Assembly (NCBI RefSeq): GCF_003201815.1
Contig: NZ_QJKB01000006.1
Span: 124,001-188,000 of the forward strand
Origin: Undibacterium pigrum
GTDB lineage: Bacteria; Pseudomonadota; Gammaproteobacteria; Burkholderiales; Burkholderiaceae_D
Length of the DNA stretch: 64,000 nt
Direction: 5' to 3'
The notes beneath the pieces are model-generated. The model had not been told where the DNA came from, made no database searches, and saw only the letters and a program-made list of their open reading frames with translations. The position numbers were made by a program, and so were the translations under genes. Shown piece after piece: positions 1 to 64,000 of this stretch. Every line of letters starts with the position of its first letter. The stretch's first letter is position 1.

Positions 1-1
1 T

Positions 2-991
2 GCCCTGCATGGTGCTGACCGTGCCTGGGCAGAAACCAATTGCTATATCGATGTCTGGATAGAAGTCCTGCATGCCCAGGGGCTGAATCCGCTGGCCTGC
101 CTGCCCATGGTATTTGCCAATGATTTCGATGGCGACCAGTGGACTTTCTACAAGCCGCCGCATGAAGACTTGTTTGCCCTATATGGCATAGACGTGCAGG
201 AACTCAATGTCTGGCGCGGCTTGCTCAGCAACGCCAGCGTACAGCTAGGCCGTGGCCGTCTGGTGCTGACAGAGACAGATTCCTTCTACCTGCCCGATAC
301 GGCGGGTACAGACTACCGTACCAACCATGTCAAGACCACGATAGCCATACAGGAAATCGATATTGAACAGCAAAAACTGGGCTACTTCCATAACAGCAGC
401 TACCATGAATTGCAGGGCGAAGATTTTGTCGAAACCTTCAGGATAGGCAAGCCGCATGATGCGACATTCATGCCACTGTTTGCCGAGTTCGTACGCCTTG
501 ACCATGTACAGAAAAAAACAGATGCAGAACTGGCCGCCATCTCTTTGCCACTCTTGCGTAAATACCTGGCCAGACGCCCGCGCTGTAATCCTGTCAGCCA
601 GTTTCTGCCAGTCTTCATCAACGACGTAGAGCGATTGAAAGAAGATGGCATGGCGGCCTATCACGCCTATGCCTTTGCCTGTCTGCGTCAACTTGGCGCA
701 GGCTTTAGCCTGGGGGCACATTATCTGCGGTGGCTGCAGCAAAACCAGCAAAACCAGCAAAACCAGCAACACCCGCAACACCAGACCTTGCAGTTTGATG
801 CGGCAGCAACAGAATTTGACAGCATTTCTGACATCACCAAGACCTTGCTGCTGAAAACCGCCAGAGCCGTCATGGGAAAAAAAGCCGTGGACCTGGCGCC
901 TTTGCTGGAACAGATTTCCCTGCATTGGCAACAGGGCATGGATGCGCTGGATGTCAGCTTGGCTAGCCTTGTCAGCCAGGTCAGCGAGTGA
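2..991 (+). CDS. DUF1839 family protein (5' partial)
   Basis: The reading frame is open from the first bases of the window, so the true start lies upstream; the first internal ATG (107) is not the start because conserved-looking sequence (ALHGADRAWAETNCYIDVWI) precedes it. The protein resembles the DUF1839 family through the segments GDQWTFYKPP and LYGIDVQELNVW. No catalytic motif is recognised. Near the C terminus it carries an in-frame Gln/Asn-rich run coded by five copies of a 9-bp repeat. The next gene begins at or just after its stop. From memory, DUF1839 genes often lie near carrier-protein and aminoacyl-carrier-protein ligase genes; that context would be upstream and cannot be seen. 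Function unknown. Confidence 0.8.
   Translation, partial: ALHGADRAWAETNCYIDVWIEVLHAQGLNPLACLPMVFANDFDGDQWTFYKPPHEDLFALYGIDVQELNVWRGLLSNASVQLGRGRLVLTETDSFYLPDTAGTDYRTNHVKTTIAIQEIDIEQQKLGYFHNSSYHELQGEDFVETFRIGKPHDATFMPLFAEFVRLDHVQKKTDAELAAISLPLLRKYLARRPRCNPVSQFLPVFINDVERLKEDGMAAYHAYAFACLRQLGAGFSLGAHYLRWLQQNQQNQQNQQHPQHQTLQFDAAATEFDSISDITKTLLLKTARAVMGKKAVDLAPLLEQISLHWQQGMDALDVSLASLVSQVSE
737..781 (+). repeat. 9-bp in-frame tandem repeat (5 units)
   Basis: Three exact units of CAGCAAAAC followed by two degenerate ones (CAGCAACAC, CCGCAACAC) encode Gln-Gln-Asn/His triplets inside the DUF1839 gene. Unit length is a multiple of three, so copy-number change would alter linker length without shifting frame. 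Confidence 0.9.
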
Positions 992-3551
992 TTTTGTGGA
1001 TATAAAAAATCAGCTTATTCCGCTCACTGCCGACTGGCAAGTCATGCAGGTGCCTGCTGGCAGCCATGCCTTGCCATCGACATTGAGCGAGGCAAAGTCT
1101 GTAATATTCCCAGCACCAGTGCCGGGCACTATCGCCAGTGCGCTACGCGCTGCCGGGCAATTCGACTATGGCAAAAACGATTTTGACGAGCTTGATGTCT
1201 GGTATTTTTGTGATCTGGATTTGCCCGGAAATGCAGCACATCTGCATTTTGAAGGTCTCGCCACGCACGCTGAAGTTTACTGGAATGAGAGCCTCATACT
1301 GCAGAGCGAGAATATGTTCATTGCCCATAAGCTGGATCTGGCAGCTCATTCCGTGAGTGGCAAGGGGCGCTTGAGCCTGCGCTTCCTGGCATTGAATACG
1401 CAACTGGCACAACGTCGTCCCCGTCCGCGCTGGAAAACCAGGCTGGTGGAACAGCAGCAATTGCGCTGGCTTCGCACCAGCTTGCTGGGGCGTATGCCGG
1501 GCTGGTCACCACCAGTTGCGCCGGTAGGGCCATACCGGCCCATCATGCTGGAATTGCAAAGCCCGGCCCGCATTATTGACCATCGCATCAGGAGCAAGCT
1601 TGAGGGCGCAGATGGCAGTCTGGAAATCGAATTGACACTGCAAAGTGTGCATGCACCGACAGCCTGCAGCATCCACATTGGTGAACAAGAATTTGTCTTG
1701 AACTGGCAAAGACTGGGGGAAGGGCAATACCGTATTCTTGGTTTGTGTCAAATGCAGCAGGTCAAAAAATGGTGGCCGCATACGCATGGCGATGCGGCAC
1801 TATATACGCTGGAATTAAGTATGGCCTACGGCGATGACAGGCAAACCATCAGGCTTGGTCATACCGGCTTTCGCCAGATAAAAGTCGATCAACGCGAGGG
1901 TGATTTCAATCTGCATGTGAATGGCATCCCCGTGTTTTGCCGTGGTGCCTGCTGGACGCCGATGGATATCATCAGTTTGCAAAATGAAGCCGCCAGTTTG
2001 CGCCATATGCTGATATTGGCACGCGATGCCGGCATGAATATGCTACGCCTGGTCGGCACCATGGTGTATGAGACGGATGCGTTTTATCAGCTATGCGATG
2101 AACTCGGTATTCTGGTCTGGCAAGACTGCATGTTTGCGAATATGGATTACCCGGTGACAGATGCTGCATTTGCCGCCAGTATCGAGAAGGAAGTGCAGCA
2201 ATTCCTGTTGCGTACCCAGGCATCGCCCTGTATTGCCGTCGTCTGTGGCAATAGTGAGGTGGAACAGCAGGCAGCCATGCTGGGCCAGCCTGCTGAACTC
2301 TGGCGCAATACGTTTTTTGCCGAGACCCTGCCCGGGCTATGCCAGCAATACCGGCCCGATGTGCAGTACTGGCCATCCAGCCCCAGCGGCGGCGTCATGC
2401 CCTTCCAGCTTGATAACGGGGTTGCCCATTATTTTGGTGTTGGTGCGTATTTACGGCCACTCGATGATGCGCGCCGCAGTGCTGTGCGTTTTACTTCGGA
2501 ATGCCTGGGCTTCTCGAACATGCCAGACGATGAGCTGCTTGACAGCATGTTGAAGAATGGCGAAACGCCAGGCCCGCATCCTGCATGGAAGCAGGGCATA
2601 CCGCGTGACAATGGCACAGGCTGGGATTTTGAAGACGTGCGCGATCACTATATGGCTGAGTTGTATCAAGTCAACCCTGCCAGCCTGCGCTATACCGACC
2701 GTGAACGTTTCCTGTCACTGGCACGCAGCACGACTGGTGAAGTCATGGCCAAAACTATCGCTGAATGGCGTAGTACAGGATCAAGCTGCCATGGCGCCCT
2801 GATCTGGTTCTGGCGTGATTTGAGACCAGGCGCAGGCTGGGGCATTATCGATGCCAGTGGCAAGCCCAAGGCAGCCTATTATTATCTGAAGCGTGCCATG
2901 GCAGCGCTGACAGTCCTGATTACGGATGAAGGTTTGAATGGCCTGGCCCTGCATGTCATCAATGATGGGCCTGAGGCATTCGAGGGTGAGCTGGAACTGA
3001 ATTTCTACCGCCAAGCAGAAACCCGCGTGGCCCATGGCCGCACGGCAGTAAAGCTAGCGCCGCATACAAGTATAAAAATACAGGATTATGCGCTGTTGCC
3101 GCATTTTATCGATACCAGCTATGCCTATCGCTTTGGTCCGGCTGGACATGATGTAGTGGCGGCGGTGCTGTATCAACAAGCTCAACAAGGTCGGCAAGGG
3201 CATGAGCAGGCAATTGCCACCGACTTCCATTTCCCGCAGTCTCATCAGTTGGCAGTACAGGCGGATACGGGTTTGCAGGCACATTGCAGTATGGATGCCG
3301 ATGGCGGATACGTGCTGCACTTGAGTACCCAAAGACTGGCGCAAGCAGTGTCCATACAAATACCTGGCTTGCTGCCTGAGGATAATTATTTTCATATGGC
3401 ACCTGCCAGCTGCAGAGAAGTACGACTGTCCGTAATACATGGCAAACCCATCAAGTCTGGTCATGTACAGGCGCAAAATGCGCAGGGCAGTGTCAGAGTG
3501 GCTGTGGTGAATGGGGCAGTAACTGGTGCGTTAAATAGCGTGGCAACTTAG
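942..3551 (+). CDS. Glycoside hydrolase family 2 protein, beta-mannosidase-like
   Basis: An 869-residue GH2-type enzyme. The N-terminal part has the jelly-roll sugar-binding pattern (VPGTIASALRAAG near residue 60, DVWYFCDLDLP near 85). The TIM-barrel domain opens at about 325 with NGIPVFCRGACWTPMD. LVWQDCMFAN lies near 391, the probable acid/base Glu is in CGNSE (about 439), and the probable nucleophile Glu is in FTSECLGFSNMP (about 520). Both carboxylates look intact. No signal peptide is obvious, so it may act in the cytoplasm. The ATG at 942 overlaps the DUF1839 gene by 50 bases; a GTG at 996, five bases after that stop, is an equally good start and would remove 18 residues. Likely co-transcribed with its neighbours. 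Substrate unknown. Confidence 0.85.
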   Translation: MRWMSAWLALSARSASDFVDIKNQLIPLTADWQVMQVPAGSHALPSTLSEAKSVIFPAPVPGTIASALRAAGQFDYGKNDFDELDVWYFCDLDLPGNAAHLHFEGLATHAEVYWNESLILQSENMFIAHKLDLAAHSVSGKGRLSLRFLALNTQLAQRRPRPRWKTRLVEQQQLRWLRTSLLGRMPGWSPPVAPVGPYRPIMLELQSPARIIDHRIRSKLEGADGSLEIELTLQSVHAPTACSIHIGEQEFVLNWQRLGEGQYRILGLCQMQQVKKWWPHTHGDAALYTLELSMAYGDDRQTIRLGHTGFRQIKVDQREGDFNLHVNGIPVFCRGACWTPMDIISLQNEAASLRHMLILARDAGMNMLRLVGTMVYETDAFYQLCDELGILVWQDCMFANMDYPVTDAAFAASIEKEVQQFLLRTQASPCIAVVCGNSEVEQQAAMLGQPAELWRNTFFAETLPGLCQQYRPDVQYWPSSPSGGVMPFQLDNGVAHYFGVGAYLRPLDDARRSAVRFTSECLGFSNMPDDELLDSMLKNGETPGPHPAWKQGIPRDNGTGWDFEDVRDHYMAELYQVNPASLRYTDRERFLSLARSTTGEVMAKTIAEWRSTGSSCHGALIWFWRDLRPGAGWGIIDASGKPKAAYYYLKRAMAALTVLITDEGLNGLALHVINDGPEAFEGELELNFYRQAETRVAHGRTAVKLAPHTSIKIQDYALLPHFIDTSYAYRFGPAGHDVVAAVLYQQAQQGRQGHEQAIATDFHFPQSHQLAVQADTGLQAHCSMDADGGYVLHLSTQRLAQAVSIQIPGLLPEDNYFHMAPASCREVRLSVIHGKPIKSGHVQAQNAQGSVRVAVVNGAVTGALNSVAT

Positions 3552-3561
3552 CGGGGCAGAT

Positions 3562-5484
3562 TTGGCAGCACAACAGTATCCAAGCAAAGACATTTTGTAC
3601 ACGCCACAGGCCTTCTGGTTTGGAGATACTGCTGCGCCCATGCTGGGCTGGTATCACCCTGCCAGGGTACGTGATGCTGGCGGCAGCCGTCAGTGTGGTG
3701 TCGTGCTTTGCCCTCCCTTTGGCCATGAATACATGGTGTCCTACCTGTCGTACAAACACCTGGCCAATCATCTGGCTAAAGCTGGTTTTGATGTCTGCTT
3801 TTTTGACTATAACAATAGTGGTGATGCTGTCGATGTTGATATTGATGGTGGCGACAGGGTGGCCTTGTGGCAGGAAAATATACGCCAGGCCGCCAGGCAA
3901 TTGCGCCAGATGGCAGGGGTGGAGCATATCACCCTGTTTGGTTTGCGTCTGGGGGCCTTGCTGGCAGGAACCGTAGCGGCAGACATTGATGCCAGGGCGC
4001 TCATGCTGATGGCTCCCGTGATATCAGGACGTGCCTATGCACGTGAAATGCTGGTTTTGCGCAATATGAGTTCCTTGCAGCCCGAAGTTTATCCCGAGCA
4101 AACCATAGACCCCAACCAGGTCGCTACCGACGATGAATTGACGGGTTATGAGTTCACAGCAGCAACCCGCAGCAGCCTGGGCAAGCTGGACTTAAGCAAA
4201 TTGCCTGCGCCAGCCATGCCCGTCTTTTTACAGCAGCGTGACGATATTATTGGCCAGGACAACAAGCTGGTACAAGCCTGGCATCATCATGACCATGCCC
4301 TGCATCTGTCAGACTTGCCGGGTTATGCCGCCATGATGCGCGAAGATGCGCATGATACAGTCGTGCCTGTGGCCATCTGGCAAGCCATGCAAACCTGGCT
4401 GGAGCGTTATTTCCCTTTGCGCGAAGCCGCTGGCCGTGAACTGCCTGCCTATCGCCATACCGCCAGCATCCGTCTTGGCAATAGCGTGGTCATGGAAGAG
4501 CTGGTTGATTTTGAAGGCATGAGCGGTATTGTCAGTCGTCAGGCAAGTATAGATGCCCGCGCCTTACCCTGCGTGATACTGTGCAATATTGGTGCGAATC
4601 ACCGGGTAGGTAATCACCGCCTGTACGTCACTCTGGCGCGTAGCCTGGCCAGCCAGGGCTTTTGCGTTTTGCGCTTTGATAAGTCCGGCATAGGCTATAG
4701 CCGGATGACGCCGGATGATAAGGAAAATGATGTCCATTCTGTCTCAGGCGTCGATGATCTCAGCAGTGCCATGTATTTCATGCAGGGCAAATACCATAGC
4801 CCCTCTTTTGTCCTGACGGGTTTGTGCTCAGGTGCTTATCTGGCTTATCTGAGTGCGCTCAGGGATGAGCGCGTCAGTGGTCTGGTCCTGATAAACCAGC
4901 TGACATATCGCTGGCGTGAAGGCGACACCATAGAGGGGCGCAAGAAAGCCACCATTAAATCCACCCATTTTTACGTGCAGGCGCTGGCTAAAGGCGGTAC
5001 CTGGAAACGGGTCATCAAGGGGCAGGTAGATTTCCGTCAGATAGGCAGCAATTTGCTACGCCGTATAGGCAAGCGCCTGCGTACCCAATGGCAGTTGTTG
5101 AGTACCACGTTGATGCACAATAATCTTTTTATCGGGCAGGTGGCACGTAATTTAAGAAATCTGGAAGCGCGTGGCACTGAGCTGGTACTGATCTATGAAG
5201 CCAGTGATACCGCAGTCGATATCATGACCGAACAATTCGGCAGACATGCCAAATTATTAGGTAGCAGTGAGCGCATCTGCCTCAAATTTTTTAATGGGGC
5301 TGACCATACCTTTACACCGCGCTGGTCACAACTGGCGGTAGTAGACTTCATAGGCAAACAATTGCTGCATCGCTTCAGTCATCGCCAGCTGGTACCTGCA
5401 TCTGTGCCTGCACCAGCTTCTGCTTCAGCTTCAGTTAAGCAGCATCCTGCAGATGAACCTGTTTCTGCAGACGTGGCAAAATAA
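3562..5484 (+). CDS. Tandem alpha/beta-hydrolase protein with altered nucleophile elbows
   Basis: A 640-residue protein made of two alpha/beta-hydrolase folds (about 15-290 and 300-605), resembling hydrolases associated with exosortase or exopolysaccharide loci. Domain 1 has PPFGHEYMVSYLSYKHLANH and an elbow GLRLG (127-131), where Arg replaces the usual Ser of GxSxG. Domain 2 has RFDKSGIGYS and elbow GLCSG (420-424), where Cys takes the Ser position, with a possible catalytic His in GADHTF (about 582). The C-terminal 30 residues are a low-complexity Ala/Ser/Pro tail. Translation starts at TTG, ten bases after the GH2 stop, with GGGGCAG upstream. The last 50 bases overlap the convergent flippase gene. 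An acyl or glycan transfer or hydrolysis role is inferred, not shown. Confidence 0.75.
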   Translation: MAAQQYPSKDILYTPQAFWFGDTAAPMLGWYHPARVRDAGGSRQCGVVLCPPFGHEYMVSYLSYKHLANHLAKAGFDVCFFDYNNSGDAVDVDIDGGDRVALWQENIRQAARQLRQMAGVEHITLFGLRLGALLAGTVAADIDARALMLMAPVISGRAYAREMLVLRNMSSLQPEVYPEQTIDPNQVATDDELTGYEFTAATRSSLGKLDLSKLPAPAMPVFLQQRDDIIGQDNKLVQAWHHHDHALHLSDLPGYAAMMREDAHDTVVPVAIWQAMQTWLERYFPLREAAGRELPAYRHTASIRLGNSVVMEELVDFEGMSGIVSRQASIDARALPCVILCNIGANHRVGNHRLYVTLARSLASQGFCVLRFDKSGIGYSRMTPDDKENDVHSVSGVDDLSSAMYFMQGKYHSPSFVLTGLCSGAYLAYLSALRDERVSGLVLINQLTYRWREGDTIEGRKKATIKSTHFYVQALAKGGTWKRVIKGQVDFRQIGSNLLRRIGKRLRTQWQLLSTTLMHNNLFIGQVARNLRNLEARGTELVLIYEASDTAVDIMTEQFGRHAKLLGSSERICLKFFNGADHTFTPRWSQLAVVDFIGKQLLHRFSHRQLVPASVPAPASASASVKQHPADEPVSADVAK

Positions 5485-6736
5485 AACGCCAGACTACGAT
5501 CAGTTCAAACACCTCCACCACGATCAGAGCCAGGATGGCGCCTGGTGCTCCCATGCGCGGGATGCTGAAATAAGTAATCAACAGCACCATGGCGAGAGTC
5601 ACGCTGCCAAGGAAAAACATTTGCTTGTAAGCACCGCCACTGGATAGCCAGGATGTGCCCACCCAGCGTGCTGCATTGATGGCGAAATAAGCGCCCCACA
5701 TCATGACCAGAGGATCAAGCCCGCTATACTTGGCGCTGATGACATGGCTTTCCAGCCAGGGCAGGGCAAGCAAGAGCAGGGCGACATAGGCCAGCACCAC
5801 CAGTTCTATACCCGCGATGGAAAACAGTGTCAGACGCTTCAGGCCATGCCAGTCTTTTTTCGCCATCAGACGGCTGGCCTCCGGTCTTGCCACTCTGGAC
5901 CATGCGGCCACCGCTAAGGGAATGGGCATGAGCATCAGGCGCGAAGCATTCAAATCGGCAATTGCGACGACGCCCAGCCAGGCTCCCGACAGATACACAT
6001 AGCTGTAATTCGACAACCAGCCTACGATGACACCGGACACCGCCCAGCGTCCATGACCTGAAATGGTTTCCTGATGGGCATTGATGGCCTGGCGGATTTC
6101 TTCTTCTGCGTGGGCTTCGACATCGGTCGAAGTATGTGCCAGAAAATGCTGGCGACTGGCCAGGGTACACAGCAAAGACGAAGCGGCCAGCAAGCTGAAC
6201 ACAGTCACCAGATCAAAATTCTTGCTGAAATACAGGGATGCCAGGCCAATGGCAACCAGACTCACATACAAGATATCCTGCCGCAGGACAGAAATGATGT
6301 CAGACTGGATAAAACCTACAGTTCGGCCATATTCACGTATGCCATTGCCAAACAGATAGGTGGCAAATACCGCACCCAGCAACCAGCTCTTGTTGCTGTA
6401 ATGCGTAGCCGCTGGCACAAACTCCACAATCACGAAGGCCAGCGATCCTATCGCCAAAGTCCAGAATACTTGTTTGTACCAATAGTGACGCAGCAGGGAT
6501 TTACGGGTATCGCCCTGGACAGACGGGGCGACCGTGGTCAGTGGACCGGCTATCCATGAATCAACGATCAGGCCGACCAGCAAACCACCTGCATACAATT
6601 GCCCATACAGGCCATAATCATCCTTGGCCACCAGATTCATGAGCAAAATGCCAATGACAAAATTCAGGGCGCTAAGCATGCCCTGGTCAATGACCGATAA
6701 TATGGAAGAAGAAAGAAATTTTTTATAAAAACTCAT
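5435..6736 (-). CDS. Wzx-like oligosaccharide flippase / polysaccharide biosynthesis membrane protein
   Basis: A 433-residue integral membrane protein with about 12 hydrophobic segments, beginning with a short amphipathic start (MSFYKKFLSSSILSVIDQGM) followed by helices, as in the MATE/MVF superfamily polysaccharide transporters. The length fits Wzx-type flippases. It would move lipid-linked oligosaccharide across the inner membrane. It is transcribed toward the hydrolase gene and overlaps its 3' end by 50 bases. The GH2, hydrolase and DUF1839 neighbours suggest a surface-glycan locus. Exact substrate unknown. Confidence 0.75.
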   Translation of the reverse strand: MSFYKKFLSSSILSVIDQGMLSALNFVIGILLMNLVAKDDYGLYGQLYAGGLLVGLIVDSWIAGPLTTVAPSVQGDTRKSLLRHYWYKQVFWTLAIGSLAFVIVEFVPAATHYSNKSWLLGAVFATYLFGNGIREYGRTVGFIQSDIISVLRQDILYVSLVAIGLASLYFSKNFDLVTVFSLLAASSLLCTLASRQHFLAHTSTDVEAHAEEEIRQAINAHQETISGHGRWAVSGVIVGWLSNYSYVYLSGAWLGVVAIADLNASRLMLMPIPLAVAAWSRVARPEASRLMAKKDWHGLKRLTLFSIAGIELVVLAYVALLLLALPWLESHVISAKYSGLDPLVMMWGAYFAINAARWVGTSWLSSGGAYKQMFFLGSVTLAMVLLITYFSIPRMGAPGAILALIVVEVFELIVVWRFILPRLQKQVHLQDAA

Positions 6737-6914
6737 GAGCTTGCACGGGGTGGTCCTGGCTTATGATCCTGACTTAAGATGCGCGATTGCAAAGCATGAG
6801 CTGACTTCATGAGCAGACCTCTGTATTTTGCAACAGAAACATAACATCAGGATGAGTTGATACACAAAGTATTTCATTCTTTTACAATGGCTTAACTCTC
6901 ATTTTCAAACATTT

Positions 6915-7637
6915 ATGAATAATTTGACTACTAAAGACCGTGCCCTGGTGCTTTTCAGCGGCGGTCAGGACTCTGCCACCTGCCTGGCCTGGGCATTGTC
7001 CCGCTATGCCCATGTCGAAACCATAGGCTTTGATTATGGCCAGCGCCATGCCATAGAACTCAGTGTCAGGCCCACGCTGATAGAAAAAATGCGCCAGTTT
7101 TCACCAGAATGGCAAAGCCGCCTGGGTGAAGATCATATGATAGACCTGTCCCTGATCTCGCAATTGTCACACACGGCAATGACAGAGGATATTGCCATAG
7201 AAATGCAAGAGAATGGCTTGCCGAATACTTTTGTGCCAGGCCGTAACCTGATGTTCATGATGACCGCCGCTACACTGGCTTATCGCCGTGGCTTGAATGT
7301 ACTGGTTGGCGGCATGTGTGAAACCGATTTTTCCGGTTATCCGGATTGTCGCGACGACACCATGAAAGCCCTGCAAGTAGCGTTGAACCTGGGCATGAAT
7401 ACCAGACTCAAGCTGGAAACCCCGCTGATGTGGATCAATAAGGCGCAAACCTGGCAACTGGCTGAGCAGCTTGGCGGTATTGCCCTGGTCGACCTGATAC
7501 GCGAAGATACCCACACCTGTTATCTGGGCCAGCGTGGTGCCATGCATCCCTGGGGCCATGGCTGTGGCACTTGTCCGGCCTGTGCCTTGCGCGCCCGTGG
7601 CTATGAGTATTATCGCAACGGTAATTTTGATCTGTAA
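6915..7637 (+). CDS. queC: 7-cyano-7-deazaguanine synthase QueC
   Basis: The 240-residue protein has the N-terminal PP-loop SGGQDS (15-20), which binds ATP, then DYGQRH and the PGRNLMF motif. The C-terminal zinc site has its cysteines in HTCYLGQRG and GCGTCPAC. QueC converts 7-carboxy-7-deazaguanine to preQ0 in queuosine biosynthesis, in the cytoplasm. Length and motif order match the family. It stands alone, with 178 bases upstream and 80 bases before the phosphatase gene; no other queuosine gene is nearby. Confidence 0.96.
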
Positions 7638-7717
7638 TTTCGACCTGTGACGTTGACTGTAAGCTTGCTGTTAACTTGCTGGCTTAGAATAGCGGCTTAC
7701 TCCATGAATGACATCCT

Positions 7718-8461
7718 ATGCTGATTGCCATCATCACCGACCTGCATGCCAACCGCGAAGCCTTGCAGGCTTGCCTTGCGCATGCAGAAAAGCATAAGGT
7801 GACACGCTATGCTTTTCTCGGTGATCTGGTCGGCTATGGCGCTGACCCCCGCTGGGTACTCGATACCGTGATGGACTATGTCAGGCAGGGGGCATGGGCA
7901 CTGATAGGCAACCATGATGCCGCCTTGCTGCAGGGAGATGGCCAGAGCATGAACCCGGTGGCCAGAAAAGTGGTGGACTGGACACGTGCCCAGATCACGG
8001 CAGAGCAACTGGATTTCATCGCCAAACTGCCTTACCGCATAGAGTGGGAAGACATACTGTTTGTCCATGCCAATGCCTGGGCGCCCGAGAAATGGGATTA
8101 TATAGACGGTGTCATGGAAGCCACGCGCAGCATGCATGCGACAAAGGCCAGCATCACCTTTTGCGGGCATGTGCATATGCCCACCCTGTTCCATATCAGC
8201 CTGACTGGCAAGACCGGGGAATTTACTCCCATGCCTGAAGAAGGCATACCCCTGAGCAGGCAAAGACGCTGGCTGGTCATTCCCGGTTCAGCAGGCCAGC
8301 CGCGTGATGGCAATCCGGCAGCCTGCTATGCAAGCTTTGATACTGACAGCCAGGTACTGACTTATTACCGCGTGCCCTACGATGCAGAAACTGCCTGCCA
8401 GAAAATCATTGCAGCGGGTTTGCCTGCTGTTCTCGGGCACCGGCTGCTGCACGGTAATTAG
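7718..8461 (+). CDS. Metallophosphoesterase family protein
   Basis: The 247-residue protein carries the calcineurin-like dimetal motifs in order: D8-L-H10 (TDLHAN), GDLVGYG (35-41), GNHD (64-67) and a late GHVHMP. No signal peptide is seen, so it should be cytoplasmic. This branch includes serine/threonine phosphatase-like and nucleotide phosphodiesterase enzymes, and the sequence alone does not separate them. Its stop is 12 bases before a serine/threonine kinase gene, so the two are probably co-transcribed and may be an opposing phosphatase/kinase pair (inference). Confidence 0.88.
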   Translation: MLIAIITDLHANREALQACLAHAEKHKVTRYAFLGDLVGYGADPRWVLDTVMDYVRQGAWALIGNHDAALLQGDGQSMNPVARKVVDWTRAQITAEQLDFIAKLPYRIEWEDILFVHANAWAPEKWDYIDGVMEATRSMHATKASITFCGHVHMPTLFHISLTGKTGEFTPMPEEGIPLSRQRRWLVIPGSAGQPRDGNPAACYASFDTDSQVLTYYRVPYDAETACQKIIAAGLPAVLGHRLLHGN

Positions 8462-8473
8462 CCAGGTAATAAT

Positions 8474-9910
8474 ATGAACGGCCCCGGACATCACAAACTG
8501 CACAGCGGTATGGAATTCGATGGCTATCGTCTCGAAGAAAAACTGCATACCGGTGGCATGGCCGCTTTATGGCGGGTCACTGACTTGCGTGAGCGCCATC
8601 CGGCAACACAGGAGGACGGCACTCAACTGCCCCTGATCATGAAAGTGCCTCTGCTGTACTCAAGCGATGACCCTACTGCCATCGTCGCTTTTGAAGTTGA
8701 GCAAATGATCATGCCCAAGCTCAAGGGCGCGCATGTGCCACGTTATTTTGGCGCAGGTGATTTTGATGCCCAGCCGTATATCGTCATGGAGCAGATTGCC
8801 GGTACCTCCCTGCGCAGCCGTTTTGAACAAGCGCCGCTGCCAATTGCCGAAGTGGTGGATATCGGTATCAGGGTAGCGCATGCCTTGCAGGACCTGCACA
8901 GGCAACATGTCATCCATCTTGATGTGAAACCCAGCAATATCATGTTCCGCCCTGACGGTACTGCCGTCCTCATCGACTTTGGTTTATCGCGCCATGACCG
9001 TCTGCCGGATTTGCTGGATGAAGAATTCCGTCTGCCCATGGGCACGGGGCCGTATATATCTCCCGAGCAGGTACTGGGTGTGCGCAATGAGCCGCGCAGC
9101 GACCTGTTTTCGCTGGGGGTATTGCTGTATCACCTGGCAACCGGACAGCGGCCCTTTGGTCATCCAACTTCAGTCGCAGGCCTGAAAAAACGCCTGTACC
9201 GTGACCCCATTCCACCACGCAATCATCGTAGCGATCTGCCATCCTGGCTGCAGGAAATCATACTGCGCTGCCTGGAAGTGGAGCCGCGCGCCCGCTTTGA
9301 CACGGCCGCCCAACTAGCCTTATTGCTGCAGCATCCTGATCAGTTGCAATTGACAGCCAGGGCAGAAAAGCAGGTACAGGATGGTTATTTATCAGTGCTC
9401 AAGCGGCGTTTCCAGGCTGCTGGTGTTGAGCCTGCCTTGTCACAGAGTGCATCAGATCAATTGTCCCGGGCACCCATCATTGTCGCTGCACTGGATTTGA
9501 CTGGTGGCACAGAAGCACTGGCAGAAAGCCTGCGCAATATCACCCGGCGTATGTTACAGACGGAGCCAGGTGCGCGTCTGGCTTGCCTTACCATACGCAA
9601 GGTCAGCCGCATAGGCATGGATGAGAGCCTGATACAACAGGGTGAAAATATCCATGTCAAACAACTGGTGGACCTGAAGCACTGGGCCAGGCCACTGAAT
9701 CTGAATCCCGACAAGATTACTTTCCACGTACTGGAAGCGTCGGACCCGGCCGGTGCGATTATTGACTATGCCCACAGCAACCAGGTGGATCACATCATCA
9801 TCGGCTCGCGTGGCAGTTCTGCGCTACGCCGCTATCTGGGCAGTGTCTCGGCGCAAGTCGTGGCCGAGGCTGAATGTACGGTGACAGTTGTGAAAGCCAA
9901 TGAAAAATAG
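8474..9910 (+). CDS. Serine/threonine protein kinase with C-terminal universal stress protein domain
   Basis: Residues 15-290 form a Hanks-type kinase: glycine loop LHTGGMAALW, Lys57 in LIMKVP, catalytic loop HLDVKPSN (Asp150, Lys152, Asn155), DFG at 168-170 and SPEQ as the APE motif. All catalytic residues are present. Residues 333-475 form a USP domain with the ATP-binding pattern GSRGSSALRRYLGS near the end. There is no transmembrane helix and no PASTA domain, so the protein is soluble. It could couple nucleotide or stress sensing by the USP domain to phosphorylation (inference). Its stop is five bases from the convergent DUF3108 gene. Confidence 0.93.
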   Translation: MNGPGHHKLHSGMEFDGYRLEEKLHTGGMAALWRVTDLRERHPATQEDGTQLPLIMKVPLLYSSDDPTAIVAFEVEQMIMPKLKGAHVPRYFGAGDFDAQPYIVMEQIAGTSLRSRFEQAPLPIAEVVDIGIRVAHALQDLHRQHVIHLDVKPSNIMFRPDGTAVLIDFGLSRHDRLPDLLDEEFRLPMGTGPYISPEQVLGVRNEPRSDLFSLGVLLYHLATGQRPFGHPTSVAGLKKRLYRDPIPPRNHRSDLPSWLQEIILRCLEVEPRARFDTAAQLALLLQHPDQLQLTARAEKQVQDGYLSVLKRRFQAAGVEPALSQSASDQLSRAPIIVAALDLTGGTEALAESLRNITRRMLQTEPGARLACLTIRKVSRIGMDESLIQQGENIHVKQLVDLKHWARPLNLNPDKITFHVLEASDPAGAIIDYAHSNQVDHIIIGSRGSSALRRYLGSVSAQVVAEAECTVTVVKANEK

Positions 9911-9915
9911 CGGCT

Positions 9916-10662
9916 CTATTTTTTTATGCTTTCCAGTACCTGATCAACAAAATCGCCATCAGCATCGCTGAACTTCAGGCGTACCGGATACCATTCCAGG
10001 CTGGGAGCCAGCCATAAGTCCAGTTGCTGGTCCTTGGAATCGGCCGGTGGTGCCTTGCTGACATGGATGGCGACCATATCACCCATGGGCGTCTTGATGT
10101 TTTCCGACCCCAGCACTTTAAAGGTCCAGGGGTCGGCATCACGGCGTCCTGCGACCAGCATCTTCCATTCTGAACCTGCCTTGAAAGCTTCGCCAGCAGC
10201 ACGGGCGATGGCAATCAATTGCCAGCTGGCGCTGGTCCTGTCCTGTTCTCCACCTTTCAGGACATAGGTTTCAGTGGAGGCACTAAACCGCAGGGTTTTG
10301 CTATCGCGTTCAAAACTGGTGGTAGTGGCTGGTTTGCGAAACCGTTTTTCGACAAATTTGTCTGGCGCCAGACCATATTCATCAATACTGCCATGGCTGC
10401 TGGCATCAAGAATTTTACCAACCAGCATGGCATGGGTTTCAGTGACTATGCTGTATTTCTGGTCAGCCACATGCCATTTGACCGAGGCCGAGCCACTCAA
10501 CGGCAAGCCGCTTTGTTTGGCTTTAATACTGTATTGCAGTTCAGCACCTGGCGGTAACTTGTAAGCCTGCCTGGTAGCTATTTCACTGCCTTGCGCAAAT
10601 GAAGTCTGGTAAGACGCCGAAAGCGCCAGAATGATTACGCAAATGGAGATAGGTTTAAGCAT
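9916..10662 (-). CDS. DUF3108 domain-containing secreted protein
   Basis: A 248-residue protein with a signal peptide (MLKPISICVIILALSASYQT, cleavage near FAQG). The rest is a predicted beta-rich DUF3108 domain (LPPGAELQYSIKAKQ at its start, LDLWLAPSLEWYPVRLKF near its end). The domain resembles the C-terminal half of the upstream gene product, so the pair is probably a tandem duplication with domain loss. It starts two bases after the neighbour's stop. A periplasmic or outer-membrane location is likely. Molecular function unknown. Confidence 0.82.
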   Translation of the reverse strand: MLKPISICVIILALSASYQTSFAQGSEIATRQAYKLPPGAELQYSIKAKQSGLPLSGSASVKWHVADQKYSIVTETHAMLVGKILDASSHGSIDEYGLAPDKFVEKRFRKPATTTSFERDSKTLRFSASTETYVLKGGEQDRTSASWQLIAIARAAGEAFKAGSEWKMLVAGRRDADPWTFKVLGSENIKTPMGDMVAIHVSKAPPADSKDQQLDLWLAPSLEWYPVRLKFSDADGDFVDQVLESIKK

Positions 10663-10664
10663 GA

Positions 10665-11789
10665 TTAATTTCCAGGAATGCTGACGATATTGGTGACTGT
10701 TTGTGTCGTGACTGCGCCATTGCTTTCAGTATTCTGTATCTGTACGGGATACCAGTGTTGATCTGGTGCCAGCCATACTTCAAGTTTGGAATTGTAGGAG
10801 CCTGGACGCGGCGGGCGTACCAAATGCCAGGCCATGATCTTGCCTATTTTGGTGTCAATTTCTTCCAGACCCACCACCACGAAAGAGAATATGGCCAGGT
10901 CGCGCTCTTCAGCAACTTGTATGCGTATTTCGCGTCCCACCTGGATCTTGCCAGGTTCAGCACGCGCAATGCCCGCCAATTGCATGATCATACTGGCCTT
11001 GTCCTGGATACCTTCTTGCATCTCAAGCGTTTTATTGGAAGAAGAAAAACTGACACGCTTATTTTCATTGTCGAAATGGGTCGCTGTCTCACTCCGGCTG
11101 CGTCTTTTTTCTGTATTGACTGAGGGGGCGAGTCCGTTTGGCATAATGCTGCCCTCACTACTGATTTGATACAAATTGACGGAAGTCAGCAACAAGTCCA
11201 GAGATGCGTCTATGCTCAGCTTGTAATTCCTGTTGTTGAAACTCCAGTTGATTGTGCTGTCACCATAAGCCGGGTGGCGGTTAGGCTCTGTCCTGACTAT
11301 GCGCATGGTGATTTTTCCTGCTGGTGGCAAGTATACTGGGTAAGTTTGCGGACCATCAGTGTTCACACTGTCATTGCTGACGGGACTACTGGTGTCGGCA
11401 GCCTGGACTTCGGTTTCGGCTTTTACTGGTGGAGGTGGAGTTTGTACTAAAGGCTCGTTCGTTGCAGCCTCCTTTGGTGCTGTCTCTACTTCTATCTGCC
11501 TGACAGGTGCCGCCACCACTGTTTTCTTTACTGCAGTCGGGGAAGTCGATGTTGGCGCTGCCAGCGGCCCGGGTTTGGCGCTGATGCCAGCCAGCTTTTT
11601 TTCTGCCTCTTCAGGGACATCCCTGAATTGCACGGCGATAGAGTTTTCCTGCATTCTGGCTTTGGCAGCTGGCTTATCTGGATTGTAACCATGCAAAGCG
11701 AACAGATGCAGTAATACCGCTGCGACCAAAAACAGCAGATTCTGGCGTTTCAGTATATAGGTATCGAATTGAGGTGCAATTGTCTTCAT
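10665..11789 (-). CDS. DUF3108 domain protein with TonB-like N-terminal anchor
   Basis: The 374-residue protein has one N-terminal transmembrane helix (about 17-33, LLFLVAAVLLHLFALHG). A Pro/Thr/Ala-rich periplasmic linker follows (about 55-150), and then a DUF3108 domain (about 160-370, ending LEVWLAPDQHWYPVQIQ). The short cytoplasmic tip, helix and proline-rich stalk resemble TonB architecture, but no TonB C-terminal domain is present. It is the first gene of a two-gene operon with its shorter paralogue and is divergent from the LivJ-type gene, with about 114 bases between the starts. Role unknown; envelope association is inferred. Confidence 0.82.
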   Translation of the reverse strand: MKTIAPQFDTYILKRQNLLFLVAAVLLHLFALHGYNPDKPAAKARMQENSIAVQFRDVPEEAEKKLAGISAKPGPLAAPTSTSPTAVKKTVVAAPVRQIEVETAPKEAATNEPLVQTPPPPVKAETEVQAADTSSPVSNDSVNTDGPQTYPVYLPPAGKITMRIVRTEPNRHPAYGDSTINWSFNNRNYKLSIDASLDLLLTSVNLYQISSEGSIMPNGLAPSVNTEKRRSRSETATHFDNENKRVSFSSSNKTLEMQEGIQDKASMIMQLAGIARAEPGKIQVGREIRIQVAEERDLAIFSFVVVGLEEIDTKIGKIMAWHLVRPPRPGSYNSKLEVWLAPDQHWYPVQIQNTESNGAVTTQTVTNIVSIPGN

Positions 11790-11903
11790 CCTGCTAGTGT
11801 AAACGCAGTCGCCTTATTTTGGATGACCAGGCTGTTTTGCAGGCGGGTAAAATGTCAATTTTTTACAGCAAGTTACTTTTTGCTGGCGTACAGAAAGATT
11901 CTG

Positions 11904-13205
11904 ATGTTAACAACAATAAAAAACTACCTGAGGCCAGGCCTGATTGGCTTACTGGCAATATCCGTGTTGAATAACGCAAGTGCTGCACCTGGCTCGGCCA
12001 CTTCCGTCGCAACCCTCAGCCCTGTCCGCATAGGCATGATAGATGGCCTGAGCGGGGCTTTCAGCAATGCCGGTGAGGCAGTGCAAAGAAACCTGCAAAT
12101 CGCTATCGAGCGGGTGAATGCCCGTGGCGGGGTACGCCTGCCGGATGGTCTGCATCCCCTGCAACTTAGCAGCTTTGATAACAAGCAGGGGGTGGAAGAG
12201 TCACTGACCGCGCTCAAACACCTGACTGATCAGCAGATACCCTTTGTAGTACAGGGCAATAGCTCTGCCGTGGCACTGGCACTGGTCGATGCCATCAACA
12301 AGCATAACCAGCGCGTGCCTGAGCATCGCGTGCTATTTCTCAATTATTCAGCGGTGGATACCACGCTGACCAATGAAAAATGCAGTTACTGGCACTTCCG
12401 TTTCGATGCCCATGCAGATATGCGCATGCATGCCCTGACCGAAGTCATCAAGACAGACAGTCGCGCCAGCAAAATTTACCTGATAGGCCAGGACTACAGT
12501 TTTGGCCGCCAGGTGAATAAATCTGCCCGCGCCATGCTGGCAGAAAAACGGCCCGACATCAGCATCGTCGGTGAAGACTTGCATCCCATAGGCAAGATCA
12601 AGGATTTTTCTCCCTATGCCGCCAAGATCAAGGCCAGTGGTGCGGATGCCGTCATCACTGGCAACTGGGGCAATGATCTGAGCCTGCTCGTCAAGGCCAT
12701 CAGGGACGCAGGCATGAGTACCAAGTTTTACACTTTCTATGGCAATGGCCTGGGTGCGCCGGCTGCACTGGGTGATGCTGGCCTGGGCAGGGTGCGTGCA
12801 GTGGCTGAATGGCATCCCAATGCGGGCGGGGCCGACAGTGATGCCTTTTACCAGCAATTCCGCCAGCGTTATCCTGACCCCAGGGACGACTATGTGCATC
12901 TGCGCATGCAAGCCATGGTGGAAATGCTGGTCACTGCCATAGAAAAAGCCAAAACCACAGAAGCTGCCGCCGTGGCCCGTGCCCTGGAAGGCGCACGCTA
13001 CAAGAATGCTTTTCATGATGCCGTCATGCGTGCAGAAGACCATCAACTGATACAGCCCTTATATGTCTCGGTCATGCAAAAAAAGGGCGAGAACGGGGTG
13101 CGTTTTGATAACGAAGGCAGTGGCTATGGCTTTAAAACCGAGCGTTATTTCGATGCGCGATTGACGGCCTTGCCCAGCTCATGCAAGATGCTTAGAATTA
13201 AATAA
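11904..13205 (+). CDS. Branched-chain amino acid-type ABC transporter substrate-binding protein
   Basis: The frame is open from 11769, but the ATG at 11904 is preferred: AGAAAG lies just upstream and a signal peptide follows (residues 1-28, cleavage near NASAAPG). The mature part is a periplasmic binding protein type 1 (Leu/Ile/Val family): VRIGMIDGLSGAFSNAGE, then NARGGV, FVVQGNSSAV and YLIGQDYSFGRQV. It would bind a small ligand in the periplasm. No permease or ATPase genes are adjacent, so it is an orphan receptor here. The ligand cannot be read from sequence. Confidence 0.88.
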   Translation: MLTTIKNYLRPGLIGLLAISVLNNASAAPGSATSVATLSPVRIGMIDGLSGAFSNAGEAVQRNLQIAIERVNARGGVRLPDGLHPLQLSSFDNKQGVEESLTALKHLTDQQIPFVVQGNSSAVALALVDAINKHNQRVPEHRVLFLNYSAVDTTLTNEKCSYWHFRFDAHADMRMHALTEVIKTDSRASKIYLIGQDYSFGRQVNKSARAMLAEKRPDISIVGEDLHPIGKIKDFSPYAAKIKASGADAVITGNWGNDLSLLVKAIRDAGMSTKFYTFYGNGLGAPAALGDAGLGRVRAVAEWHPNAGGADSDAFYQQFRQRYPDPRDDYVHLRMQAMVEMLVTAIEKAKTTEAAAVARALEGARYKNAFHDAVMRAEDHQLIQPLYVSVMQKKGENGVRFDNEGSGYGFKTERYFDARLTALPSSCKMLRIK

Positions 13206-13238
13206 ACTGCAACCCTGAAAATATAAAGGAAGCATCGT

Positions 13239-14105
13239 ATGAGTAATCCGTTTTCTGGTTCTGAGATCCCCGGCATGAATGCCATGGGCGATACCCTCTC
13301 TTTCGTTAAAAAACTCTGGGGCAATATGCAGGTACCCGGCATGGTGGCACCACCCATGTCGGTCGATGAGCTGGACAAGAAAATTCAGGATTTGAAGACG
13401 GTGGAATCCTGGCTCACGGTCAACATGAACATGTTGCGCGGCACCATACAGGCACTGGAAGTGCAACGCGCTACCCTGGCGGCCTTGCAGTCACTGGGTG
13501 AAAGTTTCGCCCAGCATGCACAACAGGCTGGTGCGATGGCAGAGCAGGCCGTGTCGGCTACAACTGCGGCCACAACAGGAACAACAGGAGTGGGCAATCC
13601 AGGCAGCAATGCCGACTGGCCCATGCATCCCAATGCTGCCAAGGCAAAGGTCGCAGAACCTGATCCAGATGAAGAAGTTGAAGAAGATAGTGCAGACATG
13701 CCGCCAGAAGCTGGCGCAAATTCTGTAGAAGCCGAAGTACCGGTAGGGGAGAACACTCAGTCTGCCAAATCTGCAGAGACAACAGATACCAGTACCCCAT
13801 TCGTCAACCCGGCCGCCTGGTGGGGGCTGTTGCAAGAGCAATTCAAGCAGGCTGTCAGCAAGGCGATGGAAGGAGAGCAGGCAGAGGCTGCGAAAGAAAC
13901 AGCGCCAGAAAAGAAGGCCCCTGCAAAGAAAGCCGCAAGCAAAACCACTACCAAATCCACAGTTCAGTCGCCTGCGACAAAAACGACCAAACCAGTGAGC
14001 AAAGCCAAATCTGCAACTGCTGGCAAACCAGCCAAAGCAAGCACTAAAACCGCAGTCAAGCCTGCTGTAAAACCTGTCAGTAAACCTGCAAAAACAAGCA
14101 AGTAA
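13239..14105 (+). CDS. phaM: PhaM family polyhydroxyalkanoate granule regulatory protein
   Basis: The 288-residue protein begins with the PhaM signature (FVKKLWGNMQVPG near 24, then DELDKKIQDLKTVESWL), which forms a helical/coiled-coil region to about residue 100. A Pro/Glu-rich middle follows. NPAAWWGLLQEQFKQAV lies near 190, and the last 75 residues are a Lys/Ala/Pro/Thr tail of the histone H1 type. In Ralstonia eutropha PhaM binds PHB synthase and DNA and distributes granules to daughter cells. No pha synthase gene is nearby. A perfect stem-loop follows the stop. Confidence 0.9.
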   Translation: MSNPFSGSEIPGMNAMGDTLSFVKKLWGNMQVPGMVAPPMSVDELDKKIQDLKTVESWLTVNMNMLRGTIQALEVQRATLAALQSLGESFAQHAQQAGAMAEQAVSATTAATTGTTGVGNPGSNADWPMHPNAAKAKVAEPDPDEEVEEDSADMPPEAGANSVEAEVPVGENTQSAKSAETTDTSTPFVNPAAWWGLLQEQFKQAVSKAMEGEQAEAAKETAPEKKAPAKKAASKTTTKSTVQSPATKTTKPVSKAKSATAGKPAKASTKTAVKPAVKPVSKPAKTSK

Positions 14106-14121
14106 AAATCATCTACACGGG

Positions 14122-14148
14122 AGTCGATGCTGGAGATCAGCATCGACT
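14122..14148. terminator. 10-bp perfect stem-loop between convergent genes
   Basis: AGTCGATGCT and AGCATCGACT form a perfect 10-bp stem with a 7-base loop. It lies 16 bases after phaM and 18 bases past the end of the opposing hypothetical gene. There is no T-run on the + side; the - side reads into a T-rich stretch. Likely a bidirectional terminator or mRNA end-stabiliser. Confidence 0.55.
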
Positions 14149-14166
14149 ATTCAGCAGTTCAGAATT

Positions 14167-15120
14167 TCAATAGAACGGAGATTTGCAGTTGACCTTGCTG
14201 ACTTGCTTGATTTCTACTGCTTTTAAATTATTATCCAACATCCAGGCAGACATGCGTTTCAGTTTCGAACCACCGGTCTTGTTGATGACAATGACTTTAT
14301 CCGATTTGCCGTAGATACAATCAGTTAAAAAATCAAGACCTTCTTTAGGGCCAGTTTCAGGTAGAGTGATTTCTACCAGTTGCAAGGGAGATTTCGCTTT
14401 TTCCGTAGCTGACATTTCTCTATATTGAGTGCTTGTATCAATGACGAATACGGCTTTGGAAAATTGCTCTATCGGGTTAGGCGTGCTGGATTTATTTTCT
14501 ATGGGTTTAGCGACGAAGAGTATGTCTTTGTTGCCAATTCTATTCACACTGATGGCTTGCCATTTCTCATCTATTTCTTTGCGCGACGGCAAGCCATTTG
14601 CTGTCGGGGGCGGTGCGGCCTGAGTAACTGCTACTGTAGGTGCCGGGGCTGCAGGAGTAGCAGGCACGGTGGTTTTTGCTACTGGCATGGGAGCGGCTGC
14701 AGGTATAGGTTTGGCTGGTGCCGCAGCAACTTCTTCGCCCTGATATTTGTATTTACCATCAAACGGTACATCACCCCAGGAACTGGCACATGCTTCCACA
14801 TGTAATTGCATGCCACCTGCCGCGCGCTTTAAAGTCATATTGCATCGGCCTTCGCTGAAATTCCAGCCACCTGGTGCATCTGACAACTTGCCTTCGCCTG
14901 CACCACTGCGTAAATTGCCCGGCTTGCCTTTTTCGGCGACTTCCAAAGTGAATTTGCCGTCAGGCTTGACTGTCAGCAGGCGCTCAAAGCCGCTGTCGCT
15001 GGCATCATAGACACCTGCCTTTGGATAGGGGCTGTAATCTGCGGCCAGGGCAGACCCAGCAAGGCAAGACAGGCTGATTGACAACAGGCTCAGGGTCTTA
15101 AAGGGAGATGATCTTTTCAT
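14167..15120 (-). CDS. Hypothetical secreted protein with proline/alanine linker
   Basis: The frame extends to 15219, but ATG 15120 is preferred because it begins a clear signal peptide (MKRSSPFKTLSLLSISLSCL, cleavage at ALAAD). That gives 317 residues. The N-terminal half has four cysteines in a beta-rich region (GRCNMTL, EACASSWG). A Pro/Ala/Thr linker runs from about 130 to 180, and the C-terminal half has cysteines in TDCIYG and VNCKSPFY. The two halves look like separate periplasmic domains. No family is recognised. It is convergent with phaM. Confidence 0.75.
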   Translation of the reverse strand: MKRSSPFKTLSLLSISLSCLAGSALAADYSPYPKAGVYDASDSGFERLLTVKPDGKFTLEVAEKGKPGNLRSGAGEGKLSDAPGGWNFSEGRCNMTLKRAAGGMQLHVEACASSWGDVPFDGKYKYQGEEVAAAPAKPIPAAAPMPVAKTTVPATPAAPAPTVAVTQAAPPPTANGLPSRKEIDEKWQAISVNRIGNKDILFVAKPIENKSSTPNPIEQFSKAVFVIDTSTQYREMSATEKAKSPLQLVEITLPETGPKEGLDFLTDCIYGKSDKVIVINKTGGSKLKRMSAWMLDNNLKAVEIKQVSKVNCKSPFY

Positions 15121-15308
15121 GTGATTGCTAGAGGTCTGATCCGGGAAGGAGGATGCACGCGCCCTGCATGAAGTATGCAGGGCCTGATGATGGTGGCATG
15201 ACACGCAAAACCATGTCAATTAAATACTTGTACATTTTGCATTCAAGCGCAACAAGATGTAAGCGGACTTGTACTAATGCAGGGACTTTGATATTGCAAT
15301 TTGTTTGT

Positions 15309-15893
15309 TCAGGCTTCTGCAAAATTTGCCGCAACGAAATCCCAGTTCACCAGGCTCCAGTAGGCAGCCATATAAGCCGGGCGCTGGTTGCGGTAGTCAA
15401 TGTAGTAGGCATGTTCCCATACATCGCAGGTCAGCAGTGGTTTGTCGACACCGATCAGGGGTGTGGCGGCGTTTGAGGTGTTGGCAATTGCCAGTGTGCC
15501 GTCAAAGCGCTTCAGCAGCCAGGTCCAGCCAGAGCCAAAATTGCTGATACAGGACTGGGTAAATTCCTGCTTGAATTTTTCAAATGAACCCCATTGCGCA
15601 CTGATGGCATCACCCAATGCGCCAGTGGCAACGCCACCACCGCCAGGTGTCAGGCTTTGCCAGTAAAAATTGTGATTCCACACTTGTGCCGCATTATTGA
15701 ATATGGCACCTGTCGATTTCTTGATGATATTTTCCAGCGATTCATCGGCAAATTCCGTGTCCTTGATCAGGGCATTCAAATTCGTCACATAGGCTTGATG
15801 ATGTTTTCCGTAGTGATATTCCAGTGTCTCTCTGGAAATATGCGGTTGCAATGCATCCATCGCATAGGCTAGCTCAGGTAAAGTATGCAGCAT
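15309..15893 (-). CDS. sodB: Superoxide dismutase (Fe/Mn type)
   Basis: The 194-residue protein converts superoxide to oxygen and hydrogen peroxide in the cytoplasm. All four metal ligands are visible: His in HYGKHHQAY, His in WNHNFYW, and Asp and His in [11 protein letters not shown]. The start at 15893 is supported by GGAAGGA upstream; the frame runs seven codons further without support. SodB-like length and sequence favour Fe, but Fe versus Mn is not certain. It starts 21 bases after the OsmC gene, so the two probably form one oxidative-stress operon. Confidence 0.95.
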
Positions 15894-15914
15894 GGTATTC
15901 CTTCCTGTGAGCAA

Positions 15915-16364
15915 TTACGGCGTGGTATCCACCCGCAGCTTCGCCTGCAGTGTTATCTCCGGTACGCTGGCGAGTGCTTTTGACAGTGGGCAGTCACGTT
16001 TTGCTGCCGCCGCAATTTCCTGAAATTTTTCATCGTCCATGCCTGCGACCGTCGCTTCCATCGTCAGTGAAATACGGTCAATGACAAAGCCCTCGCCTTG
16101 CCTGGCCAGGTTGACGCTGGCTTTGGTGTCGACATCCGTGGTTTTGAATCCAGCCTTTTCACAGGCAAATGAAAATGCCATCGTGAAGCAGGCAGCATGT
16201 GCAGCTCCCAGTAATTCTTCAGGGTTGCTGCCGCGCCTGTTATCTTCAAAGCGGCTGGCAAAACCATAGGGGTAGTCTTTCAATGCAGCCGTCTCAGTGC
16301 TGATGCTACCGAAAGCAGTTTTGCCCGAACCTTCCCAATGTACGCTCGCAGTTTTTTCAGTCAT
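15915..16364 (-). CDS. osmC: OsmC family peroxiredoxin
   Basis: The 149-residue protein has the OsmC fold signature, with its two redox cysteines in HAACFTMAF (about 60) and RDCPLSKAL (about 125), and the family motif SNPEELLGAAHA. OsmC reduces organic hydroperoxides with thiol reductants in the cytoplasm. It lies directly upstream of sodB and is likely the first gene of that operon. OhrA is the closest alternative; the N terminus (SVHWEGSGKTAFGSIST) and the absence of Ohr motifs favour OsmC. Confidence 0.92.
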   Translation of the reverse strand: MTEKTASVHWEGSGKTAFGSISTETAALKDYPYGFASRFEDNRRGSNPEELLGAAHAACFTMAFSFACEKAGFKTTDVDTKASVNLARQGEGFVIDRISLTMEATVAGMDDEKFQEIAAAAKRDCPLSKALASVPEITLQAKLRVDTTP

Positions 16365-16582
16365 GGCGCTACCTTTTGTGTAATGTAAGTAACTAGCCTA
16401 TGCCTCCCATTCAAAGACATCTGTACGCTGGCGCACAGAAGAAATAAGGAAGAATATTTATTTGCAGGCGTCGTATGTGCAGCAACGTACAGAGAATGAT
16501 TCGTACATCATTTAGTGTGTAGCTAAGTATTCAGTACGGCTGTTTTTGCACTTGGCTACGCTCGTAAAAAGGGAGATGCATC

Positions 16583-17653
16583 ATGATACAGATACGATTG
16601 GGTCAGGCAAAAAAACATCTCAGCCGTGAAGAGTTTGGTCAGCGCTACCGTGCCAGTTTTATTGATCCGGCTTTCCGTGCGGAAGAATCAGCCATCGCCA
16701 GACTGGAAGAAATCGCATGGCAAGCTTACGAAGAGGGACGCAAAGCACCTTTCACGCAAAAAGCAGGTGCTGGCTATGCAGACCCTGATTATGATTTATC
16801 GGTGGAGTGGCAGGCGACCAAAGACCGTCTGGATGCAGCGCAAGCAAAGTGGAGCGATACATCAACGCCATCACGTGTCTTGCTCATCTGTGCCTCGGCA
16901 CGCAATGATGCTACTTGTCCTGGTGAAATGTCCAAGAGCTTTCGTCTGCTACAACTCGCCAAAGAAGAACTGGAGCAAGCTCATATCCAGCCTGATGTAC
17001 TCGACCTGAGTTTGTTGACCTCAGAATATGGCAAAAATATTTTCCCCTGTAAGGGCTGTGCCTCGACAGCCATGCCCCTGTGCCATTGGCCCTGTAGCTG
17101 TTATCCCAATCATGCACTGAACCAGACCAATGACTGGATGGCAGAAATCTATGAGCGCTGGACTGCTGCCCATGCCGTCATCATCATCACCCCAGTCTAC
17201 TGGTATCAAAGCCCCAGCCCTTTGAAACTGATGATAGATCGCCTGGTCTGCGCGGATGGCGGCAACCCTGATCCGACTTCCACATCAGGCAAAAAAGCCG
17301 CCAAGGCCAAGGAGCTGGAAATGGCAGGCTGGAATTATCCCCAGCATCTGGCAGGCCGTGCTTATGGTTTGATCGTGCATGGTGATGTGACAGGCGTCGA
17401 TGACTCTCGTCGTGCATTGTCAGACTGGCTGGACTGGATGGGTTTTATCGATGCCGGTACACAGGCGCGATTGGGCCGCTACATAGGTTATTACGAACCC
17501 TATGCGAATAGCCATGAAACCCTGGATGCCGATGTCGCCATACAGCAGGAATCACGCAATGTGGCTATTGCAGTTGCTAAAGCGGTGACTGAATTGCGTG
17601 CTGGCCGTTTGCAGGCGGTGCAGGCTGACGTGAAGCGACCACGACCTAAATAA
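16583..17653 (+). CDS. Flavodoxin-like NAD(P)H-dependent FMN oxidoreductase
   Basis: A 356-residue protein. An N-terminal helical extension of about 90 residues (IRLGQAKKHLSREEFGQRY) precedes a flavodoxin-like domain: VLLICASARND (about 98), ITPVYWYQSPSPLKLMIDR (about 202) and a later GLIVHGDVTG. A cysteine-rich insertion, CKGCASTAMPLCHWPCSCYP (about 156-175), may be redox-active or bind metal. It would use FMN with NAD(P)H. It is divergent from osmC (218-base gap) and convergent with the PadR gene. Substrate unknown. Confidence 0.8.
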   Translation: MIQIRLGQAKKHLSREEFGQRYRASFIDPAFRAEESAIARLEEIAWQAYEEGRKAPFTQKAGAGYADPDYDLSVEWQATKDRLDAAQAKWSDTSTPSRVLLICASARNDATCPGEMSKSFRLLQLAKEELEQAHIQPDVLDLSLLTSEYGKNIFPCKGCASTAMPLCHWPCSCYPNHALNQTNDWMAEIYERWTAAHAVIIITPVYWYQSPSPLKLMIDRLVCADGGNPDPTSTSGKKAAKAKELEMAGWNYPQHLAGRAYGLIVHGDVTGVDDSRRALSDWLDWMGFIDAGTQARLGRYIGYYEPYANSHETLDADVAIQQESRNVAIAVAKAVTELRAGRLQAVQADVKRPRPK

Positions 17654-17668
17654 GGACGCGGAATTTGC

Positions 17669-18211
17669 TCACTTCGTTTCTGTACCATCCTTCAGGATGC
17701 GCAGTGCTTCTTTGGTCCACTGCACACGGCTTTCTTCAAAGGTGATACCTGCTTTTAAGATCAGATAACGCAATTGCTGTTCATGTGACAGTTTTACGGC
17801 GCTGAAGTCGCGCTTTTCTATCTCTTTATACGTCTGCAGTTCCTGCTCATGCAATTGCAGGCGGCGCTCAAATTCTTCCGCCAGACCCAGCGGTCCTATC
17901 GCGGCATCGGCTCGCAACTTGACCATCATGTCATCCCGCAATCTCATTGGCGCACTGCTTTCACTGGCCCAGCGCCGTAATTCATCCCGGCCTGCAGGCA
18001 GGATGGCGATGAGTTTTTTACCTGCACGGCCACCTTCTACTTCGGTAGAAATGACCCAGCCCTGAGCTTCCATGCGCCCCAGTTCCCGGTAGATTTGCTG
18101 GTGGGTCGCATGCCAGAAATAACCTATGGACTTGTCAAAACGCCGCGCCAGGTCATAGCCTGAACATGGCTTTTCGGCAATCGAGGTCAGCAAGGCGTGA
18201 GGCAGGGACAT
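17669..18211 (-). CDS. PadR family transcriptional regulator
   Basis: A 180-residue protein with the PadR winged helix at residues 1-80 (LLTSIAEKPCSGYDLARRF, then QIYRELGRMEAQGWV) and a C-terminal coiled dimerisation region rich in Glu/Gln/Leu (about 110-160). It is a DNA-binding repressor, often controlled by small aromatic or xenobiotic ligands. It is divergent from fadH, and the shared 157-base promoter holds two near-identical palindromes, so it probably controls both itself and fadH. Confidence 0.9.
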   Translation of the reverse strand: MSLPHALLTSIAEKPCSGYDLARRFDKSIGYFWHATHQQIYRELGRMEAQGWVISTEVEGGRAGKKLIAILPAGRDELRRWASESSAPMRLRDDMMVKLRADAAIGPLGLAEEFERRLQLHEQELQTYKEIEKRDFSAVKLSHEQQLRYLILKAGITFEESRVQWTKEALRILKDGTETK

Positions 18212-18251
18212 GTTTTAGAGTAAATAGTCGGTGTGGTTTTCAGATATTTTA

Positions 18252-18269
18252 TATGCAACTGGTTGCATA
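18252..18269. promoter_or_regulatory. PadR-type operator 1 (candidate)
   Basis: TATGCAACTGGTTGCATA is an 18-bp palindrome with 8-bp perfect arms about a 2-bp centre. It lies 40 bases upstream of the padR start in the divergent padR-fadH promoter. The ATGC/GCAT outer sequence suits a winged-helix dimer of the PadR type. Confidence 0.6.
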
Positions 18270-18293
18270 AATAAAGCAGTTTCGTTATTCTCT

Positions 18294-18311
18294 TATGCAC
18301 TCAGTTGCATA
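18294..18311. promoter_or_regulatory. PadR-type operator 2 (candidate)
   Basis: TATGCACTCAGTTGCATA repeats the first operator with the right half exact and a two-base change in the left half. The centres are 42 bp apart, close to four helical turns, so dimers would sit on the same DNA face. A possible fadH -10 hexamer (TATATA, 18315-18320) follows it, which would fit repression of fadH. Confidence 0.55.
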
Positions 18312-18359
18312 AAATATATACCCAATAACTGTTGCTTGATAGAACCCCTCTTTATTTAG

Positions 18360-20384
<2,025 letters not shown>

Positions 20385-20488
20385 TTCAGGTTTTTGATTA
20401 AGCATGGGCCAGCAATGAATGCTCCAGGCGACACTTTCTGGGATTATTCACTGCTGGCATTTTGCAAATGCAGACGGGGTATAGTGCA

Positions 20489-20959
20489 ATGGCAGATACG
20501 CAAGGCTTGACGTTCAACAAGCATACACTCAGCATCAATATTTACAGCGTCAGTGATGTCAATATTGTTTATGCAGGCTCACCACACAGGCTCAGTACAG
20601 GCAAGCTCATGCGCGCCAAAACTGCTGCAGATGAAAAGCGCGTTCCTGGCTTTGGTTCGGGCACCTACATCACATTTGCCGGACCAGTCGATATCGCCTG
20701 GAAGTCGCAGGATGGTACTGAGCATAGTTATGCCCTGGATCTGGATGAAGTATTCAAAGACCGCAAAGTCTTGCATACAGAAGACGAGGTACGCTTCTAC
20801 AAACCCGAGCCCGTGTATGGAAGTGCGCCCACCATCATCATAGAACTGGATGACCGCACACTGAACGTCTATATGTTTGTCATTATCCGTTTAGAAAAAG
20901 ATGAGATGACACGCGAGCACACAAATCACTACACCCTCGCCTTTACGAAAAAATTCTGA
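20489..20959 (+). CDS. Hypothetical protein
   Basis: A 156-residue soluble protein if started at the ATG at 20489, which has GGGG nine bases upstream. In-frame alternatives lie at 20468 (ATG) and 20462 (TTG). It is acidic and predicted beta-rich (ITFAGPVDIAWKSQDG, YALDLDEVFKDRKVLHTEDE). No signal peptide, membrane helix or known motif is visible. It lies between fadH and a SnoaL-like gene on the same strand, with gaps of about 100 and 28 bases. Function not recognised. Confidence 0.7.
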   Translation: MADTQGLTFNKHTLSINIYSVSDVNIVYAGSPHRLSTGKLMRAKTAADEKRVPGFGSGTYITFAGPVDIAWKSQDGTEHSYALDLDEVFKDRKVLHTEDEVRFYKPEPVYGSAPTIIIELDDRTLNVYMFVIIRLEKDEMTREHTNHYTLAFTKKF

Positions 20960-20987
20960 ACGGATTTCAGCAAACCATACTGAAAGG

Positions 20988-21422
20988 ATGATGATGAACA
21001 ATGTACCAACAGCAGTCGCCGCTTCCCTGCAAACCTGGCATGCCATGATTGCCAATAAAGACCTGAGTGCCTTGCCATCCATCGTGCATGCCGATGCCGT
21101 ATTTCGTTCACCGATGGCGCATCAGCCCTATGCCAGTGCACAAGCGGTTGTGCTGATACTGAGTACGGTGGTCCAGGTGTTTGAGAATTTCACTTATCAC
21201 CGCGAGTTATCGTCGGATGATGGCCTTAACATCGTGCTGGAATTCAGTGCCAGTGTCGGCGACAAGCAACTCAAGGGCATAGACATGATACGCTTCGACG
21301 CCGATGGCAAGATCGTTGACTTTGAAGTCATGGTCAGACCCATGAGTGGCTTGCAGGCACTGGGGCAGGAAATGGGTGCAAGGCTGGCGCAATACCTGCC
21401 TGCCTATAAAGCGACCAAATAA
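20988..21422 (+). CDS. NTF2/SnoaL-like protein
   Basis: A 144-residue single-domain protein with the cone-shaped NTF2-like pattern: an N-terminal helix (LQTWHAMIANKDLSALPSIV), then VFRSPMAHQPY, and a final strand set ending IRFDADGKIVDFEVMVRP. Such proteins act as small-molecule isomerases, cyclases or ligand carriers, and sequence does not define which. The stop is two bases from the end of a convergent, distantly similar SnoaL-like gene. Confidence 0.82.
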   Translation: MMMNNVPTAVAASLQTWHAMIANKDLSALPSIVHADAVFRSPMAHQPYASAQAVVLILSTVVQVFENFTYHRELSSDDGLNIVLEFSASVGDKQLKGIDMIRFDADGKIVDFEVMVRPMSGLQALGQEMGARLAQYLPAYKATK

Positions 21423-21424
21423 TA

Positions 21425-21883
21425 TTACTTACGCGCCTGCTTTTTGAGAAAGCGCATGAAGCTGCCCAGCACGGGCAGTTTTTCATACAATTCTTCAGCC
21501 GCATCCCAATAGTCGCGGTGGAAGCTTACCCTGCCATCTTCTGCAAAGCGTATATGTGTGGCACCTCGTATGCACTGTGGTTTTGCATTGAAGTTTTTCA
21601 TCGTAAATAAAAAATCCCAGACCAGAAAAGCTGTGTCGCCTTGCAAGACCGATGAAGTAATACGAAAGCGTGGTTCATGGACTTGCACGAACATATGCTG
21701 GAATACCTGATCAATCGCAGGCAGGCCACGCAGTTCATTGAAGGGATCTTTGAAATAGGCATCTTCGGTATACACGCCGGACATGTCCTGGCAGGCCGCC
21801 AGCGAAATACTTTCAAAGAAGGCGATAAGCCTGTCAAGGCTGGCCTGGTGATCCAACGTTGCTGGCAATTGAATGGCGGGCAT
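21425..21883 (-). CDS. NTF2/SnoaL-like protein, last gene of the lipid-modification operon
   Basis: A 152-residue NTF2-like protein (LIAFFESISLAACQDMSGVY, YFKDPFNELRGLPAIDQVF, HIRFAEDGRVSFHRDYWDAA). The conserved end His-Arg-Asp-Tyr-Trp is typical of the group that accompanies CFA-like and SDR genes. Its ATG follows the SDR stop codon with no gap, so translation is probably coupled. It may bind or shield a lipid intermediate (inference). Confidence 0.82.
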   Translation of the reverse strand: MPAIQLPATLDHQASLDRLIAFFESISLAACQDMSGVYTEDAYFKDPFNELRGLPAIDQVFQHMFVQVHEPRFRITSSVLQGDTAFLVWDFLFTMKNFNAKPQCIRGATHIRFAEDGRVSFHRDYWDAAEELYEKLPVLGSFMRFLKKQARK

Positions 21884-22651
21884 TTATAAACCTGTGACTT
21901 TATGAACCAGATAAAAATAACTGCGGTAAGGCAGCAGTCGCGCCAGCCTTAACCAGTTCGTGAAACGATGGGGGAAGTGAATATGAAAGTCCCCCCTTTG
22001 CATGCCCTTGACGATGGCCAATGCTGCTTCAGGTGCACTGATCAGGGCGGGCATCTTGAAACTATTACCCTCTGTCATCGGCGTTTCTACAAAACCGGGA
22101 TTGATCATATACACAGCAATGTTTTTAGGGCGCACATCGAGGTACAGGGACTCACACAAATTGATGAGCGCAGCTTTGGTAGGACCATAGATCAGGGCCT
22201 TGGGCAAGCCAGACAGGCCGGCAACTGAGCCAACGATGCCTATGCCGCCTTTACCCTGTAGTAGCAACGCAGGCAAGATCACATCCAGGCAGTGATAAAC
22301 TCCACGCACATTAATGTCTATCAAGCTGTTGACTGCCGCCATATCAATACTGTCTGCCCGCATTTCATTGTAGCTGCCTGCAACAACCAGTACCAGGTCT
22401 ATGCCACCCCATTTCTGCATCAGGCTGGCATGACAGGCTGCTATGCTGGAATGATCGCAGATATCTACTGCCATGGCCTCGGCCAGCGGATAATCTGCGG
22501 CGATTTTTTCCAGCTGTACCAGTTTGCGCGCTGACAGTGCGACCTTTGCGCCAAGCGACAATAGCAGTCTGGCAGTTTCCTCACCTATGCCGCTGGATGC
22601 ACCTATTACCCAGATGCGTTTTCCCTGCCAGTCGCGGATAGCGGGATTCAT
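21884..22651 (-). CDS. Short-chain dehydrogenase/reductase
   Basis: The 255-residue protein has the classical SDR cofactor motif GASSGIGEE (about 18-26), the NVRGVYHC strand, a catalytic Ser in IVGSVAGLSG, and the Tyr/Lys pair YGPTKAA. It uses NAD(P)H to reduce or oxidise a carbonyl or alcohol. The C-terminal tail has hydrophobic and basic residues (FPHRFTNWLRLARLLPYR) that may contact membrane. Its start overlaps the DUF3833 stop by four bases (ATGA). Substrate likely lipid-derived, by context. Confidence 0.9.
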   Translation of the reverse strand: MNPAIRDWQGKRIWVIGASSGIGEETARLLLSLGAKVALSARKLVQLEKIAADYPLAEAMAVDICDHSSIAACHASLMQKWGGIDLVLVVAGSYNEMRADSIDMAAVNSLIDINVRGVYHCLDVILPALLLQGKGGIGIVGSVAGLSGLPKALIYGPTKAALINLCESLYLDVRPKNIAVYMINPGFVETPMTEGNSFKMPALISAPEAALAIVKGMQRGDFHIHFPHRFTNWLRLARLLPYRSYFYLVHKVTGL

Positions 22652-23211
22652 GGTGTGGGATTACTGCGTTTGGTGAAAGATAAAGTGACGCTGCCTAGCT
22701 CCACTCCAAACTTGCGCATGATGGCGCGGTTCAGCATCACCTTGTCATCCATCAAGACCATGGTGTCGTCAAAATCCACGTTGTAGATGCTGCCGTCGAC
22801 CGGTAATGCCAATACATAATTCCAGTGCAGGGTATTGCCTGATACCTGCCCTCTTGCTTCACCGATCACATCTGACGCTGTGCCGGTAAATTGATCATTG
22901 CCTGTTTTTTTCAAGGTCCAGATGCGCTTTTGCTTGCTACCATCTGAGTAAGTGAAGTCTTCATTGAGTGTGCCGGTATCGCCTGACCACTGGCAATCCA
23001 TGACCACGGTAAAGCGTTTGACTATCGCACCCGACCTGTCCTGGAATATGCCCCAGGCATCCAGCTTGCCATTGAAGTAGCTTTGCATATCCAGTTTTGG
23101 CATTTCATTGCGGTAGCGGCCGGGTTCATATTGGCTGGCACAGGATGTCAGCAGCAGACTAAAGCTGCAGATCAGGCTGCAAAAAAATAACCGGTAGTTT
23201 CTTCTAAACAT
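22648..23211 (-). CDS. DUF3833 domain lipoprotein
   Basis: A 187-residue protein with an N-terminal hydrophobic segment and lipobox LLTSCASQ (Cys about 24), so it should be lipidated and membrane-anchored. The mature part matches DUF3833 (YFNGKLDAWGIFQDRSGAI, DGSKQKRIWTLKKTG), a beta-barrel-like domain seen in operons with CFA-type methyltransferases. It may carry or present a lipid (inference). ATGA overlap with the SDR gene; 39-base gap from the chalcone isomerase-like gene. Confidence 0.85.
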   Translation of the reverse strand: MFRRNYRLFFCSLICSFSLLLTSCASQYEPGRYRNEMPKLDMQSYFNGKLDAWGIFQDRSGAIVKRFTVVMDCQWSGDTGTLNEDFTYSDGSKQKRIWTLKKTGNDQFTGTASDVIGEARGQVSGNTLHWNYVLALPVDGSIYNVDFDDTMVLMDDKVMLNRAIMRKFGVELGSVTLSFTKRSNPTP

Positions 23212-23250
23212 ATGCTTGCCTGTTGTGATTGGTGAGACTTCAGAAAATTC

Positions 23251-23838
23251 TTAATTACCCTGTGCTTTGCTGCCCAGCAATTTGCTGCGCAAGCCTTGTG
23301 CAGAAGTATTCTTGTCCAGCCAGATCGCAAAAAATGCATGGGTGAATTCTGCGTCACGTATCTCGCCCAGTAATTTCCCGTTCAGGTAAAACCTGGCTGC
23401 TTCATTAGGTATGTGTATGCCGGTGATATGCGTACCCTGTTTTACATCGGGAAAAATTTTCTTCATCTGGGCCAGCCAGCGTTCCCGTTTTTCGGCGGTA
23501 CCCAGTTTTAGCTTTTCTATTTCATCTATGCTGGCATCAGCGATTTTGCCGCCATATAAAGTGCGCGCATAGACCAGATCCAGCGCAAATTTTTGTGGTT
23601 TTTCGCTATCAGGCTTATAGCCTTCAGGAGCAGACCATAAGTTCGCATCATAGACATGCAGTCCAAACCAGCGAAAACTTCCCGTGCCCTGCAGGCTGGC
23701 TTGCGGGATTTCTTCACTGATATGTGCCGGGGCCACATTTGCAGGTTTGTCTTCGGCATGCGCAGTCATGGCAGCCACGGCTGCGATCGCAAGCAGCAGC
23801 GACAAACTCAAACCACGCATGAATGGCAGGAGATTCAT
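23251..23838 (-). CDS. Chalcone isomerase family periplasmic protein
   Basis: A 195-residue protein with a signal peptide (about 1-28, MRGLSLSLLLAIAAVAAMTA, cleavage near AHAED). The chalcone isomerase-like fold follows (QGTGSFRWFGLHVYDANLW, ALDLVYARTLYGGKIADASI). Bacterial members of this family mostly lack flavonoid activity and may bind fatty acids, which suits the lipid context. The start overlaps the CFA synthase stop (ATGA). Confidence 0.85.
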   Translation of the reverse strand: MNLLPFMRGLSLSLLLAIAAVAAMTAHAEDKPANVAPAHISEEIPQASLQGTGSFRWFGLHVYDANLWSAPEGYKPDSEKPQKFALDLVYARTLYGGKIADASIDEIEKLKLGTAEKRERWLAQMKKIFPDVKQGTHITGIHIPNEAARFYLNGKLLGEIRDAEFTHAFFAIWLDKNTSAQGLRSKLLGSKAQGN

Positions 23839-25112
23839 TTTTTTCTCAGGGTGAATTGCGTGACATTGATACTGCCAGCGCGGAAACCAGCCTCACAATA
23901 CGCCAGATAAAATTCCCAGGTACGCAGGAACTCGTCATCAAAACCCTGGGTCTTGACCTGTGCCAGTTTTTCCATGAAGGCATGGCGCCAGTGCAGCAGG
24001 GTGCGTGCATAGTCCAGGCCAAAGTTATAAGTGTCCAGAATTTCCATGCCGTAGCTGGCGGCCATCGCATGGAATTTTTCTATTGATGGCAACATGCCGC
24101 CAGGGAAGATGTATTGCTGTATAAAATCCGTGCCCTTGCGATAACGCTCGAATAATTCATCGGCAATGACGATGCTTTGCACGCAGGCCCGGCCACCTTG
24201 TTTCAGATTACGCTGCAGGCATTCAAAATAACCTGGCCAGTATGCTTCGCCTACGGCTTCAAACATTTCTATGGAGGCGATGGCGTCATAGTTGCCTTTT
24301 GCATCGCGATAATCTTCTATCTTCAAATCGCTCTTCGCATGCAGGCCAGCATTTTGCAGACGCGCATGAGCATATTGCAATTGCTCGACAGAGAGTGTCA
24401 GTCCTGTTACGTGAGCACCTGCATCACGTATCGCCATCTCGGCAAAACCACCCCAGCCACATCCTATTTCCAGCACTTTGGCATTTTCTGGTAAGGCCAA
24501 CTGGTGCAAGATGCGGCGATATTTTGCTTGCTGGGCTTCTTCCAGTGATTGCTCCTGCTCGTCAGAATAGATTGCGCTGGAGTATGTCATTGATGGGTCC
24601 AGCCACAGCTTGTAAAACTCATTTCCTATGTCGTAATGGGCATGGATGTTTTTCTTGCTGCCTGTGCGTGAATTACGGTTCAGCAAATGCTTGATCCTGT
24701 ATGCCAGATTACCCCACCAGCTACCATAGATCAGGCTTTCCAGTTGCTGGCGGTTATGCGAGATCAGTTCTATCAAGCCTGTCAGGCTGCTGGTGGTCCA
24801 GTGACCAGCGATATAGCTTTCGGCAAAACCGATGTCACCAGACTTGAGTATGGCGCGATACAACTCCCAGTTTTTCAAATGCAGGCTGACATGTTGCCAG
24901 CCTTCCAGCGCACGGCCAAAGCTGGCGGTTTGCCCATCCGGGAATTGTATGGTCAGACAGCCATGCTCAAGTTTTTTGAGCAGGCTCAGGACTAATCTGG
25001 CTTGCGCAGGAAAATGCTTGCTATTTAACTGCGTACTTGCTGCAACATGGGTATCTGCATTGGCAGATGTGCCGGAAGTACGATCGGCAAAGGTAGGATG
25101 CAGGCTGCTCAT
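23835..25112 (-). CDS. cfa: Cyclopropane-fatty-acyl-phospholipid synthase family methyltransferase
   Basis: A 425-residue protein with an N-terminal lipid-binding region (about 40-130) and a C-terminal SAM-dependent methyltransferase. The SAM motif is LEIGCGWGGFAEMAI (about 195). Family hallmarks include YSSAIYSDEQEQSLEEAQQAK, FEAVGEAYWPGYF and FIQQYIFPGGMLPS. It methylates the double bond of unsaturated acyl chains in membrane phospholipid, either to a cyclopropane or, as UfaM-type relatives do in furan fatty acid pathways, to a methylated product. The neighbours make the second option worth considering. ATGA overlap with DUF1365. Confidence 0.92.
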   Translation of the reverse strand: MSSLHPTFADRTSGTSANADTHVAASTQLNSKHFPAQARLVLSLLKKLEHGCLTIQFPDGQTASFGRALEGWQHVSLHLKNWELYRAILKSGDIGFAESYIAGHWTTSSLTGLIELISHNRQQLESLIYGSWWGNLAYRIKHLLNRNSRTGSKKNIHAHYDIGNEFYKLWLDPSMTYSSAIYSDEQEQSLEEAQQAKYRRILHQLALPENAKVLEIGCGWGGFAEMAIRDAGAHVTGLTLSVEQLQYAHARLQNAGLHAKSDLKIEDYRDAKGNYDAIASIEMFEAVGEAYWPGYFECLQRNLKQGGRACVQSIVIADELFERYRKGTDFIQQYIFPGGMLPSIEKFHAMAASYGMEILDTYNFGLDYARTLLHWRHAFMEKLAQVKTQGFDDEFLRTWEFYLAYCEAGFRAGSINVTQFTLRKK

Positions 25113-25918
25113 CGGCTTAACTCTTCAGTAGGAGGGACAGGTTTGGAAATAAATGGCACGCGCTTGATCCACAGGCGCAGTGCTTGAATATGGATGCGCA
25201 GTACGACGCCTATGGTCATGAAGGGGTAACGCAGCATGACCCTGGCGATGTGCGCATTGCTCATGCTTTGCTCGCACCCAGAAATGCTGGTCAGCAGCAG
25301 CGGGCCTTCTGTATCGGCATAATCGATGCGGGCCAGATGTTTTTTTTGTGCCTGCTGTGTGTCCGGCCCGACCGTGTCGTGTTGAGCTTGCATGAAGCAG
25401 AATCGATAGCTTCCTTCGGTCTTGCAAAAAGGCGAGACATGGAAGATTTTTTTTGCTTGCAACTCTTCGCCATTTGCCAGCTTGCTGCCATTTTCCAGCA
25501 GGTATAAGTGCTTTTCACCAAAGGTATTGCGCACTTCACAGACGATGGCACGCAAGCTGCCATCCTGGCGATGACAAAACCAGAAAGACACGGGATTGAA
25601 CACATAACCAAATACACGCGGGAAGCATTGCAGCCAGATGTCACCATCGGCATCCGTAATGCCTTCGCTTTGCAACAAGCCATCTATCCACTGATCCAGC
25701 GGCTGCCTGGCATCACCATGGTCGCGCTCATGAAAAGACAGTGCATTGAAACGATTCACGGAAAACAGTGTGCTGGTGCTCAAACGATTGATATCACGTA
25801 CAGGTACACGGATAAAAAACACGCCATAACGGAAAGCATTTTTTGCAGGGCGCAAGCGTTTGTGCATGACTTCGCCCGTGCATAAAATGACAGATGGTTT
25901 GGGTTCAGGCGTGTTCAT
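25109..25918 (-). CDS. DUF1365 domain-containing protein
   Basis: A 269-residue protein with family features CTGEVMHKRLRPAKNAFRY at the N terminus, PRVFGYVFNPVSFWFCHR in the middle and HIQALRLWIKRVPF near the end. DUF1365 genes are nearly always found with a flavin amine oxidase and a CFA-like methyltransferase; the biochemical role is not established. ATG 25918 lies four bases after the preceding stop; a GTG at 25933 is an alternative start overlapping the upstream gene. Confidence 0.9.
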   Translation of the reverse strand: MNTPEPKPSVILCTGEVMHKRLRPAKNAFRYGVFFIRVPVRDINRLSTSTLFSVNRFNALSFHERDHGDARQPLDQWIDGLLQSEGITDADGDIWLQCFPRVFGYVFNPVSFWFCHRQDGSLRAIVCEVRNTFGEKHLYLLENGSKLANGEELQAKKIFHVSPFCKTEGSYRFCFMQAQHDTVGPDTQQAQKKHLARIDYADTEGPLLLTSISGCEQSMSNAHIARVMLRYPFMTIGVVLRIHIQALRLWIKRVPFISKPVPPTEELSR

Positions 25919-25922
25919 ATAA

Positions 25923-27224
25923 TCATGCCGCACGTATCATGTCTTCATAGGCGGCTTCTGCGCGCGCGAGTATGGACTCTGCAACGCGCAAGCCAGATTT
26001 CAAGCCATCTTCATGGAAGCCATAGCCTGTCCAGGCACCGGCAAACCAGATATTTCTCCTGCCCTGGATATTCGCCAGTTGATGCTGTGCATTGATGGCC
26101 ATCGCATCAAATACCGGGTGAGAATAATCAAAGCTGTTGATAATGCTGGCAGATGCTGGTTCTTCTATGGGATTGAGCGTGACGATGACAGGCGTCTTGA
26201 AGGGCAGGGGCTGTAATTGATTGATCAGGTAATGCACGCAGACACGCGGTTCATTGCCGCTTTCGCTTTGATAATTCCAGGCCGACCAGGCTTTTTTATT
26301 TTGTGGCAAGACGCTGGCATCGGTATGTAATACAGCGCGGTTAGGCTGGTATTTAACGGACGACAAAATCTGCCGTTCTGCCAGATCAGCATCGACCAGT
26401 AATTTCAGGCTTTGATCACTATGGCTGGCAAAGACCACGTGTTCAAATGTTTGCGAGCCCTGCTCGCTATGCACCACGATGGCACCAGGCGCCTTTTCGC
26501 GCACACTCAGCACGGGTGTTTGCAAATGTTTGTGTGCAATCGCAGGCAAAATCTTTTCTACATATTGCCTGGCTCCACCTTTTACGGTTTGCCATTGTGG
26601 CCTGTCATTCACCTGCAGCAAGCCGTGGTTATGGCAAAAGTTCACGAAAGACGATAATGGAAATGCCATCATGGTCTCGGTCGGGCAAGACCAGATGCAG
26701 GCCGCCATGGGCAGCAAATACCACTGGCGGAATTCCTTGCTATAGCCATGCTGATCCAGGAAGCTCCCCAGCGGTTGCTGGAAATCTTTATGCTCTTGTG
26801 TGCTTGCCAGGGCCGTGGTCTGTTTATTGAAACGCAGGATATCGCGCAACATGCGCAGGAAGGCTGGCCTCAGTAAATTACTGCGCTGGGCGAACACGGT
26901 GTCGAGGTTGGCACCTGCCCATTCCAGTGAGCGGCTGCCATTTTTACCGGCAGGCATCTTGACTGAGAACGACATATCCGTTGCGACGGTAGCAATGTCC
27001 AGTTCTTTAAACAGCCTGACCAGATTTGGATAAGTCTTGTGGTTAAACACCAGGAAACCGGTATCGACACCATAGGTCTGGCCTTCAAGGCTGACATCGA
27101 CGGTATGGGTATGCCCGCCAAAATAATCATTGGCTTCAAACAGGCTGATTTCATGCCCTGCTTTAGAAAGCTCGTATGCGCAAGACAGGCCGGAGATGCC
27201 GGAACCGATGACAGCGATTTTCAT
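25923..27224 (-). CDS. FAD-dependent oxidoreductase (flavin amine oxidase family)
   Basis: A 433-residue protein with the N-terminal dinucleotide fold AVIGSGISGLSCAYELS (4-20) and the FAD motif FGGHTHTVDV, typical of the flavin amine oxidase/desaturase-like family. The C-terminal FAD contact FAGAWTGYGFHEDGLKSG is also present. It is the first gene of the seven-gene operon and probably oxidises or desaturates a fatty-acyl or lipid substrate (inference from neighbours). Its start faces the TetR gene across 310 bases. Confidence 0.9.
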   Translation of the reverse strand: MKIAVIGSGISGLSCAYELSKAGHEISLFEANDYFGGHTHTVDVSLEGQTYGVDTGFLVFNHKTYPNLVRLFKELDIATVATDMSFSVKMPAGKNGSRSLEWAGANLDTVFAQRSNLLRPAFLRMLRDILRFNKQTTALASTQEHKDFQQPLGSFLDQHGYSKEFRQWYLLPMAACIWSCPTETMMAFPLSSFVNFCHNHGLLQVNDRPQWQTVKGGARQYVEKILPAIAHKHLQTPVLSVREKAPGAIVVHSEQGSQTFEHVVFASHSDQSLKLLVDADLAERQILSSVKYQPNRAVLHTDASVLPQNKKAWSAWNYQSESGNEPRVCVHYLINQLQPLPFKTPVIVTLNPIEEPASASIINSFDYSHPVFDAMAINAQHQLANIQGRRNIWFAGAWTGYGFHEDGLKSGLRVAESILARAEAAYEDMIRAA

Positions 27225-27534
27225 AGTCTGATTATGCTGATAAATAAGAAGTAAAAATTATTAAAAATACACTTGCTGTAAAAAAGGTACTTATTTGCAT
27301 TGCGTCGTTTGGCTTACTTATTCATTCATACGCAAAACCTGTACTTTTGGATTCAACAGCGGATTCATCCCCGGATGCCATCTTTGCAATACACCTTTTC
27401 AGGCAATGCCACAGCAATTGCTAGAATTCACTGGTAATAAAGCCTTACTGGGTTAGAATGTGACTATGAATTTCAATTTGTGACTCATCAGTCACAAAAT
27501 ATACTACAAAGTTTTTATTTGTGCAGAAAAAATA
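27225..27534. other. Divergent intergenic region (lipid operon / tetR)
   Basis: This AT-rich 310-base gap should hold the promoters of both the lipid operon (leftward) and tetR (rightward). The only clear structure is the palindrome at 27477-27498, with a further half-site TGTGACT at about 27459. No coding frame or RNA gene is supported. Confidence 0.6.
27477..27498. promoter_or_regulatory. TetR-type operator (candidate)
   Basis: TTTGTGACT and AGTCACAAA are perfect 9-bp inverted arms around CATC. The centre lies about 47 bases before the tetR start, in the usual position for TetR autoregulation. A third half-site TGTGACT lies just upstream at 27459-27465. Confidence 0.6.
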
Positions 27535-28155
27535 ATGGAAATCCGGATTCCCTTTAAAAAACAACAGTTTGATGCGCGGGAAGAAGCCATCATCGATGCC
27601 GTCAATCGCCTTTTGTCAGAAAAAGGCTATGACTTGATGACCATGGATGATGTTGCGGACGCGGTGGGCATTGCCAAGGGCAGCCTGTACAAGCATTTTT
27701 CTTCCAAGGAGAAGCTGGCTGGCGCCGCCATGACGCGTCTCTTGAAGGCAACCCAGGCTGAGCTCGATACTCTGGCGGCAGATATGCCAGCGATAGACAA
27801 GATCAGGCATATCCTGGCCTGGTCTTTGCGTCTTCGGCTGCAAGGTGGAGTGCCACATCTACCCTCAACCAGCCTGGCATTGCAGCGCAGCCTGATGCTG
27901 AACCTTGATTACGTGATGGTGGCCTTGCGCGTCAACAAACGCTTTTATGCGCTGGTAGCTGAGGCCAGAAAGCAGGGCGCTTTGACGCCGCTGGTGCCAG
28001 ATGATGTGCTGGTCTATACCCTGTATTCACGCGCCTGTGATCCAACCATGGAATTTTTATTGCGCGACAAGCGCCTGACGCATGAGCAAATCGTCGACGC
28101 CATGGTGCATGCGACCATAGGTGGGTTTTTGTCGAATGAAGCGAGGAAGGTTTAA
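27535..28155 (+). CDS. TetR/AcrR family transcriptional regulator
   Basis: A 206-residue protein with the TetR helix-turn-helix at about 17-63 (AIIDAVNRLLSEKGYDLMTM, then DDVADAVGIAKGSLYKHFSS). The helical C-terminal domain would bind an unknown, probably hydrophobic, ligand. It is divergent from the lipid operon with a palindrome just upstream of its own start, so autoregulation and control of the operon are likely. The ribosome binding site is weak. Confidence 0.92.
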   Translation: MEIRIPFKKQQFDAREEAIIDAVNRLLSEKGYDLMTMDDVADAVGIAKGSLYKHFSSKEKLAGAAMTRLLKATQAELDTLAADMPAIDKIRHILAWSLRLRLQGGVPHLPSTSLALQRSLMLNLDYVMVALRVNKRFYALVAEARKQGALTPLVPDDVLVYTLYSRACDPTMEFLLRDKRLTHEQIVDAMVHATIGGFLSNEARKV

Positions 28156-28187
28156 GGATGCACCGAATCAGTTTGGTGTTTCCTTCT

Positions 28188-28272
28188 TGTAGGAGCGGCT
28201 TCAGCCGCGAATGCCAAAACAACTGGACTGATTGACTCGGCTAGCTGTTCGCGGCTAAAGCCGCTCCTACGA
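28188..28272. repeat. REP-like inverted pair
   Basis: GTAGGAGCGGCTTCAGCCGC (from 28189) is followed 37 bases later by its near inverse GCGGCTAAAGCCGCTCCTAC (to 28270). Each copy has its own small GC-rich palindrome (GCGGCTTCAGCCGC; GCGGCTAAAGCCGC), and the pair can form one long hairpin. It resembles the REP/BIME elements common in Pseudomonas. It lies between the convergent tetR and DUF2783 genes. Confidence 0.85.
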
Positions 28273-28300
28273 AATCAATGCTAGTTGCGTATTCAAGTGC

Positions 28301-28537
28301 TTACTTTGCATCTCTATTTTCCCCAGCCAGGCGCAAGGCTTCCTGCAAGACGCTGATATCACCAATGTGATTCGCCAGCAGCAAGATCAGCCTGGCATTC
28401 AGGGCAGCGCTGGCTTCATCGCTGAGGTCGCGATGGCTGTCTATCAATAACTGATAAAAATCATCACCCGCACTGTAATCGCGTTGTGCTGATTTATCAG
28501 GATAATGGAAATTTGCTTGCAGGTTCAAAGGCATCAT
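28301..28537 (-). CDS. DUF2783 domain-containing small protein
   Basis: A small protein (78 residues from 28537, or 77 from the second ATG at 28534) with AGGAG upstream. The family pattern is DDFYQLLIDSHRDLSDEASA followed by LILLLANHIGD. DUF2783 proteins accompany FAD aromatic monooxygenases and may help their folding or activity; this is unproven. The ATG overlaps the monooxygenase TGA (ATGATG). Confidence 0.85.
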   Translation of the reverse strand: MMPLNLQANFHYPDKSAQRDYSAGDDFYQLLIDSHRDLSDEASAALNARLILLLANHIGDISVLQEALRLAGENRDAK

Positions 28538-30210
28538 GCCACTCCTGATGAATTGCCACAGGCAGTTTGTACTGCCCGGCATACCTGGTTAAATTCAAAC
28601 TGCTGCCAGCGTGCGGCCAGGTGTTGATCAGGCCTGAGCAAGTGATAGCTGCCATTGCCCGTACCGTAACGTTGGTGTAGCAGACCCTTGATGTCAGTCA
28701 GGACCAGGTGGCCATCAAGTGAACTTTCCTGTTTGCTGATGATGATCGTGGCTACTGGAATTGTCTCCTGTTCCAAAGCCTTGATCGCTGCCAGATGTGC
28801 ATCAGGGATGTCAGATACAGTATCGCAAAAATACAGGCCATGAAAAACTGGCCGCAAATAATCGATCAGGAAAGCTGATTTTTTTTGATCAATGACTGGC
28901 CCGTCTTCAAACGGTGCACCAGCTCGTATAGCTGTATCAAATCCTTCGCTGTCTTCTGTATTCAAATTCGATTCTGACAAAATGGCAGGCACAGACAAAC
29001 GCCCGGAATTGACCAGCTTGCGCGCAAATGCATGTTCTTGCGCCAGGCTTAATACCGCGTTCCTGAAGCATTTGCTGACAGCACTCTTGGGTGTAATGAA
29101 ATCCGTGGAGCGGGTGGAATTCAGCAAGTTCTCATCCGCAGCAAATACGCGTTCATCTGAATAAGTATCCAGCAGGCTGTCTGCTGCTTTGCCATCAACG
29201 ACCAGCTTGAGTTTCCACACCAGATTATCTGCATCCTGTATGCCAGAATTTGCACCGCGTGCGCCAAAGGGGGAAACCTGATGTGCGGCATCGCCAGCAA
29301 ACAGTACGCGGCCATGACGGAATTTTTCCATGCGCCGGCACTGGAAGGTATACACGCTGACCCATTCGAGTTCAAATTCCCTGTCGTCTCCCAGCATGGC
29401 CTTGATGCGTGGTATCACGTTTTCAGGTTTGCGTTCTTCCACCGGGTCGGCATCCCAGCCCAGTTGAAAGTCTATGCGCCAGACATTGTCGGCTTCGCGG
29501 TGTAGCAATACCGATTGATTGGGATGGAATGGTGGGTCAAACCAGAACCAGCGTTCTGCTGGAAAGTCAGCCTTCATGACGACATCGGCAATCAGGAATC
29601 TATCCATGAAGACCTTGCCTTCGACTTCCAGCCCCAGCATATGGCGCAAGGGGCTGCGCGCACCATCGCAGGCGATCAGCCAGTCTGCCTGCAGGCCGTA
29701 TTCACCTTCTGGTGTGCTTATCTGCAAGGTGGAAAAATCATCGCCTTGCTGAATCGCAGTGACACGGCTTTTCCAGCGCAACTCTACGCCGACTTCCATC
29801 GCCCGCTGCACCAGGAAATCTTCCAGATAGTATTGCTGCAAATTCACCATGCCAGGGTGCTTATGGTCAGGCGCAGGCAAGAGATTGAAATTGAAAACTT
29901 CATCCTTGCGAAAGAAAGTGCGCCCTACATTCCACTCCACACCCTTGTTACGCACTGCCGATGCCACGCCCAGCCTGTCGAGTATTTCCAGTGTGCGTTT
30001 GGCATAGCACAAGCCGCGTGAGCCTACTGACACGGTGTCATCATCATCGACCACCAGCACATCCAGCCCCTGCAAATGACAATCTATTGCCGCTGCCAGA
30101 CCTACAGGGCCAGCACCGACTATCACAACTTTGCGGCGTGTGACTTCCTTCGTCTGCAACTCCGGTGGAGTCACAAAAGGGAATTTTTGATATTGATAAG
30201 TGCTAAGCAA
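28534..30210 (-). CDS. FAD-dependent aromatic monooxygenase (MhpA/PheA-type)
   Basis: A 558-residue group A flavoprotein monooxygenase: GxGxxG in VVIVGAGPVGLAAA (about 28-41), a DG motif in WLIACDGARSPLR (about 180), and GD in VLFAGDAAHQVSPFGARGAN (about 310). The C-terminal thioredoxin-like extension is typical of the MhpA/phenol hydroxylase branch. It would hydroxylate an aromatic ring using NAD(P)H and oxygen in the cytoplasm. Neighbouring DUF2783, MBL-fold and IclR genes suggest an aromatic-acid pathway; the substrate cannot be set. Confidence 0.88.
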   Translation of the reverse strand: MLSTYQYQKFPFVTPPELQTKEVTRRKVVIVGAGPVGLAAAIDCHLQGLDVLVVDDDDTVSVGSRGLCYAKRTLEILDRLGVASAVRNKGVEWNVGRTFFRKDEVFNFNLLPAPDHKHPGMVNLQQYYLEDFLVQRAMEVGVELRWKSRVTAIQQGDDFSTLQISTPEGEYGLQADWLIACDGARSPLRHMLGLEVEGKVFMDRFLIADVVMKADFPAERWFWFDPPFHPNQSVLLHREADNVWRIDFQLGWDADPVEERKPENVIPRIKAMLGDDREFELEWVSVYTFQCRRMEKFRHGRVLFAGDAAHQVSPFGARGANSGIQDADNLVWKLKLVVDGKAADSLLDTYSDERVFAADENLLNSTRSTDFITPKSAVSKCFRNAVLSLAQEHAFARKLVNSGRLSVPAILSESNLNTEDSEGFDTAIRAGAPFEDGPVIDQKKSAFLIDYLRPVFHGLYFCDTVSDIPDAHLAAIKALEQETIPVATIIISKQESSLDGHLVLTDIKGLLHQRYGTGNGSYHLLRPDQHLAARWQQFEFNQVCRAVQTACGNSSGVA

Positions 30211-30302
30211 GACATGACTCCAGCTACAACATTCAGGCTAAGGAAAAAAGTGAGACTCAGGTATTTATATCAAGACTGTAAACAAAACTGGTTCTTCTCT
30301 TG

Positions 30303-30341
30303 AATTTCTCTGTGTCTCGGTGTCTCTGTGTTGAGGGGTCT
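30303..30341. repeat. Cancelled-palindrome intergenic repeat, copy 1 (CTCTGTG family)
   Basis: TTTCTCTGTGTCTCGGTGTC and the following TCTGTGTTGAGGGGTCT match the two copies near 46.1-46.4 kb. It sits between the monooxygenase start and the MBL gene end. The sequence is low in structure but strongly conserved between copies, which marks a dispersed intergenic family. Confidence 0.75.
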
Positions 30342-30346
30342 TGACC

Positions 30347-31309
30347 TTATCCCTCCAAACTCTTCCACATCTCCACATCCCGCTCCGCCGTCCACACCCG
30401 CGGATCAACATGTCCAGACGCTTCATCAAAAGCCCGTGTCACATCAAATGGCAGGCAGTGATCAAAAATCACCCAGTGGCCATACTTGGGTTTCAAAGCG
30501 GCATAAGTATTTTTGTAGATGGTATTCAGATCATGTTGCTGCTGTTGGCCCGCCTTGACGCTGGTGAACAAATCGCTGATGAAAGAACGGGTTTCACTGA
30601 GGCCTGCTGCCACCAGTTCTGGTGTCGTCAGCGCCGCGCCGCGGCCAGGCACCAGTTTCTCGGCTTTCATCGCTTCCAGATTGGAGAGGGTTTGTGGCCA
30701 GTCTGAATAATAGGCATCGCCCGCATACGGTGTCGCGCCAAATTCCACCAAATCACCAGAGAACAAGACTTTTTCCTGTGGCAGCCAGACGATGGTGTCG
30801 CCCTTGGTATGGCCACGGCCTACCTGCATGAGCTTGACTTCCAGCTTACCCAGCCAAATCGACATTTCACCCTTGAAGGTAATCGTTGGCCAGGTCAGGC
30901 CGGGTACGCTTTCGACATTGCGGAACAGGCGTGGGAAGCGGCCTATCTCACTTTTCATGTCCGCATCACCACGTTCGACGATGAGGTCGTAAGTATCGCG
31001 GCTGGCGATGATGTGTTCCAGACCTTCTGCAACATAGCCGCTGGCACCGAGTACGCGCACCGCATGATAATGCGACATCACCACATATTTAATCGGCTTG
31101 TCAGTGACTTCACGGATACGGCGCACCACATCCTGCGCCATGATGGGCGTCGCCTGGGTATCAATGACCATGACGGCATCATCACCGATGATGATGCCGG
31201 TATTCGGATCACCTTCAGCCGTATAGGCGTAGGCATGTTCGGATAATTGCTGGAAGCTGACTTTCTTTTCTTCCAGGTCAGCGTGGGAGGCAAATTGCTT
31301 GGTGCTCAT
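30347..31309 (-). CDS. MBL-fold metallo-hydrolase with altered metal motif
   Basis: A 320-residue metallo-beta-lactamase fold protein. The first metal motif reads SHYHAVRVLGAS (about 79-90): the first two His are kept, but the usual Asp-His pair of HxHxDH is Val-Arg. GRGHTKGD (His), FSGDLVEF (Asp) and FDHCLPF (His) remain. One zinc site may be lost or changed. It lies between the IclR gene (divergent) and the monooxygenase and probably belongs to the same catabolic unit. Substrate unknown. Confidence 0.87.
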   Translation of the reverse strand: MSTKQFASHADLEEKKVSFQQLSEHAYAYTAEGDPNTGIIIGDDAVMVIDTQATPIMAQDVVRRIREVTDKPIKYVVMSHYHAVRVLGASGYVAEGLEHIIASRDTYDLIVERGDADMKSEIGRFPRLFRNVESVPGLTWPTITFKGEMSIWLGKLEVKLMQVGRGHTKGDTIVWLPQEKVLFSGDLVEFGATPYAGDAYYSDWPQTLSNLEAMKAEKLVPGRGAALTTPELVAAGLSETRSFISDLFTSVKAGQQQQHDLNTIYKNTYAALKPKYGHWVIFDHCLPFDVTRAFDEASGHVDPRVWTAERDVEMWKSLEG

Positions 31310-31385
31310 GGGGATAACCTTTGAGATGTGTGGTACTCAAGATAGAGGAAACGATGTCGGATAAGAATAAGCATTAATTCGTTAT

Positions 31386-31413
31386 TTGTAAATGCATTTG
31401 TTAATAGTAAAAT
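31386..31413 (+). promoter_or_regulatory. Putative sigma70 promoter of the iclR-type gene
   Basis: TTGTAA and TAAAAT are separated by 16 bases, 25 bases before the IclR-type start. A small palindrome AAATGCATTT lies in the spacer and could be part of an operator. The start codon has AAGGAG upstream. Confidence 0.5.
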
Positions 31414-31437
31414 GAATTCATCAATCAAGGAGCTGCC

Positions 31438-32232
31438 ATGACAGAGAAAAACAAGGAAAGACGCGGCATAGGCGCGATAGAAGTCGGTGGCCTGATCCTG
31501 AATGCCCTGGTCAGCTCTGGTCGCGCCATGTCCCTCGGTGACTTGGCGCGTGAGAGTGGCATGCCTGCTTCCAAGGCCCATGCCTATCTGGTCAGCTTTG
31601 GCAAACTTGGCCTGGTCGAGCAGGATGTGGTGACTGGTGCGTACCAGCTAGGCCCCTTTGCCTTGCAGATAGGCCTGGTCAGTCTGCAGCAAATGTCGCC
31701 CGTCAAACTGGCGATACCAGAGATCACCCGTCTTGCTGCTGCCACGGATCAGACTGTGGCGCTGGCGGTGTGGGGCAGCCATGGCCCTACCGTGGTGTAT
31801 ATCGCAGAATCGAGCAGGCCCATCCATGTGAATATGCATGCAGGTTCGGTCATGTCCATGCTGGGTACTGCAACGGGCCTGGTGTTTTCTGCCTTCTTGC
31901 CGCAAGCGCTGGTCGACAAGGTGATCGCCAGGGAAGTCAGGGATGAACTGGTGATAGGGCAGGCGGGTGTGCAGATGACGACGCAGGATATCGCCAGCAT
32001 ACTGGCCGAGGTAAGAGCACAGGGGCTGGCAAGGGCGCAAGGCCTGCCCATACCCGGCATCAACGCCCTTAGTGCACCAGTCTTTAACCATGCCCATGCC
32101 TTGAGCCTGGTGATTACTGCTACTGGCCCCAAGGGCAGTTTTGATACAGCCTGGAATGGCGAGCTGGCACAGGCTTTGCGCACCAGTGCCAGTTCCTTGT
32201 CACATCAACTGGGCCATATGCCCAGGCCGTAA
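31438..32232 (+). CDS. IclR family transcriptional regulator
   Basis: A 264-residue protein with the IclR winged helix at about 12-75 (MSLGDLARESGMPASKAHAY) and the GAF-like effector domain (QTVALAVWGSHGPTVVYIAE, ATGLVFSAFLP, PGINALSAPVF). It probably controls the divergent MBL/monooxygenase/DUF2783 genes in response to an aromatic acid. The start is supported by AAGGAG. Confidence 0.92.
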   Translation: MTEKNKERRGIGAIEVGGLILNALVSSGRAMSLGDLARESGMPASKAHAYLVSFGKLGLVEQDVVTGAYQLGPFALQIGLVSLQQMSPVKLAIPEITRLAAATDQTVALAVWGSHGPTVVYIAESSRPIHVNMHAGSVMSMLGTATGLVFSAFLPQALVDKVIAREVRDELVIGQAGVQMTTQDIASILAEVRAQGLARAQGLPIPGINALSAPVFNHAHALSLVITATGPKGSFDTAWNGELAQALRTSASSLSHQLGHMPRP

Positions 32233-32256
32233 AAGGAAGGTTTCAAGTGCTGCGAC

Positions 32257-32826
32257 TTATTGCGCTGCCAGTGCTTTCTCTACGTCTGCCACCAGCTTCT
32301 TGTCGTCCGGCGTAGTGACGCTGGAATAGGCAGCAACTACATTACCTTTGCGGTCTATCAGGTATTTGTAGAAATTCCATTTCGGTGTCGTCCCCGTGGC
32401 CTTGATCATTTGCGCATACATGGGATTGACATCCTTGCCCATGACCGCAGACTTAGTGAACATGGGGAATTTTACGCCATAGGTATTAAAGCAAAAATCG
32501 GCGATTTGCTTGTCATTGCCCGGTTCCTGCTTGCCAAAATCATTCGAAGGAAAGCCCAGTACCACCAGGCCTTTGTCGCTGTATTTTGCATACATGGCTT
32601 CCAGGCCTTCGTATTGCTTGGTGAAGCCGCAATAACTTGCCGTATTCACAACCAGCGCTACCTTGCCCTTGTATTGGCAGAGGTCTTGCGGCGTCTCATC
32701 CTGCAGGCGTTTGAATTTATGGTTTAGTACAGCCGGGCAGGCATCACCGGTATCTGCCCATGCTCCCAAAGAACAACTGATCAAACCCAGGAAAACAGCA
32801 ACTTGTATTGGTGTGCGTCGCAGCAT
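32257..32826 (-). CDS. Glutathione peroxidase, exported
   Basis: The 189-residue protein starts at ATG 32826 (GGAG seven bases upstream). A signal peptide spans about 1-24 (cleavage at AWADTG). The glutathione peroxidase fold has its catalytic Cys in NTASYCGFTKQYEGLE, plus GFPSNDFGKQEPG and PKWNFYKYLIDRKG. It has Cys rather than selenocysteine and may use thioredoxin or glutathione. Export to the periplasm distinguishes it from cytoplasmic BtuE-like members. Convergent with the IclR gene. Confidence 0.9.
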   Translation of the reverse strand: MLRRTPIQVAVFLGLISCSLGAWADTGDACPAVLNHKFKRLQDETPQDLCQYKGKVALVVNTASYCGFTKQYEGLEAMYAKYSDKGLVVLGFPSNDFGKQEPGNDKQIADFCFNTYGVKFPMFTKSAVMGKDVNPMYAQMIKATGTTPKWNFYKYLIDRKGNVVAAYSSVTTPDDKKLVADVEKALAAQ

Positions 32827-33159
32827 GGTCAACTCCAGAAGAAGAGAATGTCATCTTAGCGCAGTATTAAACAAATATGTAGATTGAAGGCCAAGTGTTT
32901 AAAGTGTTTAAGCAGAGGGTGGCAGCTCACATCTCTCGATAAACAGACAGCATCATGAAAACCATACTATATTGACATCGGCCATTCTGACGCGCCGCGG
33001 TCTCCGCTACCTATCCCGGTTGTGAAATTCTGGTTTTAAGGCATCTACTTCCTTATATGCCTAAATCGTATATAAAACATCGAAACACTTCGTTTTAATT
33101 TATATAGGACCGTTTTATCCTGTACTCCTCATAAAAATTATTATTTACCCGGACTAGAG
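32827..33159. other. Intergenic region upstream of sbp
   Basis: The 333-base gap separates the leftward glutathione peroxidase gene from the rightward sulfur genes. Its right part is AT-rich and holds a three-block motif shared with the cysT promoter. The left part shows no clear structure or coding frame. Confidence 0.6.
33055..33096 (+). promoter_or_regulatory. CysB-type box upstream of sbp-ssu (candidate)
   Basis: ATATGC, CGTAT and TTCGTTTT occur at offsets 0, 12 and 34. The same three blocks with the same offsets lie before cysT. The TTCGTTTT block ends 64 bases before the sbp start. A LysR-type activator of the CysB group is encoded nearby and is the likely ligand. Confidence 0.6.
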
Positions 33160-34179
33160 ATGATGATCAAAAAACTTAGCCTCATAGCAACCCTCGCAGC
33201 AAGCTTTGCCGCAACTTTTTCTGCTGTCGCACTGGCGGCAGATGTCAATTTGCTCAATGTTTCCTATGACCCTACCCGTGAGTTATATCAGGATGTGAAC
33301 CAGGCTTTTGCCAAACAATGGAAAGCCAAGACCGGTGACAATGTCACTATCAAGCAATCCCACGGCGGTTCTGGCAAGCAGGCACGTGCCATTATTGATG
33401 GCCTGGATGCAGACGTGGCCACGCTGGCACTGGCCTATGACACTGACGCTCTGGCAGAAAAAGGACTGGTTGACAAAGCCTGGCAAAAGCGTTTGCCACA
33501 TAATGCCTCACCCTATTCTTCGACGATTGTTTTCCTGGTACGCAAGGGTAATCCCAAGGGTATCAAGGACTGGGGCGATATCGTTAAACCTGGCGTTGCC
33601 GTGATTACTCCTAATCCAAAAACTTCAGGCGGTGCACGCTGGAACCATCTGGCAGCCTGGGGTTATGCCCTGAAATTGCCAGGCGGTAGCGAAGCCACGG
33701 CAAAAGAGTTTTTGTCCAAGCTGTATAAAAACGTCCCTGTACTTGATTCCGGTGCACGCGGTGCCACCACGACATTTGTTGAACGCGGCATAGGCGATGT
33801 CTTGCTGGCCTGGGAAAACGAAGCCTTGCTGGCTATTAAAGAACTGGGCCCTGACAAGGTAGAGATCGTTGCTCCATCCACCAGTATTCTGGCTGAGCCT
33901 TCAGTTGCCGTGGTCGATAAAGTGGCTGACCGCAAGGGCACGCGTAAAGTGGCAGAAGCTTATCTGAACTTCCTGTACACCGATGAAGGCCAGGACATCA
34001 TCGCCAAGCATTACTACCGTCCTACGACAGAAAAAGCTTCGAAAAAATATGCGGCGCAATTTCCTAAAGTGAAGCTGTTCACGATCGATGAAGCTTTCGG
34101 TGGCTGGACCAAGGCACAAAAAGAGCATTTTGCTGATGGCGGTATTTTCGACCAGATCTATCAACCAGGCAAAAAATAA
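33160..34179 (+). CDS. sbp: Sulfate ABC transporter substrate-binding protein
   Basis: A 339-residue periplasmic protein with a signal peptide (cleavage near ALAADV). The sulfate-binding family pattern is clear: [54 protein letters not shown] and [16 protein letters not shown]. It delivers sulfate or thiosulfate to the CysTWA transporter encoded about 7 kb downstream. It is the first gene behind the CysB-type box and 27 bases before ssuE, so it probably leads the ssu operon. Confidence 0.95.
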
Positions 34180-34206
34180 GCTTTAGTAAAAACCGGAGGC
34201 AAGAAC

Positions 34207-34779
34207 ATGCGCATCTTATTGTTATCGGGAAGCCCGTCTTCCCCCTCACGCTCAGCACGCTTGCTGAATCACGTGGGTACCAAGCTCAATGAACAGGGGC
34301 AGCGTACCAGCAGTCTGCATGTCCGTGACTTGCCTGCCCAGGCTTTAATGCATGCCGATTTTTCTGATCCTGAACTGGCGGCAGCAAAAAACCTGCTGGC
34401 AAAAGCCGATGCAATCGTCATTGCCACGCCTATCTACAAAGCGGCCTACAGTGGTTTGTTGAAAAGTTTCCTGGATATCCTGCCGCAAGATGGTCTCGCC
34501 GGGAAACTGGTGTTGCCTTTGGCAACGGGTGGTAGCCAGTCACATATGCTGGCGCTGGATTATGGTCTGCGCCCGGTGCTTGCTTCCTTGTCGGCTCGCC
34601 ATATTCTGCCCAGTATTTATGCGACTGATGCGCAAGTCAGCTGGTCTGAACTGCAAGGCTTGCAACTCGATACTGCAATACAGGAAAGGGTGGAAGATGG
34701 CTTACAACTCTTGCTTGACAGCCTGAGTTTATTGCGCAGCCCGGTACAGGCAGCACCTGAAGCACTCCTGCCTTGTTGA
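34207..34779 (+). CDS. ssuE: NADPH-dependent FMN reductase SsuE
   Basis: A 190-residue flavodoxin-like FMN reductase: LLSGSPSSPSRSARLL at the N terminus, then ATPIYKAAYSGLLKSFLDIL. It supplies FMNH2 to the SsuD monooxygenase. The position between sbp and the ssuA genes supports the name over general FMN reductases. Gaps are 27 bases upstream and 104 downstream. Confidence 0.92.
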   Translation: MRILLLSGSPSSPSRSARLLNHVGTKLNEQGQRTSSLHVRDLPAQALMHADFSDPELAAAKNLLAKADAIVIATPIYKAAYSGLLKSFLDILPQDGLAGKLVLPLATGGSQSHMLALDYGLRPVLASLSARHILPSIYATDAQVSWSELQGLQLDTAIQERVEDGLQLLLDSLSLLRSPVQAAPEALLPC

Positions 34780-34883
34780 TGATCTTGATGACCCAAGCAC
34801 AGATTTAAACCTCAAAAATACATTTCCTTTCATGCTGGCGAGCCTGGCAGGGGGAAGCCTTGTCAAAAAAATGAAAGTAGAAA

Positions 34884-35864
34884 ATGAGTCGCAAATTTCA
34901 AGTCACCAGCAAAGCAAAACGTCTTACCCTGACCCGTCTGTCTGCCCTGACAGCCGCTGCCCTGAGCGTAGTCTTGCCAAAAGCCTTTGCCCAGAACAAG
35001 AGCAGTCTGCGCATAGGCTATCAGAAGTATGGGACATTGACCGTACTGAAAGGGACAGGGGCGCTGGATAAACGTCTGGCAGGCCTGGGAGTTGATGTCA
35101 AATGGACAGAGTTTCCAGCAGGCCCGCAATTGCTGGAAGGCTTGAATGTAGGCAGTATTGATTTTGGTACGACAGGCGAAGCACCACCAATTTTTGCCCA
35201 GGCAGCTGGCGCAGATTTGCTGTATGTCGGTAATGAGCCGCCAGCGCCGGGTGGTGAAGCCATCATCGTGCCCAAGAATTCCAGCTTGAAATCAGTGGCT
35301 GAACTCAAAGGCAAAAAAGTCGTCTTGAACAAGGGTTCCAACGTCCATTACCTGCTGGTCAAGGTATTGGAAAAAGCCGGTCTGAATTACAAGGATGTAG
35401 AAGTCATCTTCTTGCCGCCTGCTGATGCACGTGCTGCTTTCGAGCGTGGCAGTGTTGATGCCTGGGTGATCTGGGACCCTTTCCTGGCTGCCGCTGAAAA
35501 GCAACTGGGGGCCAAAATACTGGCTGACGGTAAAGGTGCGGTCAGCAATCACCAGTTTTATCTGGCAGCACGGCCTTATGCACAAAAAAGCCCTGAAGTC
35601 TTGCGCATCGTCCTCGAAGAGCTGGCCAAGGTCGATGAGTGGGCCGCAAAAAACCATAAGGAAGTCGCCAGCATACTGGCGACGCAAACCGGGCTGGAAA
35701 TCAGTATCGTGGAATTATCGACTTCCCGTTTTGGTTTTGGTGTCAAACCTTTGACTGAGCAAGTCATCAAGGAACAGCAAAGCATAGCGGACACTTTTGC
35801 AGACCTGAAGCTGATACCCAAGCGTATCAATATCCGCGATGCGGTATTTGCAGTCAAGACCTGA
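34884..35864 (+). CDS. ssuA: Aliphatic sulfonate ABC transporter substrate-binding protein (copy 1)
   Basis: A 326-residue periplasmic protein with an N-terminal signal segment rich in basic residues then LSALTAAALSVVLPKAFAQN. The SsuA pattern is LRIGYQKYGTLTVLK, then VKWTEFPAGPQLLEGLNVGS, IDFGTTGEAPPIFAQAAGAD and ADARAAFERGSVDAWVIWDP. It captures alkanesulfonates. The next gene is a paralogue with the same motifs, which suggests a tandem duplication with possible change in ligand. Confidence 0.93.
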   Translation: MSRKFQVTSKAKRLTLTRLSALTAAALSVVLPKAFAQNKSSLRIGYQKYGTLTVLKGTGALDKRLAGLGVDVKWTEFPAGPQLLEGLNVGSIDFGTTGEAPPIFAQAAGADLLYVGNEPPAPGGEAIIVPKNSSLKSVAELKGKKVVLNKGSNVHYLLVKVLEKAGLNYKDVEVIFLPPADARAAFERGSVDAWVIWDPFLAAAEKQLGAKILADGKGAVSNHQFYLAARPYAQKSPEVLRIVLEELAKVDEWAAKNHKEVASILATQTGLEISIVELSTSRFGFGVKPLTEQVIKEQQSIADTFADLKLIPKRINIRDAVFAVKT

Positions 35865-35869
35865 GGTGA

Positions 35870-36850
35870 ATGATGAAATTGTCTGCCATCCGCCGCCTGC
35901 TATTGACATTTGCTTTGAGCAGCATGCTGCCTGTAGCCGCCTTTGCCGCTGGCACTGATTTGCCCAAAGACTTACCCAAGGAGCTACGCATAGGTTTTCA
36001 AAAAAGCTCAGTCAACCTGACTTTGCTGAAACACAGGCAGGCGCTGGAACAGCAATTGAAAGGTGTGAAAGTCACCTGGTTTGAATTTACTGCAGGCCCG
36101 CAAATGCTGGAAGCCCTGTCAGTCGGCAGCATAGACTTTGCCACTACTGGCGAACCTCCACCGATTTTTGCCCAGGCGGCTGGCAGCAACCTGGTGTATG
36201 TAGGCGCTGAACCTGCCAAGCCAGGTGTCAGCGCGATTTTGGTGAAGCCTGATTCAGCCATACGCGCACTGGCAGATTTGAAAGGCAAGAAGATCGCCAT
36301 ACAAAAAGGCTCGAGCGCGCATTACCATGTTTTACGTGCAGTACAACAGGCTGGCCTGCAATGGTTAGATATCACGCCAGTCTATCTGGCTCCTGCGGAT
36401 GCCCGCGCAGCTTTCGAGCGTGGCAGTGTTGATGTATGGGCCATCTGGGACCCGTACTGGGCAGCGATCGAGCAAAGTGCAGCACCAAGAATACTGGCGA
36501 CGGGCAAGGGCCTGGTCAACAATCTTTCGCACTATTTGTCGGCCCGCAGCTTTGCCGACAAATATCCCAAAGTCATACAAGTGCTGTTTGAAGAACTGAC
36601 GCGCAGCGACAGCTTCGTGCAAAAAAGTCGTGATGAAGCCGTTGCCATCATTGCTGCCAGCACTGGTCTGGATAAACCAACCATAGCCAGTTTCCTGGAA
36701 CGCCGGCCACGTTCACCCGTCGTCTACCTGACGCAAAACATCATCGATGAACAACAAAGAGTGGCTGACAATTTTTATCAGCAAAAACTGATACCCAAGG
36801 CAGTCAATGTGCGTGATGCAGTATGGCTTCCGCCTGGTACTAAATTATAA
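35870..36850 (+). CDS. Aliphatic sulfonate ABC transporter substrate-binding protein (copy 2)
   Basis: A 326-residue paralogue of the preceding gene, five bases after its stop. It has a signal peptide (cleavage near AFAAGTD), LRIGFQKSSVNLTLLK, VTWFEFTAGPQMLEALSVGS and DVWAIWDPYWAAIEQ. Identity to copy 1 is clearly high but not complete, with changes near the presumed ligand pocket (FQKSSVN versus YQKYGTL). It may bind different sulfonates. Both share the SsuBC transporter downstream. Confidence 0.9.
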   Translation: MMKLSAIRRLLLTFALSSMLPVAAFAAGTDLPKDLPKELRIGFQKSSVNLTLLKHRQALEQQLKGVKVTWFEFTAGPQMLEALSVGSIDFATTGEPPPIFAQAAGSNLVYVGAEPAKPGVSAILVKPDSAIRALADLKGKKIAIQKGSSAHYHVLRAVQQAGLQWLDITPVYLAPADARAAFERGSVDVWAIWDPYWAAIEQSAAPRILATGKGLVNNLSHYLSARSFADKYPKVIQVLFEELTRSDSFVQKSRDEAVAIIAASTGLDKPTIASFLERRPRSPVVYLTQNIIDEQQRVADNFYQQKLIPKAVNVRDAVWLPPGTKL

Positions 36851-36880
36851 GCACGACACTAGAAAATACAGGAGCAAATA

Positions 36881-38032
36881 ATGAGTTTGAATATATTCTG
36901 GTTTATCCCTACCCATGGTGATAGCCGCTACTTGGGTACTACACAAGGCGCACGCCAGGTCAGCCATGACTACCTGAAGCAGATTGCGGTGGCGGCAGAT
37001 ACCCAGGGTTACGATGGTGTGCTCTTGCCCACGGGCCGGTCTTGCGAAGATGCCTGGGTAGTTGCCTCCAGCCTGATAGGTGCCACCACCAAGTTGAAAT
37101 TTCTGGTGGCGATACGTCCGGGTTTGAGCAGCCCCGGCCTGGCAGTGCGCATGGCCGCTACCTTTGATCGTTTGTCCAAGGGACGTTTGCTGATCAATAT
37201 CGTCACCGGTGGTGACCAGGGCGAGCTGGAAGCCGATGGCGTATTTGCCGACCATGAAAAACGCTATGAAATCACTGACGAATTCCTGCGCGTCTGGCGC
37301 GCTTCGCTGTCCGGCGAAGGTGGGGACGCTGGCTATGATTTCGAAGGCAAGCATATTACGGTCAAGGGTGCCAAAACCTTGTATCCTGCTTTACAAAAGC
37401 CTTATCCGCCCTTGTATTTTGGCGGTTCTTCTGAACCCGCGCATGAGCTGGCAGCAGAACAGGTGGATGTCTACCTGACCTGGGGCGAACCACCGGCAGC
37501 AGTCGCCGCCAAGATTGCTGATATGCGTGAACGCGCCGCCAAACACGGCAGAACTTTGCGCTTTGGCATACGCCTGCATGTCATCGTCCGTGAAACCAAT
37601 GACGAAGCCTGGAAAGCCGCAGAAGACCTGATACGTTATGTCGATGATGATGTCATCGCCCGTGCTCAGGCTGCATTTTCCAAGATGGATTCAGTTGGCC
37701 AGCAACGCATGATAGCCCTGCATGGCGGCAAGCGCGACAAGCTGGAAGTGTCGCCCAATCTGTGGGCTGGCGTAGGCTTGGTGCGTGGAGGTGCGGGAAC
37801 TGCTTTGGTGGGCGACCCTGAAACTGTGGCTGCACGCATCAAGGAATATCAGGCACTGGGCATAGACACCTTTATTTTCTCAGGCTATCCGCATCTGGAA
37901 GAGTCTTACCGTTTTTCAGAACTGGTATTCCCTCTGATAGGCAAGGAAGTGCCCGGCGTTTCCAGCAGTCTTACTGGCCCGTTTGGTGAAGTCATGGCCA
38001 ATGGCATCGTCCCCAAGGTATCGCAAAGCTAG
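36881..38032 (+). CDS. ssuD: FMNH2-dependent alkanesulfonate monooxygenase
   Basis: A 383-residue bacterial luciferase-like TIM barrel: [20 protein letters not shown] at the N terminus, then [32 protein letters not shown] and [11 protein letters not shown]. It cleaves alkanesulfonates to aldehyde and sulfite using FMNH2 from SsuE and oxygen. Length matches SsuD. It lies between the ssuA genes and ssuC. Confidence 0.96.
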
Positions 38033-38041
38033 GGAGGCAAT

Positions 38042-38926
38042 ATGGGACCAATGATTACTGAAGTGAGCGAATTTGCTGCCACCTATGCGCCGGGCGGTTC
38101 TGCCCATGCAGCACAGTTTGCCGCAAAAAAGCCGGATGCCTTTCGCCAGGTCAGCGTGCGCTTGCTGAAGCGGGGTTTGCCGTGGTTAGTACCAGTAGCA
38201 TTGATCCTGTCCTGGCAACTGGCAGCGCAGACTGGCTGGTTATCCAGCCGTATCTTGCCTGAACCTCTGGCAGTGGTAAAAGCATTCTGGACACTGGCAG
38301 TCTCTGGTGAAATATGGGTGCATGCCAAGACCAGTTTATGGCGTGCGATTTCCGGCTCTGCAGTAGGTGGCGGACTGGGTCTCTTGCTGGGTTTGCTGAC
38401 AGGTAGTTTCCGCTTTGCAGAAACCTTGCTGGATACGACACTGCAAATGGTCAGGAATATTCCTGCCCTGGCCTTGATACCGTTGGTAATTTTGTGGTTT
38501 GGTATTGATGAGGCAGCCAAGCTGTTCCTGGTGTCGGTGGGCGTTTTCTTCCCGGTCTACCTGAACACCTTTCATGGCATACGTACCGTAGACAAGGGTT
38601 TGATAGAAATGGCGCAAAGCTATGGCCTGTCTGGCTGGGCTTTGTACCGCGATGTGATCTTGCCTGGTGCCCTGCCTTCGATACTGGTTGGTGTACGTTT
38701 TTCCCTTGGTCTGGTGTGGGTCTTGCTGATTGTGGCTGAAACCATATCTGCCCAGGCTGGCATAGGCTATATGACCATGAATGCACGTGAATTTTTACAG
38801 ACCGATGTGGTGCTGGTTGGCATACTTTTATATGCCTTGCTGGGTAAGCTGGCCGATGTGTTGTCAAAGGCAGGAGAACAGTATTTCCTTCGCTGGCATC
38901 CGGGCTATCAGAGGAGGGGAGCATGA
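38042..38926 (+). CDS. ssuC: Aliphatic sulfonate ABC transporter permease
   Basis: A 294-residue inner-membrane protein with about six helices and the cytoplasmic EAA-type loop ([20 protein letters not shown]). The N-terminal 40 residues are soluble and longer than in E. coli SsuC. It pairs with SsuB. Its stop overlaps the ssuB start by four bases. Confidence 0.94.
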
Positions 38927-39864
38927 TGCGTCAATTTCCGGAGTTTCCCATGAGTGCTGTTGCAGACATTGTGGCCTTGCGTGAAGAACTGGATGGTGGC
39001 TGGGAACAGACTGCTATCGGTGAGTGGGGGACTGCTGAATCCAGAGAAACAAAAGAATCTAAGACGGGTAGTCGTGGCACGGCCTTGAATTTGCGGGTCA
39101 TACAAAAATCCTACCAGGGCCGCCAGGTGTTGAAGTCCTTGAACCTGCAGGTAGAGGCGGGCGAATTTGTAGCCGTCATCGGCCGCAGCGGCTGTGGCAA
39201 GAGTACTTTGCTGCGACTGATTGCCGGGCTGGAGCAGGCCGATAGTGGCAGCCTGGAATTTGGTGAAGAAAATTCCAGCAATTTCAACAAGAAGCCAGAC
39301 ACCAGGGTGATGTTTCAGGACTCGCGCCTGTTGCCCTGGAAAAGCGTCATCGCCAACGTCGCCCTGGGTCTGAAGGATGAAAAAGACCTTGCCCGTCAGG
39401 CACTGGAAAAAGTCGCGCTGGCAGAGCGCGCTGACGAGTGGCCATCGGTATTGTCCGGTGGCCAGCGTCAGCGTGTTGCGCTGGCAAGAGCACTGGTGCA
39501 TGAACCCGCCTTGCTATTGCTTGATGAACCTCTGGGCGCACTTGATGCACTGACCCGCATAGAAATGCAAAACCTGATTGAAAGCCTGTGGCAACAGCGC
39601 GGCTTTACTGCCGTATTGGTGACCCATGATGTACAGGAAGCCATCGCCCTGGCAGACCGTGTGATCCTGATCGAAGATGGCCAGATCACACTCGATACCC
39701 GCATCGCTTTACCGCGCCCGCGTGCGCGTGGCAATCCACAATTTGCCGCGCTGGAAGAAAGTATCTTGCAGCGCGTTTTACAAAAACCGTCAGTAACACC
39801 TGACACTGAACTTGGCGATCTGTCCTTGCACAGAACTGTGCATCAGGTTGCCTGGGCTATCTAA
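38923..39864 (+). CDS. ssuB: Aliphatic sulfonate ABC transporter ATP-binding protein
   Basis: The 313-residue protein has Walker [12 protein letters not shown], signature [15 protein letters not shown], Walker [14 protein letters not shown] and the switch His in [11 protein letters not shown]. An N-terminal extension of about 55 residues precedes the ATPase core and has no known function; a later start (ATG 38950) is possible but the first ATG has GAGGAGGGGAG upstream. It energises SsuC. Confidence 0.95.
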
Positions 39865-39879
39865 CTTTAAGGAATCATC

Positions 39880-40095
39880 ATGAGTATCCAGGCTATTAAT
39901 GTGCGTAATCAATTCCGCGGCAAGATCAAGGCCATCATCGAAGGCTCGGTTGTCTCCGAGGTGGATGTGGAAACACCGGCAGGTATAGTCACTTCTGTCA
40001 TCACGACACGCTCCATCAAGGATTTGAACCTGGTCATCGGTTCAGAAGTCGTGGCACTCGTGAAAGCGACCGAGGTTTCTATAGCCAAGCTGTAG
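39880..40095 (+). CDS. ssuF: Mop/TOBE-domain small protein SsuF
   Basis: A 71-residue single TOBE (molbindin-like) domain: INVRNQFRGKIKAIIEGSVV, then EVDVETPAGIVTSVITTRSI and GSEVVALVKATEVSIAKL. In Pseudomonas putida SsuF is needed for sulfonate use although its role, perhaps molybdate or oxyanion binding, is unclear. It sits 15 bases after ssuB in the expected place. Confidence 0.92.
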   Translation: MSIQAINVRNQFRGKIKAIIEGSVVSEVDVETPAGIVTSVITTRSIKDLNLVIGSEVVALVKATEVSIAKL

Positions 40096-40120
40096 AGACT
40101 GAATTTTTATAGAGGCAGAA

Positions 40121-40966
40121 ATGCATAATCCCGCATTGCAAAACTACCTGAGTCGTCTGCAAAGTACACTGGCCACTACCAATTTATGGCTGGATGAGCA
40201 AGGGCGTGCACGCGGACGCTATTTTAATTCCACTCTGACCAGCGCCTTCCAGGCCATACGCGCTGGTGATGATGGCCGTATTGTTGCTTATGAAGCATAT
40301 GCACGTAGCTATGCCAGCGATGACCAGGGCCTGAATATCTGGAAGTTGCTGGAAAACGCCGCCAATGATGATGAGTCGGTAGAGCTGGACCGCTTGTGCC
40401 GGCTCTTGCATACCTTGAACTTTTACCGGCAGCCAGAAAGTGCCAACCTGGATTTATACCTCAGTGTGCACAGCCGCTTGCTGGCCGCAGTCGAGGGTAA
40501 TCATGGCATGGCTTTCCGCCGCATACTTGATGTGCTGGAATTGCCGCATCCTGATGTTGTCCTGCAATTGCCCTTGATTACGCCCAGCCAGCGCTGGGTC
40601 TTGACCCATGTTGCCGAGAATTACAGGCGCAATGGTTTCCGCATAGGCTTGCATGCTGCCAGCCTGGAACAGGCAGCAGACTTGCTGGAACGCATACGTC
40701 CCGCGTCCATCAAAGTGGATATCAGCCTGGCCAATGATGAACAGGCACAGGTGCGCTTGCTGGAGCAGGCAGACCGTGGCCAGTGTCATATCATCTTCCG
40801 TCGTATAGAAAACCAGAAACGCTTGCAGGCATTGCGTCTGGCCAACCAGACTGCCAGCCCGTATTTGTTGCAGGGCTTTTTATTTGATTTGCCGAAGGCC
40901 GCTTTGTTGAGCCGGGATGAAGGACATCTGGTCTTCGATTATCAGGAAGAATTCAAGCTGGCCTGA
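40121..40966 (+). CDS. Degenerate EAL-domain protein
   Basis: A 281-residue single-domain protein aligned by eye to EAL phosphodiesterases. The EAL motif reads VAYEAYARSY. The ITE position reads VVLQLPLIT, with Gln for the metal-binding Glu. The DDFGTGYSSL region is replaced by GLHAASLEQAADLLE. KVDISL and LQGFLFDLP remain. Catalytic metal ligands are therefore missing and c-di-GMP hydrolysis is unlikely; it could bind c-di-GMP or a protein. It follows ssuF by 25 bases, so it is probably expressed with the sulfonate operon. Confidence 0.8.
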   Translation: MHNPALQNYLSRLQSTLATTNLWLDEQGRARGRYFNSTLTSAFQAIRAGDDGRIVAYEAYARSYASDDQGLNIWKLLENAANDDESVELDRLCRLLHTLNFYRQPESANLDLYLSVHSRLLAAVEGNHGMAFRRILDVLELPHPDVVLQLPLITPSQRWVLTHVAENYRRNGFRIGLHAASLEQAADLLERIRPASIKVDISLANDEQAQVRLLEQADRGQCHIIFRRIENQKRLQALRLANQTASPYLLQGFLFDLPKAALLSRDEGHLVFDYQEEFKLA

Positions 40967-41024
40967 GTCCCTTCCATCTGGCGGGCAAGCCAGAATAAAA
41001 ACCTTATTCATCTGTTGATTTGAT

Positions 41025-41065
41025 CATCTGGCCCCTTATGCGGATAGCGCATAAGGGGCCAGATG
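41025..41065. terminator. Perfect 18-bp stem-loop at the end of the ssu operon
   Basis: CATCTGGCCCCTTATGCG pairs exactly with CGCATAAGGGGCCAGATG around the loop GATAG. No T-run follows on the + strand. It probably ends or protects the ssu transcript 58 bases after the EAL-like gene. Confidence 0.65.
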
Positions 41066-41166
41066 CATGTTTAACCCGGTGTTTGATAAAAAAATGAATA
41101 AATTAACCACTAATTCATTGATATCTTTATCATTTTTGCCTATATTTGCTTCAAATATGGCCACCC

Positions 41167-41208
41167 ATATGCGAAAAACGTATTTAGGCATAAGAAAAAA
41201 TTCGTTTT
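41167..41208 (+). promoter_or_regulatory. CysB-type box upstream of cysTWA (candidate)
   Basis: ATATGC, CGTAT and TTCGTTTT lie at offsets 0, 12 and 34, identical to the box upstream of sbp. The last block ends 62 bases before the cysT start. This spacing over about 40 bp fits a LysR-type footprint. Confidence 0.6.
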
Positions 41209-41270
41209 CTATATAACCAAATGCTGAGAAGATTGCTCATCGATAGTCATATCTGTAATAAAGGCTAAGC

Positions 41271-42125
41271 ATGGCGCAGTTTCCAGGATCAAATAAAAAG
41301 GCAAGACGGGTCATACCCGGATTCCACTTGTCTTTGGGTTTTACCTTGTTTTATCTGGGCTTGATTGTCCTGATACCGCTTTCTGCCGTGTTCTTGAAAA
41401 CCTTTACCATGACCTGGGAAGCTTTCTGGAACACCGTGACATCTGACCGTGTGATGGCTTCTTATCGCCTGACTTTCGGCGCTTCCCTGCTGGGTGCGCT
41501 GATCAATGTCTTCTTTGGTGGCATCGTTGCCTGGGTATTGGTGCGTTACAAGTTTCCTGGCAAACGCCTCATCGATGCGCTGGTGGATTTGCCATTTGCC
41601 CTGCCTACCGCTGTTGCAGGTATCACCCTGGCAACCCTGTATGCACCGAATGGCTGGATAGGCAAATTGTTGACACCGCTGGGTATCAAGGTTGCCTACA
41701 CACCGCTCGGTATTTTGATTGCCCTGACTTTCATCGGCCTGCCTTTCGTGGTTCGTACAGTCCAGCCCGTATTGGAAGAAGCTGAAAAAGAACTGGAAGA
41801 AGCAGCCGTCAGCCTAGGTGCCAGCCATCTGCAAACTTTCTTGCGCGTAATCTTGCCCAGCATCTTGCCAGCCCTGTTGACTGGTTTTGCGCTGGCCTTT
41901 GCCCGTGCTACTGGCGAATATGGTTCAGTGATTTTTATCGCTGGCAACATGCCCATGATTTCTGAAATTACTCCACTGTTCATGATTACCAAACTCGAAC
42001 AATATGATTATGCCGGGGCAACGGCGATAGCCGTAGTCATGCTCTTGCTGTCCTTCAGCCTGTTGCTGACGATTAATGCCCTGCAAGCCTGGACACGCAG
42101 CCGTCAAAATTCAGGGAGAGACTGA
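41271..42125 (+). CDS. cysT: Sulfate ABC transporter permease CysT
   Basis: A 284-residue inner-membrane protein with about six helices. Family features are [39 protein letters not shown] and the ATPase-contact loop [20 protein letters not shown]. It forms the sulfate/thiosulfate channel with CysW. Two bases separate it from cysW. Confidence 0.95.
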
Positions 42126-42127
42126 TC

Positions 42128-43042
42128 ATGACCAGCGCCACCATTCCTACGCCGGCTAATCCTGTCAAGGCACAGGTCACTGCCCGCAGACATGAACCTG
42201 TGATTACGCCAGCAGCAACGCTGGAACCACTGTGGGTACGTATTCTTTTATCAGCGATTGCACTGGCTTTCCTGACACTGTTTTTATTTGTACCACTGGC
42301 TGCTGTTTTTGCCGAGGCACTGAAAAAAGGCTGGGAAGTTTATCTGGCCGCGATTGTAGAACCAGACGCCTTGTCAGCCATCAAGCTGACCCTGATTGCA
42401 GCGGGCATATCCGTGCCTTTGAACCTGGTATTTGGTGTGGCTGCTGCCTGGACTATCGCCAAGTTTGAATTCCGCGGCAAGAATGTCTTGCTGACGCTGA
42501 TCGATTTGCCGTTCTCGGTATCACCGGTTATTTCTGGCCTGATCTATGTCTTGCTGTTCGGCGCGCAGGGCTGGTTTGGTGAATGGTTGCGCGAACATGA
42601 CATCAAGATTTTGTTTGCTGTGCCAGGCATCGTGCTGGCAACCATCTTCGTGACTTTTCCATTCGTCGCACGTGAATTGATACCGCTGATGCAGGCGCAG
42701 GGCAGTGAAGAAGAAGAGGCTGCACTGGTGCTTGGCGCATCTGGCTGGAAGACTTTCTGGTATGTGACTTTGCCAAATATTAAATGGGGTTTGCTGTATG
42801 GCGTGATCCTGTGTAATGCACGTGCCATGGGCGAATTTGGTGCGGTGTCTGTCGTGTCTGGCCATATCCGTGGCGAGACCAATACCATGCCGCTGCAAGT
42901 CGAGATTTTATATAACGAGTACAACTTCACTGCCGCCTTTGCTGTCGCTTCATTGCTGACCCTGCTGGCCTTGCTGACACTCGCTTTGAAAACATTAGTT
43001 GAATGGCGTACCAATGAAAACCGCCAAGTACCACAAGAATAA
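42128..43042 (+). CDS. cysW: Sulfate ABC transporter permease CysW
   Basis: A 304-residue permease with six predicted helices after a soluble N terminus of about 35 residues. Features are [20 protein letters not shown], the EAA-type loop [20 protein letters not shown] and [16 protein letters not shown], diagnostic of CysW. Second gene of cysTWA. Confidence 0.95.
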
Positions 43043-43060
43043 AGAGAGAAGGGGTTCACC

Positions 43061-44125
43061 GTGAGTATCGCTGTTAATCAATTACAAAAACGCTTTGGTA
43101 GTTTCACTGCCCTGGACAATGTCTCGCTGGATTTTCCAAATGGTGAACTGACCGCTTTATTGGGGCCATCAGGCTGTGGCAAGACTACCTTGCTGCGCAT
43201 CATCGCCGGTCTGGAATATGCTGACAGTGGTCAGGTTTTGCTCGACGGACAAGATGCTTCGGCACAACATGTGCGTGAACGTCAGGTTGGCTTTGTGTTC
43301 CAGCACTATGCCTTGTTCAAGCATATGACGATCTTTGAAAACATTGCTTTTGGCTTGCGCGTCAAGCCACGCCATGTGCGTCCTTCAGAAAGCGAGATCA
43401 AGGAGAAAGTCACCAAGTTGCTGGAGCTGGTGCAACTGGACTGGCTGGCTGACCGTTATCCGCCACAATTGTCTGGCGGCCAGCGTCAGCGTATTGCGCT
43501 GGCACGTGCGTTGGCAGTGGAGCCGCGCGTACTGTTGCTGGATGAACCTTTCGGTGCCCTCGATGCCAAGGTGCGCAAGGAATTGCGCCGCTGGTTGCGT
43601 CGCCTGCATGATGAATTGCATGTCACCAGTATTTTCGTCACACATGATCAGGAAGAAGCGCTGGAAGTGGCTGACAAAATTGTTCTCATGAATCACGGCA
43701 AGGTGGAGCAGGTAGGTGCCCCGGCTGAGGTATACCATCATCCGGCCACGCCTTTTGTGTATGGCTTCCTCGGCAATGTGAATCTGTTCCGTGGCCGCAT
43801 CCATGAAGGGATACTCGATGCCGGTGGTGTGCCTTTTGAAGCCCCTGGCCATGCTGAAACCCGTGATGCTTTTGGTACCGGTTATGTGCGCCCGCATGAA
43901 CTTGAAATTGACCGCTATTCTCCCGGTGCTACAGGTCTCAATGTACAACTGCGCCGCGTCCATAGCATAGGCCCGCTGGCCCAGCTGGAACTGGAAAGAG
44001 ATGACAACGGTGAACTGGTCGAAGCCATGATTTCTACAGAACGCTATGAACAACTGAAACTCAAAGTAGGTGAAGCCCTGGTTGTACGACCCAAGCGTCT
44101 CCATGTCTTCGTTGACACCCAATAA
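43061..44125 (+). CDS. cysA: Sulfate ABC transporter ATP-binding protein CysA
   Basis: A 354-residue ATPase: Walker [13 protein letters not shown]-loop [13 protein letters not shown], signature [15 protein letters not shown], Walker [13 protein letters not shown] and switch [12 protein letters not shown]-terminal TOBE-type regulatory domain (about 240-350) is present. It powers CysT/CysW. It is separated from the regulator gene by 18 bases. Confidence 0.96.
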
Positions 44126-44143
44126 TAAAGAATAAGGTAAGCC

Positions 44144-45076
44144 ATGAATTTCCAACAATTACGCTCCATCCGCGAAGCTTCACGCCGCGGTTATAACCTG
44201 ACTGAAGTGGCCAATGTATTGTTCACTTCCCAGCCCGGTGTCAGCCGCCAGATCCGTGAACTGGAAGAAGAACTGGGCGTCGATATTTTCGAACGTAATG
44301 GCAAACGCCTGACCGGCCTGACTGAGCCAGGCAAGGATATTTTGCCCATCATAGAAAGACTGTTGCTGGAAGCAGAAAACCTGCGTCAGGCTGGTGAGGA
44401 TTATTCTGACCAGTCCAAGGGCACGCTGACGATAGCCACTACCCATACCCAGGCACGTTATGTCTTGCCCAAGGTAGTACAAGGTTTCCGTCAGGCTTTC
44501 CCTGACGTGCGCATCGCCCTGCAACAAAGTTCACCGGAACATATTGCAGAATGGGTATTGTCTGGCAAGGCTGATATCGGTATCGCTACCGAAGGCCTGT
44601 CTCAGTTCAAGGACCTGGCCTCTTTCGCCTGCTATGAATGGAATCACGTCGTCGTCGTTCCTGAAGGCCATCCTTTACTGGAAAAAGAAGAACTGACGCT
44701 GGAAGATTTGTCGAATTATCCACTAATTACCTATGACGTAGGCTTCACCGGTCGTGGTCATATTGATGATGCATTCCGCCTCGCTGGTTTGCGCACCGAC
44801 ATCGTGCTGACTGCCATGGATTCTGACGTTATCCAGCAATATGTGGCACTGGGTCTGGGCGTAGGCCTGGTAGCGTCGATGGCCATAGAAGTGCAGCGTG
44901 CACACGGCTTGAGGACTATTTCCGCAAGTCACTTGTTTGCATCTAATGTCACGCGTCTGGCGGTACGTCGCGGTGCTTACCTGCGTGCTTATACTTATGA
45001 ATTCATACAACAGTTTGCGCCTAACCTGGACAGGGATGAAGTGCGACAAGCAGTCAGTGAAAACGAATTAGCGTAG
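44144..45076 (+). CDS. cysB: CysB-type LysR transcriptional regulator
   Basis: A 310-residue LysR protein with the CysB/Cbl N-terminal signature (MNFQQLRSIREASRRGYNLT, then VANVLFTSQPGVSRQIRELE). The effector domain includes TTHTQARYVLPKVVQGFRQA, the region that binds O-acetylserine or sulfate-related ligands. It would activate the sulfate and sulfonate genes. It is the last gene of cysTWA-cysB. Cbl and SsuR are close relatives that cannot be excluded. Confidence 0.92.
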   Translation: MNFQQLRSIREASRRGYNLTEVANVLFTSQPGVSRQIRELEEELGVDIFERNGKRLTGLTEPGKDILPIIERLLLEAENLRQAGEDYSDQSKGTLTIATTHTQARYVLPKVVQGFRQAFPDVRIALQQSSPEHIAEWVLSGKADIGIATEGLSQFKDLASFACYEWNHVVVVPEGHPLLEKEELTLEDLSNYPLITYDVGFTGRGHIDDAFRLAGLRTDIVLTAMDSDVIQQYVALGLGVGLVASMAIEVQRAHGLRTISASHLFASNVTRLAVRRGAYLRAYTYEFIQQFAPNLDRDEVRQAVSENELA

Positions 45077-45205
45077 ACTCGCGCAAAACCGCTCTTGTTG
45101 CATTCCCGCCTAAATTTTAAGCAATTCAGCCGCTGTCGTGAAGGCGTCACATCTCTCTGGTAAAATTAGGCAAATCATTCTAATTTTTGCATTTTTTATC
45201 AGAGG

Positions 45206-46075
45206 TTGACCATGCTTTACCCTGAATTGTTTAAGTCTTTAGAGCAAGTGCGCTGGAATATGGAGTCAGATATCCCCTGGGATAAATATGATGCCAGCAA
45301 ATTGACACCAGAGCAGGCGCAAACCATCAAGATGAATGCCATCACCGAATGGTCTGCCCTGCCTGCGACAGAAATGTTCTTGCGCGATAACCGTGGTGAC
45401 AGTGATTTTTGTGCTTTCATGTCCATCTGGTTTTTTGAAGAACAAAAACATTCCCTGGTCTTGATGGAATACCTGCGCCGCTTCCACCCTGAGCTGGTGC
45501 CTACGGAAAAAGAACTCGACAATGTACGCTTCGAGTTTGACCCCGCACCACCGCTGGAAACCCTGATGCTGCACTTCTGCGGCGAAATCCGCCTGAACCA
45601 CTGGTATCGCTGTGCCTCTGACTGGCATACCGAGCCTGTTATTAAGCACATCTACAAAATCATCAGCCAGGATGAGGCACGCCATGGCGGTGCTTATCTG
45701 CGCTATATGAAAAAATCCCTGGCAGAGGTGGGTGATGTGGCACGCGCGGCGTTTTCCAAGATTGGTGTCCTGATGGCATCGGCCAGACGCACGGAAAAAC
45801 CTTTGCACCCGACCAACTTGCATGTCAATCAGGCATTGTTCCCGAACGACACCATACAGTCGCGCCTGCCTGACCCGGACTGGCTGGAACGCTGGCTCGA
45901 TGGCCAGATCAAGTTTGATGGTGTATGGGAAAAGAAAGTCGTCGACCGCATCCTTCACAATATGTCGCTGCTGTTCGAGCGTACTTTTGAGACAGTGCAA
46001 GACCTGAACCGTTATCGCAAGGAAGTCGCACAAAGACTGGTTATTTTGCCCGGCAGCATGCCTAGCGCAGCATAA
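45206..46075 (+). CDS. Ferritin-like diiron protein (acyl-ACP desaturase/AurF-like)
   Basis: A 289-residue helical protein with the pattern of a dinuclear iron site: Glu in PATEMFLRDN (about 50), EEQKHS (ExxH), Glu in FCGEIRLNHWY (about 128) and DEARHGG (ExxH). The arrangement is that of fatty-acyl desaturases and AurF N-oxygenases rather than ferritin storage proteins. It probably activates oxygen; substrate unknown. It stands alone and is followed by a strong intrinsic terminator. Confidence 0.75.
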   Translation: MTMLYPELFKSLEQVRWNMESDIPWDKYDASKLTPEQAQTIKMNAITEWSALPATEMFLRDNRGDSDFCAFMSIWFFEEQKHSLVLMEYLRRFHPELVPTEKELDNVRFEFDPAPPLETLMLHFCGEIRLNHWYRCASDWHTEPVIKHIYKIISQDEARHGGAYLRYMKKSLAEVGDVARAAFSKIGVLMASARRTEKPLHPTNLHVNQALFPNDTIQSRLPDPDWLERWLDGQIKFDGVWEKKVVDRILHNMSLLFERTFETVQDLNRYRKEVAQRLVILPGSMPSAA

Positions 46076-46097
46076 ACCTGGCTTGAGCCTGTACAAT

Positions 46098-46127
46098 CGC
46101 CGCTAATCATTAGCGGCGTTTTTGTTT
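46098..46127 (+). terminator. Intrinsic terminator after the ferritin-like gene
   Basis: CGCCGCTAA and TTAGCGGCG form a perfect 9-bp stem with a 3-base loop followed by TTTTTGTTT, 22 bases after the stop codon. Confidence 0.9.
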
Positions 46128-46138
46128 ATAAATTCAAG

Positions 46139-46187
46139 ACCTCTCAACACAGAGGCACCGAAACACAGAGAGAAGCATAGAGAAAAG
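46139..46187. repeat. CTCTGTG-family repeat, copy 2
   Basis: ACCTCTCAACACAGAGGCAC followed by CGAAACACAGAGAGAAGCAT is the inverse of copy 3 and matches copy 1 at 30.3 kb. Copies 2 and 3 flank the nested REP-like element in mirror orientation. Confidence 0.8.
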
Positions 46188-46201
46188 CAAAATTGTAATT
46201 T

Positions 46202-46322
46202 TCGTAGGTTGGGCCGGGCCTCGCTAGGCTACGGTTTACCAGCCCAACACTGCGCTTTTGATAAACGAGTACGTTATTTACACGCCAAGTGTTGGGCTGA
46301 TAATTCGTAGCCCAACCTACGA
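46202..46322. repeat. Nested inverted repeat (GTAGGTTGGGC family)
   Basis: Outer arms TCGTAGGTTGGGC (46202-46214) and GCCCAACCTACGA (46310-46322) are exact inverses. Inner arms CAGCCCAACACT (46240-46251) and AGTGTTGGGCTG (46288-46299) are also exact. The two nested pairs share the core GCCCAAC, as in dispersed REP-type elements. It occupies most of the 352-base gap before rfaE2. Confidence 0.85.
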
Positions 46323-46351
46323 GTTGCAAGCATTCGCGTTTATTTCCTCTC

Positions 46352-46401
46352 GCATTTCTCTGTGCTTCCTCTGTGTCTCGGTGCCTCTGTGGTGAGAGGT
46401 T
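46352..46401. repeat. CTCTGTG-family repeat, copy 3
   Basis: Inverse of copy 2: TTTCTCTGTGCTTCCTCTGT followed by GTCTCGGTGCCTCTGTGGTG. It ends 26 bases before the rfaE2 start and could lie in its leader. Confidence 0.8.
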
Positions 46402-46427
46402 TTCGTAAAATACCCACAAAGTTTCCT

Positions 46428-46907
46428 ATGTCAGAATTCGAAAAAAAATTGACCACCCGCGAAGAATTGGCCGAGCGTGTGCGTTCCTTGCCCAAGCCCG
46501 TGGTCATGACCAATGGCGTATTCGACATCTTGCACCGCGGTCATGTCAGCTATCTTGCCGACGCCCGTGAATTTGGTGCTTCGCTGGTGGTGGCGGTGAA
46601 TACTGATGCCTCGGTCAAGCGCCTGGGTAAGGGCGATGACAGGCCGGTCAATTCCTGTGAAGACCGCATGGCAGTACTGGCGGCGCTGGAGTCTGTCAGC
46701 CTGGTGGTGGAGTTTGATGAAGACACCGCCTTGCAAGCGGTACTGGCAGCGCATCCCGATGTGTATGTCAAAGGCGGCGACTATGATATGACGGCCATAC
46801 CAGAAGGCCAGGCAGTACTGGCTTATGGTGGCACGGTGGCGGCGATCGATTTTGAGCATGACCGCTCGACCAGCAAATTGCTGGCCAAAGTACGCTCAGG
46901 CGCTTAA
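46428..46907 (+). CDS. rfaE2: D-glycero-beta-D-manno-heptose 1-phosphate adenylyltransferase
   Basis: The 159-residue protein has a nucleotidyltransferase fold: TNGVFDILHRGHVSYL with the HxGH motif, then RMAVLAALESV and the family end DRSTSKLLAKVR. It makes ADP-heptose for the lipopolysaccharide inner core. The frame runs 22 codons upstream into the repeat, but ATG 46428 gives the standard N terminus. The kinase half is separate here, unlike E. coli HldE. Its last four bases overlap the convergent GGDEF-EAL gene. Confidence 0.95.
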   Translation: MSEFEKKLTTREELAERVRSLPKPVVMTNGVFDILHRGHVSYLADAREFGASLVVAVNTDASVKRLGKGDDRPVNSCEDRMAVLAALESVSLVVEFDEDTALQAVLAAHPDVYVKGGDYDMTAIPEGQAVLAYGGTVAAIDFEHDRSTSKLLAKVRSGA

Positions 46908-49384
46908 GTTTTTTGTCGCTGCAGTAACATCTCAAACTCTTCCGGTGGCAAGGGTTTCGAGAATAAATAACCTTGTGCAAAATCGCAGCCTGCCTGCTTC
47001 AGCAAGTCATGTTGCTGTTGCGTCTCTACCCCTTCGGCAATGACTTTCAGGTCCAGCTTGTGCGCCATCATGATGATGGCTTCAGGCAAGACAATATCAC
47101 TGGCATCCGTTGCCAGGTTACGGACGAAGGACTGGTCTATCTTGAGGTAGTCGATATCAAATTTCTTCAGGTAAGAAAGTGAGGAGTAACCGGTACCAAA
47201 ATCATCCAGCGCCACCTGTATCCCGGCATCGCGGAACTGCAAGAGTTTGCTGGTGATTTTCTGGCTGGCATCCAGCAATAATCCTTCGGTAATTTCTACG
47301 CTGATGGCCTGGCCAGGCAGGTTTTGTAGCGCCAGCTCATGTATCCAGTTGATATAACGTTCCTGGTCACCCTGGAATTCCACGGGAGACTGATTGATAC
47401 TGATCTGGAAGTCTGGGCGATACAGCTCGCGCCATTTCCTGACCCAGCATAATGCCTCACGGAATACCAGGTCGCCGATGGCGATGATCAGGCCGCTGGT
47501 TTCTGCAATGGGTATGAACTCCATGGGGCTGATGAATCCCCGTTGGGGATGCAGCCAGCGTACCAGAGCTTCAGCTTTTTGTATTTTCCCGCTATGGATA
47601 TCGACGATGGGCTGGAAATAGACGCGCAGGCTATTTTCAGCAATCGCAGTGCGCAGATCATTCGTCATGCGCAGACGTGCCAATGCAGCAGTCTGCAGGC
47701 CGGGTGTGAAATAACTGAAGCGATTCCGGCCCTGGGCCTTGGCCGCATACATGGCCTGGTCGGCATGCTTGATGAGGTCATCCAGATTGTCGGCATCGCG
47801 CGGGTAGGCGGTGATACCCACGCTGGCAGATAAATAGATTTCTTCGCCCGCCAGCTGGAAGGGGGTGGACATGCTGCGTATGATGTTTTGCGCGATGGTC
47901 TCAGCCCGGTTTTCCTCATGCATCTCTGGCAGCGAGACGGTAAATTCATCGCCACCCAGACGCGCCACAGTATCGCTTTCCCTCACGCAGTTACGTAGCC
48001 GGTGCGCGGCTTCTACCAGCAAGGCATCACCAGTGGAGTGGCCCAGAGTATCGTTCACTTCCTTGAAAAAATCCAGGTCTATGAACAACACGGCCAGTGC
48101 CAGTTTATTGCGCTTGCTGAGCTTGATATCATGATCCAGTCTGTCGTAAAACATGCGGCGGTTAGGCAAGCCGGTCAGTGTATCGATATTCGCCTGTTGC
48201 CAGATCAGTGCTTCGGTTTTTTTCTTTTCAGTGATATCAAGCACGGTACCGAGCATGCGTTGTGCCCGCCCATCCCTGTCCCATTCCACCACTGCACCGA
48301 CAGACAGTATCCACGCCCACTCTCCACTGGCTTTCTTTTGCCTGAATTCGACCCGGTACTCATCGCTTTTACCTTCAAGATGCTCCCTGAAAGCACGCGC
48401 TGCTGCGGGAATATCCTCGGTATGCACCCTGGCTATCCAGTTTTTTTTGTTCTCTTGAAAGCCTTCATGTGCAAAACCCAGCATGTGCGCGTATTCCGGG
48501 TTGACGATGGCATCGCCAGTCAGCACGTTCAAATCATATAAGCCCTGATGGGTAGCAGACAGTGCCATGCGCAGGCGCTCTTCGCTTTCACGCAGTGCAA
48601 CTTCCGCCTGCTTTCGCTCTGAAATATCGGTGTGGGTGCCAACTACGCGGGTTGGTTTGCCTTCTTCATCACGTTGTATGACGGTGCCGCGCGTCAATAT
48701 CCATTTCCAGCTGCCGTCCTTGCATTGCACCCGGTGTTCATTAATATAGATGGGTGTCTTGCCATCAAAGTGGGCTTGCCTGTCCAGATGCATCTGTTTC
48801 AGATCGTCAGGGTGGGTGCGTCTGTCGAGCTCTTCAGATAAGTCGGCTATATCCTCTTTTTTATAGCCATATATTTCGCGCAGTCGATCGGACAATATTT
48901 CTATACCAGTTTGTGGATACCAGTCCCACACGCCATCACCAGAGCCTTCCAGTGCCAGTTGCCAGCGTTCTTCATGCAGGTGGAATTGCTCTTCACTTTT
49001 CTTGCGCTGGCTGATATCAATAATCATGGCATAGCAACCCTTGACCTTGCCGTCATGATCAATAGCTGGGGAAATTTGGGCAGAAATACAGCGGCTGCCC
49101 CCATGTTGATAGGGCACTGTAGTTTCGTAGGCGATAGTCTCTCCAGACAGTGCACGCTTTACCTGAGGTTGTACATGCAGGAAAGCTTCGTCGCCTATGA
49201 CTTCGGCCATGTGTTTATTAATGACCGCAGAGCGGGGAAGGCCAAACCAGTCTATGTATACCTGGTTAATAAATTGGTAGCGGTAATTTGTATCGACATA
49301 AGAAATGCAGACAGGAAGGGCATCAATCAGATGCCGCAGTTGTTGCAGGTCATTTTCAAATTGCTCAATTGCCGGATTTTTCAC
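46904..49384 (-). CDS. PAS-PAS-PAS-GGDEF-EAL c-di-GMP signalling protein
   Basis: An 826-residue protein with no membrane segment. Three PAS domains (about 15-130, 140-262, 270-388) precede a GGDEF domain (about 395-555). LARLGGDEF is intact, and RESD lies five residues before it, so the inhibitory I-site is present. The EAL domain (about 575-815) has EALVRW, EITEG, DDFGTGYSSLSYLKK and AEGVE, all intact. It may both make and degrade c-di-GMP under PAS control. The start is GTG with AAGG upstream. A structured element lies just upstream. Confidence 0.95.
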   Translation of the reverse strand: MKNPAIEQFENDLQQLRHLIDALPVCISYVDTNYRYQFINQVYIDWFGLPRSAVINKHMAEVIGDEAFLHVQPQVKRALSGETIAYETTVPYQHGGSRCISAQISPAIDHDGKVKGCYAMIIDISQRKKSEEQFHLHEERWQLALEGSGDGVWDWYPQTGIEILSDRLREIYGYKKEDIADLSEELDRRTHPDDLKQMHLDRQAHFDGKTPIYINEHRVQCKDGSWKWILTRGTVIQRDEEGKPTRVVGTHTDISERKQAEVALRESEERLRMALSATHQGLYDLNVLTGDAIVNPEYAHMLGFAHEGFQENKKNWIARVHTEDIPAAARAFREHLEGKSDEYRVEFRQKKASGEWAWILSVGAVVEWDRDGRAQRMLGTVLDITEKKKTEALIWQQANIDTLTGLPNRRMFYDRLDHDIKLSKRNKLALAVLFIDLDFFKEVNDTLGHSTGDALLVEAAHRLRNCVRESDTVARLGGDEFTVSLPEMHEENRAETIAQNIIRSMSTPFQLAGEEIYLSASVGITAYPRDADNLDDLIKHADQAMYAAKAQGRNRFSYFTPGLQTAALARLRMTNDLRTAIAENSLRVYFQPIVDIHSGKIQKAEALVRWLHPQRGFISPMEFIPIAETSGLIIAIGDLVFREALCWVRKWRELYRPDFQISINQSPVEFQGDQERYINWIHELALQNLPGQAISVEITEGLLLDASQKITSKLLQFRDAGIQVALDDFGTGYSSLSYLKKFDIDYLKIDQSFVRNLATDASDIVLPEAIIMMAHKLDLKVIAEGVETQQQHDLLKQAGCDFAQGYLFSKPLPPEEFEMLLQRQKT

Positions 49385-49880
49385 GGTCTTGGCCTTGGTA
49401 TTCGCTCTCCTTTAATCATGCTAAAGGATTTTCCAGTAAATGCAGTAAATTTCCAGATGCCGTGTGGTAATTTAGGTAATTGATATGTGACACTAGAACT
49501 CATTTCATAAATAGGATGAGATGCGTTTGCCTCATAACGTGGGCTGGCAAGGGTAAAGCTGGGGTTTCGTGCAACATGTTGCACGCCTGCGTACGATGTG
49601 CGCTTACCAGCGCACATGCGCCCTGCAAGGGGACGAGGCAGTCAATAGCTTCGCCTATTGACAACGAGTCCAACGCTGTCCAGCACGCGTTATGAGGCAA
49701 ACCCTTCGGGAACTGACGATTTGGGCGCATTGCAGTGCGAAGTTTGTTACCTTGCGCTTGCAAAGGCGGACGCCTTAGCTGCGCACGGTAAACACATGAG
49801 GCCTTGCACTGCATCCCAAATCGTCTTGTTCGCACTCATCCTATTTATGAAATGAGTTCTAGAATACTGTTCGCCAAAGC
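49385..49880. other. Non-coding region holding the structured element
   Basis: The gap between the GGDEF-EAL start and the trmL end is 496 bases, of which 370 are the inverted-repeat element. The remaining 108 bases on the right-to-left promoter side of the GGDEF-EAL gene are AT-rich. The open frames across the element are short and change with strand, so none is annotated. Confidence 0.7.
49493..49862. mobile_element. MITE-like structured element with 28-bp perfect terminal inverted repeats
   Basis: The first 28 bases (49493-49520, starting CTAGAACTCATTTCATAAAT) are exactly the inverse of the last 28 (49835-49862). The outer CTAG at each end could be a 4-bp target duplication around 24-bp repeats, as made by some IS5-group transposases. 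Inside are two arms. Arm 1 is bounded by GTTTGCCTCATAACG (49525-49539) and its exact inverse (49688-49702). It contains the palindrome CGTGCAACATGTTGCACG (49568-49585) and the hairpins ATGTGCGC/GCGCACAT (49596-49617) and GTCAATAG/CTATTGAC (49641-49662). Arm 2 is bounded by GACGATTTGGG (49715-49725) and its inverse (49815-49825). It also contains TGCAGTGC/GCACTGCA and AAGGCGGACGCCTT. No transposase is coded. Confidence 0.8.
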
Positions 49881-50351
49881 TTAGCTGCCGCCTACAAAAC
49901 CATTCTGGCGCCAGGCCTCATACACCACGACTGCCACTGTGTTTGACAGGTTCAGGCTGCGGTTGTCTGGCCGCATCGGCAGGCGTATGCGCTGGCTGGT
50001 GGGGAAGGACTCTCGTAATTCCGGGGCCAGGCCGCGGGTTTCTGCACCAAAGATGAAATAATCACCCGGCTGGAAGGCCAGATTTGCAAACGGCGTGGAA
50101 CCATGCGTGGTCATGGCAAACATGCGGCTGGTATCTGGCTGTTCGCTGGCACAGAATTCTGCCCAGTTCTTATGCACTTTCATGCTGGCATAATCATGAT
50201 AATCCAGACCTGCCCGTTTCATCTTCGAATCATCCAGGGGAAAGCCCAGCGGCTCTATCAGATGCAGTTGCACGCCGGTGTTGGCACACAGCCGGATAAT
50301 ATTGCCAGTATTTGGCGGTATTTCTGGTTCGACCAGGACGACATGAAACAA
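49881..50351 (-). CDS. trmL: tRNA (cytidine(34)-2'-O)-methyltransferase
   Basis: A 156-residue SPOUT methyltransferase: FHVVLVEPEIPPNTGNIIRL, FGAETRGLAPE and the knot motif PMRPDNRSLNLSNTVAVVVY. It methylates the wobble base of leucine tRNAs using SAM. Length and motifs match TrmL. The gap from comF is 56 bases. Confidence 0.95.
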   Translation of the reverse strand: MFHVVLVEPEIPPNTGNIIRLCANTGVQLHLIEPLGFPLDDSKMKRAGLDYHDYASMKVHKNWAEFCASEQPDTSRMFAMTTHGSTPFANLAFQPGDYFIFGAETRGLAPELRESFPTSQRIRLPMRPDNRSLNLSNTVAVVVYEAWRQNGFVGGS

Positions 50352-50407
50352 AATGATTCCTTAGTGGCGTAGTGATGCAGTGGATTCAATGCATATTTAA
50401 TGCACAT

Positions 50408-51157
50408 TCAGTGTATATGGGGCAGGGTACGGGCAAATACATAGGCTGTCACTTTGGCCGCACCATGGCGCTTCAGCATTGTAGCTATTTCATGCATGGT
50501 TATGCCAGTAGTCATGACATCGTCAACAATACCCAGGTGTAAACCCCTGACGCTTTCCATTTCCTTGTCAGCAAGACAGAATGCATGTTTGACATTGTTG
50601 GCCCTGGCGGTGATAGGCAAGCCGCTTTGCATGGCGGTTTCTCTGCTACGTTGCAGGAGGTGAGCATTGCCCGGCACGCCCAGATGCCTTGACAAGGGGC
50701 GGGTAATTTCCCAGGCCTGATTAAATCCACGATCTGCCAGTCGGCCTGAACCCAGGGGGACGGCGCAGAGCAAATCCGGCAGTTCGCTGCCTTCTTGTTC
50801 AGATAATTGCAGGATACTATCTCTCAGCCTGCTGGCAAACCAGGGTGCCAGTGCCAGTTGATGACCGAATTTGAGAGCAAGCACCAGCTGGTCTTGCGGC
50901 GCGGCGTAATCACACACCGTGACAGTCCTGTCAAAAGCAGGTGGATTACTGAGGCAGTCACCACAGCGCGGGCTGGCGCTGGCGGGCGGCAGGGGCAGGG
51001 CGCACTGTTGGCATCGGGCCTGTCCGGTCTGGAAATAAGCATGCTGACAGGCGCCGCATACCACCTCCTTGCTGTCCAGGCGGCACAGTGCGCAGGAATT
51101 TGGTATCAATGCAGCAACAGCATTTTTCCAGGCCAGTTTGAGTTTGTCTGTCAACAT
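50408..51157 (-). CDS. comF: ComF family phosphoribosyltransferase-like protein
   Basis: A 249-residue protein. The N-terminal zinc-finger-like segment has CALCRLDSKEVVCGACQHAY and CQQCALPL, followed by CGDC. The phosphoribosyltransferase domain has the PRPP loop LGIVDDVMTTGITMHEIATM and RGFNQAWEI. It is related to competence and DNA uptake, or has a nucleotide role; the function in this group is uncertain. Divergent from bioC (60 bases). Confidence 0.92.
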   Translation of the reverse strand: MLTDKLKLAWKNAVAALIPNSCALCRLDSKEVVCGACQHAYFQTGQARCQQCALPLPPASASPRCGDCLSNPPAFDRTVTVCDYAAPQDQLVLALKFGHQLALAPWFASRLRDSILQLSEQEGSELPDLLCAVPLGSGRLADRGFNQAWEITRPLSRHLGVPGNAHLLQRSRETAMQSGLPITARANNVKHAFCLADKEMESVRGLHLGIVDDVMTTGITMHEIATMLKRHGAAKVTAYVFARTLPHIH

Positions 51158-51217
51158 AGATGCAAGCGTGTAAACTGTCAGCTTAACTTAAAAATGCATT
51201 TCCTTGCAATTTTGCTT

Positions 51218-52132
51218 ATGCTGAGTGCTCCCATCAATCTGCAACTGGTACGCCGCCTGTTTGCCGATGCCGAAAAAATCCGTGCTTCCGACTTTTTGCG
51301 TCGCGAAATAGCCACGCGCATGCGTGAAAAGCTGGAACTGGTCAAAATCCAGCCTGCCGGCTTTCTGGACGCGGGTTGCGGCGAATCTGACGATATTGCC
51401 GAATTGCAAAAAATCTATCCCGCAGCCCAGGCTTATGGTGCAGATGCTTCTTTGACAATGCTGGCGGCAGGCAGGGACAAGCAACTGGCTGCCAAGAGCG
51501 CCATGGGACGTTTGTTGGCAAAATGGACACCCGCAGCCTTGCGCCAGGATGGTGGTCAGCATTTGTTTTGTGCCGACTTTGCCCGTCTGCCCATGGCCAA
51601 TGCCAGTGTAGATTTAATCTGGTCTAACCTCGCCCTGCACTGGCATCCCCAGCCTGATCTGGTATTTGCAGAATGGCGACGGGTTTTGCGTACTGAAGGC
51701 TTGCTGATGTTTTCCTGCTTTGGTCCGGATACCATGATGGAATTGCGCCAGGCTTTTGCTACAGTGGATGATTTGCCACACGTGCTGCCCTTTGTAGATA
51801 TGCACGACTTTGGCGATATGCTGGTCAATGCCGGGTTTTCCACCCCTGTCATGGATATGGAGAAAATTACCCTGACCTATGGCGATGCTGGCAAGCTACT
51901 GGAAGATGTGCGTGCCCTTGGAGGCAACCCCCTGATGACCCGGCGTCAAGGTCTGCTGGGTCGCAAAGCGCATGCGCAATTGCTGGCAGCCTTAAACAAG
52001 GGCAAAAATGCAGAAGGACGCCTGACTTTGACACTGGAAGTGGTTTACGGTCACGCCTTCCGCCCGGTTAACCGTAAAACCACAGCAGGTGAATCCATAG
52101 TCCGCTTCGATTTACCGAAAAAATCACCTTAA
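51218..52132 (+). CDS. bioC: Malonyl-ACP O-methyltransferase-like SAM methyltransferase
   Basis: A 304-residue class I methyltransferase: FLDAGCGESDDI (SAM motif I, about 50), IWSNLALHWHPQPDLVFAEW and FSCFGPDTMMELRQ, as in BioC. It would methylate malonyl-ACP to start pimelate synthesis for biotin. ATG 51218 gives the usual family N terminus (SAPINLQLVRRLF). ATG 51194 and a much longer frame from 50807 overlap comF and are not supported. No other bio gene is nearby. Confidence 0.8.
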   Translation: MLSAPINLQLVRRLFADAEKIRASDFLRREIATRMREKLELVKIQPAGFLDAGCGESDDIAELQKIYPAAQAYGADASLTMLAAGRDKQLAAKSAMGRLLAKWTPAALRQDGGQHLFCADFARLPMANASVDLIWSNLALHWHPQPDLVFAEWRRVLRTEGLLMFSCFGPDTMMELRQAFATVDDLPHVLPFVDMHDFGDMLVNAGFSTPVMDMEKITLTYGDAGKLLEDVRALGGNPLMTRRQGLLGRKAHAQLLAALNKGKNAEGRLTLTLEVVYGHAFRPVNRKTTAGESIVRFDLPKKSP

Positions 52133-52224
52133 TATAGATCAAAGAAGGCTAGAAAACTGCAAAATCGCTGCATAAATCTTTGTGACATTTGCGCCAGATC
52201 AGGGCTTGCAAAATTGTATTCTGC

Positions 52225-52254
52225 TTGATATCACACTGCTTTACGCCTTATACT
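52225..52254 (+). promoter_or_regulatory. Putative sigma70 promoter of the cox operon
   Basis: TTGATA (52225-52230) and TATACT (52249-52254) are 18 bases apart, 100 bases before the ctaC start. It is the best match in the 221-base leader after bioC. Confidence 0.5.
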
Positions 52255-52353
52255 CTCGCAGTTGTGGAAGTTGCCGGTACGCATTTGAAAATTTTTGAAT
52301 CTGTGTCCCTGGCGCTCTGTTAAAAGAATTCTAATCGGGTTTTGGGGAAAGTC

Positions 52354-53544
52354 ATGAAACATGCTAAGCGATTAAAGTCGTTCATGCTGGGTGCCTCACT
52401 CTTGGCTGCTAGTTTGCCAACGTGGGCAGTGGTCAATGGACCAGCGGTAGATATGAAGGGCGGTCCAGCGATAAAGCAGTTGAATCTGCAACCACCTGTT
52501 ACACAAATTGCAGAGCAAATATATTCCATTCATAACCTGATGCTGGTTATCTGTATGGTCATTTTTGTGGCAGTTTTCGGGGTGATGTTTTACTCCATCC
52601 TGAAACACCGCAAATCTCTCGGCCATAAACCTGCTACCTTCCATGAAAGTACCGCAGTAGAAATCGCCTGGACCATCGTCCCTTTCATCATCGTTATCGT
52701 CATGGCTTTGCCAGCAACAAAAACTGTTGTGGCAATGAAAGACACCTCCAATGCCGACATCACCATTAAAGCCACAGGCATGCAATGGAAATGGGGCTAT
52801 GACTACCTCAAGGGTGAGGGCGAAGGCATTTCCTTCCTGTCCACACTGTCCACACCACGCACACAAGTTGGTGCGCCTGGCGTAGAACCAACTGAAAAAC
52901 GCGGCGACAACTACCTGATTGAAGTTGACAATGAAGTCGTGGTTCCGGTTAACAAGAAAATACGCGTGATTACCACAGCCAATGACGTTATCCATGGCTG
53001 GACTATCCCTGCTTTCGGCGTGAAACAGGATGCGATTCCTGGTTTTGTCCGTGATACCTGGTTCAAGGCTGAGAAAATCGGTACTTACCGTGGTCAGTGC
53101 GTAGAGCTGTGCGGTAAAGAACATGCCTTCATGCCTATCGTCGTTACTGTTGTTTCTGACGAAGACTATAAAAAGTGGGTAGATGGCAAGAAGAAAGAAA
53201 TGGCTGCCAAGGCAGATGACCCAAGCAAAGTCTGGACTGTGGACGAGCTGAAGCAACGCGGCGAAAAAGTCTATGCAGCGAACTGCGTAGCCTGCCATCA
53301 GGCAACTGGTAAAGGCGTGCCAGGTGCATTCCCTGCACTGGATGGTTCTCCTATGGTGACTGGTCCGAAAGCTGCCCAAATCAATATCGTCTTGAATGGT
53401 AAAGCACCAGGCATGCCGCCATGGAAAGGTAATTTGTCAGATACAGAAATTGCTGCTGTGATCACTTACACACGCAATAGCTGGTCTAACAAGGCTGCTG
53501 AAAACATCGTCCAACCGGCTGAAGTTCTGGCTGCGCGTAAGTAA
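52354..53544 (+). CDS. ctaC: Cytochrome c oxidase subunit II with C-terminal cytochrome c domain
   Basis: The 396-residue protein starts at ATG 52354, with GGGGAAAG upstream. A signal peptide (about 1-25) and two transmembrane helices (about 60-80 and 105-125) precede the cupredoxin domain with CuA ligands in GQCVELCGKEHAFM. A cytochrome c domain follows (CVACHQATGKG, distal Met near GMPPWKG). It receives electrons from cytochrome c for the aa3 oxidase. The fused heme c domain marks the caa3 type. Confidence 0.96.
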   Translation: MKHAKRLKSFMLGASLLAASLPTWAVVNGPAVDMKGGPAIKQLNLQPPVTQIAEQIYSIHNLMLVICMVIFVAVFGVMFYSILKHRKSLGHKPATFHESTAVEIAWTIVPFIIVIVMALPATKTVVAMKDTSNADITIKATGMQWKWGYDYLKGEGEGISFLSTLSTPRTQVGAPGVEPTEKRGDNYLIEVDNEVVVPVNKKIRVITTANDVIHGWTIPAFGVKQDAIPGFVRDTWFKAEKIGTYRGQCVELCGKEHAFMPIVVTVVSDEDYKKWVDGKKKEMAAKADDPSKVWTVDELKQRGEKVYAANCVACHQATGKGVPGAFPALDGSPMVTGPKAAQINIVLNGKAPGMPPWKGNLSDTEIAAVITYTRNSWSNKAAENIVQPAEVLAARK

Positions 53545-53568
53545 TAAACAGGAAGAACAGGAGAAAAG

Positions 53569-55164
53569 ATGAGCACTACCTCAGCTGATCACGCTCACGA
53601 TCACTCTCACGACCACGCGCATGACCATCCTCATGGCTTGCAGCGCTGGTTATTTGCCACCAACCATAAAGATATCGGTAGTCTGTATCTGTGGTTCGCT
53701 TTCACGATGTTGCTGGCCGGTGGTGTCATGGCGCTGGGCATCCGTAGCGAATTGTTCCAGCCTGGCTTGCAACTCATGCAACCGGAATTCTTTAACCAGT
53801 TGACCACCATGCATGGTCTGGTCATGGTTTTTGGCGCGATCATGCCGGCTTTCGTTGGCTTCGCCAACTGGATGATCCCTCTGCAAATCGGCGCGTCCGA
53901 TATGGCATTTGCCCGCATGAACAACTTCTCGTTCTGGCTCATGCCTCCGGCAGCCTTGTTGCTGATGGGTTCCTTCTGGGTACCTGGCGGCGCAACTGCA
54001 GCTGGCTGGACTCTGTATGCACCATTGTCCACGCAAATGGGTCCTGGCATGGACATGGCGATTTTCGCAGTCCACATCATGGGTGCGTCTTCCATCATGG
54101 GTTCCATCAACATCATCACTACCATCCTGAACATGCGCGCTCCTGGCATGACACTGATGAAGATGCCGATGTTCTGCTGGACCTGGTTGATCACTGCCTA
54201 CCTGCTGATCGCTGTTATGCCAGTTCTGGCTGGTGCGATCACCATGACTTTGACTGACCGTCATTTTGGTACGTCCTTCTTTAATGCTGCAGGCGGCGGT
54301 GATCCTGTCATGTATCAACACATTTTCTGGTTCTTCGGACATCCAGAGGTGTACATCATGATTTTGCCAGCCTTCGGTATTGTGTCCCAGATCGTCCCTG
54401 CGTTTTCCCGCAAGCCTTTGTTTGGTTATGCATCGATGGTGTATGCAACAGCATCCATCGCGATCCTGTCCTTCATCGTCTGGGCGCATCACATGTTCAC
54501 AACCGGTATGCCAGTGACGGCACAGTTGTTCTTCATGTATGCCACCATGCTGATCTCGGTACCTACCGGCGTGAAAGTGTTTAACTGGGTAGCGACAATG
54601 TGGAAAGGCTCGATGACTTTCGAGACGCCTATGTTGTTTGCTGTCGGCTTTATCTTCGTGTTTACCATGGGTGGCTTTACTGGCCTGATTCTGGCGGTAA
54701 CACCAATCGATATCCAGTTGCAGGATACTTACTACGTGGTTGCCCACTTCCACTATGTTCTGGTGGCGGGTTCCCTGTTTGCCCTGTTCGCCGGTTACTA
54801 CTACTGGGGTCCAAAATGGACAGGTTTCATGTACAACGAAACACGCGGCAAAATCCACTTCTGGGGTTCGCTGATTTTGTTCAACATCACCTTCTTCCCT
54901 ATGCACTTCCTGGGCCTGGCCGGTATGCCACGTCGTTATGCTGACTACCCTGCACAGTTCACTGATTTCAATCAGATTGCTACTATCGGTGCGTTTGGTT
55001 TTGGCTTGATGCAGGTGTACTTCATACTGGCAGTGGTTATCCCGTCCATCAAAGGCGGCATACCTGCGGCAGCAAAACCATGGGATGGTGCTGAAGGTCT
55101 GGAATGGACAGTGCCTAGCCCTGCGCCTTTCCATACTTTTGAAGAACCGCCAGAATTCAAATAA
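53569..55164 (+). CDS. ctaD: Cytochrome c oxidase subunit I
   Basis: The 531-residue protein has 12 transmembrane helices and heme a, heme a3 and CuB ligands: MTTMHGLVM-type [31 protein letters not shown] and [10 protein letters not shown]. The K- and D-channel regions look standard. The first 21 residues hold nine His in Asp/His repeats, with possible metal handling. It reduces oxygen and pumps protons. Confidence 0.97.
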
Positions 55165-55181
55165 TAGTATCAAGGCTTAGG

Positions 55182-55206
55182 CTTGCCCCGGTTATGCCGG
55201 GGCAAG
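55182..55206. terminator. Stem-loop between ctaD and the small assembly gene
   Basis: CTTGCCCCGG and CCGGGGCAAG form a perfect 10-bp stem with loop TTATG, 17 bases after ctaD. The right arm holds the GGGG that would serve as ribosome binding site for the next small ORF, so it could attenuate expression, stabilise the ctaCD message or gate translation. There is no full T-run. Confidence 0.55.
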
Positions 55207-55213
55207 ACAAAAA

Positions 55214-55321
55214 ATGAGTAAGCAAAACAAACCGAATAACTTCAAAACAGCCATCATTTTGTTTTCTGTTGCACTGGTGTTTTTTGCCGGCGTATTCATC
55301 AAGCAAACCTGGTTACGCTGA
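55214..55321 (+). CDS. Small cytochrome oxidase assembly protein (35 aa)
   Basis: A 35-residue protein: MSKQNKPNNFKTAIILFSVA then a hydrophobic helix ending in FIKQTWLR. It is a single-span membrane peptide with a positively charged N terminus. The place between ctaD and ctaG matches the small assembly protein annotated in Burkholderiales cox operons. It is too short for usual ORF cut-offs. Its start lies just past the stem-loop. Confidence 0.75.
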   Translation: MSKQNKPNNFKTAIILFSVALVFFAGVFIKQTWLR

Positions 55322-55334
55322 TAAGGTGTAAAAA

Positions 55335-55931
55335 ATGTCGCAAGAAGAGCAGGGTGCAGGCAGCAGGCGCAAACTGAACGCGAACATGTTGGGCAAGTTG
55401 CTGGTAATTGCGGGGCTGATGTTTGGATTTGGGTATGCTTTGGTACCTATCTACAAACAGATTTGTGAATTGACAGGTGTGAATATTCTGACACCCAAGG
55501 ATATCTCGGTCAAAGAAATATCCAATTCCCAGATCGACAGAACTCGCGAAGTGACGGTTGAGTTTGATGCAAATACGCAGGGCCCATGGCGTTTTCGTCC
55601 TACTGTGGCAAGCATGAAAGTGCATCCCGGTGAGATGACGCAAATCGTTTATGAAGTAGTCAACAAGCAGTCTTACAAGATGGATGCGCAAGCGATACCT
55701 AGCTACGCACCGCAACAGGCTGCCAATTACTTCAAGAAGATGGAATGTTTTTGCTTCAAGCAGCAGACGCTGGAACCAAATGAAGCAAGGCAAATGCCCG
55801 TGGTGTTTTATCTGGACCCGGCCTTGCCAAAGGATGTGAAGACAATTACCTTGTCTTATACGTTTTTTGAAGTGGGCATGAAGCCACAGGCAGGCGCTGC
55901 CCAGGCTGGAAACGGACAGGGCAAGCTATGA
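55335..55931 (+). CDS. ctaG: Cytochrome c oxidase assembly protein CtaG (Cox11)
   Basis: The 198-residue protein has one N-terminal membrane helix (about 20-38) and a periplasmic domain with the copper-binding motif MECFCFKQQTL (about 136-146). It inserts CuB into subunit I. Its stop overlaps the DUF2970 start (ATGA). Confidence 0.96.
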   Translation: MSQEEQGAGSRRKLNANMLGKLLVIAGLMFGFGYALVPIYKQICELTGVNILTPKDISVKEISNSQIDRTREVTVEFDANTQGPWRFRPTVASMKVHPGEMTQIVYEVVNKQSYKMDAQAIPSYAPQQAANYFKKMECFCFKQQTLEPNEARQMPVVFYLDPALPKDVKTITLSYTFFEVGMKPQAGAAQAGNGQGKL

Positions 55932-56143
55932 CGGATTTAAAAGAAGCAAGCAAGCGTAAGGCGTCGTTTTTGGCAACAATGAAAGCCGTATTCTGGTCAT
56001 TTCTGGGGATACGCAAGAAAAATGATTACGAGCAGGATGCAGCACAGTTGAATCCTGTTCATGTGATTATTGCTGGCATCATAGGTGCACTGATCTTTAT
56101 TTCAGTGCTGATCATGATAGTCAAACATGTAGTCGCAAAATAA
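55928..56143 (+). CDS. DUF2970 domain membrane protein
   Basis: The 71-residue protein has an N-terminal basic segment, KAVFWSFLGIRKKNDYEQDA and a C-terminal helix (HVIIAGIIGALIFISVLIMI). DUF2970 genes lie between ctaG and ctaE in many betaproteobacteria. Function unknown; a role in oxidase assembly is inferred from position. It overlaps ctaG by four bases. Confidence 0.85.
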   Translation: MTDLKEASKRKASFLATMKAVFWSFLGIRKKNDYEQDAAQLNPVHVIIAGIIGALIFISVLIMIVKHVVAK

Positions 56144-56181
56144 TAATTCAAGTAGTACATTAATTGCATCGGGAGATGGAA

Positions 56182-57042
56182 ATGAGTTCTCAACACGCTA
56201 ATGCGCCATACTATTTTGTGCCTGGCCCATCCAAATGGCCGGTCTTTGGTGGCTCTACCTTATTGCTGACCATGATAGGCGCTTCTGCCTGGGTAAATGG
56301 TCTGGCATGGGGTTCTTACCTGAATTTCGCAGGTATCATCCTGACCCTGGTGGTTTTGTACAACTGGTTCGGTGATGCAATTGCTGAATCCGAAGGTGGT
56401 AAATACAGCGCACGTATCGACGTTTCCTTCCGCTGGAGCATGAGCTGGTTCATTTTCTCTGAAGTGATGTTCTTTGCTGCTTTCTTTGGCGCATTGTTCT
56501 ATGCACGCACTATCTCCATGCCTTGGCTGGCTGATCTGGATCACAAAGTCTTGTGGCCTGATTTTGCTGCCAACTGGGGTAATGTAGGCCCGGCTGGTAC
56601 GATTGAAGCCTTCAAAACCATGGGCCCTTTCCCTATCCCGACCATCAATACTGCCTTGCTGCTGACATCTGGCGTAACGCTGACGATTTCTCACCACGCT
56701 TTGCGTGAAGGTCATCGTGCCAAGACAGCATTCTGGTTGTTTGCCACAGTCTTGCTGGGCGCGGTGTTCATGGGCTTCCAGGTCTATGAGTACATGCATG
56801 CTTATAGTGAACTGAACCTGAAACTGACTTCCGGTATCTATGGTTCCACCTTCTTCATGCTGACCGGTTTCCATGGTTTCCATGTGACCATGGGTGCGAT
56901 CATGCTGTCGGTTGTTTTGTATCGTGTCATGAAAGGCCACTTCACTCCTGAGCATCACTTCGCATTTGAAGGCGCTGCCTGGTACTGGCACTTTGTTGAC
57001 GTGGTATGGCTGGGTCTCTACGTTGTTGTCTACTGGCTGTAA
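56182..57042 (+). CDS. ctaE: Cytochrome c oxidase subunit III
   Basis: The 286-residue protein has seven predicted helices. Features are YYFVPGPSKWPVFGGSTLLL, SEVMFFAAFFGALFYAR (with the conserved Glu), LTGFHGFHVTMG and WYWHFVDVVWLGLYVVVYWL. ATG 56182 has GGGAG upstream; the frame runs six codons further from a TTG. Last gene before the terminator of the structural operon. Confidence 0.95.
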   Translation: MSSQHANAPYYFVPGPSKWPVFGGSTLLLTMIGASAWVNGLAWGSYLNFAGIILTLVVLYNWFGDAIAESEGGKYSARIDVSFRWSMSWFIFSEVMFFAAFFGALFYARTISMPWLADLDHKVLWPDFAANWGNVGPAGTIEAFKTMGPFPIPTINTALLLTSGVTLTISHHALREGHRAKTAFWLFATVLLGAVFMGFQVYEYMHAYSELNLKLTSGIYGSTFFMLTGFHGFHVTMGAIMLSVVLYRVMKGHFTPEHHFAFEGAAWYWHFVDVVWLGLYVVVYWL

Positions 57043-57060
57043 AGTAGCTTAAGTAGCATG

Positions 57061-57091
57061 AAAAAAGCCGCACAGTTAGTGCGGCTTTTTT
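57061..57091. terminator. Intrinsic terminator after ctaE
   Basis: AAAAAAGCCGCAC and GTGCGGCTTTTTT form a 13-bp arm pair with loop AGTTA and T-run; symmetrical, so it also serves the convergent DUF2909 gene. Confidence 0.92.
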
Positions 57092-57142
57092 ACATATATG
57101 AAAGTGTGTGCTGGTGCTGCAGGTTAGTAATTGTCGGCAGCT

Positions 57143-57343
57143 CTACCTGATGCCGGTAGGTTGTATCAGTCCAAAATGATTGGCCAGCAAGATCAGCAAA
57201 AACAGGGTGATGGAGAACCCCACCCTGAATGCCAGTGCTTTGACAGTGCGATTACTTTTTCCCTTGTCTTTCATTAAATAGACCAAGGCAGATCCCAGGC
57301 TGAAAAGGATGAGGAAAAAAGCAATGGCGACAAGAATTTTCAT
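57143..57343 (-). CDS. DUF2909 twin-transmembrane protein
   Basis: A 66-residue protein with two helices (MKILVAIAFFLILFSLGSAL, and GFSITLFLLILLANHFGL) joined by a basic loop. The frame runs to 57547, but ATG 57343 matches the usual family N terminus. Genes of this type sit between ctaE and SURF1 in related genomes, on the opposite strand. Function unknown. Confidence 0.8.
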   Translation of the reverse strand: MKILVAIAFFLILFSLGSALVYLMKDKGKSNRTVKALAFRVGFSITLFLLILLANHFGLIQPTGIR

Positions 57344-57403
57344 ACTATTTATTGTTGATGCTTTAATTAATCGACTCCTGCATTGTAATACCTTACTACC
57401 TGA

Positions 57404-58117
57404 ATGCCTATTTCCTTCCGCTTCCGCCTGATCCCCTTCATTGCCTGCCTGCTGTTGATCAGCCTGGGTATCGCTTTGGCGCAATGGCAGACGCACAGAG
57501 CTGAAGAAAAAGAAATGCTGGCTGTGCAATTGACCGCGCGCCAGCATTTACCCGCCCTGTCATTGAATGCACAGACCCCGCCTGAGCAACTGCTGGCATT
57601 TCGCAAATTGCAGCTCAACGGGCAATTGATACGTGAATGGCCGCTATATCTGGACAATCGCCCCTTGCAGGGCAAGGCTGGTGTATATGTGCTGATGCCA
57701 CTGAAACTGGCAGGCAGTAGCAAATATGTACTGGTCGCCAGAGGCTGGCACCCACGCAATGCACGTGACAGGATGCAGATGCCGGTCGTACCTGTTCCGG
57801 CAGGGCAGATCGTGATCGAGGGTATGATGCGTGACAAACTTGACCGGGTAATGCAACTTGGCCAGGCCGAAACCGTCAAACCTGGTAGCCTTTTGCAAAA
57901 TGTGGATGTCGCAGCCCTGGCGAAACAGACGGGCTGGGATTTTTACCCCTTCGTGGTGGAGCAGACTTCTGCTTTTGACGATGGCTTGTCACGTGACTGG
58001 CCCATGCCTTCAGCGGGTGCGGACAAACACCGGGGCTATGCTTTTCAATGGTATGCGCTGGCCTTGATGGCCTTCTTATTTTTTGTTGTTACTGGATTTC
58101 GTCGTGGAAAAAACTGA
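57404..58117 (+). CDS. SURF1 family cytochrome oxidase assembly protein
   Basis: A 237-residue protein with helices at both ends (about 5-22 and 215-232) and a periplasmic domain. Features are LGIALAQWQTHRAEEKE, YLDNRPLQGKAGVYVLMPLK and VARGWHPRN. SURF1 helps place heme a in subunit I. It overlaps the following gene by about 14 bases. Confidence 0.94.
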   Translation: MPISFRFRLIPFIACLLLISLGIALAQWQTHRAEEKEMLAVQLTARQHLPALSLNAQTPPEQLLAFRKLQLNGQLIREWPLYLDNRPLQGKAGVYVLMPLKLAGSSKYVLVARGWHPRNARDRMQMPVVPVPAGQIVIEGMMRDKLDRVMQLGQAETVKPGSLLQNVDVAALAKQTGWDFYPFVVEQTSAFDDGLSRDWPMPSAGADKHRGYAFQWYALALMAFLFFVVTGFRRGKN

Positions 58118-58709
58118 TAAGCAAACTTCAAGTGGTCGCTGGAAATTATTGCTGGTAGTGGCAGTCTGTGCCGCCCCCATGATTTTTTCTTATTTCACCT
58201 ACTATGTCATCAAACCCAGTGGCCGCACCAATTACGGCACCATACTGGACCCGCGCAATTACCCCATGCCTAAACTGGCAGGGCATTTGCTGGGTGCTGC
58301 GCCCAATGATCCTGCAATTGGCCTCGAAGCCTATCAAGGTAAATGGCTGATGGTGCAGATAGATAGCGGCGCTTGCGCTGAGGTTTGCCAAAAGAGAATG
58401 TATGACATCCGCCAGTTACGCACTGCCCAGGGCAAGGAAATGGACAGGATAGAACGCGTCTGGCTGATCACTGATGATGCGCCTATCGATACCATGCTGA
58501 TACGCCAGCATGATGGTGCGCGCATGCTGAAAGTCGACCCTGCGGCATTGAAAGCCTGGCTGCCGACAGAAAGCGACACCCAGATCAGCGACCATATTTA
58601 CCTGATAGACCCACGCGGCAATCTGATGATGCGTTACCAGAAGGATGCCGATGCCAACAAGATCAAAAAAGACCTCAGCAAATTATTGCGCGCTTCGGCG
58701 ATAGGTTAA
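58104..58709 (+). CDS. Sco/thioredoxin-like membrane protein of the cox cluster
   Basis: A protein of about 201 residues from GTG 58104 (TTG 58083 is an alternative). One membrane helix (about 15-35) anchors a thioredoxin-like domain with GACAEVCQKRMYD (CxxxC) and a late SDHIYLIDPRGNLMMRY. CxxxC plus a later His resembles the Sco copper site, though the sequence is distant. A role in CuA or CuB assembly is inferred. It is sometimes misnamed oxidase subunit I. Confidence 0.72.
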   Translation: MEKTDKQTSSGRWKLLLVVAVCAAPMIFSYFTYYVIKPSGRTNYGTILDPRNYPMPKLAGHLLGAAPNDPAIGLEAYQGKWLMVQIDSGACAEVCQKRMYDIRQLRTAQGKEMDRIERVWLITDDAPIDTMLIRQHDGARMLKVDPAALKAWLPTESDTQISDHIYLIDPRGNLMMRYQKDADANKIKKDLSKLLRASAIG

Positions 58710-58741
58710 TCCATAGATTAGCGATAGGTTAAACAATAATC

Positions 58742-59833
58742 ATGTGGTTGCAGATAGCATTGACAGCACTGATGGTCGCGGTGATACCGGCGGCTATGGT
58801 TTTCTTTTCCAAAGAAAAGAATAAATACCGCAAACTCATCGCAGTCACCGTCACGCTAACTTTTGAACTCATCATGTTTGGCGCCTTTACCCGCCTGACG
58901 GATTCTGGCCTGGGTTGCCCGGACTGGCCAGGTTGTTATGGCCAGGCCAATCCGCTGCAATCCCATGCGGCTATCAAGGCGGCAGAAATTGCCATGCCTG
59001 GTGGACCCGTGACTTTGCAAAAAGCCTGGATAGAAATGGTGCACCGCTATCTGGCCATGAGCGTGGGCATACTCATCATTGCCCAGATGAGCATCGCCTG
59101 GGCACGCCGCCGTCAGCTCAATTCCAGCCCCTGGCTGGCGACTTTCCTGCTGTTCTTTGTGTGCCTGCAAGGTGCTTTTGGTGCCTGGACCGTCACCCTC
59201 AAGCTGCAACCCATCATAGTGACCATACACTTGATACTGGGAATGGGGCTATTATCATTATTAAGTGCCAGCCTTGAACAGCAAGCCTCGTCTCTTGCCA
59301 TCGTGAATATCGCTGCCGGGAATGCCAGGCGCATGCTATGGCCTGCCACCCTGGCTTTGCTACTGGTCTTTATACAAATCGCTCTGGGTGGATGGGTAAG
59401 CACTAACTATGCTGCTCTGGCATGTCATGATTACCCCATGTGTAATAGACAGGTCATCCCCGCGATGGACTTTGAACATGGCTTCAGCCTTTGGCGTCAA
59501 CTGGGCCAGACCGTCGATGGCAATTATCTGCCCTTCAATGCCCTGGTTGCCATACACTGGGTACATAGAAATTTTGCCCTGTTGGTGGTGGCTGCCTGCC
59601 TCTGGGCTGCACTAAGGGCACGCAAGATTGCCGGGCTGGAAAAGCTGGGGAATCAGCTGTTGATGGCCATCCTTGCCCAATTCATTATCGGTATTTCTAC
59701 CGTATTTTTTTCCTGGCCCCTGCTGCTGGCAGTTTTGCATAATGGAATGGCAGCCATGCTCGTGCTTTTGCTGACCATGTTAAACTACCGCATAAGGCAT
59801 GTGAGCCTTGCCGCTGCCAAAGATAGATCATGA
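58742..59833 (+). CDS. ctaA: Heme A synthase (Cox15/CtaA)
   Basis: The 363-residue protein has eight predicted helices. Heme-ligand His lie in [11 protein letters not shown] and [12 protein letters not shown], and [17 protein letters not shown] carries the N-terminal Cys pair. It oxidises the methyl group of heme O to heme A. The stop overlaps the ctaB start by four bases. Confidence 0.95.
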
Positions 59834-60714
59834 CCACTTTAAGTTTGCCCTCCAACCGACTGGCTCAGTACTGGGCGTTGACCAAGCCCCGTGTTACCCA
59901 GCTTGCTGTGTTTTGTGCCGTCATAGGCATGTTCCTGGCGACACCGGAGCTGCCTGACTGGCGCATTGTTGTCCCCGCTACCATAGGTATCTGGCTGCTG
60001 GCAGGTGCCGCGTTTGCGGTTAATTGCCTGGTAGAAAAAGAAATTGATTCCCGCATGGCAAGAACTGCACGCCGTGCGACTGCTCAGGGTGAGATCACTG
60101 TGCCGCAGACCCTGGTATTTTCCGGCGTAATCGGCGGCATGGGTATGTGGGTCCTGTACACCATGGTTAATCCCCTGACCATGTGGCTGACCTTTATCAC
60201 CTTTGTTGGCTATGCCGTTGTGTACACCATTATCCTGAAACCTGCGACACCGCAAAACATCGTCATCGGTGGTCTGTCCGGGGCCATGCCACCGGCGCTG
60301 GGCTGGGCGGCTGTGGCAAATGATGTGCCCATGCAGGCATGGTTGCTGGTCTTGATCATCTTTGTCTGGACGCCGCCGCATTTCTGGGCGCTGGCCATGT
60401 ACAGGCGCGATGATTACGCGCGCTCCGGCCTGCCCATGTTGCCAATTACCCATGGTCTGGAATTTACCCGTTTCCATATCTGGCTGTACACCATTGCCTT
60501 GTTTGCTACGACCATGCTGCCTTATGCCGTGCATATGAGTGGCCTGATTTACCTCGTCAGCGCGATCATCCTGGGCCTGATTTTCCTGTGGTATGCATGG
60601 CGCATCTACAAGCACTATGATGATGTGCTGGCGCGCAAGACCTTTACATTTTCCATCATCTACCTGTCCCTGCTGTTTGCAGCCTTGCTGGTTGACCACT
60701 ATATCAAGCTATGA
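59830..60714 (+). CDS. ctaB: Protoheme IX farnesyltransferase (Cox10/CtaB)
   Basis: A 294-residue polytopic UbiA-type prenyltransferase. The Asp-rich motif region reads [18 protein letters not shown], and the second motif is [20 protein letters not shown]-like ([18 protein letters not shown]). It converts heme B to heme O. ATGA overlap with the Sco gene downstream. Confidence 0.96.
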
Positions 60715-61301
60715 AAATTTTCAAGCATCTGGCCAGTATGCTGATGGCGCTGAGTTTGCTGGGCCTGGCGGCTTGCATGCCAGTTCAGGAAAAATTCAAT
60801 AATACAGATCTCACTGGCCTCGATTACGCCAAGGACTTTGCCCTGACGGATCACAATGGCAAGCCGCGCACCCTGGCAGATTTCAAAGGCAAGGCTGTCG
60901 TCATCTTTTTTGGCTATACCCAGTGTCCGGATGTCTGCCCTACCACCATGGCAGAAATGGCAAGCGTCATGAAATTGCTGGGGTCTGATGCTGACAAGGT
61001 GCAGGTCTTGTTCGTGACGCTCGATCCTGAGCGTGATACCCAGGCCTTGCTGGCCAGTTATGTACCCAACTTCGACAAACGCTTTCTCGGCCTGTATGGT
61101 GATGCTGCAGCTACTGCGAAGGTGGCAAAAGAATTCAAGGTGTTTTACCAAAAGGTAGCAGGCAAGACACCAGGCAGCTATACCGTAGACCATACTGCGG
61201 GCAGTTATGTATTTGATCCTCAGGGCCGCATACGTTTATTCTTGCGTCATGGTCAGGGTGCGGAGCCTGTTGCGCATGATTTGAAAATCTTGCTCAAGTA
61301 A
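60711..61301 (+). CDS. SCO family copper chaperone
   Basis: The 196-residue protein has a lipoprotein-like signal with [11 protein letters not shown] (Cys about 20). The thioredoxin-like domain has [14 protein letters not shown] (CxxxC, about 70) and the copper His in [12 protein letters not shown] (about 160). It loads CuA in subunit II. Last gene of the heme A block. Confidence 0.95.
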
Positions 61302-61370
61302 ATTCAGGCCTAGATATGGCAGATGGCGCAAATCATAACGCTTTAGAGTAGTAAAATTCCTTCGCATAAA

Positions 61371-61399
61371 ACAAAAGGCACTCTCGCGAGTGCCTTTGT
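61371..61399. terminator. Stem-loop between sco and rpoH
   Basis: AAAGGCACTC and GAGTGCCTTT pair exactly around TCGC. The A-run on the left gives a T-run for the leftward rpoH message, and the right TTTGT a weak one for sco, so it is probably bidirectional. Confidence 0.75.
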
Positions 61400-61419
61400 C
61401 ATTCCTACTGCATGTTTGA

Positions 61420-62316
61420 TCAAGCAAAACTGCTGAGGCTGCCCTTCATTTTCTTCAGGGCTGCGCTTTCGATCTGGCGTATGCGCTCGGCAGAAACACC
61501 GTATTCATCAGCCAGTTCGTGCAAAGTCGCACCTGTACCATCATCATTTTTCAGCCAGCGTGATTCTATGATGTGGCGTGAGCGTGCATCCAGCTTGGAC
61601 AATGCAGATTCCAGGCCTTCGCTTTGCAGACGGTCATACTGGCGTGTTTCCAGAACACGGGTAGGTTCGTCGGACTCAGTTTTCAGATAAGCGATGGGAG
61701 CAAATTTCTCATCGTCATCATCCGTCGGTGCATCCAGAGCGATATCGTGACCAGACAAACGCATTTCCATTTCTATGACTTCTTCGCGTTTGACATCCAA
61801 AGTTGATGCCAGGGCATCAATTTGTTTTGGTGTCATCGCGTCCAGGCCTTCTTTATGGCTGCGCAGGTTAAAGAACAGTTTGCGCTGAGCTTTCGTAGTT
61901 GCTACTTTAACCAGGCGCCAGTTTTTCAAAATGTACTCATGCATTTCAGCCTTGATCCAGTGCATGGCATAAGACACAAGGCGCACACCCTGGTCAGGGT
62001 CGAAACGCTTGACGGCTTTCATCAGGCCGATATTGCCTTCCTGGATCAAGTCTGCATGGGGCAAGCCATAACCCAGGTAACCACGGGCGATGGATACAAC
62101 CAGACGCAGATGTGACATAACCAGTTGCTGTGCGGCAGCCAGGTCATTGTCATTACGTAATTTGTTTGCAAAGTCTATCTCTTCCTGATGCGTGAGCATA
62201 GGCAGACGATTAACTGCAGAGATATAGGCATCAATATTACCCAGCGTGCCACTAAAACCCAGGGCCAGTGCTGTGCTGTCAGTTGCAGGGATCAATTGTG
62301 TCGATGTAGTTGCCAT
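61420..62316 (-). CDS. rpoH: RNA polymerase sigma-32 factor
   Basis: The 298-residue protein has the sigma70-family core: region 2 in ADLIQEGNIGLMKAVKRFDP, the RpoH box QRKLFFNLR (about 142-150), and region 4 in LHELADEYGVSAERIRQIES. It directs heat-shock transcription. GGAGG lies upstream of the ATG. Its promoter overlaps a perfect CIRCE. Confidence 0.97.
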   Translation of the reverse strand: MATTSTQLIPATDSTALALGFSGTLGNIDAYISAVNRLPMLTHQEEIDFANKLRNDNDLAAAQQLVMSHLRLVVSIARGYLGYGLPHADLIQEGNIGLMKAVKRFDPDQGVRLVSYAMHWIKAEMHEYILKNWRLVKVATTKAQRKLFFNLRSHKEGLDAMTPKQIDALASTLDVKREEVIEMEMRLSGHDIALDAPTDDDDEKFAPIAYLKTESDEPTRVLETRQYDRLQSEGLESALSKLDARSRHIIESRWLKNDDGTGATLHELADEYGVSAERIRQIESAALKKMKGSLSSFA

Positions 62317-62380
62317 TTTTCCTCCTTATTGCTGCCTTAAGAGTATCAATTACTCCTTTTGGCACTTTCAAGCTCCTATA

Positions 62381-62407
62381 TTAGCACTCTCTTGAGAAGA
62401 GTGCTAA
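62381..62407. promoter_or_regulatory. CIRCE operator (HrcA site) upstream of rpoH
   Basis: TTAGCACTC, nine bases, GAGTGCTAA: an exact match to the CIRCE consensus. It overlaps the -10 region and expected start site of the rpoH promoter, 65 bases before the rpoH start codon. Confidence 0.95.
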
Positions 62408-62433
62408 TAATCAGATTCTATGAACTTCATCAA
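62405..62433 (-). promoter_or_regulatory. Putative sigma70 promoter of rpoH
   Basis: On the minus strand TTGATG (62433-62428) and TTATTA (62410-62405) are 17 bases apart. The -10 hexamer runs into the CIRCE arm, so HrcA binding would block it. Confidence 0.6.
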
Positions 62434-62646
62434 ATAAATCTATTGAAAAACTAGCATTCATTTACAACATTTATACTGCTTAGATATGGCTCAGGCTTGA
62501 AAGTTGCAGTTCTATTGATGCAAATTGTAAGAGGCTGTTGCAAATCAAGGTACCTGGCTCCACCCTGACGTCGGCCATATAAAAATACGGCCAACACCGA
62601 GTAGACGAAACAAGACCGGATTTATTTTGCAATAGCAGCTAATAAT

Positions 62647-63561
62647 TTAGCTTGCGCGCGCCAGCTGTCGTCGCACGGAAAGAAAAACTCCTGCCAACCC
62701 TAGTAGCATACTAACCGCCAATAAGATGGCGCTCTGTACGATACCCAACGGAGCGAGGTGAAATTCTGAGGCATATAATTTAGCAAATTCAGCAATCGCC
62801 TTGTTCAGAGGCTGAAGCGATGCAGCGATCATGCCCAGCGCCAGGCCACCCGCCAGTAAACCCAGCAGTGCGCCGGTATAGTAATAGGGCTTGTGGATAA
62901 AGCTGTTGGTGGCACCCAGCAAACGAGTCACGGCAATTTCAGCCCTGTGTGAAATGACTTGCAGGCGGGTGGCATTAAATACCACTACCACCACAACAAC
63001 GCCCAGCGTGATTGCCAGGAATAACAAACCCAGTTGCATGATTTGTACCAGCGCCGCCAGACGTTTGACCCAGGCTGAATCCAGCTGCACGACATCTACA
63101 TCTGGCATCTGTTTGATTTCTTCTACCAGTGCTTCTATCTTGCCAGCATCATTATTCGACATGGACAGTATATAAGCGTCTGGCAAAGGATTGCCACCCA
63201 GGGTGGATAAGACTTCTGCCAGATTGGATGATTGCTCCAGGCTGGCCAGCGCCTTATCCTTGGGAATGAAGTTCACGTTTGCCGTGATATTTTTTTCTTT
63301 TAGCAGTTTCTTCAGCGGTATCGACAAGGCAGTAGCAGTTGCCCTTGGCGTGTCCGGGCTGACGAAGATACTGATTTCTGGCTCGATAGACAGTTGCGAA
63401 GAGATGGGCCGTATATTTTCTATCAGTGTCAGGCCAGCAATCGGCAGGGCCAATGCAATCGCCACCACCAGTACATTGAACAGAAAATTGCCAGGGCTGT
63501 CGCGCAAATGGGAGCAAGCACTCTTGATGGCGAACAAGTGTTGACGAAACCAGTTGGTCAT
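62647..63561 (-). CDS. ftsX: Cell division protein FtsX
   Basis: A 304-residue membrane protein with an N-terminal cytoplasmic segment, helix 1 (about 25-45), a periplasmic domain to about 170 and three C-terminal helices. Features are NFLFNVLVVAIALALPIAGL, PDVDVVQLDSAWVKRL and VISHRAEIAVTRLLGATNSF. With FtsE it activates septal murein hydrolases. About 30 bases downstream of ftsE. Confidence 0.94.
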   Translation of the reverse strand: MTNWFRQHLFAIKSACSHLRDSPGNFLFNVLVVAIALALPIAGLTLIENIRPISSQLSIEPEISIFVSPDTPRATATALSIPLKKLLKEKNITANVNFIPKDKALASLEQSSNLAEVLSTLGGNPLPDAYILSMSNNDAGKIEALVEEIKQMPDVDVVQLDSAWVKRLAALVQIMQLGLLFLAITLGVVVVVVVFNATRLQVISHRAEIAVTRLLGATNSFIHKPYYYTGALLGLLAGGLALGMIAASLQPLNKAIAEFAKLYASEFHLAPLGIVQSAILLAVSMLLGLAGVFLSVRRQLARAS

Positions 63562-63591
63562 GAATTCTTCCTTGTTATTCTTTTTTTCAGA

Positions 63592-64000
63592 TCAGGCCGC
63601 CAGCGAGGATTTCCAGGTCTCGACTACTTTTCCCTGGCTCAGATAAATCACACGGCTGGCCTGGTCGAGAAATTGTTCATCGTGACTGGAAATAATGCAG
63701 GTCACGCCAGCACTCTGGAAAGCCTTCAGTGCACCCAGCACCTTGTTGGCATTGTCTCTGTCCAGAAAGGCCGTCGGTTCATCTGCCAGGATAATTTGTG
63801 GCCGGTTGACAATCGCGCGGGCAATAGCCACCCGCTGTTGTTCGCCGCCTGATAAGGCCAGCGGCATGGAATAAGCCTTGTCCGGCAGCCCAACTTTCTC
63901 AAGTGCAATACGGGCGCGGGTCTCGGCTTCAGCCTGCGAAGCACCGGTGACGATAATCGGCAGCATGACATTGGCCAGCACATGGCGATCGGTCAATAGT
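63592..64000 (-). CDS. ftsE: Cell division ATP-binding protein FtsE (5' partial)
   Basis: Only the C-terminal 136 codons are in the window; the frame stays open at the edge, so the start and Walker A lie outside. Visible motifs are LSGGEQQRVAIARAIVNRP (signature), ILADEPTAFLD (Walker B) and SSHDEQFLD (switch His). It is the ATPase partner of FtsX. Confidence 0.93.
   Translation of the reverse strand, partial: LLTDRHVLANVMLPIIVTGASQAEAETRARIALEKVGLPDKAYSMPLALSGGEQQRVAIARAIVNRPQIILADEPTAFLDRDNANKVLGALKAFQSAGVTCIISSHDEQFLDQASRVIYLSQGKVVETWKSSLAA

Follow-up and report, generated by a model that had tools for sequence, protein, structure and literature searches.

A 370-bp repeat in Undibacterium pigrum, at positions 49493 to 49862 of the window (the whole 64,000-nucleotide stretch of DNA analyzed here), is likely to be a MITE that is moved in trans by an IS5-family transposase and whose interior consists of mirror-image hairpins read as a single strand, most likely RNA. 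The usual view of MITEs is that they are degenerate insertion sequences in which nothing but the ends holds the element together. In this case, the ends vary between groups of elements while the interior hairpin pair and, for the most part, the total length persist across the phylum, and one may ask what makes a parasite as small as about 265 bp maintain such an elaborate structure.

Direct reading of the window gives an element with exact inverse 28-bp ends and two folded arms, CTAGAACTCATTTCATAAATAGGATGAG being the exact inverse of its last 28 bases. Within an outer CTA / TAG context, the left and right copies of the putative TA target duplication lie at 49494–49495 and 49860–49861, followed inward by a left terminal inverted repeat, GAACTCATTTCATAAATAGGATGAG, at 49496–49520 (forward strand) and a right one at 49835–49859 (reverse strand). 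Arm 1 (49525–49702, forward) is closed by a 15-bp exact inverted repeat (49525–49539 and 49688–49702) that forms the outer stem around a hairpin core, with CAAGG at 49548–49552 and CAACGC at 49671–49676, both forward. This arm is interrupted by a nested module of about 78 bp (49553–49630, forward), made up of two palindromic hairpins between fixed flanks, and carries an apical hairpin, TCAATAG ... CTATTGA, at 49642–49661 (forward); an 18-bp palindrome, CGTGCAACATGTTGCACG, occupies 49568–49585. A linker hairpin, CCC TTC GGG (49702–49710, forward), stands between the arms, and arm 2 (49715–49825), closed by an 11-bp exact inverted repeat (49715–49725 and 49815–49825), is the homologous hairpin on the opposite, reverse strand, with an atypical core in this copy. 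The original prediction of a 370-bp MITE-like element with exact 28-bp ends, two folded arms, and an 18-bp palindrome was confirmed in all of these respects, coordinates included. Folded as single-stranded DNA, the 396 bases around the element reach -121 kcal/mol versus -59.7 ± 4.0 for shuffled sequence (z = -15.5, with 0 of 100 shuffles as low). The element contains no transposase gene and holds a single, mechanically called ORF of 111 aa. Its extent as a whole is indicated by its ends, its fold, its repetition in its own genome, and the empty site in relatives.

Genome-wide searches with the element and with its end, as originally suggested, found both to be repeated: 96 stretches of the genome match the element, and the end pattern has 50 matches, compared with 0 for a reversed-pattern control. 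Within the genus, the end pattern (at most one mismatch) is present in 17 of 43 genomes, the richest of which, counted as forward plus reverse matches, are G004 (52+53), G066 (30+31), G063 (27+27), G000 (23+27), G032 (22+27), G027 (18+18), G003 (16+16), and G019 (16+14). At the family level, the end signal extends to 72 of 392 genomes and 12 of 44 genera, and exact copies of the pattern occur, among the matches listed, in Undibacterium, Herbaspirillum, Herminiimonas, Collimonas, Noviherbaspirillum, and Keguizhuia; of the 80 genomes listed, six are unrelated and have a lone match each, probably by chance. The window element has no match in the plasmids and phages searched.

The copies also define the target. 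In a set of 73 elements, among them insertion sequences, that measure at least 150 bp and have no more than three mismatches in their ends, TA flanks both sides in 61 and CTA..TAG in 13, and complementary outer neighbors are found in only 25. Over many copies, it is TA within a YTAR-like context that is duplicated, and CTAG, which had been put forward as a possible target duplication, was rejected. In the related genomes G027 and G063 the flanks of the window site adjoin, with five bases (AATGA) between them and the element absent. Both flanks are also found in G032, G019, G004, and G065, 22–34 bases apart and too diverged for base-by-base reading, and the right flank alone in G066 and G034; of these six relatives with both flanks, none shows a 370-bp insertion. 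Because AATGA lacks a TA, this site shows the absence of the element and directly confirms neither TA nor CTAG, leaving the target duplication to be deduced from other copies. An empty site in relatives had been foreseen and was found, although the single CTAG that it was expected to hold was not.

The start of a PAS-GGDEF-EAL reading frame lies 108 bp downstream of the element, and a SpoU-type methylase gene adjoins the window copy. The element had been placed in the likely promoter zone of a c-di-GMP gene, and while its position upstream of such a frame stands, no sigma-70-like promoter was found in 49350–49950; the same interval contains one terminator-like site, inside arm 2, where 0.6 would be expected. 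It is very improbable that the element is a host-beneficial regulator of the PAS-GGDEF-EAL gene. Its upstream location would suit this role, but the insertion is missing from the six relatives, the scanned stretch gave no promoter and a single terminator-like site (0.6 expected), and copies occur at many unrelated sites with no bias in orientation. With crude ORF calls, the 74 elements that had usable flanks and were bordered by an ORF on each side fell into 22 convergent, 20 divergent, and 32 tandem arrangements. Such neutrality is expected if orientation does not matter, and provides no evidence for a role in untranslated regions.

A parent insertion sequence with the same ends, which the original prediction proposed to look for, exists outside the element's own genome. 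Eight IS5-family insertion sequences of 835–855 bp carry these ends: L081 in Herbaspirillum, L101 in a Herminiimonas MAG, L102 and L103 in Noviherbaspirillum malthae, L104, L105 in Keguizhuia sedimenti, and L121 and L122 in two Undibacterium genomes. We take them to belong to an IS427-like group. L081 encodes DUF4096 and DDE_Tnp_1 in two overlapping frames, presumably linked by a frameshift, and both transposase frames are recognizable in all eight copies, broken up in L104 and L122. Outside L081 the main pieces of these frames show 47–83% identity, L101 having an additional, weaker second alignment at 36%. The two-frame arrangement of DUF4096 and DDE_Tnp_1, the length of about 850 bp, and the TA target are those of the IS5 family. 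Plasmid relatives of the insertion sequence are all below 60% identity and, among the matches listed, belong to the IS5 family wherever annotated. When 12 genomes were searched for the first frame, it was recovered at 83% identity in G063, at 80% in G003 (residues 1–132 of 147), and as a remnant with a stop in G019, with weaker matches in G063, G003, and G064. In the genome of the window copy the partner transposase was not found, with one query giving only matches of 24–27%.

The insertion sequences and the element are alike in their outer 18–20 or so bases and in the flanking TA. In contrast, the element lacks a transposase gene, and its interior does not represent an internally deleted insertion sequence; L081 shares an end with it and nothing of the interior. 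With terminal inverted repeats, a short target duplication (TA), small size, many copies, no transposase gene, and an insertion sequence bearing the same ends, the element is, judging from sequence comparison, probably a MITE moved in trans by the enzyme of another element. The MITE-like character first proposed for it is supported by the copies, by the insertion sequence with matching ends, and by the site that is empty in relatives.

The interior of the element has a far wider distribution than its ends. The two arms are oppositely oriented copies of a single hairpin. Read in a common sense, both have an outer stem whose sequence varies freely, followed by CAAGGCG, the inner stem, an apical stem-loop, and finally GCAACGC. 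Allowing at most two mismatches per 7-base motif, both core motifs could be placed in 128 of 130 arms from 65 elements, CAAGGCG exactly in 94 and GCAACGC exactly in 43; L165, having no central linker, was set aside, and a small number of placements seem erroneous. A covariance model of arm 2 (R1) matched 53 of 229 genomes at the class level (46 of 196 genera; E ≤ 1e-4), its matches being spread over many contigs, and a hairpin model (R2) matched 95 of 299 genomes at the level of the phylum Pseudomonadota (47 of 154 genera; E ≤ 1e-5). Both whole-genome scans used the stricter filters of Infernal and put an upper limit on how many candidates were scored, and copy numbers are to be read as "at least" values. 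R2 found nothing in six out-of-phylum control genomes, a sample too small to carry much weight and in which one of the six is an alphaproteobacterial MAG. In the window copy, arm 1 is matched by R2 at 49604–49700 on the forward strand (E 1.3e-6), and arm 2, with its unusual core, scores poorly (E 0.14).

Elements found through these models are of nearly constant length. An end repeat surrounds the R1 match in 24 of 29 loci (L142–L170) and is absent from five; 21 of the 24 span 261–274 bp, the others measuring 196, 289, and 304 bp, with the length of L161 taken from the best-scoring repeat and not an outer one. The 304-bp element, L165, has extra hairpins in its second half. The ends of R1-matched elements differ widely. 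In a further 30 loci (L280–L309, of which L301 is from the genome of the window copy) a clear end repeat was seen in 19, all 261–272 bp long, and six of the 11 loci lacking one are cut off. Of nine folded elements, among them the window copy, eight are built alike, with an end stem first, then an arm, a CCCNNNGGG hairpin or a short spacer, and the second arm; L165 is the exception. Across 76 loci, corresponding to 73 distinct places with three counted twice, R2 identified 136 arms, and a forward arm is followed by a reverse arm 102–109 bases away in 54, no mirror pair passing in the other 22. TA lies symmetrically on both sides of 28 of 43 elements, 25 of which measure 255–272 bp from TA to TA. 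The first 18 bases of these 28 fall into 17 rough clusters, i.e., unrelated ends, a number that is approximate, since some elements could start a few bases to either side.

These observations might be explained, and we suggest this tentatively, by one old lineage of non-autonomous elements across Pseudomonadota that is defined by the mirror hairpin pair of about 265 bp with its fixed bulged core rather than by its ends. The terminal repeats would have changed so as to borrow different TA-target transposases, and the pair would have persisted through its recognition, as a single strand and in either orientation of insertion, by a conserved factor of the host or of transposition. A search for partner insertion sequences of the other end types found DUF4096 genes in 3 of 15 genomes, none with matching ends; around these genes there is one lone 12-base match with three mismatches and no pair of ends. 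It is thus for GAACTC ends alone that mobilization in trans is supported. The other end types may have partners from other families, or none at all.

The nested module of arm 1 is present in two of 21 aligned elements of the same genome. Free-standing repeats elsewhere match it, and in other genera it occupies the same CAAGG position, in some cases in each of the two arms. It represents a separate structured repeat of 75–85 bp, comprising two hairpins with freely varying palindromes and the fixed flanks GCAGGG..TTCG / CGCCTGCGTAACGG / GCGCCCTGCAAGGG, which stands free or is nested at CAAGG. Its sites include window positions 49553–49630 and loci L039–L043, L045, L047–L049, L053, and L054.

Structure appears to be under selection, as initially proposed, given abundant compensatory change. 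An alignment of 26 elements from several genera (289 columns) has a consensus of 97 pairs, 47 of them with double compensatory changes, and in 41 arms 33 of 35 pairs are doubly changed. In alignment A4, which holds 136 arms (131 distinct), 92.5% of cells are paired, against 53.6% when shuffled and 37.6–42.1% when slid, the covariation score is 0.944 versus 0.210 ± 0.007, and all 35 pairs show double changes; the model to which A4 was fitted favors G-U and includes the core letters, and it also served to pick the matches. The unpaired core letters A26, G28, C30, A89, and A90 are 98–100% identical in the 136 arms, a conservation that is partly circular given that the arms were picked with a model holding those letters. 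The same core is seen in arms picked by the tolerant motif search. The shape of the hairpin has been kept across distant bacteria though most stem letters have changed, and something in the cell probably recognizes this shape.

Covariation of this kind could be mimicked in the absence of any functional selection if template switching during replication (quasi-palindrome correction) kept the palindromes perfect. The stems are indeed near perfect at the DNA level, with little excess of wobble pairs in the outer stems, and short derivatives with one hairpin suggest fold-back rearrangement. We nevertheless regard this explanation as improbable, as such a process should erase bulges and mismatches, yet the five unpaired core letters are almost invariant, with the circularity of arm choice noted above, and it does not predict the asymmetry between G-U and A-C in the inner stem.

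This asymmetry bears on the form, single-stranded or not, in which the hairpin is read. In a strand test in which pairs were picked by Watson-Crick content alone (89 clusters of the 136 arms), the inner stem contained 133 G-U and 28 A-C pairs, and the outer stem 36 and 26. In agreement, inner positions 5–7 of 64 distinct stems not picked with R2 had 41 TG, 4 GT, and no AC or CA, in a set that came partly from R1, which leans toward G-U likewise; at outer-stem positions 9–21 of the same set 765 of 800 cells were Watson-Crick, with 12 G-U and 14 A-C. A first count of 90 G-U against 12 A-C was discarded as largely an artefact of strand choice; the structure predicted on the other strand has 25 G-U and 62 A-C, and the pairs common to both strands 25 and 12. 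The tolerance of the inner stem for G-U over A-C points to a single-stranded form, either RNA or ssDNA, which this test cannot separate. The nearly strict Watson-Crick outer stem fits maintenance of a palindrome at the DNA level better than it fits RNA.

The hairpins could accordingly act as DNA, extruded as a cruciform or folded on ssDNA at replication forks, where they would bring the ends together or be bound by a DNA protein and so aid transposition or copy number. We consider this possible though rather unlikely. Besides the outer stems, in which G-U and A-C are about equally frequent, it would account for arms that continue straight from the end repeats into one cruciform and for a total length mostly near 265 bp. 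Set against it are the inner stems, where, in the sense direction, G-U is tolerated at roughly five times the frequency of A-C, although G-T is tolerated in ssDNA too, and the fact that IS5-family transposases act on double-stranded ends.

For the element as a whole we favor the reading as a MITE with RNA-read hairpins, which could operate as follows. The outer 18–20 bases are the ends of an insertion sequence, and an IS5-family transposase supplied in trans would act there, inserting the element at YTAR-like sites with duplication of TA. The mirror orientation of the arms would ensure that each strand carries one hairpin in the sense direction, and this hairpin would be read as a single strand, most likely RNA produced when flanking transcription crosses the element. 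The reader would be a widespread factor that sees the bulged core CAAGGCG/GCAACGC, and the mirror layout would make reading independent of the orientation of insertion. We infer the mobilization in trans, the choice of RNA over ssDNA, and the identity and benefit of the reader from the patterns described above. The R2 model, together with the dozens of genomes in which it finds matches, offers a starting point for finding this reader.

Comparison with described repeats reveals partial likenesses. The Correia/NEMIS repeats of Neisseria are small MITEs with 24-bp terminal pairing, TA ends, and transcripts predicted to fold, given as 107 and 155 bp in one review and as 204 bp when first described in the other (PMC2229807, PMC10969869). 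They resemble the present element as small MITEs in their terminal pairing, TA ends, and predicted folding and differ in size and host, and mirror-image homologous arms are not mentioned in the parts of these sources available to us; their processing by RNase III might, by analogy, be a model for a possible role of the hairpins here. The ERIC/IRU repeats of enterobacteria are similar in their TA ends and folded transcript, but are 127 bp long in the portion of the review available (PMC2229807). According to the same portion, the CIR repeats of Caulobacter and Brucella also consist of two long arms joined by a linker, but they are about 110 bp long, contain a GANTC motif, and have no terminal inverted repeat in its table, and RUP of Streptococcus pneumoniae is likewise a MITE with ends matching an insertion sequence and a TA target, but is 107 bp long and paired with IS630-Spn1, with no mirrored arms mentioned there (PMC2229807).

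ERIC was considered as a relative of the element and rejected, as the hairpin core was not found in it: R2 gave no match to the E. coli ERIC copies L310 and L311, which are the same diverged site between wcaD and wcaE, even with filters off and E up to 10. One end of an element at L306 1469–1735 (TACCCATCCCACCTCAAGATGCAGG) is, by eye, 19/25 alike to the ERIC copy L310. Rfam has no match up to E 1 in window positions 48500–51000, and searches of L310, L306, L160, and L088 returned six matches only, all far below gathering scores. Integron attC sites, which have R and L boxes and lie in clustered cassette arrays, were considered by eye; the R1 matches are scattered over many contigs. No published description of a mirrored-hairpin family was found in mainly open-licence literature, which is weak evidence of novelty.

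Several smaller observations accompany the family. Relatives of two other elements are found on one and four plasmid records; L337 and plasmid matches H13–H16 place relatives on plasmid records of Azotobacter, Pseudomonas aeruginosa, and Halomonas, with no annotated feature beneath. Tiny derivatives of 34–56 bp that retain two ends only and form one hairpin occur at L062, L065, L066, L090, L113, and L118, and most of these are flanked by TA on one side or both. Two genomes of the genus (L069 2005–2181 and L070) share an old, degenerate copy whose flanking letters are the same in both, lying between genes that presumably correspond to petA (Rieske) and mscL. Finally, loci L044, L046, L050, L051, and L052, from other genomes of the genus, hold a related two-arm core between different ends (GGGTCTGTTGACC... 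or similar), at YTAR-like sites where these are visible.
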